IMG/VR virus record: IMGVR_UViG_3300020191_000050 | Location: 1 to 30,398 of that record | Reading direction: 5' to 3' (one strand) | Origin: a virus | Length of the DNA stretch: 30,398 bases | Notes under the pieces: model-generated | What the model was told of the DNA's origin: nothing | Databases searched by the model: none | What the model saw: the letters and a program-made list of their open reading frames with translations, nothing else | Translations under genes and position numbers: made by a program | Part shown: positions 1-30,398 of the stretch, piece by piece | Layout of the letters: every line of letters begins with the position of its first letter | Numbering within the stretch: position 1 is the stretch's first letter

Positions 1-2
1 GC

Positions 3-155
3 AGACATTGCCAAACAATATACAAAGAAGAAGACGAAGGAAGGCACACCACACACGCCACATGGCACGAACCCGGTGAGGATATACCGTACTGCCCGGC
101 ATGCAATGAAAACGCAGAAGACAACCAAGAAACCAACCAACCAACAACCTACTAG
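3..155 (+). CDS. Partial zinc-ribbon-like small protein (C-terminal end)
   Basis: The reading frame is open from the left edge of the window to a TAG stop at 153-155, so only the last 50 residues are visible. They contain a His-Cys pair at the very start, then a Trp, then the segment YCPACN with a CxxC pair about 27 residues later. This is the pattern of a small zinc-ribbon protein whose first metal ligands lie at or before the window edge. The tail is Asn/Thr/Gln-rich. The next gene starts 8 nt downstream, so the two are probably co-transcribed. The family and function are not recognised. It could be a chance open frame, but the CxxC spacing and the close fit to the next start favour a real gene. 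Confidence 0.45.
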   Translation, partial: RHCQTIYKEEDEGRHTTHATWHEPGEDIPYCPACNENAEDNQETNQPTTY

Positions 156-163
156 GAACCAAC

Positions 164-805
164 ATGAAAACAATAGCACAATTCAACACACCAACCAAAG
201 CAACCAAAAACGGCAAACCCTACGAATTCAGTCTTTCGTACTATCGTAGAAGAGAAGCCCTAAACAACATCCTAAGCGCTTACTACCGAGCCACACCCGA
301 AACCATAAACGAGGGTTTGCATTGGTATAAAACCGCCAACCGATACGCCAAAGAGGTGAGCATTAAGACAGGCTACCCACTCAACACCGTATCCCAAGTT
401 ATTAGCGCCTTGAGCCCATCCGTCGAATGGAGCGTAAACAAAGCCCAAGCGCACACCATGATTAGCGCACACATGAAATCGGAGCCACTCGAAACCGTAA
501 CCGTAAGCACATACGACACGAATAAGGAAAAGGCATGGAGCATATGCGGAGGCACCGCAACAATAGAGCCCAAGAGCCTGAAAACGTACGCCTTTTGGCA
601 GAACATAACGTTGAAGCCCGAACGTGTAACCATAGACCGCCACATCCTAAGAACCCTATTTAAGAGAGCGCCAAAGTCACTAACCGCCAAACGATACAAA
701 GAAATAGAGCAGATATTTAGAACCGTATCAAGCGCTCTATACATTGAACCCTATCAATTGCAGGCGATAGTGTGGTTACAAGCTCTAAACGATAAAGAGG
801 CATAA
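164..805 (+). CDS. HhH-GPD/endonuclease III-fold-like phage protein, function unproven
   Basis: This encodes a 213-residue basic protein. Landmarks are SALSPSVEWSVNKAQA at about residues 81-96, NKEKAW around 120, a KTYAFWQNI segment near 140, and VTIDRHILRTL at about 155-165. Phage proteins with this order (an ALSP-W-N segment, an N-x-KA segment, K-x-xAFxxNI, then V-x-x-DRH) are related in my recollection to the helix-hairpin-helix DNA glycosylase fold. Asp158 would occupy the catalytic Asp position. A DNA repair or base-processing role is inferred, not shown. The ATG at 164 lacks a good Shine-Dalgarno sequence. The next gene begins 2 nt after the stop. The coding strand is strikingly T-poor and C-rich compared with genes beyond 1.5 kb. 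Confidence 0.6.
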   Translation: MKTIAQFNTPTKATKNGKPYEFSLSYYRRREALNNILSAYYRATPETINEGLHWYKTANRYAKEVSIKTGYPLNTVSQVISALSPSVEWSVNKAQAHTMISAHMKSEPLETVTVSTYDTNKEKAWSICGGTATIEPKSLKTYAFWQNITLKPERVTIDRHILRTLFKRAPKSLTAKRYKEIEQIFRTVSSALYIEPYQLQAIVWLQALNDKEA

Positions 806-807
806 GC

Positions 808-1038
808 GTGATAAGACCAAAGCCCAACAGCCTGAATGCGTTCCTGATATTCAATGACGTAAGTATCAAGGAGCTTGCGACCCAATCGGGAATTGAGCGC
901 ACCCGATTAGGAAAGTTAGCACAAGCCAATAGCGAAAGAGAGCTCAGATATTCAATGCGAGTAAGCGAGCTCGAAGCGCTACGGCAGATAATAGAAGGTG
1001 AGAAGCCGCAGTGGATAAACCCAACGATACCGCTCTAA
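808..1038 (+). CDS. Small helix-turn-helix protein
   Basis: This encodes a 76-residue protein starting at GTG, 2 nt after the preceding stop, which suggests translational coupling. Residues 17-40 (DVSIKELATQSGIERTRLGK) fit a Cro/CI-type helix-turn-helix: the ELATQSGI segment is helix 2 plus the turn and RTRLGKL is the recognition helix. The second half, with SELEALRQII, is a probable dimerisation or capping helix. It is likely a DNA-binding regulator, but its target is unknown. The palindromes about 360-415 nt downstream, in front of the morphogenesis operon, are possible targets by proximity only. A strong terminator follows about 110 nt after the stop, so this is the last gene of the left operon. 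Confidence 0.65.
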   Translation: MIRPKPNSLNAFLIFNDVSIKELATQSGIERTRLGKLAQANSERELRYSMRVSELEALRQIIEGEKPQWINPTIPL

Positions 1039-1147
1039 CCACCCACCCGAAAACCGTAAACACTTGACAGGCTCGAAACAAACCCCGCCCAAAAGAGGCA
1101 AAACAAACCCCCGCCCACCGAGGCAAACCCCGAGCCAACAAGCCAAG

Positions 1148-1178
1148 ACCCCCCCGATATTTCTCGGAGGGGTTTTTT
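1148..1178 (+). terminator. Rho-independent terminator of the left operon
   Basis: A stem of ACCCCCCCGA (1148-1157) pairs with TCGGAGGGGT (1164-1173) with one internal mismatch around a 6-nt loop, and is followed by a T-run at 1173-1178. It ends transcription of the zinc-ribbon-like, HhH-like and helix-turn-helix genes. Confidence 0.85.
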
Positions 1179-1393
1179 GGTGCCTCAGATTTTTTCCCTT
1201 GTAACGAGCGCCAATTTTTCCCCTACCCAATACACGACCACACCGCCCGAACGCCTCAGGAGGGCAGGCAGACCCCTCAAAAGAGATTTTTTGCGGTACC
1301 TGATGGCAGACCAAGACAGGGGTAGCCACCTTAAAAATGCTTAATATAGATATACACCACCCAACCCTCCGCATTTAATCAAATTTTCACGAC

Positions 1394-1453
1394 ACTTGTC
1401 AAGTATTTCGTGCCATACACTTGCCTTTTGTTGGAATTTTCACTAAGCTAGTG
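1394..1453 (+). promoter_or_regulatory. Two palindromes, candidate operator region of the packaging operon
   Basis: ACTTGTCAAGT at 1394-1404 is a perfect 5+1+5 inverted repeat. CACTAAGCTAGTG at 1441-1453 is a perfect 5+3+5 inverted repeat ending 25 nt before the ATG at 1479. Weak -35-like hexamers (TTGCCT, TTGGAA) lie between them, but their -10 partners are poor. Operators or activator sites for the main plus-strand operon are inferred from position and symmetry only. Confidence 0.35.
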
Positions 1454-1478
1454 TAAACACCATTATTACATCTACAAT

Positions 1479-1652
1479 ATGGCTTGGCACAAAAAAGAAC
1501 CTATTAGGTCAAGAGAAGACTTTAACAGTCAAATTAAACTTGTTTTGGAGTGTCTATTTAAGATACCGAGCATGTCTGATAAGCTACCTAACTACATCAT
1601 GAACCGTATAGAATCCATTATTGAGTATGCGAAAAAAGAAGGCTGGAACTGA
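1479..1652 (+). CDS. Small hypothetical protein before the small terminase
   Basis: This is a 57-residue ORF from the ATG at 1479 to a TGA at 1650-1652. It begins MAWHKKEPIRSREDF and ends with the helical, charged stretch IESIIEYAKKEGWN. It has no membrane segment and no recognised motif. Its end overlaps the start of the small terminase by 26 nt in another frame, a common layout for coupled phage genes. It is the first gene after the gene-free control region, so it would be the leader gene of the packaging operon. The upstream sequence lacks a Shine-Dalgarno motif, as for many genes here. Function is unknown. Confidence 0.5.
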   Translation: MAWHKKEPIRSREDFNSQIKLVLECLFKIPSMSDKLPNYIMNRIESIIEYAKKEGWN

Positions 1653-2202
1653 ATTTACAGCTTCTGAGAAGCTACAGATCCTTAACGATATAGAAGTGAT
1701 TGGGAACGTGTCTAAAGTGGCTGAAAAGTACAACGTCTCTCGACAGAGCATTTACAACTGGAAGAATGAGCTTACACAGATCGAGGAAGAGGTCAAACAG
1801 AATGAGAAGTTCGTGCAAGCCAGAGAGGGCTCAAAATTTGACGTAGAAGTCATCAAAGACATTGAGTCGTATAAACACTTGCTTCAACAGATTGGAACGC
1901 TTGAGGAGCGAAAACAGAGTATTGGTGCTGTTGTAGAGTATAACTTGATGAGGGTGATCCAGATGTTGGAGACGCACCCAGACTTGGCGGAGATTCATCC
2001 TAAAGATCTGAGTAAGATTATGACGGATCTAAACTCTGTTAGGAAGGATATGAACAATGAGCCAGCCATTATTGTTGAGTACAAGAACAGCTTTAAGACG
2101 AATGTGTTGCATGTTCTTACTGATTTCTTAGAGATAGAGCAGATGAAAGAGGTTGTTAAACGTATAGAGGCGATGGATGCAGACTTTGAGATTGTTAGCT
2201 AA
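1627..2202 (+). CDS. Terminase small subunit (probable)
   Basis: This encodes a 191-residue protein from the ATG at 1627. A TTG two codons upstream (1621) is also in frame but less likely. Residues 11-50 contain a helix-turn-helix: TASEKLQILNDIE, then VSKVAEKYNVSRQSIYNWKNEL, the arrangement seen in transposase-type and small-terminase DNA-binding domains. The rest is strongly helical and charged, suited to an oligomerisation core. Small terminase recognises the phage genome at the packaging site and hands it to the large subunit. The assignment rests on the helix-turn-helix, the size and the position directly before the large-terminase ATPase. A general helix-turn-helix regulator is the alternative. 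It ends 74 nt before the ATPase gene. Confidence 0.7.
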   Translation: MRKKKAGTEFTASEKLQILNDIEVIGNVSKVAEKYNVSRQSIYNWKNELTQIEEEVKQNEKFVQAREGSKFDVEVIKDIESYKHLLQQIGTLEERKQSIGAVVEYNLMRVIQMLETHPDLAEIHPKDLSKIMTDLNSVRKDMNNEPAIIVEYKNSFKTNVLHVLTDFLEIEQMKEVVKRIEAMDADFEIVS

Positions 2203-2211
2203 ACTTTTTTA

Positions 2212-2256
2212 TTGTACCTCACAAAACGCAGGGTACAAACGCTGTAAAAAACAGTG
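2212..2256 (+). promoter_or_regulatory. Two hairpins between the terminase genes
   Basis: TTGTACC (2212-2218) pairs with GGTACAA (2232-2238) around a 13-nt loop. CGCTGT (2240-2245) then pairs with ACAGTG (2251-2256), with one G-U pair, around an AAAAA loop. Neither is followed by a T-run, so termination is unlikely. They end 20 nt before the ATG of the ATPase gene, which has a good AAGGAG ribosome site, so control of mRNA stability or translation is possible. Confidence 0.35.
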
Positions 2257-2276
2257 TAAGCTGTGCAAGGAGCATT

Positions 2277-3092
2277 ATGGCTCCAAATAAGCCCAAAGAG
2301 ATTAGCTGGTCTGAGGCGTTGTTTAGTGTGATAGGGCACGAACCCCCTCCTGACTCATTAGAGCTTAGGAACTCGTTTATAGAGAATTGTTTAGCCGATC
2401 AAGACGGTAACAAAGTTAAACAAGCGGAGATACACATGACCATGCAGAAAGCCATCTTTGACTGGCAGAAGCAGGCAGACGCTAAAAAAGCCAGATTGAA
2501 TGGTCTGATACGAGCTCCTTACAACACAGGCAAGTCTCAGCAAGTACCTATTGGATTGTCAGCGTACCTTACTACGAGAAAGCACGAGCTAGAAACACTG
2601 ATTGTGTCAGCAGACGGTGGTATCTCTACTAAAAGGATATTGTCTTTAAGGTCTTTGTTTGATAGCGAGGTCTACAAGTACTGGTGCAGGGAGCACAACT
2701 TTAACCCGATAGAGTTAGACCGAACCGATACGGGCTCCACACAGCGGATCATTGCTAAGAGTCGTAACCGTACTGGTAACCCAACGTATGAGGCGTATGC
2801 GGTTCTAACGCAAACCACAGGTCAACGTGCTGGTGTTTTGATACTAGATGACGTTGCCAACGATGAGGATCGTATCTCTACAGCTCGTAGGGAAACCGTT
2901 TGGAACAAGGTATCCAACACATGGATTAAAAGGGTTCACGATAAAGGTATTGTTTTGAGTGTTTGTACCCCGTACCATCCAAATGACGCTAATAGTCGCT
3001 TAATGAAGTCTGGAATCTTTAATGTATTGCAGATTTCCGTAAAAGAAGATAAAACTGGATATAAGGTAGAAGAATGGAACAACCTAAAGTAG
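2277..3092 (+). CDS. Terminase large subunit, ATPase half (split gene)
   Basis: This encodes a 271-residue packaging ATPase domain that converts ATP hydrolysis into DNA translocation at the portal. The Walker A loop is APYNTGKSQ at residues 80-88, with Lys86 and Ser87 in the nucleotide-binding positions. Walker B is VLILDDV at about 187-193. The coupling motif is LSVCTPYHPND at about 227-237, the TP-H pattern usual in terminases. The protein stops soon after this, at the hinge where an intact large terminase continues into the nuclease domain. The nuclease half is encoded separately at 3415-4200, and a third gene lies between, overlapping this gene's end by 19 nt. The start is supported by AAGGAG upstream. 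Together the halves total 532 residues, a normal size for an unsplit protein, so nothing essential appears missing. Confidence 0.88.
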   Translation: MAPNKPKEISWSEALFSVIGHEPPPDSLELRNSFIENCLADQDGNKVKQAEIHMTMQKAIFDWQKQADAKKARLNGLIRAPYNTGKSQQVPIGLSAYLTTRKHELETLIVSADGGISTKRILSLRSLFDSEVYKYWCREHNFNPIELDRTDTGSTQRIIAKSRNRTGNPTYEAYAVLTQTTGQRAGVLILDDVANDEDRISTARRETVWNKVSNTWIKRVHDKGIVLSVCTPYHPNDANSRLMKSGIFNVLQISVKEDKTGYKVEEWNNLK

Positions 3093-3418
3093 TTATGTAC
3101 GCTCGCTTCTCTGCAGACGTTGAGCAAGAGCACATAGATGCCATAAAGCACGAAATGGATCTATTTTTAGATATGATAGACGCAAAACTTATGGCTCAGA
3201 AATGGGAGGTGCTAGACACATACGAAGAAAGCTCTGTTCTTGACTATGTGATAGACAAATGTATGAGGTATGGGTGGAGCATATTGACCTATGACATCAA
3301 GACGTTGCACCCATTTAAGGCTGGAGCCATATCCATTATTGAGGATGCTGCCGAAGATTCGGTTCCTATATTCTTTATAGATCCTGAAAGCGCCATGAAA
3401 TCAATATTCGGTATATGA
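3074..3418 (+). CDS. Serine-recombinase-like (resolvase-fold) protein inside the split terminase
   Basis: This encodes a 114-residue acidic protein. Residues 5-13 (KVVMYARFS) match the first strand of serine recombinases, which usually reads YxRVS and carries the nucleophile; Ser13 and Arg11 occupy those positions. KWEVLDTYEESS at about 43-54 fits the GWEIVEEYxDxGxSG strand, and WSILTYDIKTLHP followed by a helix and VPIFFID fits the strand-helix-strand holding the DRLSR motif. That second arginine cluster is replaced by KTLHP, and there is no DNA-binding domain, so recombinase activity is doubtful. The similarity is remote and judged by eye. The gene overlaps the ATPase half by 19 nt and the nuclease half by 4 nt (ATGA), so all three are translated as a coupled unit. 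A cofactor bridging the two halves and a degenerate mobile insert are both possible. Confidence 0.6.
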   Translation: MEQPKVVMYARFSADVEQEHIDAIKHEMDLFLDMIDAKLMAQKWEVLDTYEESSVLDYVIDKCMRYGWSILTYDIKTLHPFKAGAISIIEDAAEDSVPIFFIDPESAMKSIFGI

Positions 3419-4200
3419 GAGAGGCTGATAAGATATGGGAAATTCCCTTATGGGAAACAAACCACAGTAAACAACGTTTACTACAAGAGGAAGCGATGGA
3501 TTTCTTGTCTTATAAGCTCGGATACGAGATGAGCGAGGAAACCGATGACCCTGAACGTAAAGCATACAAACACTTTGATGGATATAATCACTACCCTGAC
3601 GGAAATCTCACAACAGACGATTATGATAGTAACCTTCCTGTTTGGCTATGTGCTGATTTTAACCGTAGCCCACATTGCTGGGCGCTCTTACAGGTCAAAA
3701 AAGCAAGAAATGGGCTTAAACAGTATATCATCTTTGATGAAATCTTCTCCAAAGAAGCACTCACAACCGAGCAAGCGCAAAAAGCAGTAGCTTTACTGCA
3801 AAAGTGGGGTATCTGGAAGGTTTTATTGTCTGGAGACAACACATCTAACCAGAAAAGTGGTAATTATGGTCGTGTAGGCAAGAATGACTGGGATTACGTG
3901 CGTGAAGTGTTTGATGAGAACGGTATTACTTATAAAAACGAGCTAGACGTACAAAACCCTAAGCGAAAGATACGTGTAGACAAGGTAAATAACGTTATAT
4001 ACGCTGGAACTAATGGTGAGCGCAGGCTTTTAGTCAATACGAGGTGTGAAAACGTCATAAAAGACTACATGTACTCCATAGTGAACGATAAAGGCTTAAA
4101 AATAGATAATGGAGACAGGGGTCACATGTCGGATGCCACAGATTACGCTATTTGGCGTAATGAGAAGGGGAACGCATCACCAATGTACGTGTTAAGGTAA
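3415..4200 (+). CDS. Terminase large subunit, nuclease half (split gene)
   Basis: This encodes a 261-residue RNase H-like nuclease domain that cuts concatemeric DNA at the start and end of packaging. It begins with the linker seen in intact terminases (IPLWETNHSKQRLL, about residues 10-23). The acidic metal ligands are visible: CADFN with Asp81, IIFDE with Glu109, LSGDN with Asp141, and HMSDATDYAIWR with Asp240 and Asp243 near the end. All acidic positions expected in the family appear present, so the half looks functional. It starts at an ATG overlapping the stop of the preceding gene (ATGA) and has no own Shine-Dalgarno site, so translation probably depends on reinitiation. Its end overlaps an opposite-strand gene by 9 nt. 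Confidence 0.85.
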   Translation: MREADKIWEIPLWETNHSKQRLLQEEAMDFLSYKLGYEMSEETDDPERKAYKHFDGYNHYPDGNLTTDDYDSNLPVWLCADFNRSPHCWALLQVKKARNGLKQYIIFDEIFSKEALTTEQAQKAVALLQKWGIWKVLLSGDNTSNQKSGNYGRVGKNDWDYVREVFDENGITYKNELDVQNPKRKIRVDKVNNVIYAGTNGERRLLVNTRCENVIKDYMYSIVNDKGLKIDNGDRGHMSDATDYAIWRNEKGNASPMYVLR

Positions 4201-4749
4201 AAAAATGTTAACGTCAGATCCGTACAAGACAACCTTTGTAGGCTGTAGCCTTTTTAGCTTAGGCTTTTTATACTTTTTTACTATGTTTCTAGCCTTAATA
4301 GGATGGTAAATAATAACCCTCTTGTCTGATAATAATAGGCAAGCGACAATATAGTCTGTTGGCAAAGGGTTAAAAACTAACGGATCATTCTTTTGGAAGC
4401 TCCAAGACAACTCAAAACTTTCCGCCTGATAGATGTGCTGAGACTTAATGTGCATTTTATACTCAACAGAATTGTGTACAGCAACAATATCAGCGTCATA
4501 AGACTTTTTAGATTTAGAGTAAACAGATATGTCTGGTTCCGTTACGTGTTCAAACTTGAGCTTATTCTTATAGTGATCGTATACAGCGTATTCAGCTATC
4601 TTTCCCCTGTATATATCTTTCTTTATTTTAGCAATATCAAGTTGACCACGACCCTTATACGTCTTTTTGTTGGTTCTATACACAGCCTCAACAAAGTCAA
4701 TACACTTCTTTTGGGTTTCTGGCTTTATTGTTACTTCTATCCATTTCAT
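4192..4749 (-). CDS. PD-(D/E)XK-like nuclease, opposite-strand insert
   Basis: This encodes a 185-residue basic protein and is the only minus-strand gene inside the head-tail operon. Visible motif elements are GKIAEYAVYDHY (residues 49-60, helix with Glu53), PDI (72-74), YDADI (84-88) and HIKSQ (100-104), followed by an aromatic SWSFQKNDPLVF segment. The order helix Glu, strand Asp, strand x-K-S-Q fits the PD-(D/E)XK nuclease fold, with His in the usual Glu/Gln position before the Lys. The gene meets the terminase nuclease gene tail to tail with a 9-nt overlap and is divergent from the next plus-strand gene. This looks like a later acquisition: a free-standing homing-type nuclease, or a nuclease acting on host or rival DNA. 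The fold is a moderate-confidence call and the role is inference. Confidence 0.6.
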   Translation of the reverse strand: MKWIEVTIKPETQKKCIDFVEAVYRTNKKTYKGRGQLDIAKIKKDIYRGKIAEYAVYDHYKNKLKFEHVTEPDISVYSKSKKSYDADIVAVHNSVEYKMHIKSQHIYQAESFELSWSFQKNDPLVFNPLPTDYIVACLLLSDKRVIIYHPIKARNIVKKYKKPKLKRLQPTKVVLYGSDVNIFLP

Positions 4750-4772
4750 GGATCTAATATAAATAACTTTAG

Positions 4773-4785
4773 TATTGAATCAAAC
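4773..4785 (+). promoter_or_regulatory. 13-bp motif TATTGAATCAAAC, candidate promoter or operator
   Basis: TATTGAATCAAAC lies 26 nt upstream of the ATG at 4812. The identical 13-mer occurs on the minus strand at 29823-29835, 30 nt upstream of the ssDNA-binding protein gene. TTGAAT within it could act as a -35 element. The position supports a transcription signal restarting expression after the opposite-strand nuclease gene. Confidence 0.45.
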
Positions 4786-4811
4786 CATAAATGATAGCTA
4801 TTTTCGTAACC

Positions 4812-5096
4812 ATGAAACGTAAAAAAGACTCAAGATTGGAACGAGCAGGTGTGTCTGGGTACAACAAACCCAAGCGTACACCCAATCACCCAACTAAGTC
4901 TCATGTTGTTGTAGCCAAGGAGGGCAACAAAATAAAGACGATACGTTTTGGTCAGCAAGGAGTGAGTGGAGCTGGTAAATCACCAAAAACAGAGTCTCAA
5001 AAAGCTAGACGCAAATCCTTTAAGGCTAGACACGCAAAAAACATAGCTAAAGGTAAGATGTCTGCTGCTTATTGGGCTGATAAAGTTAAGTGGTGA
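4812..5096 (+). CDS. Small basic conserved phage protein
   Basis: This encodes a 94-residue, strongly basic protein. I place the start at the ATG at 4812 (MKRKKDSRLERAG); the in-frame ATG at 4791 would add seven hydrophobic residues overlapping the presumed promoter. The C-terminal part (ARRKSFKARHAKNIAKGKMS, then AAYWADKVKW) is a signature I recognise from many environmental phages, where the gene sits between terminase and portal. Its function is not established to my knowledge; the charge suggests nucleic-acid binding during packaging or capsid assembly. It is followed by another small conserved gene and the portal, consistent with the usual order. Confidence 0.75.
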   Translation: MKRKKDSRLERAGVSGYNKPKRTPNHPTKSHVVVAKEGNKIKTIRFGQQGVSGAGKSPKTESQKARRKSFKARHAKNIAKGKMSAAYWADKVKW

Positions 5097-5102
5097 TTAC
5101 AT

Positions 5103-5222
5103 ATGCCTTTAAAACGTGGTTCGTCTGCAGATACTATTTCTAAAAACATTCGCCAACTCATAAAAGAAGGCTACACTCGTCAACAGGCAATAGCCATAGC
5201 ACTACAATACTCAAGAAAATGA
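5103..5222 (+). CDS. Very small conserved phage protein (MPLKxG family)
   Basis: This is a 39-residue ORF that begins MPLKRGSSADTISKNIRQLI and ends RQQAIAIALQYSRK. This pattern (MPLK-G-S, a helix with NI, then QA-AIAL) is widespread among phages and is often encoded next to the gene ending in the KMS-AAYW-KVKW signature, as here. The function is unknown. The stop overlaps the portal start as ATGA, so its translation is probably coupled to the portal. It is short, but the family match makes it credible. Confidence 0.75.
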   Translation: MPLKRGSSADTISKNIRQLIKEGYTRQQAIAIALQYSRK

Positions 5223-6778
5223 TAGACACCTCAAGACTTTACTCTGTATCAAAAGAAGTAGTTGAAGACATTATAACAAAGGAGACGAGGCATCCTTATT
5301 ACAGTGTCGTTTTAGACAGAGCAAAGATAATGAACAGCTGGTTTCAGGCGGAGTATGACGAGTACACAGCCATTTCTAGCACCGTATTTTCAGACAAGTC
5401 GTATATTATTGATCAGTCAAGCATAGAGTCTGATGACGAGTACAGAGAAAGACTAGGCAGAATGAAGCTGTTTCCATTGGAGCAAAAGTTTTTAAGCGCA
5501 CAACAGCGCATTTATGACGAAAACAACGTAAACAGATTGTATCCAGAAGGAAAGAGCTTCTGGAAGTGGAAAGAATCTAACTTTGATGACGCTGGATGCT
5601 CCATTACCGAGTTTTACCGAGACAAGGTTCTCTTCGTAAAAGAGGTTCTTGGATTCGGAGCCATTGTTACTGACCTTATGATGGATGTAGATGGAAATCC
5701 TATTACCGATGAAGATGGCAAGGTGGTTCCGTATAACTACGTAGTAAGACCTCACGAGATATGGAACTTCCAGATGCAACAGGGCATGCTAACGTTGCTC
5801 GTTACTAGACAGATGTACTATGACATAAATAATATTAAGAAGTACAAGTGGATGGCATACACCCCTGAATACATTTGTGTGTATGAGGAAACCAACGGTA
5901 AGAAAGAGAAGGTATTAGACATACCCAACCCGTTTGGAGAGGTTCCAGCTACGTTATTAAAAGGTCAAACCGATGCTAACAGCTCTTTTGTGGTTGGCAA
6001 GCCTAGACGTTATTCATTGAAGGGAATGTACCTAGCGGTTTCTGAGTTGTTTTATGACCTAAAGAAAGGATCCGAGCTGTTTGGTCACCCAATACCTGTT
6101 CTTACAGATAGTATTGTTCGTAGCCTTGCAGGTGTCGCAGACGATGACAAGTACGACTCTAAGACGATTAAAGAGGGCGTAGGTATGGCTATTATCATTC
6201 CTGATGACCAGCAAATACCTAGCAACATGCTATATCAAGCAGATATGCAGGGTCTTCAGCATCTTAGAGATGTAATATTCAGCGACCTTATGTCTATGAT
6301 ATTTTTATTGGCTCAAGTAAGAGACAAATCCGTTGTTAAGTCAAACGTATCTGGCTCTGCTAAGAGATTCGATAACGTAGAAGAGCAAGGTTTATTGGCG
6401 GCAACCGCTATGGATATGGAAAGTATAGAGACGCAAGTTATACGCAGAATGGCTAAGGTTAGAGATGAAGCATACGAAGACTACATGATTACGTATAGCA
6501 AGCATTATGACTTGTCTAGTGCGGATGAGATATTCTCTGACATTACAGAGGGTATGCAGTATCACGCACTCAGTCTGCCTCTACTCAAGAAACTTACTAC
6601 AGAATACATGCGAAAGCGCTCTATGCCTCAAGAAGATATTGAAGAGGTTATGGAGTACTTTGATGAGTATGGCATGCCCAAAACAACCTCTGACCTACGA
6701 AATTTGGTGGATATATTACCACCCGAAGAACTTCAACGCCAAGCACAAGTTGGTATTGAATCTAATAGCGAGCAATAA
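5219..6778 (+). CDS. Portal protein
   Basis: This encodes a 519-residue protein. Portals form the dodecameric ring at the capsid vertex through which the terminase pumps DNA and to which connectors attach. The evidence is size, position between terminase and scaffold/capsid, and composition: a mixed alpha/beta N-terminal half with conserved-looking aromatic segments (FWKWKESNFDDAG at about residues 118-130, VVRPHEIWNF at about 176-185), a central helical region, and an acidic helical C-terminal part. No catalytic motif is expected. It starts at an ATG overlapping the previous stop and has no Shine-Dalgarno site. The end (NSEQ-stop) precedes the scaffold start by 18 nt. Confidence 0.8.
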   Translation: MIDTSRLYSVSKEVVEDIITKETRHPYYSVVLDRAKIMNSWFQAEYDEYTAISSTVFSDKSYIIDQSSIESDDEYRERLGRMKLFPLEQKFLSAQQRIYDENNVNRLYPEGKSFWKWKESNFDDAGCSITEFYRDKVLFVKEVLGFGAIVTDLMMDVDGNPITDEDGKVVPYNYVVRPHEIWNFQMQQGMLTLLVTRQMYYDINNIKKYKWMAYTPEYICVYEETNGKKEKVLDIPNPFGEVPATLLKGQTDANSSFVVGKPRRYSLKGMYLAVSELFYDLKKGSELFGHPIPVLTDSIVRSLAGVADDDKYDSKTIKEGVGMAIIIPDDQQIPSNMLYQADMQGLQHLRDVIFSDLMSMIFLLAQVRDKSVVKSNVSGSAKRFDNVEEQGLLAATAMDMESIETQVIRRMAKVRDEAYEDYMITYSKHYDLSSADEIFSDITEGMQYHALSLPLLKKLTTEYMRKRSMPQEDIEEVMEYFDEYGMPKTTSDLRNLVDILPPEELQRQAQVGIESNSEQ

Positions 6779-6796
6779 TTAACTTATAATTACATT

Positions 6797-7546
6797 ATGA
6801 GCACAGAAAACATAGAGCAAGTTGAAGCTCCTGATTCAACACTAGAGGAGTCAACCTCACAAAACACTGAACAACAACCCGCAACTGAACCCGCATTTGA
6901 CAAAGATAAATTCTTTCGAGGTGCGTACAATGAGGGTAAAAACAAGGTCGAAAAAGACGTTGTTGGTAAGTTCTCTGAATTATTAGGGGATAACTTTGAG
7001 TCACTAGAAGACGCATTTTCTCGTATACAGCAAACCTTACAGCCTAAGCAAGAGGATAAAGGGGAAGCAGAGAAGTTACGAGAACTCTTACAGCAATATC
7101 AGCAAGAGGCTGAATCTGCAAAAGAGCAGTTAATGATGACTCAAATGCAAAACAGAATAGACTCTGAGTTTGGTAGTGCGTTTAGTGCTTTACAGCAGGA
7201 TAACGAGCTTACACTAAAGCAAGACTACATAGAGCAACTGTTCTATAATGAATATGAAATTGAAGAGTCTAATGGGCAGTTCTATGCCGTCAAAGACGGT
7301 GTACCTGACCTAGACGCTCAAGGCAACAGAAAATCAGTGGCTAACTCACTCGTTGAGTTTGCTAAACAATTTGCAAAGCCCAAGAAAGTGGGCGCTGGCG
7401 GAGCAACTGGTGGTACTCCAGCTAGTGAAAGACCTAGTCGTGCAGAGTTTCAGAAACTTGTACGTTCGGCTAATCCAGCAGATCGACAGAAGGCTGAGGA
7501 GCTATTCGCTGCCTCACGAGCCGCTGGCGGTTGGGCGGAACAATAA
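6797..7546 (+). CDS. Capsid scaffolding protein (probable)
   Basis: This encodes a 249-residue acidic, Gln/Glu-rich protein directly before the major capsid gene. The first 35 residues are low-complexity and disordered-looking. Residues about 75-120 (EAEKLRELLQQYQQEAESAK onward) are a probable coiled coil, as in phage scaffolds that template procapsid assembly and then leave. The C-terminal part carries a Gly-rich linker (GAGGATGGTPAS) and a small helical, partly basic end that may bind the capsid protein. No protease is seen nearby, so assembly probably relies on this separate scaffold. It starts at ATG without a Shine-Dalgarno site. The 103-nt gap to the capsid gene includes a short GGTC/GACC inverted repeat near 7590-7605. 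Confidence 0.75.
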   Translation: MSTENIEQVEAPDSTLEESTSQNTEQQPATEPAFDKDKFFRGAYNEGKNKVEKDVVGKFSELLGDNFESLEDAFSRIQQTLQPKQEDKGEAEKLRELLQQYQQEAESAKEQLMMTQMQNRIDSEFGSAFSALQQDNELTLKQDYIEQLFYNEYEIEESNGQFYAVKDGVPDLDAQGNRKSVANSLVEFAKQFAKPKKVGAGGATGGTPASERPSRAEFQKLVRSANPADRQKAEELFAASRAAGGWAEQ

Positions 7547-7649
7547 ATCCATCTTATTATGGTTCGGCAACACCTTAATTGTCTATATCTAGGTCACAGC
7601 GACCCAAAAGCTAAATCAAAACTTACATTTAATTTAACTTTTATTAGAT

Positions 7650-8843
7650 ATGGCAATTAATAGCAATTTCTCAATATATGAACCAGAAGCATGGGTAGAG
7701 GTAGCTCTAGCTAACCAATATCCTAACCGACCAATGGTATCCGAAGCCGTTACTAACGTAGCTGGCGCTTCCATTGAAGGTCTAGTAGCTTCTAAAAACA
7801 AGTCTGTTAACATCACTCGTGCGGTAAAGCCAAGTGGTGCTCCTACTGCGTACACTGGATCTTATTCTTTAGATACTCCAGACGCTAATGAAGAGACTTT
7901 AACTATCAATAAGCACTACTACACTGGTTTCAGCATCGACAAAGCTGACCAGAAATTTGCGCTTCCTGACTTAGTTCAACAGCACTTTGTACCTCACTTA
8001 CACCGTTTGATTGACCAAATCAACTCAGACGTAAAAGTTGAGGCTCGTAAGGCTTTCGAAGTAGCTTTCTCTTCTAAAGGAACTGATGCTACTGTTATGG
8101 ATGACAATGACCTTGCAGAAGCTCGTAGAATTATGGCTTCTCGTAAGTTCGTAACCGATAACATGATTATGGTTATCGACCCATTCGTAGAAAAAGACCT
8201 TACTACTCTAAACATCTTTCAACAAGCTAACACTCGTGGAGATGCTGGTATTCAGTTAGGTGGAGCTATGGCTCGTGCGTATGGTTTCGACTTCTACGTT
8301 GACAACGAAGGTTCTAACCACACTGCTGCCACTACAACTAATGTTGTTGTTGCTGCTAACGCTGCTGTTGGAGCTACAACTATATCTGTAGATAATGGCT
8401 CAACTGGTGATGCTGACCTTAATCTAAATGAAGGAGACGTAATTTACTTCACTGGAGCTTCTGGCTCTGATGATTATTACGTTGTAGAAAGCCAAACTGC
8501 AACTGTATTAACACTTAAAGAACCATTACGTAAAGCTGTTGCTGACACTACCGTAATAGTTGCTGTTGATATTGCTGCTGGTGACACTGGTCGTGAGCAG
8601 TTCTTCTACGATCCATCTGCACTTGCTCTTGTAACTGCCATAATGCCATCTGTTGACAGTGGCTCTGGTTCAGGCGTAAGACGTGCTGCTGGTTTCGAGT
8701 CTATGAACAACGTAAACTACACGTTGACTGTAGAAGAAACCAAATCTGGTGCTGACATCTTAATCGAGATGTTATACGGAGTCAAAGTATTCCGACCAGA
8801 CTTAGGTGGTCGATTCATTCGAGGTAACGAAGCTAAAGGATAA
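7650..8843 (+). CDS. Major capsid protein
   Basis: This encodes a 397-residue protein that builds the icosahedral shell. The N-terminus (YEPEAWVEVALANQYPNRPMV at about residues 10-30) resembles the start of P22-type coat proteins, and the ending VKVFRPDLGGRFIR is typical of the P-domain and C-terminal strand of HK97-fold capsids. Between about residues 225 and 300 there is a Thr/Ala/Val-rich stretch with GDVIYFTGASGSDDYYVVES, which looks like an inserted beta-barrel domain such as the P22 coat I-domain. Ala/Gly/Thr richness fits high expression. The gene has an AT-rich leader without a Shine-Dalgarno site and is followed at once by a strong terminator, as expected for a highly expressed capsid gene. 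Confidence 0.88.
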   Translation: MAINSNFSIYEPEAWVEVALANQYPNRPMVSEAVTNVAGASIEGLVASKNKSVNITRAVKPSGAPTAYTGSYSLDTPDANEETLTINKHYYTGFSIDKADQKFALPDLVQQHFVPHLHRLIDQINSDVKVEARKAFEVAFSSKGTDATVMDDNDLAEARRIMASRKFVTDNMIMVIDPFVEKDLTTLNIFQQANTRGDAGIQLGGAMARAYGFDFYVDNEGSNHTAATTTNVVVAANAAVGATTISVDNGSTGDADLNLNEGDVIYFTGASGSDDYYVVESQTATVLTLKEPLRKAVADTTVIVAVDIAAGDTGREQFFYDPSALALVTAIMPSVDSGSGSGVRRAAGFESMNNVNYTLTVEETKSGADILIEMLYGVKVFRPDLGGRFIRGNEAKG

Positions 8844-8865
8844 TCCTTGTAGCTAGAAACAAATT

Positions 8866-8907
8866 AGGGATAGTGGTTGTACTAAGGTACAACCCTTCCC
8901 TTTTTTT
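8866..8907 (+). terminator. Strong terminator after the capsid gene
   Basis: An 8-bp perfect stem GGTTGTAC (8875-8882) with GTACAACC (8887-8894) and a TAAG loop is extended by AGGGA (8866-8870) pairing with TCCCT (8897-8901), followed by seven T at 8901-8907. It separates capsid from tail transcription or attenuates read-through. Confidence 0.9.
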
Positions 8908-8915
8908 ATACGCTC

Positions 8916-9122
8916 ATGAACAGCAAAATGATAAATATAAATGAGATAATGGATTATAAAGCAGTTATAGGAACTATAGGATTGCTTTCTAGTGTAACCT
9001 TAAATCAGGTATCAGCTGGGGTATCTTTACTTATCGGTTTGGCTACTCTAGGATATATGCTTACCAAATGGTATGGCGAATGGAACAGGGTTAAACATGA
9101 ACAACAAAAAAGAAATAAATAA
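8916..9122 (+). CDS. Small membrane protein, holin-like
   Basis: This is a 68-residue ORF. Residues about 14-50 contain two hydrophobic stretches (AVIGTIGLLSSVTL, and AGVSLLIGLATLGYML) separated by a short polar turn, followed by a strongly charged tail (KWYGEWNRVKHEQQKRNK). This topology is usual for small holins, which form holes in the inner membrane and release the endolysin. Its place between capsid and connector genes is unusual for a holin, and a second holin candidate lies in the minus-strand lysis genes. The ATG at 8916 is 9 nt past the terminator T-run; in-frame ATGs at 8928 and 8949 are alternatives. No Shine-Dalgarno site supports any of them. Confidence 0.6.
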   Translation: MNSKMININEIMDYKAVIGTIGLLSSVTLNQVSAGVSLLIGLATLGYMLTKWYGEWNRVKHEQQKRNK

Positions 9123-9127
9123 AGATT

Positions 9128-9583
9128 ATGGCGTTTAGTGACCTTACCCTTACAAGAGATAATATAGATGCACTAGAAGAGCTTACGTTTAGTGGAGTTA
9201 ACGTCACTACGGGCACTACAACGCTCAATCTATCTCAAAAGGATAACTTGATATTGGCTAAAGCAATCAAGCTCCTTAAAACGGATATTTTAGAGGAATT
9301 GAGAGAATACATAAATGATGATACATATAGCACAGAAGTAGCGTTACTTGATGCTATACATGTGATCGACACAGAAGACTTGTTAGTAGACCTGTTATCA
9401 TACAAATTTTTAGAGCTGTGGTTTTCGCAAGACGCAACACACAAGGATAGCTTTTCATACACGAAAGCTATAAAGTATTATGGTATGTATAATCAATACA
9501 TTTCAGCTAACCTCAGAAGATTAAGTGGATTATTAGCAAAGCCAAAGACAAAGCCAAGAGTTAGATTTTCTAGTATATACTAA
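9128..9583 (+). CDS. Head-tail connector / adaptor protein (probable)
   Basis: This encodes a 151-residue, mainly helical acidic protein. Its position right after the capsid module, size and helical character fit the HK97 gp6-like adaptor ring that binds under the portal. The segments SQKDNLILAKAIKLLKTDILEEL and TEDLLVDLLSYKFLELWF would be the main helices, and the C-terminus is basic (KPKTKPRVRF) and probably extended, as in adaptors that reach into the portal. It starts 5 nt after the holin-like gene. The assignment is from gene order and predicted structure only. Confidence 0.55.
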   Translation: MAFSDLTLTRDNIDALEELTFSGVNVTTGTTTLNLSQKDNLILAKAIKLLKTDILEELREYINDDTYSTEVALLDAIHVIDTEDLLVDLLSYKFLELWFSQDATHKDSFSYTKAIKYYGMYNQYISANLRRLSGLLAKPKTKPRVRFSSIY

Positions 9584-9587
9584 TACA

Positions 9588-10082
9588 ATGACACTAGGTG
9601 AGACCATACTAAAAGACATTGATACTATGCTTGACGGCACAAAGGCTGAAAAGGTATATAAGCAAGTGGGTCGAATCTATAAAGAGTCTATAGACAACGC
9701 TAACCGAAAAGCTATTGATCCAGACGGGTCGGAAAGAATAGAACTATCTGATGAGGCTCCATGGTATTATAGAACGAAAAAGGCGGAGGCAACAGGTAGA
9801 GACAAACCTGATTTAAGATTTTCTGGTAACGCTGAAAGAAGTTTGACTTATGACATAAAAGATGATGGGTTTAATATGTATCACTCTGATCCAGATGCCG
9901 CATACTATATGTATAAGCACGAATACGGTATTGGTCATATGCCTAAGCGTAGACAGTTTCCAACGGATGAGGGAGAGTTTAATGATAGCGACTCTTCTTA
10001 TCAAAAGCCTAACATAGAGAAGGTGACGCAGATCGTAACAAAACACCTTAACTCTAAAAGAAAATTAAACTTCTATGGATAG
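9588..10082 (+). CDS. Head-closure / tail-completion protein, HK97 gp10-like
   Basis: This encodes a 164-residue protein. The segment YKHEYGIGHMPKRRQFP at about residues 108-124 matches the usual pattern of neck proteins of the HK97 gp10 / Mu virion morphogenesis type (a Y-x-HEfG motif followed by MP-RxFf). The upstream part is helical and rich in charged residues. Proteins of this family sit at the neck and are needed to join the tail to the filled head. Four nucleotides separate it from the previous gene, and its end overlaps the next gene by 8 nt, consistent with a tight connector operon. Confidence 0.72.
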   Translation: MTLGETILKDIDTMLDGTKAEKVYKQVGRIYKESIDNANRKAIDPDGSERIELSDEAPWYYRTKKAEATGRDKPDLRFSGNAERSLTYDIKDDGFNMYHSDPDAAYYMYKHEYGIGHMPKRRQFPTDEGEFNDSDSSYQKPNIEKVTQIVTKHLNSKRKLNFYG

Positions 10083-10527
10083 AAACTCTATACTTAGTGG
10101 CTATAAATCATCATTTTTAACGTACTCTGGTAATGATGCTAGACCAACCGTAAACAAGGTATTGAAATATAGTGGAAACAATTTCGATATTAGAAGGCGT
10201 GGTGACATTATCAGAGAAGTAGTAATCTTTAAGTTACTAAGCTCTACGACACAGTACATGATACAAGACGATAAGCCTGAAGAGGTATTGCAAAGATTTC
10301 AGGCAAATGTGTTTGTAGAACAATCTGATAGTCACAGTGTTAGAGAATCTAACTATGACAGAATATTAGAAATCGTTGACCAGTTATTTGACTGGGCTAA
10401 CGCAACAGACGGATCAAGTATTACAAGCGATGTGCTAACCATAACCGTAACAGGTTCTGATAGCATAGAAGAGGATGATGGATACTTATCTGTAAACGTG
10501 AATTTTGAAAGCATAATCCAAATATAA
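10075..10527 (+). CDS. Tail terminator-like protein (probable)
   Basis: This encodes a 150-residue alpha/beta protein. The basic segment NNFDIRRRGDIIREVVIFKL, the QANVFVEQ strand, a long helix (NYDRILEIVDQLFDWAN) and the last strand (LSVNVNFESIIQI) fit the small alpha/beta fold of tail terminators such as lambda U, which cap the tail tube and join it to the head. Its place immediately before the tail tube genes agrees. The start overlaps the previous gene. There is no specific motif, so the call depends on order and fold impression. Confidence 0.55.
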   Translation: MDRNSILSGYKSSFLTYSGNDARPTVNKVLKYSGNNFDIRRRGDIIREVVIFKLLSSTTQYMIQDDKPEEVLQRFQANVFVEQSDSHSVRESNYDRILEIVDQLFDWANATDGSSITSDVLTITVTGSDSIEEDDGYLSVNVNFESIIQI

Positions 10528-10541
10528 CATAACACAAAACT

Positions 10542-10967
10542 ATGGCAAACAAGTTAATCTTTGAATCAGCTGAAATATTACAAGACGATGGAACTTCATC
10601 TGTTGGCGTAATATCTCAAATTACCGTAGACGGTTCAGAAATCGCTATTACTCCTAACTCAGTAATGATTGAGGATAATCGTGAGATTTATGAGTCTTTT
10701 ACTGGTAGAATCGTTATCCGTACTCTACAAACTGCCTTTGACGGTGGTGGAGACATCCTTAGCAACGCTCACGTTGTAAGTGCTGGATCCTTAACTGGCA
10801 AAAGCGAAGGATACTTGAAATTAAACGGTAAAGGTGACTCTCCATCATTAAGAAGCCCGTTAACCTATATTCAAGGTCATAACGACTTCAGTAATGGTAG
10901 AAGAGAAATCGTATTAGTAGCACAAGCAGAAGAACTAAATAGTTCTAGCGCAGTAACTGTATCTTAA
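10542..10967 (+). CDS. Major tail tube protein (first paralogue)
   Basis: This encodes a 141-residue beta-rich protein. Its N-terminal region carries ITPN at residues 36-39 and IEDNREI at 43-49, which recur at the same residue numbers in the next gene (ITPN 36-39, IENSREI 43-49). The two genes are therefore paralogues. Siphovirus tail tubes are stacks of hexameric rings of such beta-sandwich proteins, and the position after the tail terminator and before the chaperones is where the tube protein normally lies. This shorter form is probably the main tube subunit. Its leader has no Shine-Dalgarno site, while its partner has a very strong one. Confidence 0.68.
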   Translation: MANKLIFESAEILQDDGTSSVGVISQITVDGSEIAITPNSVMIEDNREIYESFTGRIVIRTLQTAFDGGGDILSNAHVVSAGSLTGKSEGYLKLNGKGDSPSLRSPLTYIQGHNDFSNGRREIVLVAQAEELNSSSAVTVS

Positions 10968-10991
10968 TAACCCAAAGGAGGTAACGTAACC

Positions 10992-11861
10992 ATGCCAACG
11001 CAACTTAGCAAGCTGGCTATAACCGATGGTACCACCTCTTTGACATTCTCTATATATCAAGAGGGTGCTGAAGAAGCGTCTAGGCAGGTTATATCCATAA
11101 CTCCAAATACGGCTATCATTGAGAATAGCCGAGAAATCATAACAAGCAAAGTGTACGACCTAACCTTGGTTGGCGTATACTCTTCTGCGTCTGCGTCTCA
11201 ACTACAGACTTGGGCTAATGCTGGAACAGACCTAGATTTTAGTGGGTATGGTACAGACGGCTCAATCTTACAGGGCGAAGGAACCATTCAGGCTGTGTCT
11301 GGATTCGAAGATAACCTTGCCATAAAGTTATCCTCCCAGCGTGAGGCTCTTGGCGGATATGATTCGTCAACGGGCAAACACTCTTCTGGGTTGTCTTACG
11401 ACAAGAATGGTTTAGCCCTGTACAAGTGGGGTGACGCAGACGGTAACAATAAAGCTGACGGTTGGAGTAATACTGGAGGTACTGGCTGGAACTTTGATAT
11501 AGTAGATGGTCAATTCTTCACTACAACTGCTGGTACAGCTTCTGTAAAAAGAAGATTGTACTTTCCGTTCCCTAATCAGCGATTGTATTTCAACATTGAT
11601 GTAAAATCATATACAGACGGAACTGTAGGTCAAGCTAACATTTATCTCGAAGGATTTGAGATTGATGGAACCACGTCTACTGGAAACTCTAATGTTGTCA
11701 GCATAACTGGAGTACAGGCGTTTCAAGACTATCTTGACGTGCCAGACGGAACTGTATACGTAGACGTTGTTGTTCAGATTGCACAGGATGATGAGTTACA
11801 ATTTAACGAACCAACTGTTCAGATGGATAGTACCTATACGTTTACAGAATTTAACACGTAA
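10992..11861 (+). CDS. Second tail tube paralogue with C-terminal carbohydrate-binding-like domain
   Basis: This encodes a 289-residue protein. Residues 1-120 are a tail tube domain paralogous to the preceding gene (shared ITPN and IE-x-x-REI at residues 36-49). After a hinge around 120-140, a second domain starts with GLALYKWGDADGNNKADGWS and continues as a jelly-roll-like beta sandwich (RLYFPFPNQRLYFNIDVKSY and onward), resembling family 4/9 type carbohydrate-binding modules. Such appendages decorate tail tubes and may hold cell-surface glycans. The Shine-Dalgarno sequence AAAGGAGGT ending 15 nt before the ATG is one of the strongest in the window, though the spacing is long. It may be a minor tube subunit mixed into the tube or placed at one end. 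Confidence 0.65.
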   Translation: MPTQLSKLAITDGTTSLTFSIYQEGAEEASRQVISITPNTAIIENSREIITSKVYDLTLVGVYSSASASQLQTWANAGTDLDFSGYGTDGSILQGEGTIQAVSGFEDNLAIKLSSQREALGGYDSSTGKHSSGLSYDKNGLALYKWGDADGNNKADGWSNTGGTGWNFDIVDGQFFTTTAGTASVKRRLYFPFPNQRLYFNIDVKSYTDGTVGQANIYLEGFEIDGTTSTGNSNVVSITGVQAFQDYLDVPDGTVYVDVVVQIAQDDELQFNEPTVQMDSTYTFTEFNT

Positions 11862-11885
11862 TAACACATAATAAAGCGAGCAATT

Positions 11886-12287
11886 ATGGGTAGACTAACA
11901 AAAGTAGTAGGCGAATTTATGGGGGTAAAGTTTGAAGTTAAAGCAACCCCTATTCGCTTTGATAAAGTAATCGAGGATCGTAAAAATATGCTCTTCGATT
12001 GGTACAAAGAGAATCATCCAAAGGTACACAAAAAGCTAACAAGCGATAAGTATACCATAGATGACTTCACCTTTGAGGAGTTAAACCATGTTAACTCATG
12101 GATGATGGATGAAGACTTCAGGGCTAAGTACTGCAAGTTTACTGCTGAAAAATGCATGAAACTAGCTAAAGAATTGCCTGATACCGTATGGAAATCTGAT
12201 GACCTTGAGATAGGAACTATCGAGGAGGCTTGGGATTTTTTTACGAAGAGGCGTCAAGTACCTATAAATGGAGTCGGAGTACTTTAG
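11886..12287 (+). CDS. Tail assembly chaperone (G-like)
   Basis: This encodes a 133-residue acidic/basic helical protein between tail tube and tape measure genes, where lambda-like phages encode the G chaperone. Tail chaperones coat the tape measure protein and recruit tube subunits during tail assembly. The N-terminus is beta-rich (VVGEFMGVKFEVKATPIRF) and the rest is helical with conserved-looking aromatic residues. Near its end the reading frame crosses seven T in a row at 12236-12242, in the register T-TTT-TTT, which would allow a -1 shift into the next ORF. The unshifted product ends at 12287. Confidence 0.75.
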   Translation: MGRLTKVVGEFMGVKFEVKATPIRFDKVIEDRKNMLFDWYKENHPKVHKKLTSDKYTIDDFTFEELNHVNSWMMDEDFRAKYCKFTAEKCMKLAKELPDTVWKSDDLEIGTIEEAWDFFTKRRQVPINGVGVL

Positions 12288-12472
12288 AGTCATTAGACTT
12301 GCTCGCACCTAATGACCTAGTGGTCGAGATTGGCGGTTCGTACGTTTATTACTGTTACGTTCTCGCTGATTTCGATCCATTGCGAGCTAAGGAACTTGAA
12401 GCCGAGTGTTCGGTGGAAGACATAACAAAAGCCATGATGGCTAGAGTAGCCTATCACAAGCCAAAGGAATAA
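11886..12472 (+). CDS. Frameshifted tail assembly chaperone (G-T-like fusion)
   Basis: A -1 shift at the T-run 12236-12242 joins the first 119 residues of the G-like gene to 76 residues read in the -1 frame (YEEASSTYKWSRSTLESLDL onward), giving about 195 residues. The second frame has no ATG or ribosome site at its beginning, and only a TTG could start it alone, at a point already inside the slippery region. It ends 5 nt before the tape measure gene. In siphoviruses the longer product is made at low frequency and contacts both the tape measure and tube subunits. The heptamer register, direction of shift and gene order all match that system. The frequency cannot be judged from sequence. Confidence 0.8.
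12236..12242 (+). promoter_or_regulatory. -1 ribosomal frameshift slippery site
   Basis: In the chaperone frame the codons are GAT TTT TTT ACG, so the sequence is the heptamer T TTT TTT. Slipping back one base leaves both tRNAs paired with TTT and continues at TAC GAA GAG. Poly-U heptamers are known efficient slippery sites. Confidence 0.8.
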
Positions 12473-12477
12473 ATTAG

Positions 12478-14919
12478 ATGCCAGATTTAATATACAATGT
12501 TAAGTTCAAGATAGATAGCTCTTCAGCTAACAGTCTGAAAAATGTTGTAGACGCAAACGCATCTAAGCAGGTAAAAGAGCTTCAAGAGGCTCTTGCTATA
12601 TTACAGCAAAAACTTAATAGCACATCCAATCAAACTAAGGATATAGACAAGGAAACAAAAGATTATATCTCTACAGCTAACAACCAAAAGGCTTTAGTAA
12701 AGTCTTTAAGTTCTGAAATGTCTAAGACAGTTCGTGTCTATGGAGAGAATAGCAAGCAAGCTCAGAATCTTAATGATGTTTTACTAAGAGAAAATCAGAT
12801 ACTTGATAATACGATACTGACACTGGATCAATACGTAAGCAACACCGAGCTTAGTACGGATGCACAAACAGCCCTGTATAATTCTATAGCGTCTGGTAAC
12901 ACTACCATGGTTCAGGCTAAGGCAAGGCTTAATGAGTATAAAAGAGCTATATCTACGTCTGGTGACGCTGTTGGTCAAATGAACACTCAGTTTTCGGCTG
13001 GAAACCAAGCTATATTCTCGTTCAGTGATATGGTTCAGGATTCGGCTCAGTTTCAGTTTGGATTTGCTCAAGGGATGCGAGCCATTGGTAACAACATTGG
13101 TTACACAGCGGAACTTATGGCTGTAATGACTAAAAATGCAAGAGAACAAGGCATGACCTTTGGTCAGGCAATGAAATCATCAATTACTGGTATTAACGCA
13201 TTTATAGTTGGTCTTAACGTTGCTGTTACGGCTGTTACTTGGTTTGGTAAGAATGTAGGAAGAGCTTCAAAAGAAGCAAATGATGCGGTTCTTGATTTCA
13301 TTAACTCTTCAGCTCAGCTACAAGACATAGGCGGTTTTGACTTTCTTGATATAGAAAGCATACGCTTACAAATAAGAGAGTTTGAAAAGCTAAAAAGTGT
13401 AGTAGAAGACAATGACGCTCAGATACTGTCTCTTACGCAGTACGAACATGCTTTAGCTGTCACAGGTTCTTCTTCAGCTAACTTAGCAAGACAAAGCGAT
13501 GCTTCTAAAAAAGCTGTTAAAGATTTTATTAACAGTATAGGAGCTTTAGCTGATGTAAAAATAAAAGTAGTAAACGAAGAGTTAGAGAAGTTAAATGAAG
13601 CACTAAAACTAAAGGAAGGTTTAGCGGAGCTTAATACGTTGGCAACGTATATGGATGGCATAGATGCTTCTACTAAAAAGGTATTATTATTCACCGAGGC
13701 TGGGTTGGATGCTGGTCAATCTTTAGAAGATTTGGCTGATGATCTGAAGTTTGATATTGAGGTCACTAAACTTCTTATGCAGACTAATGATGAGCACATT
13801 GCTACCTATGAATTTTTAGTTCAGCAGTACGATAAAGTTGAGGCTTCAATTAAGTCTAAAACTGATGCGCAGCAAAGAGAGGCTGATGCAATAAAGAAAA
13901 ACGCTGAAGAAGAGTATAAACTTAAATTAGAGATAGCAGAGGGATACGAAAAGCGGAGAAAGATGGTTGAGGCAACCAATCAAGCTATTAAAGAGTTAGC
14001 AGAAGCAGATTACGAAAAGATACAAGCCGAAAAAGCTAAGGAGGCTGGTGATCAGATATTGGATACCTACGAAAAGAGAATGAAAATAGCCAATGATGCT
14101 GGAATTGCTCATTACAAACACTATACAGAGTTCGTGCAAGTAGAACACACTCGGTTACTCATGACGCTATCTGTTAACGGTAAGTTAAAGGATGTTTACG
14201 CAGAGCGCATGGCTATGATGAAGGAAGAGCAAGACATGGCTAAAGAAACCCTTAGCGTTATAGGTAAGTTTACTGTTACCGATGAGCTGGTTGCGCCAAT
14301 GAGGGGATCCATTGCGTTTTTAGAGAAAGAGATTGCTGGTTTAGAAGCTGGGTTTACTAATGTAACTACAGACGCTGCCAGAAAAAGTTTAGCTGCTGTA
14401 ATTAAGGGTAAGCAAGAAGAGCTAGACGCTAAAAAAGCGTTTATGGCAGAAGAGACTAAGGTAACTGAGTTTAATGGTAAGAAAATTGCTAAGACAGCTA
14501 GTTTTATAAGTGACGGTCTATTTGAGAATGAGAAAGCTGAAGCTGTAGCCTCAGCAATAATAAATACTTATAAAGCTGCAACAGTAGCACTTGCTTCTGC
14601 GCCACCTCCATTTGGAGCCATTCTTATGGGTGGAGTTATTGCGTCTGGTATTGCTCAGGTCAAAAAAATAATGAAGACCAAAAAGGGTGATAAAAACATT
14701 GAGTCTGGGTCTACTGGCGGCAGAACAACCTCTGCTTTAGTTCAGGCAAATGAGGTAGAGCGACCTACACAGTCTATTAGCTTTATGCCTAACAAAGCGG
14801 CAGACATGGCTTCGTCTAGTCAACCTTTAAATGTACAAGCAACCGTAGACAGAAAGGGTATAGCCGTATCAGCGTCTAAAGGAAGTAGAGAGATTTCATC
14901 CTCACAAATTAGACCATGA
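12478..14919 (+). CDS. Tape measure protein
   Basis: This encodes an 813-residue protein that sets tail length and is expelled through the tube during DNA injection. The N-terminal 150 residues are coiled-coil-like (VKQ-LQEAL-ILQQKL pattern). A hydrophobic segment lies at about residues 235-258 (AFIVGLNVAVTAVTWFGK), and a second hydrophobic region at about 692-730 (TYKAATVALASAPPPFGAIL, then MGGVIASGIAQVKKI), which is a very typical C-terminal pattern for tape measures. The region between is helical and Lys/Glu-rich. It follows the frameshifted chaperones, as in lambda-like tails. From the usual 1.5 angstrom per residue rule the tail would be roughly 120 nm. Its stop overlaps the next start by 4 nt. 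Confidence 0.9.
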   Translation: MPDLIYNVKFKIDSSSANSLKNVVDANASKQVKELQEALAILQQKLNSTSNQTKDIDKETKDYISTANNQKALVKSLSSEMSKTVRVYGENSKQAQNLNDVLLRENQILDNTILTLDQYVSNTELSTDAQTALYNSIASGNTTMVQAKARLNEYKRAISTSGDAVGQMNTQFSAGNQAIFSFSDMVQDSAQFQFGFAQGMRAIGNNIGYTAELMAVMTKNAREQGMTFGQAMKSSITGINAFIVGLNVAVTAVTWFGKNVGRASKEANDAVLDFINSSAQLQDIGGFDFLDIESIRLQIREFEKLKSVVEDNDAQILSLTQYEHALAVTGSSSANLARQSDASKKAVKDFINSIGALADVKIKVVNEELEKLNEALKLKEGLAELNTLATYMDGIDASTKKVLLFTEAGLDAGQSLEDLADDLKFDIEVTKLLMQTNDEHIATYEFLVQQYDKVEASIKSKTDAQQREADAIKKNAEEEYKLKLEIAEGYEKRRKMVEATNQAIKELAEADYEKIQAEKAKEAGDQILDTYEKRMKIANDAGIAHYKHYTEFVQVEHTRLLMTLSVNGKLKDVYAERMAMMKEEQDMAKETLSVIGKFTVTDELVAPMRGSIAFLEKEIAGLEAGFTNVTTDAARKSLAAVIKGKQEELDAKKAFMAEETKVTEFNGKKIAKTASFISDGLFENEKAEAVASAIINTYKAATVALASAPPPFGAILMGGVIASGIAQVKKIMKTKKGDKNIESGSTGGRTTSALVQANEVERPTQSISFMPNKAADMASSSQPLNVQATVDRKGIAVSASKGSREISSSQIRP

Positions 14920-16160
14920 GTACTTTAAGAGCGAGCACTGGAACTATATCAAGAAGTTTTGGCAACTTTTCTGCACAGATAGAGATGGGCTCTGGAACCC
15001 TTGTAGAAAGAGACATGAGCCTTGCAACTATGCCAACGCTTACTCAAGACTTTGATCTACAAGAAGAGACGGCTGATATTAACGAGATAAAGATAAACTT
15101 ATCCGATATAACCATAAAAATATTTGACGGTCTAAGTGAAGGTGAAAGCCTGTTTAGTTACATAGAGGCACTTGAGTTGTCTGATACTATTCAGATACAA
15201 ATTACTACGCCAGCAGGAACGGATTATTTTATATCCAGCAAAGCGTCTTGTAGATACGATTGGAGGGCTAGAACGGTTGAACTGACTGGTCAAGCGGCTC
15301 TTAGGTTTGATGTTGAGGTTACTGGATATAGTATAGCCGATAAAACATCTAATGATGGATGGGTTGCTCCTTATGACCTTATACAGAAATTTTTATCTAC
15401 ACAGGGAGCATCTCCAACGATAAAGATTATAGGTAGCTATTTTGATAATTATGATGTGACAGATCTAAATTTTGCTCCAATAGATGACCCGAAACTATTA
15501 GTGTTGCCGTCTACGTCTGTAACTACCTATTCACAAGCTAAAACAACCTTCTTGAGACTGTCTGTGATAGAGTCAGCCATGATTGGAACAATGATGGGAT
15601 ACGCTTTTTATGTGCGTAGAAACTTTAACAGCACATCTGATCCAGACCATTACGCATCCATTGCAGGCTCTAACCTAAAGAATTTTGGCGTAGAGTTTAA
15701 CCAAAGAAGTGTAAGAAACATTGACTACGACTTTAGGTTTGAAGATCAAACTGGTCAGCCCGTATACACGTTTAGTGATGTCATAAACTCAGCAGGGTCT
15801 CAAGACTTAGATATAGCTTATATAGCCGCTGGATATAAAACCGTTGAGTATGACACTCCTCTTCAAGAATGGATTGAGGTAGGTGTCACTGCTGATAGCG
15901 CTCTTGAGATAGGAAGCCCAAATGGAATAACAATTATAGGCTCTAACGCAAAGGATAGTTATCATAACGCATTAGGTATAGAGTCTTCTTATAAGGTAGA
16001 CTTTGAGATATTCGGTATACAAACACTCAAGCCTTATGAGTTTATTGAGTTTGCCAATGACATACACCCAACAGTAAACGGAAAAAAAGTACGACCATCT
16101 TACCTTGAATATGACCTTCAGAATGATGTCGTGAAAGGTGAGGGCTACATTATTGGCTAG
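14916..16160 (+). CDS. Tail-tip / distal tail-like structural protein
   Basis: This encodes a 414-residue beta-rich protein directly after the tape measure, in the position of distal tail or hub components. Visible features are alternating polar and hydrophobic strands (IKINLSDITIKIF, TIQIQITTPAGTDYF), a W-R-A-R-T-V-E-L-TG segment at about residues 110-123 and an ending with strands NGKKVRPSYLEYDL. No catalytic motif was found. It probably forms part of the ring that closes the tail end and holds the fibres, but no specific family was recognised. It overlaps both neighbours (ATGA with the tape measure; about 8-23 nt with the next gene, depending on the start used). Confidence 0.55.
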   Translation: MSTLRASTGTISRSFGNFSAQIEMGSGTLVERDMSLATMPTLTQDFDLQEETADINEIKINLSDITIKIFDGLSEGESLFSYIEALELSDTIQIQITTPAGTDYFISSKASCRYDWRARTVELTGQAALRFDVEVTGYSIADKTSNDGWVAPYDLIQKFLSTQGASPTIKIIGSYFDNYDVTDLNFAPIDDPKLLVLPSTSVTTYSQAKTTFLRLSVIESAMIGTMMGYAFYVRRNFNSTSDPDHYASIAGSNLKNFGVEFNQRSVRNIDYDFRFEDQTGQPVYTFSDVINSAGSQDLDIAYIAAGYKTVEYDTPLQEWIEVGVTADSALEIGSPNGITIIGSNAKDSYHNALGIESSYKVDFEIFGIQTLKPYEFIEFANDIHPTVNGKKVRPSYLEYDLQNDVVKGEGYIIG

Positions 16161-16665
16161 GCTTGAACAAATAATAGTTATTACGGATGCTGGCGGTGAA
16201 GAGTATTTAACCGTTCAAAATTACGCTGAGGAAGACGAGTACGAATACTGGGGTTCACCATTCGATGAGGCGGTGAACGGAGCTCTCAGGCAAAATTTGA
16301 AGGGCTCACGTAAAAAGATAGAGTTATCTTACAGGTTGTGTACCGAGCCAGATGTGTACCGATCAATATGCAATAACATTGCAACAGATTTAAGAAACGG
16401 AAGAGAGTTTGTATACATTGGTATTGATAATCAAAGTGTATTTAGAGTAACTTTAGATGATGGTTTTTCTAACAGAGTAGAATATACCAACCAGCATGGT
16501 CTATTTATACCAAAACTTGTATTTAAAAGCACCGAATTAAACGTACAATTAGGATTGATATTCGAGGATTGGAGATACGTTTATGAGGATGTTGAAGAGT
16601 ATAGAGACTATGGATTGATAACAGACAGTGTAACAACATTTATAGATTATGGCTCTATCACGTAA
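16153..16665 (+). CDS. Tail-tip protein, first of two paralogues
   Basis: This encodes a beta-rich protein of 170 residues from TTG 16153, or 175 from GTG 16138. I favour TTG because AGGTGAGG at 16136-16143 gives a ribosome site 9 nt upstream. The segment GSPFDEAVNGALRQNLKGSR matches GSSFDEAVDGSLRHNFRGYR in the next gene, at nearly the same distance from the N-terminus, so the two are tandem paralogues. The rest is made of strands ending in acidic, Tyr-rich sequence (YEDVEEYRDYG). It is probably a tail-tip or baseplate component that links the hub to the fibres. The family is not recognised. Confidence 0.6.
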   Translation: MARLEQIIVITDAGGEEYLTVQNYAEEDEYEYWGSPFDEAVNGALRQNLKGSRKKIELSYRLCTEPDVYRSICNNIATDLRNGREFVYIGIDNQSVFRVTLDDGFSNRVEYTNQHGLFIPKLVFKSTELNVQLGLIFEDWRYVYEDVEEYRDYGLITDSVTTFIDYGSIT

Positions 16666-17131
16666 ATTACATACGATATACATACGTAAAAAGGGTGGCG
16701 GTAACAACTGGTTTTATGCCATCAAAACAAATAACGTGGTTAGTGACATTGGTCAGGTAAACTATGGAAGCTCGTTTGATGAGGCTGTAGACGGATCACT
16801 TAGGCACAACTTTCGTGGATACAGATTAACCGTTACGCTTGACTGGGCTAAACTTAGTGATTCAACGTTCACAGGCAACGTATATTCAAACGCAAGCTCT
16901 CCAGCAGGTCTTCTTAATGACATGAGAAGCTCATTAACAAGTGCTAATCCAGATGATTCCATAGAAATTTCTTTTACTGGTCTTGGAGATTGGATAGGTG
17001 TGGTTCCATCCAATGTGACGTACGCCACAACGTACACAAACCAAGTAGGTAGGGGGTCAGCCTCTTTTACCTTGGTAGGTCAACAACTATTAACGTCTAT
17101 AGATGAATACTTAGAAGCACCAGAGGTATAG
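16649..17131 (+). CDS. Tail-tip protein, second paralogue
   Basis: This encodes a 160-residue beta-rich protein sharing GS-x-FDEAV-x-G-x-LR-x-N-x-x-G (residues 40-56) with the preceding gene. The C-terminal half (TTYTNQVGRGSASFTLVGQQLL) also parallels the VEYTNQHGLFIPKLVF region of its neighbour, where YTNQ-G is shared. It was probably produced by gene duplication. Position between tail tip and the large fibre suggests a fibre attachment role. It starts at ATG 16649, overlapping the previous gene by 17 nt, and ends 7 nt before the fibre gene. No enzymatic motif is seen. Confidence 0.6.
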   Translation: MALSRKLHTIYIRKKGGGNNWFYAIKTNNVVSDIGQVNYGSSFDEAVDGSLRHNFRGYRLTVTLDWAKLSDSTFTGNVYSNASSPAGLLNDMRSSLTSANPDDSIEISFTGLGDWIGVVPSNVTYATTYTNQVGRGSASFTLVGQQLLTSIDEYLEAPEV

Positions 17132-17138
17132 CGAGCGT

Positions 17139-20100
17139 ATGGCAACAGAAGTAAAACGTAGAAGAGGCACAACCGCAGAACACTCCACGTTTACAGGTGC
17201 TCTTGGAGAGGTAACAGTAGATACCACAAAAGACACACTTGTTGTTCATGACAATAGTCAGGTAGGTGGGTTCCCATTACTTCGTGAGGATTTTAGTAAT
17301 GTTCCACAGCTTATAACGTTTTATGAGGCTAATATTGAGACCTTAAACTTTGATACTGCGTACTCTGATACGGGTAACGAGCCTCAAGGTGGTTTGTATT
17401 GGAACGTAGATGAAAAGACCCTTAGCCTTGTTACTAATGGCTCTACCCTTGAGGTTGGTCACAAAACAGAGGTTAATGTAATCAATAATGATCCTTTACA
17501 AGAGACTATAAGTAAAGGTAGCGTAGTTAGTGCGTATGGTTCGCCTGGTGCTTCTGGAAAGATTTCTGTTAAGCTATTTGAAGCTGGCACAGATGACACT
17601 AAGACTATATTAGGTATTCTTGACGAAGACATTGATTATGGGTTTGAGGGTAAAGCCATTGTATTTGGTAAGATACGTAAAATAGATACGGATACGCCAA
17701 ACTGGAGCGCTGGAGACGTTTTATACGCAAGCTCAACGGCTGGTGAACTAACAAATACTCAGCCCACAGCAGGAAACGTAGAGTTACCGATAGCTTATGT
17801 GGTTACGGTACATCCAAACGTTGGTGAAATATTTGTACGGATTACACCTATTGACGAAAACGCTTATCAGGCGTATGACGCTGACCTTAGTGCTATAGCT
17901 GGTCTTGCTAAAGCGGATGGTAACTTCATTGTAGGTAATGGATCTGCTTGGGTGGCAGAGTCAGGTGCTACGGCACGTACTAGCTTAGGTCTTGGTAACG
18001 TTGAAGATACTGCCCTTAGTACGTACACTGGTCAAGGTGGAGCGCTAGATAATCAGTACATTACAAATAATGCTGGATATATTACTCAAACAAATGGTGA
18101 TGATAGATACCTACAGCTTATAGGTGGCACGCTTACTGGTAACTTAGTTATATTTAAAGACAAGCCACACATAGAGTTAAAGGATAACGCTACGAATGAC
18201 CCTGTATCTGGAACGATTGACTTTTTAGAGAACGCTAATTCATGGGGTACTACTGGTTCTTATGGAATGAGAATCCAGTATGACGGTGATGCAAACCAAT
18301 TCGAAATAAGCGGATTAAGCAACGGAACAGAGTATCATCACACAACCATATCAAGAGACGCTGGTAACTATGTAACGTCAGGAACAATGACTGCTGCTAG
18401 TTTTACTAAAGCTAGTAACAGTGGTGGGTTTCTAAAGGCGGATGGTACAGAAGATACATCTACCTATCTGACATCATACACCGAAACAGATACGTTATCA
18501 GACGTTACTGGTCGTGGTGCATCTACCACAGATACTATTACTTTAGACAAGTCTGGCGCATCTACTGGATACGCTTTAGTAGTTTCAGGATCGGCTCAAG
18601 AGAGTATTAGATTTTTACATACAGGTTTAACTATAGAATCTACTGGTACGTTTAACATTGACGCAGGTGCTAGTGATGACCAAGACTTAAACCTAAATGC
18701 TGGTCACATATACCTAAACAACAATACAGATGTTGATGGTAACTTGGGTGTGACTGGTGACGTTACAGGCAGTAACCTATCCATTAGTAACTGGAACACT
18801 GCTTACGGATGGGGTGATCACTCTACTGTTGGTTATTTGACTTCGTTACCTGCTCATAACCATAATAACTTATACTATACAGAACTTGAGATAAACGAGT
18901 TTTTAGACGGTACTAACTCCATAAGTGGTTATAACAAATCTAATTGGGATACTGCTTTTGGGTGGGGTAACCATGCGAGCACTGGATACCTGACATCTTA
19001 CACTGAAACAGACCCAGTATTTACTGCAAGCGCTGCTAGTGGTATTAATAGTGGAGACATTGCTGATTGGGATAGCTCTTATCAAAACAGTTTAACAGGT
19101 GCTTCTTTTGACACCTCAACAGGTATAGTTACTGTTAGCGCTGTTGGTGGTGCGTACAATACAGTATCATTAGACGGTAGATATTACACCGAGACTGAAA
19201 GTGACGGGCGTTACTTACGAAGTAATGCAAGCGATACGACTACGGGCAACATTACTATAAGTAAAGATAACCCTACGCTTACTTTAGTAGAAACAAATAC
19301 TGCGACGGGTAGTTATCCAAGAATTAATTTTGATACGGGGAATAATCAAGGCGTATCTCTTTATCATAATGAATTTGATGGTGAATTACCCGCAGATGGT
19401 TACGGTCTTGTTTTAGACGCTTCGGCAAGCAATGCGCAGTTTCCAAGTACGGGTACTTTATCCTTTAGCGTATTGGGTGAAATGTATACGGGAGGCACTA
19501 CTCTAGCCTCCTTAAATAGGGTGTTCCACGATGGCTACCATCCAAATGCTGATAAACTAACTACAGCTAGAGAAATTACACTTGGCGGTGACCTTACAGG
19601 TTCCGCTTTCTTTGATGGTAGTGCAGATATTACCATATCAGCTCAAGTAAGTAACAATAGCCATACGCATGACGATAGATACTTACAGCTATCAGGTGGT
19701 GGTCTTACTGGCGATTTGGATATGAATGATAACACGATAACAGAAGTAGAAAGTATCATTCTTGCAAACAAAGAGGGCGAGCTTTTTGATACTACGTCAG
19801 GTCGTTTGATGTTTGACGAGAATTTTTATAGCGATACAGAGTATGGCGTTTCAACGGTATGGACTACTAACGGAGGCGGTCTTGTAATTCGTAACGAGGA
19901 TGGTTGGGGTCGTATTCTTTCCGATAAGAATATGGAATACCTTAACGCTTCTTTTGCAAGCGTATCGTCTAGCGGAGCGGTAACGGGAAGTAACTTAAAC
20001 GTTTCTAATTGGGATACAGCATTTGGCTGGGGTAACCACGCTAGTGCTGGGTATCTAACTTCATTTACCGAAACGGATCCTACGGTACCTAGTCACGTTA

Positions 20101-21704
20101 AAAGTATTAGTACGGGCGATATTGCTGATTGGAATGCTTCTTATCAAAACTCCTTGTCAGGAGCCAGCTTTGATACTACCACTGGTATAGTAACAGTGAG
20201 TGCCATTGGTGGTTCTTATAATACCGTTTCTTTAGATGGCAGGTACTATACCGAAACAGAAATAGGTAACTTCTTTGGTGGTACTACTGCAATAACTGGT
20301 TACAATAAAACTAACTGGGATAGTGCTTATAATAATACTGTAGCTAGTGCCTCATTCAACTCTACAAATGGAGTACTTACGCTTACTCAGGTGGATGGCG
20401 GTTTTGTTACCGTAGACTTAGATGGTAGATACTTAACCGCAGAGACTGGAGACATAAGCGAGGTTATAGCAGGCACAGGTTTAAGTGGCGGAGGCTCTAG
20501 TGGTTCTGTTACTCTTGCGTTGGATTTTAGTGAACTATCTAGTAATCCTCCTGTAACCATTGATACTACGGATCAGCTTATATGGTATGAGACTGGATCA
20601 GGTACAGAAAACAGAACAAATATAAACTCGTTTCCGCTATCTAAATTCAATAATGACTCAGGTTTTACCAGCAACATTGGAGACATCACAGGTGTTACAG
20701 CAGGAACAGGATTGTCAGGGGGAGGTACTTCAGGATCTGTAACTCTAAACCATGCAACAACTTCCACATTAGAAGGATCTTATGGAAGCACCGCAGACGG
20801 AACTAAAGTTGATAGTATTACGGTAGACGCATTTGGTCACGTAACCGCCATTACTACAGGAGCTACTGGAGATATTACTGGAGTAACAGCTGGAACAGGT
20901 CTTAGCGGTGGTGGAACGTCAGGAACGGTTACTCTTAATGTTTCTGGATTGAGTGTATCAGAATTTGCAGCGGCATCTATACAGACTGGCGCAGAAACTT
21001 TTGTTGATTCCGATACAGTATTAATGACCGCAGCAGCAGTACAAGACAAGATAGAATCGTATGGATACAGCACAACTGCAGGAGACATTACAGGCGTAAC
21101 CGCTGGATCTGGGATAAGTGGAGGAGGTACTTCAGGAACTGTAACCATTTCTCACGAAGACACCAGCTCTCAGGGATCGGTTAATAACAGTGGCGGAACT
21201 GTAATACAAGACGTGACGTTGGATACATACGGTCACGTTACTGGATTGGTATCATACAACTTAGACGGAAGATATTATACGGAGTCTGAGGCTGATGGTA
21301 GGTTCGTAAACGTTACTGGTGACTCAATGAGTGGTAACTTAACAATAAGTGGCACGCTTTCTGCTACGGTTAAGTCGTTCAATATTGAACACCCAACTCA
21401 AAAAGGCAAGCGTTTAGTGTATGGTGTACTTGAGGGTAACGAACACGCAGTTTTTGTTAGAGGGCGTTCTCAGAGCAAGGTAATAGAGCTTCCAGAAGAA
21501 TGGTCAGGATTGATTGACCCAGAGTCAATAACGGTTCAGTTAACATCCATTGGCAACTCAAAGACCTATCACTATAAAGAATATAAAAACAATAAGATAT
21601 ACATTGGTAGTAGCGGTCTTAATTGGAAGTACGATTACTTCTACATTGTGCATGCTACTCGTATAGATGTAGAACCATTAGAGGTGGTACAAGATGCTAA
21701 TTAA
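17139..21704 (+). CDS. Large repeat tail fibre
   Basis: This encodes a 1521-residue fibre. The N-terminus (EVKRRRGTTAEHSTFTGALG, then EVTVDTTKDTLVVHD) is the phage fibre N-terminal domain that attaches to the tail. The body has several modules: W-x-TA-x-GWG-x-H-x-S-x-GYLTS near residues 550, 607 and 960; SFDTxTGIVTVSAVGG-YNTVSLDGRYYTETE; and four copies of GDI-x-x-V-x-AG-x-G-SGGGxSGxVT (about residues 1100-1340), each likely a beta-prism or triple beta-helix segment. The last about 110 residues (KSFNIEHPTQKGKRLVYGVL onward, with VRGRSQSKVIELPEEW) match a C-terminal domain common to marine phage fibres. It should be trimeric and bind the host surface. Its end overlaps the next small gene by 11 nt. 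Confidence 0.88.
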   Translation: MATEVKRRRGTTAEHSTFTGALGEVTVDTTKDTLVVHDNSQVGGFPLLREDFSNVPQLITFYEANIETLNFDTAYSDTGNEPQGGLYWNVDEKTLSLVTNGSTLEVGHKTEVNVINNDPLQETISKGSVVSAYGSPGASGKISVKLFEAGTDDTKTILGILDEDIDYGFEGKAIVFGKIRKIDTDTPNWSAGDVLYASSTAGELTNTQPTAGNVELPIAYVVTVHPNVGEIFVRITPIDENAYQAYDADLSAIAGLAKADGNFIVGNGSAWVAESGATARTSLGLGNVEDTALSTYTGQGGALDNQYITNNAGYITQTNGDDRYLQLIGGTLTGNLVIFKDKPHIELKDNATNDPVSGTIDFLENANSWGTTGSYGMRIQYDGDANQFEISGLSNGTEYHHTTISRDAGNYVTSGTMTAASFTKASNSGGFLKADGTEDTSTYLTSYTETDTLSDVTGRGASTTDTITLDKSGASTGYALVVSGSAQESIRFLHTGLTIESTGTFNIDAGASDDQDLNLNAGHIYLNNNTDVDGNLGVTGDVTGSNLSISNWNTAYGWGDHSTVGYLTSLPAHNHNNLYYTELEINEFLDGTNSISGYNKSNWDTAFGWGNHASTGYLTSYTETDPVFTASAASGINSGDIADWDSSYQNSLTGASFDTSTGIVTVSAVGGAYNTVSLDGRYYTETESDGRYLRSNASDTTTGNITISKDNPTLTLVETNTATGSYPRINFDTGNNQGVSLYHNEFDGELPADGYGLVLDASASNAQFPSTGTLSFSVLGEMYTGGTTLASLNRVFHDGYHPNADKLTTAREITLGGDLTGSAFFDGSADITISAQVSNNSHTHDDRYLQLSGGGLTGDLDMNDNTITEVESIILANKEGELFDTTSGRLMFDENFYSDTEYGVSTVWTTNGGGLVIRNEDGWGRILSDKNMEYLNASFASVSSSGAVTGSNLNVSNWDTAFGWGNHASAGYLTSFTETDPTVPSHVKSISTGDIADWNASYQNSLSGASFDTTTGIVTVSAIGGSYNTVSLDGRYYTETEIGNFFGGTTAITGYNKTNWDSAYNNTVASASFNSTNGVLTLTQVDGGFVTVDLDGRYLTAETGDISEVIAGTGLSGGGSSGSVTLALDFSELSSNPPVTIDTTDQLIWYETGSGTENRTNINSFPLSKFNNDSGFTSNIGDITGVTAGTGLSGGGTSGSVTLNHATTSTLEGSYGSTADGTKVDSITVDAFGHVTAITTGATGDITGVTAGTGLSGGGTSGTVTLNVSGLSVSEFAAASIQTGAETFVDSDTVLMTAAAVQDKIESYGYSTTAGDITGVTAGSGISGGGTSGTVTISHEDTSSQGSVNNSGGTVIQDVTLDTYGHVTGLVSYNLDGRYYTESEADGRFVNVTGDSMSGNLTISGTLSATVKSFNIEHPTQKGKRLVYGVLEGNEHAVFVRGRSQSKVIELPEEWSGLIDPESITVQLTSIGNSKTYHYKEYKNNKIYIGSSGLNWKYDYFYIVHATRIDVEPLEVVQDAN

Positions 21705-21903
21705 TGTGACGTACAATAAACAGAATGGCGAAATAATTGTGTGTAATGACGTAAAAAACATTATTGTAGAACTTGGTCAATCAAGTATTGAAGATAATAA
21801 TGATACACTATATTTTGAGATTGCTATTGATACCAGCTTTTATGAATTGGCTGGAGAAGAAATAATCGAAGAAGAAATAATAGAAGAAAGCGAGCAAATT
21901 TAA
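21694..21903 (+). CDS. Small acidic protein between fibre genes
   Basis: This is a 69-residue ORF overlapping the end of the large fibre by 11 nt and the start of the beta-helix protein by one base. The first part is a beta-strand pattern (INVTYNKQNGEIIVC), and the end is a strongly acidic repeat (GEEIIEEEIIEESEQI). It could be a fibre assembly partner or a small structural piece. It is not recognised. The tight fit to both neighbours supports it as real. Confidence 0.55.
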   Translation: MLINVTYNKQNGEIIVCNDVKNIIVELGQSSIEDNNDTLYFEIAIDTSFYELAGEEIIEEEIIEESEQI

Positions 21904-24407
21904 TGGCAGCATTATCATCTACACAGTCTGGTAACTTTAGTAGCTCTAGCACATGGGGTGGATCTACTCCTGCTGATGGAGATACTTTTACTATAAATGC
22001 TGGTCACCTTGTAACGGTCAATAGCGACTTGAGACCAACAAATGGTTATGGAGATGTTGTGTGTCATGGAAAGCTGTACATAACCAACAACGGCAAATTT
22101 AGATTGAATGGTCGTATAACTGTAAGAGCAAGTAGTAAAACCTCTTTTTTTACTGAGGGCGTAAGTACTTCGGGCGGAGCCTTTGTTATGGATTCTGGTA
22201 GCCGTCTTGAGATACGTGGAGATAATTCTGCTCAACATGGTATATGGAATGAGACAGAACGATATACTACCTTAGAATGTGTAGGCTCAGATAAAAACAG
22301 AAATACTACATTAACGGTTCAGCACGATTACAATTCTGATTACTTGAATGTAGCAAGCGCTGCTAACTTTGCAGAGGGAGATTGGATTACTGTATTTAAG
22401 AGAGATAGTGATTACATTGTATGTACAGATGAAGGTTTTTGGGTGCATGACATAGACACCGTTAATAACAGGATTTATTACAGACAGTTTGTAAGCCCTA
22501 CAGCAGAAGTTACAGGTTATAACTATTCTGATTTGTATGTAGACAACGCTAGGAAATTTAGGGTCGGATACAAGATAATATTTGGCACAGGTTCTAATAG
22601 AAACGTGAAAACTATAACCGCCATTGATCGTGGAGCTAACAAGATAACTTGTGATAGTAACGTATCTGGAAACCCAACTGGCGCAACAGTTTATCAGACT
22701 GGTAACGAAAAGATACAAGAGTCTGGTAACATGGTTAAGCGCATGGCAACTACGCTTAGTAATTTTACTAGCTCTGGCGGTAACGAGATTATTGTAGGAA
22801 ACGCCTCAGACATAAACGTTGGTGACGAAATTCTCATAGATGTTAACAATGATAATCAAACTAACTGGGATTACAACGCAAAGTATACAGTATCCGCAAA
22901 AGAGGGTAACTCTCTTACACTTTCTAGCAACCTAAGTTCAGATCATAAAGCTGGCAGTATTGTCACCATTGTTACCAGAGACTGTGAGATTCACGCTGTA
23001 GATACCAGTAGTAATACTAGACCTTTTATTTATATAGAGGCTTGGACTTCAAGTAATGGTTATGACCGAAGAGTGAGGTTTCAGAACGTACACTTTAAGG
23101 GTATTGGTCGTAACACTTCTAGTACTTTTTATGCAGGTGTATTTGTGTATGGATACACAGGTATTTACAGAGCTGGAGATTCTAGGCATCAATACGAAAG
23201 CCGTATAGATTCGTGCGTATATGATTCGCCAAATTATAGAAGTACTTATAGTAGTATATATCTTAGAGAGACTCATTATTTTGTTCTTAGAAATAATGTG
23301 TCATATAACAATGAAAGGGGGTATTGGATATACTCTAATAACTACGATTTAAAGATAACTAATAACTATGCTACACGAACTTATTACTCTGGTTTTTCAA
23401 TAGATTCTATATATAATCCGTATGCTCAAGTGGCGTACAACTACGCAACAAGAACAGATGACTACGGTATGCTTCTTAGTCAGAATAGAGAGTTATGTTC
23501 AGTTAGACACAATATATTCTTAAATAACGAAAATAGAGGCTTTTATATGTTTTATGCTATGTCAGCAGGAACCATTGTTGAGAGGCTTTATCAAGATGGA
23601 TATAGGTATCCGCCTCATAACAGTACGGTTGGTGGAGCCATTATATACTTAGACAGTCAAATACAGCCCAATAGGTGGGATGGATCTGCAGAAGATGGAA
23701 GCGGTCAAGTATATAGTAATTACATTTTAGCGTACACTACAGATAATAGAAATGAATATTGGAGAACTGGCGGATACTCAGGATTGGCTACTTATTTAGA
23801 TTGGGGATTTGAAGAGGGGAAAGTGGCTCAGACAGGCTCAGGTGGTATTCGAGTATGGGATGATACAGAAAAGTACTGGGATGTGCAGGTTGCTGGAGAC
23901 GATGCGTATAGTGGATGGTTTGAAACTGTATATGTGCCAGCAAATACTAAGGCTTTTGTGTCTTGTGACGTTCAGTGCGTAAGTGGCTTCACTGGTACTA
24001 GACCTGTACTATTTGCAAAGTCTAATAGAGGTGGCATTAAAATGGGTAGGTACGAGCCAGATTATACTGGAAATACAAGTACGCAAACAAGTACAAGTAC
24101 ATCTACAAAAAGAGCTGGATCATTAGGGTTTGTAGAGTCTGCTCGTTATTCTACAGCAAGTCATGGAGCTTGGGAAACAAAAACGTTAACCGTACAGGGT
24201 CAACCTATGGGTTACTATTTAATATGTGGTGTGTATTGTGACAATACTAACATACGTGAAGAAGGTTTCAAGATGAGAGATGTAAAAATTTATTTAGAGC
24301 AGAGTTATGGCGCACCAATAGGTGTAGTAAGACAACAAGAAACAGGCGTAGGGATACGTGCAAATGCAACCACACCTAAAAGACGTATAGGAGGTCGAAT
24401 TGGCTAA
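21903..24407 (+). CDS. G8-like / parallel beta-helix tail protein (possible glycan-active spike)
   Basis: This encodes an 834-residue protein. Residues about 15-90 (STWGGSTPADGDTFTINAGH, LVTVNSDL and VVCHGKLYI) fit the G8 domain pattern W-GG-x-P-x-x-GD-x-x-I-x-xG-x-V-x-V followed by GxL. Residues about 380-560 contain Asn-rich ladder segments (YFVLRNNVSYNNERGYWIYS, LKITNNYATRTYYSGFSI, VAYNYATRTDDYG, VRHNIFLNNENRGFY), the hallmark of a right-handed parallel beta-helix, as in pectate lyase-like tailspikes. The C-terminal 230 residues look like a beta-sandwich carbohydrate-binding region. Proteins combining G8 with a beta-helix include polysaccharide-active enzymes, so depolymerisation or binding of surface glycan is plausible; no catalytic residues can be named. 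It ends overlapping the second fibre by 8 nt. Confidence 0.75.
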   Translation: MAALSSTQSGNFSSSSTWGGSTPADGDTFTINAGHLVTVNSDLRPTNGYGDVVCHGKLYITNNGKFRLNGRITVRASSKTSFFTEGVSTSGGAFVMDSGSRLEIRGDNSAQHGIWNETERYTTLECVGSDKNRNTTLTVQHDYNSDYLNVASAANFAEGDWITVFKRDSDYIVCTDEGFWVHDIDTVNNRIYYRQFVSPTAEVTGYNYSDLYVDNARKFRVGYKIIFGTGSNRNVKTITAIDRGANKITCDSNVSGNPTGATVYQTGNEKIQESGNMVKRMATTLSNFTSSGGNEIIVGNASDINVGDEILIDVNNDNQTNWDYNAKYTVSAKEGNSLTLSSNLSSDHKAGSIVTIVTRDCEIHAVDTSSNTRPFIYIEAWTSSNGYDRRVRFQNVHFKGIGRNTSSTFYAGVFVYGYTGIYRAGDSRHQYESRIDSCVYDSPNYRSTYSSIYLRETHYFVLRNNVSYNNERGYWIYSNNYDLKITNNYATRTYYSGFSIDSIYNPYAQVAYNYATRTDDYGMLLSQNRELCSVRHNIFLNNENRGFYMFYAMSAGTIVERLYQDGYRYPPHNSTVGGAIIYLDSQIQPNRWDGSAEDGSGQVYSNYILAYTTDNRNEYWRTGGYSGLATYLDWGFEEGKVAQTGSGGIRVWDDTEKYWDVQVAGDDAYSGWFETVYVPANTKAFVSCDVQCVSGFTGTRPVLFAKSNRGGIKMGRYEPDYTGNTSTQTSTSTSTKRAGSLGFVESARYSTASHGAWETKTLTVQGQPMGYYLICGVYCDNTNIREEGFKMRDVKIYLEQSYGAPIGVVRQQETGVGIRANATTPKRRIGGRIG

Positions 24408-26664
24408 AGACGTAATCATAACCCCATTAGACGGTGACATTCAATTTAAGAACGCTTCTAGTGTAGAGGCTGGTCGTATAGAGCAGATTAATGATGATTT
24501 AGCCATTACTAACGCTGTTGGTGACGTTCTTATTGGGGATGGTTCTAGCGATTTGTATATAGGTGACGGGATTAATAGTGTAGACATTGTATTTGACGTA
24601 AACGGCTCAGTAAGAGGAGAGACGGGTATTACTCTTACTTTAGGTGCAAGCGGATCTACAACTGCTATTGCTGGGCTTAGTTCGTCTAGCGAAACAAACG
24701 CAGTAATGCGTAACACAACTACGGGAGCTTTAACATATAGAACGTTAGGATCTAACGCTTTTAATAGCACTGCATACTTAACCTCTTTTACAGAGACAGA
24801 CCCAACCGTACCAAGCCACGTTAAAAGTATTACATCGGGAGACATTTCTAATTGGGATACTGCTTATAACAACGGTTTAGCGGGTGTAAGTTTTGATACA
24901 GGTACGGGCGTTCTAAGTGTTTCAGGGCAAACGGGAGCGTATACCGCTGACTTAGATGGTAGATACTTAGAGGCGCACCCCGACACTTCTACCTTATCGG
25001 GAACGTATGGAAGCACCGCAGACGGAACTAAAATAGACCAAATTACTGTAGACTCAAACGGGCATATAACTGCAATAACTACGGGTAATACGGGAGACAT
25101 TCTTGGTGTAACAGCAGGTACAGGTTTAAGTGGCGGAGGTACTTCTGGAACGGTTACATTAAATGTATCTGGTCTAACAACAAGTCAATTTTCAGCTGCT
25201 ACACTCTTAACTTCAGCAGAAACTTTTTCGTCTTCGGATACGATATTAATGACCAGTGCTGCGATAGAAAGCTATGTGACTGGTTTTGGGTACACCACAA
25301 ACACAGGAGATATAACAGGTGTAACAGCAGGTAGTGGATTGACTGGTGGAGGTACGTCTGGTACAGTTACAGTTAGCCACGCAGATACAAGTAGTCAGGC
25401 TTCGGTAGATAACAGTGGTGGAACCGTTATTCAGGATGTAACTTTAGATACGTATGGTCACGTAACAGGATTAACCTCTTACAACTTAGATGGTCGGTAT
25501 TATACTGAGACAGAGATAGGTAACTTTTTTGGTGGCACTACCTCAATAAGTGGATATAATAAAGCTAATTGGGATACTTCTTATAACAATTCCTTAAGCG
25601 GTGTAAGTTTTGACACCGGAACGGGTGTTCTTTCCGTTAGCGCAATAGGTGGCGCATATACCGCAGATTTAGACGGGCGATACTTAGAGCTTTCAGGTGG
25701 AACACTGACGGGAACCCTTGATATTCCTAGCCAAATAAGACATTCAGGTAATACTAACTGCTATATGCAGTTTCATAACCAAGACCAATGGAGGGTTGTT
25801 ACAGGTGGGGTTGAAAGAATAGAAATATCAAACAGTGAGACTGTTATCAATGATGGTTCAAACGATTATAACTTCAGGGTAGAATCCAACAACAACGCCA
25901 ATATGCTTAAAGTAGATGGTGGAAATGATGCTGTTGGTATTGGTATAGACCCAAGTAGTGGAATTGGTTTGCACGTCTATCACGCTACGGCTGATGCACC
26001 ATTGAAAGTACAAAGCGGGGATACTTTTACGGGCATACAATTTACAGACCCTACTACTAGCAATTATTTATTTTATAAAGGCACTGAAAACCATTTCTAC
26101 TTCAATGGTTCAGGTGTTACGCTTGGCGTTGGTGTCAATTCTATTACAACCACAAATCTGTCTTTAGACGTAGAAAACAAAGTCAGGGCAAGTGGTATCA
26201 TGTTTGGAACTGATACTGCTGATGCCAATACCTTAGACGATTACGAAGAAGGTTCTTGGACACCTGTCTTTGGTTCTAGTTCTTCAAGTGTTGACTTGGT
26301 TTCCTATGATGCAGTAACATTTGGCAGATATATAAAAGTTGGTAATGTAGTACACTTGTGGGGTCGAATAAGAACAGACATTTTGGAATGGTCAGGGTCA
26401 TCAGGTTCAATACGAATAGAAGGCGTTCCTTTTACGGCTACTGACTTAATAAGTGGAGCAATTGCCTTTGCAGGAAGCGTTGGATACGCAACTAATTTTT
26501 CAGGAGAAGAACCACAAAAAATTTCAATGAATGGATCTGAACATATATATTTATATTACAACTCTAGTAGCACCGCTAACTCTGCTAACGTTCAAGTTTC
26601 AGACATGAACAGTGGTAGCAACGCTAATGACATGACATTCCAATTAACTTATAGAACAGGCTAA
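24400..26664 (+). CDS. Second repeat tail fibre, probable receptor-binding protein
   Basis: This encodes a 754-residue fibre starting at TTG 24400, supported by AGGAGG at 24389-24394, five nt upstream. The N-terminal 120 residues (VIITPLDGDIQFKNASSVEA onward) are a beta-rich anchoring region. Residues about 125-440 repeat modules found in the large fibre: TETDPTVPSHVKSI, a SFDTGTGVLSVS-x-x-GAYTADLDGRY module, and two copies of GDI-x-GVTAG-x-GL-GGGTSGTVT. The C-terminus from about residue 607 (LDDYEEGSWTPVF, then a V-x-FGRYIKVGNVVHLWGRI strand) is a typical fibre tip domain that probably contacts the receptor. Short DNA stretches are identical to the large fibre, suggesting exchange between the genes. 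Confidence 0.85.
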   Translation: MAKDVIITPLDGDIQFKNASSVEAGRIEQINDDLAITNAVGDVLIGDGSSDLYIGDGINSVDIVFDVNGSVRGETGITLTLGASGSTTAIAGLSSSSETNAVMRNTTTGALTYRTLGSNAFNSTAYLTSFTETDPTVPSHVKSITSGDISNWDTAYNNGLAGVSFDTGTGVLSVSGQTGAYTADLDGRYLEAHPDTSTLSGTYGSTADGTKIDQITVDSNGHITAITTGNTGDILGVTAGTGLSGGGTSGTVTLNVSGLTTSQFSAATLLTSAETFSSSDTILMTSAAIESYVTGFGYTTNTGDITGVTAGSGLTGGGTSGTVTVSHADTSSQASVDNSGGTVIQDVTLDTYGHVTGLTSYNLDGRYYTETEIGNFFGGTTSISGYNKANWDTSYNNSLSGVSFDTGTGVLSVSAIGGAYTADLDGRYLELSGGTLTGTLDIPSQIRHSGNTNCYMQFHNQDQWRVVTGGVERIEISNSETVINDGSNDYNFRVESNNNANMLKVDGGNDAVGIGIDPSSGIGLHVYHATADAPLKVQSGDTFTGIQFTDPTTSNYLFYKGTENHFYFNGSGVTLGVGVNSITTTNLSLDVENKVRASGIMFGTDTADANTLDDYEEGSWTPVFGSSSSSVDLVSYDAVTFGRYIKVGNVVHLWGRIRTDILEWSGSSGSIRIEGVPFTATDLISGAIAFAGSVGYATNFSGEEPQKISMNGSEHIYLYYNSSSTANSANVQVSDMNSGSNANDMTFQLTYRTG

Positions 26665-26665
26665 T

Positions 26666-26920
26666 ATGTTAGAAAAACAAGAATCTTACTCAAGTATTGA
26701 ACTCAAAGAGCATGGTCGAGTACAGCTCCGTAAAACTACAAAAATAATAGAAGACGGTAACGCACTATCTGAAAGCCATCACAGAGAGATGAGGTATCCA
26801 GATCAAGACATTACGGATCTGCCAGATAACATTCAGGCGGTTATTAACGCATACTGGACTCAAGACGTTAAAGACGCTTGGGCTGAATTTCAACAACAAG
26901 CAAACGATCTTGTCGATTAG
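26666..26920 (+). CDS. Small protein after the fibre genes, possible fibre assembly factor
   Basis: This is an 84-residue ORF beginning one nt after the second fibre's stop. The sequence begins with strands (YSSIELKEHGRVQLRKTTKI), has an ESHHREMRYPDQDITDLPD centre and ends in a helix (VKDAWAEFQQQAND). Small genes at this place in many phages encode fibre assembly chaperones or fibre-related proteins; here the similarity is to that general type only. It is probably expressed with the fibre, since no terminator intervenes. Confidence 0.55.
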   Translation: MLEKQESYSSIELKEHGRVQLRKTTKIIEDGNALSESHHREMRYPDQDITDLPDNIQAVINAYWTQDVKDAWAEFQQQANDLVD

Positions 26921-26936
26921 GCATAATTTTTGTATA

Positions 26937-26959
26937 TTAACGTATCGTTATAACGTTAA
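26937..26959. promoter_or_regulatory. Inverted repeat before the last plus-strand small genes
   Basis: TTAACGT (26937-26943) and ACGTTAA (26953-26959) form a 7-bp perfect inverted repeat with a 9-nt spacer, in an AT-rich 55-nt gap, ending 16 nt before the ATG at 26976. No T-run follows, so an operator is more likely than a terminator. Confidence 0.35.
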
Positions 26960-26975
26960 CTAAACTTAATTTACA

Positions 26976-27128
26976 ATGGAAGAAAGGCTCAAACAATTAG
27001 TACAACAACGAGACTCGTTATCAATGCAGCTTAGTGAAATCAGCCTCCTTATCAGAGGATACGAAGACACTATCAAGCAACAAAAAGAAGAGGCTGAAGA
27101 TGTACCAGAACAAGTCGAAGAAGTCTAA
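26976..27128 (+). CDS. Small coiled-coil protein
   Basis: This is a 50-residue ORF, MEERLKQLVQQRDSLSMQLS at the start and an acidic end (EEAEDVPEQVEEV). The heptad-like spacing of Leu and Ile (L5, L8, L15, L19, I22, L24, L25) predicts one long helix, probably a coiled coil. It has a clean ATG and stop and sits behind its own inverted repeat. Its last 29 nt overlap the next small ORF in another frame. Function is unknown. Confidence 0.5.
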   Translation: MEERLKQLVQQRDSLSMQLSEISLLIRGYEDTIKQQKEEAEDVPEQVEEV

Positions 27129-27213
27129 CGACCCCAACAAAAAGAAAAAGCCAAACGCCCAGAACGGAAGAATGGCTTTTATGAAAAAGACTGGTCGTAC
27201 TAAAAAAGGCTAG
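27100..27213 (+). CDS. Very small basic protein
   Basis: This is a 37-residue ORF overlapping the end of the coiled-coil gene by 29 nt. It is very basic, with KKSNDPNKKKKPNAQNGRM and an end of KKTGRTKKG, and probably disordered. Small Lys-rich phage proteins often bind nucleic acid or ribosomes, but nothing specific is recognised. It is the last plus-strand gene before the convergent terminator. Confidence 0.45.
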   Translation: MYQNKSKKSNDPNKKKKPNAQNGRMAFMKKTGRTKKG

Positions 27214-27238
27214 TTTATACCTTACCTGATATAAAACG

Positions 27239-27280
27239 TACCCGATTCTGGTTTTTTACGCTAGGTCGGGTATATTTATT
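27239..27280. terminator. Convergent, probably bidirectional terminator
   Basis: TACCCGA (27239-27245) and TCGGGTA (27266-27272) form a 7-bp stem with a 20-nt loop. It is followed by a T-rich TATTTATTTA on the plus strand and by CGTTTTAT on the minus strand. It lies exactly between the last plus-strand gene and the last minus-strand gene. The T-tracts are interrupted, so it may be moderate in strength. Confidence 0.55.
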
Positions 27281-27322
27281 TATACAACCAAACGTCATCT
27301 TAATGACCAATGGTTATGACTA

Positions 27323-27529
27323 TTAGTTAGTACCCATGGGTGGGAACTTGTCGTATCCCTTCAAGGAGGTGTAAGCGTCACCGTATCCTTTTATGTATCC
27401 CTTCTTGAAAATCTCTTCACTATTAACGGAGGAAATTTTTGCCTCAGGTCTAGGCATTTTATTCCCAGTTTGGTAACCGACCCAGAAGAAAGTAACCATG
27501 CTTGATAGGTAAACTAATATTTCGATCAT
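27323..27529 (-). CDS. Small membrane-anchored protein
   Basis: This encodes a 68-residue protein. Residues 2-20 (IEILVYLSSMVTFFWVGYQ) are one hydrophobic membrane segment or uncleaved signal anchor. The rest is polar with KKGYIKGYGDAYTSLKGYDK. The start ATG overlaps the stop of the DnaA-like gene (ATGA), so the two are translated together. It is the last gene of the minus-strand arm. A spanin or lysis accessory role is possible because of the membrane anchor, but the coupling to a DNA-binding protein could instead suggest membrane tethering of replication. No family was recognised. Confidence 0.55.
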   Translation of the reverse strand: MIEILVYLSSMVTFFWVGYQTGNKMPRPEAKISSVNSEEIFKKGYIKGYGDAYTSLKGYDKFPPMGTN

Positions 27530-27876
27530 AATTGTTGCACCCTCTCTAAAAACGCTTTCATATTTGACCTGTAACGAGCGTTCCCCTTATCGGCAATGGT
27601 TTTATATGCCTTAACTATCCGCATCGCTCTACTGTGATTTATGGGCATATTATGAGGTCTTGTAGATAACAGGTGGATAATGGTGCTATGATCCTTTCTG
27701 CCTAGCAATTCTGCTGTGTATTTAAAAGTATATCCCATATGTCTTAGTGCAATAGCACAAGTTTGTCGGGCATCTACAAGTTCCGATCTTCTGCTAGGGC
27801 TTTTTAGCTCTTTGGTTGTAATCCCAAAGTCACTACACACGCAGTCAATAATAAATTCGTGAGTTACGTTGTACAT
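27526..27876 (-). CDS. Free-standing DnaA domain IV-like DNA-binding protein
   Basis: This encodes a 116-residue protein. Residues about 10-70 carry the DnaA domain IV pattern: a helix (FIIDCVCSDFGITTKELKS), then RRSELVDARQTCAIALRHMG, then ELLGRKDHSTIIHLL. DHSTIIH corresponds to the DnaA signature DHTTVxHA, which contacts the DNA bases of the DnaA box, and the ARQ motif is also typical. The AAA+ ATPase domain of DnaA is absent, so this is a binding module only. It could recruit host DnaA or helicase to a phage origin, compete with host DnaA, or repress its own gene. Just upstream lie a 15-bp direct repeat, hairpins and a perfect DnaA box (28040-28048). A short possible leader ORF ends 2 nt before its ATG. 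Confidence 0.8.
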   Translation of the reverse strand: MYNVTHEFIIDCVCSDFGITTKELKSPSRRSELVDARQTCAIALRHMGYTFKYTAELLGRKDHSTIIHLLSTRPHNMPINHSRAMRIVKAYKTIADKGNARYRSNMKAFLERVQQL

Positions 27877-27877
27877 A

Positions 27878-27915
27878 TTTATTGTGCAGATTTAAGGGTT
27901 TTTATTGTGCAGATT
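27878..27915. repeat. 15-bp direct repeat upstream of the DnaA-like gene
   Basis: TTTATTGTGCAGATT occurs at 27878-27892 and again at 27901-27915, a centre spacing of 23 bp (about two helical turns). The core TGTGCAGAT resembles a degenerate DnaA box (TGTGNATAA). They lie 2 to 39 nt upstream of the DnaA-like start, fitting autoregulation or an origin iteron. Confidence 0.65.
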
Positions 27916-27926
27916 GTCTTTTTCAT
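27879..27926 (-). CDS. Possible 15-residue leader peptide
   Basis: The minus strand contains ATG at 27926 followed by 14 codons and TAA (MKKTICTIKTLKSAQ). An AAGGAT purine stretch lies about 7 nt upstream, and the stop is 2 nt before the DnaA-like ATG. It spans both copies of the direct repeat, so its sequence may be shaped by DNA binding instead of coding. Confidence 0.3.
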   Translation of the reverse strand: MKKTICTIKTLKSAQ

Positions 27927-27945
27927 TGTTCTATCCTTAGTTAAT

Positions 27946-27987
27946 AAAAAAAAATACCCCCCACTAAGCAGTCTAGCACTGGGGGGT
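27946..27987 (-). terminator. Strong minus-strand terminator after the lysis genes
   Basis: On the minus strand ACCCCCCA (from 27987-27980) pairs perfectly with TGGGGGGT (27963-27956) and is followed by nine T (27954-27946). It closes the endolysin-holin-116-residue gene operon and insulates the DnaA-like gene, which must then have its own promoter between here and 27876. Confidence 0.9.
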
Positions 27988-28000
27988 TGATGCTCGCTTA

Positions 28001-28032
28001 AAATGAGGAAGCGCTTCACTGAAACCTCATTT
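28001..28032. repeat. Long inverted repeat next to the DnaA box
   Basis: AAATGAGG (28001-28008) and CCTCATTT (28025-28032) are perfect inverted arms, and the loop starts with the palindrome AAGCGCTT. The structure lies 7 nt from the DnaA box and 13 nt before the strong terminator, so it may be an RNA 3'-end element or part of an origin. Confidence 0.5.
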
Positions 28033-28039
28033 AAAAGAC

Positions 28040-28048
28040 TGTGGATAA
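28040..28048 (+). promoter_or_regulatory. Perfect consensus DnaA box
   Basis: TGTGGATAA is the exact reverse complement of the E. coli consensus DnaA box TTATCCACA. It is located between the stop of the 116-residue gene and the hairpins, about 165 nt from the DnaA-like gene start. One 9-bp match can be chance in 30 kb, but its placement here is suggestive. Confidence 0.5.
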
Positions 28049-28051
28049 AAT

Positions 28052-28402
28052 CTACAAAAGGCTTCGTAGATAGTCAAGCATTTTTTTTGCTTGTAGACGA
28101 TTGTAGCTTCGTCTTCCCATTAGCCAATCGTTAAGGATTAGCACTTTTCTGGGTAGGTCTTTGGTTTTATAGTGCATTATAGCGTGTGCGTGTGGATCTA
28201 CCTGAACCTCACACCAAAATATCATGGCTTCCAGCTCTTCGTCTGATGGCTTACCATGACCCTTGGGTGAGAGTAGCTGATAGATACGCTCCTTGAATTT
28301 ATCTGACCACTCCAAGCCCATGTAGGAAGCCACGTGTCGTGAGAAATCCACGATGGTGTGCTCACTTGCTTTGACGGTCTCTTTGATTTCTTCAAGGGTC
28401 AT
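28052..28402 (-). CDS. Unknown protein of the lysis gene cluster
   Basis: This encodes a 116-residue soluble, mainly helical protein. It begins MTLEEIKETVKASEHTIVDF and contains HGKPSDEELEAMIFWCEVQV and a C-terminal helical part (RSYNRLQAKKMLDYLRSLL). His residues cluster in DPHAHAIMHYK at about residues 69-79. No family or membrane segment is recognised. Its start overlaps the holin gene stop (ATGA), so it is coupled to lysis gene expression; a lysis regulator is a guess only. It is the last gene before the strong minus-strand terminator. Confidence 0.6.
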   Translation of the reverse strand: MTLEEIKETVKASEHTIVDFSRHVASYMGLEWSDKFKERIYQLLSPKGHGKPSDEELEAMIFWCEVQVDPHAHAIMHYKTKDLPRKVLILNDWLMGRRSYNRLQAKKMLDYLRSLL

Positions 28403-28764
28403 TTTGCCTGTTGTTTAGGCTCTTTCTTAATGGTCTGAATCAAACCAATGATAGCCAATACTAAGGCTGATATAGCCTCGTACATGTCGGGTTGTACGGT
28501 AACTCCAATAGCACCAGCAATGGCGGTTACGCCCTGATACGTTGATGGTTCCTGTAATCGTTCTTTAAGCCATTTCCAAGTCATAGTAATAGGTCTTTTG
28601 TTAATAATAAATACGGTTAAATCAATGATAGGCACTATGCGCCACCTACTCAATACCTTTTTGGTTTTAGGCACAGGAGTCTCTTTTACACTTTTTAACA
28701 CACCCTGCGGAACGGATCTGTTATCTATAATGGTTGCCTTTACCTTTTTCCTACTAACTCCCAT
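28399..28764 (-). CDS. Holin (probable), with cytoplasmic N-terminal extension
   Basis: This encodes a 121-residue protein. Residues 61-121 (MTWKWLKERLQEPSTYQGVT, then AIAGAIGVTVQP, then YEAISALVLAIIGLIQTIKK) match the W-x-x-LKxRLxEPST-x-xG pattern with two membrane helices seen in a common phage holin type. The first 60 residues are basic, with one more hydrophobic patch (IVPIIDLTVFII). The ATG at 28764 has a GGGGGGTGG purine stretch just upstream; the internal ATG at 28584 would give a 61-residue holin alone. Two products are possible. The gene overlaps the endolysin gene by 25 nt and the next gene by 4 nt. Confidence 0.7.
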   Translation of the reverse strand: MGVSRKKVKATIIDNRSVPQGVLKSVKETPVPKTKKVLSRWRIVPIIDLTVFIINKRPITMTWKWLKERLQEPSTYQGVTAIAGAIGVTVQPDMYEAISALVLAIIGLIQTIKKEPKQQAK

Positions 28765-29156
28765 GAACCACCCCCCTTTGATAAAAATTCCAGCTTCTCT
28801 TTACCTTTGTGGTCGCAATGTATAAAGTTTTTATCTGGATAATAACATATACGCATGTAATCAGAAGCCCTGAGTTCGTCTAGTAACAACTCAATGTTCT
28901 CACACGTGTAATCTACTGCACCCATCCCTGCAAAAGTATGCTGACTCGTGCCATCTCTACCGCTTTTAATTTCCCATTCTACGGAGCGATAACCTGAGTT
29001 GCCAGACACTTGTATAGGTATACCCATTTCGTGGCGTATCTGGTTAATTATGGGCTTATGGTAACGCTCTATCTTATCAACCACGTGAACAGGAACGGTG
29101 GTCATAACTCGATCCACTAAGAATTCTTTAATGCTAAAATAATCGTAGTAATGCAT
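28740..29156 (-). CDS. Endolysin, peptidase M15-like (L-alanyl-D-glutamate or D-Ala-D-Ala type)
   Basis: This encodes a 138-residue zinc peptidase that cuts the peptide stem of peptidoglycan at lysis. SGYRS at residues 54-58, SQHTFAGMGAVD at 71-82 and FIHCDHKG at 111-118 carry the family's zinc ligands: His73, Asp82 and His113. The spacing between His73 and Asp82 is two residues longer than the usual SxHxxGxAxD, a variant I believe exists in phage members. The start is placed at ATG 29156; a GTG 17 codons upstream is in frame but adds sequence unlike the family. No signal peptide is seen, so export needs a holin, and the holin gene follows with a 25-nt overlap. Confidence 0.82.
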   Translation of the reverse strand: MHYYDYFSIKEFLVDRVMTTVPVHVVDKIERYHKPIINQIRHEMGIPIQVSGNSGYRSVEWEIKSGRDGTSQHTFAGMGAVDYTCENIELLLDELRASDYMRICYYPDKNFIHCDHKGKEKLEFLSKGGGSWELVGKR

Positions 29157-29261
29157 GATATTTACGACATTAGTTAATATTTGAGCAGTTAACGTATGAA
29201 AAATCACTCACAGTATCAATACCTATAAAACGTCAAGTATTTTGCGCAAGATACTAGACAT

Positions 29262-29296
29262 AAAAAAAGGGGAATTGCTCGCACAAAACCCCTCTT
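29262..29296 (-). terminator. Minus-strand terminator after the ssDNA-binding gene
   Basis: On the minus strand AAGAGGGG (29296-29289) pairs with CCCCTTTT beginning at 29272, with one G-U pair, and the T-run continues to 29262. It ends the helicase/ssDNA-binding transcript and separates replication from lysis genes. Confidence 0.75.
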
Positions 29297-29375
29297 CATA
29301 TCATCCTAACAGTGTGCCATACCTATAACTTGAAGCGAAAAACTAAAAGGTTATAAATATAGTTAAGTTAAGTTA

Positions 29376-29422
29376 TCGGTATCCCTACCGAAAGAGGATG
29401 GAGGCTTTCACACCAACCATCC
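29376..29422. ncRNA. Two adjacent hairpins, possible structured RNA
   Basis: TCGGTA-TCCC-TACCGA (29376-29391) is a perfect 6-bp hairpin. GGATGG (29396-29401) and CCATCC (29417-29422) form a second 6-bp stem that can be extended by an inner GG/CC. They lie in a long untranslated region upstream of a minus-strand terminator. No known RNA family is recognised. Confidence 0.35.
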
Positions 29423-29501
29423 ACAGGAAACTAAGAGAACATGAATAAAACTACATAAGTTCGTTAATTATGTATCTGATCATTGGGTCTCTATCCAACA
29501 A

Positions 29502-29792
29502 TCAGAAAGGCAATCCAGTGTCTGAACCACCTACAGCGGCAGGAGAACTTTGAACCTCTTTAATGACACCATCGGTCATTAATACTTTTCCGCTACCTAA
29601 CCATAGCGTCTCAGAGCCTGATGCTCGCTCTTCTTTAGACTGAGAAACAGCAACAGAAATATTCTTTCCATATTCGTTTGCTTCATCTTTCACAAACAGA
29701 ACCAAATCTAAGTAGGTTCCTTTCTGACCCTTTACGAGTTTGTCTTTCGGTATTTTGCTTACGTCAATAGACGCTACGATTGTTGCTGACAT
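29502..29792 (-). CDS. Single-stranded DNA-binding-like protein
   Basis: This encodes a 96-residue protein. The N-terminus (ATIVASIDVSKIPKDKLVKG, QKGTYLDLVLFV) and the YGKNISVAVSQSKEERA segment match a small phage ssDNA-binding family I recognise, with SQ-KEER as a landmark. The C-terminus ends in GGSDTGLPF, a short version of the acidic DDxxPF tail by which SSB proteins recruit partners. It would coat single-stranded DNA at the fork, together with the helicase encoded just upstream. A shared 13-mer TATTGAATCAAAC lies 30 nt before the ATG and may be its promoter or operator. Confidence 0.72.
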   Translation of the reverse strand: MSATIVASIDVSKIPKDKLVKGQKGTYLDLVLFVKDEANEYGKNISVAVSQSKEERASGSETLWLGSGKVLMTDGVIKEVQSSPAAVGGSDTGLPF

Positions 29793-29822
29793 AATGTATT
29801 TGAGTTAAGTTAATATTGCAAC

Positions 29823-29835
29823 GTTTGATTCAATA
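29823..29835 (-). promoter_or_regulatory. 13-bp motif TATTGAATCAAAC upstream of the ssDNA-binding gene
   Basis: This is the second exact copy of the motif at 4773-4785, here on the minus strand and 30 nt upstream of the ATG at 29792. The spacing is close to that of the first copy (26 nt). TTGAAT may be a -35 element; the -10 regions of the two sites do not align well. Confidence 0.45.
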
Positions 29836-29863
29836 ATATAGTAAGTTACAAGGTATCAGTCAA

Positions 29864-30398
29864 TTAAAACTTTGCTCTAGGCAAAGATAATCCTGCGTCT
29901 TGTAAGTGCTCTAGTCTCAAGCGGTTATGAGTTAACATGCCTCTACGAGACTTGACTACTTTTGCGAACACTGATTCGTAAGGGAACCTTTGATCCTCTT
30001 TCCATCCTCTTACGTTAATCCCTCCAAGCCCATCCTGCCCAATAAGGCTCTCTACCATGTTAGGTCTAAATACGGAGGTCATACAGTGAGCCACATTCTT
30101 GATTACCTGAGCCCATTGAGCGTCTTTATACTTAGGCTCAAGAGCCCACCCATGTCGGGTGTTGTCGTTAATCGTTACCTGACTACAGACTAAGATAAGC
30201 ACGTTAAGCTCCTTGGCAATCTGTTTCAATACCTTTGTTACGTAGTTCAGCTCTAAGGTTCTTGAGTCAAATTTTCCTTTGGCATATACCTCTTGTATGT
30301 AGTCTACCACTACAAAGTCAAGACCATTATCTTGCTTTACGATTCGGCACTGTCTTTTCATTTCGTCTACATCGTCTATAGAGTCTACGATCCTGATA
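29864..30398 (-). CDS. DnaB-type replicative helicase, C-terminal part (cut by window end)
   Basis: The frame is open to the right edge of the window, so the N-terminal part, including Walker A, is missing. About 177 residues are visible. FVVVDYIQEV is the Walker B strand (DnaB: VVIDYLQL). LNYVTKVLKQIAKELNVLIL followed by VCSQVTINDNTR matches the LKxLAKELNVPVIxLSQLxR motif. A later basic segment (VFAKVVKSRRGMLTHNRL) fits the KxRxG arginine region that contacts ATP across subunits. It would unwind phage DNA ahead of the fork as a hexamer. It is followed by the ssDNA-binding gene 71 nt downstream. The internal ATG at 30361 is not the true start, because the frame and the family match extend beyond it. 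Confidence 0.85.
   Translation of the reverse strand, partial: IRIVDSIDDVDEMKRQCRIVKQDNGLDFVVVDYIQEVYAKGKFDSRTLELNYVTKVLKQIAKELNVLILVCSQVTINDNTRHGWALEPKYKDAQWAQVIKNVAHCMTSVFRPNMVESLIGQDGLGGINVRGWKEDQRFPYESVFAKVVKSRRGMLTHNRLRLEHLQDAGLSLPRAKF

Follow-up and report, generated by a model that had tools for sequence, protein, structure and literature searches.

The large terminase of the phage examined here is encoded by two separate genes, one for the ATPase and one for the nuclease, with a third gene lying between them. The window, i.e. the whole stretch of DNA that was analysed, is the IMG/VR record IMGVR_UViG_3300020191_000050 (30,398 nt), and its terminase locus can be read with good confidence as that of a working, two-subunit and probably hybrid terminase, with a docking site for mobile genes at the joint between the halves. 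A working two-part terminase had been proposed in an earlier note on this DNA; the proposal is supported by the architecture of the locus and by its conservation, and we infer that the two halves assemble into one enzyme.

Layout of the split locus

The three open reading frames (2277-3092, 3074-3418 and 3415-4200, all on the + strand) lie in three different frames and overlap by 19 and 4 nt, as the earlier note had described and as was found again when coordinates, frames and overlaps were rechecked. The first of them encodes the ATPase half (271 aa), which matches the TerL family phrog_38 (2e-21) and aligns by hhalign with Zobellviridae TerL (95.8%, 8e-9). The motifs formerly assigned to this frame are all present, namely Walker A (APYNTGKS, residues 80-87, A80-S87, numbered from the hhalign comparison with Zobellviridae TerL; 2514-2537), Walker B (VLILDD, residues 187-192; 2835-2852) and the coupling motif (SVCTP, residues 228-232; 2958-2972), and they are invariant in the window's clade, the coupling motif from V229 to P232. 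The last frame encodes the nuclease half (261 aa), which matches phrog_10250 (3e-8) and shows an RNase H-like nuclease domain in its hhalign profile match to TerL of the phrog_2 type (98.6%, 6e-16). The nuclease acidic residues had been placed entirely in this second half, and there they are: D81 (3655-3657) aligns with an invariant Asp of fused TerL nucleases, and D108/E109 (3736-3741), D141 (3835-3837) and D240 (4132-4134) align with invariant acidic columns of the same enzymes. The break between the halves had been located at the inter-domain hinge. It is near the hinge, but falls just before the lid/linker that precedes the nuclease domain, so that a lid/linker segment of ~45 residues travels with the nuclease half as its first part.

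Between the halves lies MID (3074-3418, + strand, 114 aa), assigned from Pfam Resolvase and PDB profile matches, a structure model and an alignment to the fold of serine-recombinase (resolvase) catalytic domains, with an active site that is not conserved. The 5' end of its gene shares 19 nt with the 3' end of the ATPase gene (3074-3092), which is the place at which a GIY-YIG-type gene is inserted in other loci, and its stop overlaps the start of the nuclease gene in an ATGA (3415-3418), where translational coupling is probable. Upstream of the ATPase half, a 193-aa helix-turn-helix (HTH) protein (1621-2202, + strand; HTH_Tnp_1, 1.7e-5) is the probable terminase small subunit, with a weak match to such subunits (0.003) and a similar HTH gene in the equivalent place in a sister clade. 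The ATPase motifs, the nuclease acidic residues and the gene order small subunit-ATPase-nuclease-portal are those of loci with fused TerL (phrog_38 or Zobellviridae-T7 type; phrog_2 or phrog_10250 type). The difference is that no single polypeptide holds both domains: two genes are found in all loci of two clades, and each half matches a different TerL lineage.

Several other genes of the window were also noted. A convergent 185-aa ORF on the - strand (4192-4749) overlaps the end of the nuclease half and contains a stretch that looks PD-(D/E)XK-like by eye (YDADIVAVHNSVEYKMHIKSQ), with no Pfam match. A protein of the DUF7178 family (7e-33), which also gives a weak match of 8-oxoguanine DNA glycosylase-like type, is encoded at 164-805, and a stand-alone DnaA domain IV (DNA-binding) protein (Bac_DnaA_C, 5e-15) at 27526-27876 on the - strand, in a replication module where it adjoins a DnaB-like helicase (29864-30397).

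Age of the split and lineages of the halves

The window's clade was collected with the nuclease half and MID as queries and comprises ~100 IMG/VR contigs from many samples; the joint is spanned in 90 of its loci, 67 without and 23 with an extra gene. The earlier note had advised looking for the same three-gene order in other phage genomes, and the order ATPase-MID-nuclease is present in all 90, much more often than chance would allow. The overlap between ATPase and MID is 19 nt in every one of the 67 loci without the extra gene, while that between MID and nuclease is 4 nt (ATGA) in 86 of the 90 and 14-17 nt in the remaining four. The ATPase gene ends at the same codon in those 67 loci, with different stops (TAG 49, TAA 16, TGA 2), and dN/dS across the clade is ~0.03 for the ATPase, ~0.06 for the nuclease and ~0.28 for MID. 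Conserved order, conserved overlaps, the variety of stop codons and low dN/dS together exclude assembly error and decay, as the earlier note had maintained. As far as sequence comparison can tell, both terminase halves are under strong conservation and the split is old and stable. An error had been considered by others for the split terminase of Parabacteroides phage phiPDS1, in which two terminase domains likewise lie in two CDS and for which the authors left codon usage or assembly error open (PMC10773633). For the present locus, the idea of an assembly or sequencing error, or of a decayed terminase, is already refuted by the comparative data, since conservation across two clades is joined to ~100 contigs of varied origin, different stop codons and strong purifying selection. 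No match was obtained in a DNA-level search of phage records, in scans of genome contigs with the ATPase half, or in PDB sequence searches with either terminase half.

The terminase thus divided is the only one found. The window record and nine longer relatives have one phrog_38 match each, and exactly one nuclease half is present in each of the nine, which agrees with the earlier statement that there is no other terminase. One of these relatives (36,260 bp) is near-complete, its ends overlapping over 384 bp at 97.4% identity as expected of a circularly redundant contig; the window is ~30 kb out of a genome of perhaps 36 kb.

The sister clade, brought in by a DNA pattern for a conserved nuclease peptide, has halves ~57% identical to those of the window and is split at the same point (L282, L294, L297), with other genes in the gap. 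The gap of L297 is taken up by a single 76-aa ORF sharing an ATGA with the nuclease start; that of L294 and L295 has two small ORFs, one of them similar to the ORF of L297, and a phrog_8198 gene of 259 aa; and that of L282 has several small ORFs. No MID homologue was recognised in the sister-clade loci; in L288, whose nuclease half is 69% identical to that of the window, the upstream end has a MID-like C-terminus. The shared split point, combined with different gap genes in the sister clade, shows that the split arose before MID. Of the three-gene arrangement suggested before, the two halves are constant, but the middle gene is no fixed third part. The frame offset between ATPase and nuclease takes all three values across lineages, which excludes a fixed frameshift joining the halves, and programmed frameshifting was rejected as a candidate because the frame relations differ between lineages. 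Two further features of the sister clade were observed: an extra gene of ~150-170 aa without a confident Pfam match lies between small subunit and ATPase half (L282:1222-1728, L294:991-1509, L306:987-1442), and the phrog_8198 protein between the halves (L295:405-1184, L294:2445-3224), of unknown function, might be a virion protein.

Interrupted terL genes that are rejoined by splicing are known from Jug phages (PMC12363816) and ICP1 (PMC10448857), with T5orf172 or other homing genes nearby, and inteins also occur in terL (PMC7156551). By analogy, a self-splicing intron (or an intein) with MID as its ORF might join the present halves after transcription. Such precedents speak for it, but it is highly improbable here: the gap is coding sequence, filled by MID with overlaps on both sides, and its length (212 to >1000 nt) and content vary completely between clades. 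An Rfam search across the joint of the window and of L054 gave no match up to E 5, with no ribozyme core between the coding parts, and an intron search of four sister loci gave no match; the intron spanning the gap that would have spoken against the earlier note was thus not detected in any of these loci.

The earlier note had also taken the halves to add up to one normal terminase, and here the comparison gave a different answer, because each half matches a different TerL lineage and the two do not form one known terminase type. The fused terminases retrieved by the ATPase half are Zobellviridae types and those retrieved by the nuclease half are of another type; among the matches listed, no record was matched by both halves. 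By hhalign, the ATPase half gives 95.8-97.2% against Zobellviridae TerL and 0.1-0.2% against the phrog_2 type, whereas the nuclease half gives 98.6-99.0% against the phrog_2 type and 1.5-6% against Zobellviridae. HMMs run on 13 fused TerLs showed the same dissociation, which is partly conditioned on the choice of the panels, as these were picked using each half. Compared by profile, the two fused types find no match in one another, and DSL-LC06, alone among phage records in having a related portal, encodes a terminase of the phrog_2 type. A common origin of the halves could be masked if the nuclease domain has diverged fast, and the structure model of the nuclease half (pLDDT 46.5) is too poor for a fold search. 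The dissociation is, at the level of sequence, strong if not final evidence for a hybrid: with halves that come from, or have diverged towards, two TerL lineages, the enzyme is probably hybrid. Incongruent trees of ATPase and nuclease have been reported for other terminases (PMC12846349). No fused ancestor of the window's clade was found, nor a fused relative close enough to reveal the direction of change (fission or pairing of modules).

The joint as an exchange site

In 23 of the 90 loci an extra gene of the MUG113/T5orf172 GIY-YIG group lies between ATPase and MID, with domain matches down to 3e-14 (PF13455) and 1.5e-10 (PF10544) and, in most of the 23, a zinc-ribbon-like N-terminus. Homing endonucleases of the T5orf172 type are already known, and their most frequent location is close to terminase genes (PMC10448857); the present ones differ in being inside the terminase joint and in travelling with MID. 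In L070 the 19-nt overlap sequence is present on both sides of the extra gene, as an insertion footprint, and L057 has a MID nearly identical to that of L070 (97.7%), yet without the insertion. The presence of the extra gene requires three changes on the MID tree as against nine on the nuclease tree, and two on a tree of the last 322 nt of the ATPase gene as against 9-10 on the nuclease gene. Moreover, in the pair L064 and L074 the flanks are 94.9% and 97.7% identical and the MID genes 65.5%. MID is thus replaced, alone or along with the extra gene, while the flanking sequence hardly changes. The tree tests and pair profiles point to a single mobile block, made up of the ATPase 3' end, the extra gene and MID and bounded by the nuclease start, although clear cases of cassette replacement are few and MID is also fast-evolving. 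In a sliding-window replacement test, 61 of 264 pairs initially scored at MID and none elsewhere, and this excess was lost with stricter flanks, because MID also evolves fast; the exchange claim rests only on the pair profiles and tree tests. The pattern of co-exchange would fit homing of the extra gene, a putative homing endonuclease. In L141, at around 3000-3100, the 3' end of the ATPase gene is seemingly tandemly repeated beside the extra gene, which could be the trace of a recombination event or else an artefact of assembly.

The presence of homing-type genes in 23 of the 90 joints recalls the phage genes-in-pieces Aeh1 nrdA/mobE, T4 gene 60/mobA and phage 25 43A/43B (PMC2988022), in which a single enzyme is produced in two chains and a mobile gene sits at the break or close to it. 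It is tentatively conceivable that here too a mobile element (MID or a homing gene) broke into what was once one terminase gene, and that both pieces kept working. This reading is a doubtful one on three counts: the split of the sister clade, at the identical point, involves neither MID nor a homing gene, the homing-type gene of L070 landed in a pre-existing ATPase/MID overlap, and the halves match different TerL lineages. As 67 of the 90 loci and the sister clade are split without an endonuclease gene, insertion of the endonuclease did not create the split; further differences from the known cases are that the split predates the homing-type genes, that a recombinase-fold ORF occupies the joint, and that the enzyme is a terminase.

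MID alone matched no family in the family search of the window's ORFs, and nothing in phage and plasmid records. Among 26 homologues, Pfam Resolvase was matched by 16 (best 1.4e-5), and a profile of the family found the serine recombinase 3g13 in the PDB by hmmsearch (0.002). The best fold matches of the MID model (pLDDT 76.5) are serine-recombinase catalytic domains, with a VIA-align Z of 10.5 to 6dgc (IS607 TnpA) and 9.6 to TP901-1 integrase. Other candidates were set aside: bromodomain matches in the PDB sequence search are due to chance and vanish with the family profile, and fold matches to HflX, periplasmic-binding proteins and Argonaute reflect common Rossmann-like arrangements and rank below the serine recombinases. 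MID has the fold of the serine recombinases without their conserved catalytic serine and arginines, the serine position being S/G/T/N in the alignment and the 65-85 region holding no conserved Arg. A variable serine position and missing later arginines make recombinase activity unlikely.

Purifying selection on MID (dN/dS 0.28) indicates that the protein itself matters, and together with its intact presence in 90 of 90 loci and its overlaps with both neighbours might suggest that MID is indispensable as a third subunit, linking the ATPase to the nuclease. Such a role is unlikely, given that diverged versions of MID have been swapped in while both partners stayed nearly identical, and that no homologue was recognised in the sister clade.

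Proposed packaging enzyme and its significance

In the two-subunit, hybrid reading that we prefer, one operon with two genes would supply the large terminase as two polypeptides, the ATPase (translocation) subunit and a nuclease subunit with the linker attached, and these would be expected to assemble on the portal and to act like the usual one-chain TerL. The hybrid was probably made by pairing the ATPase module of one lineage with the linker-nuclease module of another. With no reading frame running across it, the joint tolerates extra genes: MID, probably a catalytically altered protein of serine-recombinase fold, has become fixed in the window's clade, GIY-YIG (T5orf172/MUG113) homing-type genes appear to have entered between ATPase and MID on two or more occasions, and the sister clade has other small ORFs and the phrog_8198 gene in this place. 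MID, the invading gene and the ATPase 3' end are exchanged as a block up to the nuclease start, as expected of homing with co-conversion, and translation of the nuclease would probably be coupled to that of MID via the ATGA overlap; if MID also had a part in packaging, that would come in addition. A stronger version, in which the enzyme is a true heteromeric hybrid of two TerL lineages long kept apart, and the joint a docking and exchange site that swaps a recombinase-fold protein beside the packaging motor, seems to us evenly balanced between right and wrong. A conserved two-gene terminase with halves of different lineages and an exchange site at the joint was not found described in the literature searched, outside which most subscription papers lie.

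In nearly all large terminases the ATPase and the nuclease share one chain, and a central question is how the two are coupled during packaging. A two-subunit version that occurs in nature and is conserved over two clades offers a system in which each part could be purified, mixed and mutated separately, and in which the interchangeability of ATPases and nucleases from different lineages could be asked. The phages that carry it form an uncultured group, and in them the break point of an essential packaging gene has become a stable point of entry for mobile genes, at which a protein of recombinase fold is fixed. The finding suggests that an enzyme usually made as one protein is able to evolve, and to exchange parts, in the form of two subunits.
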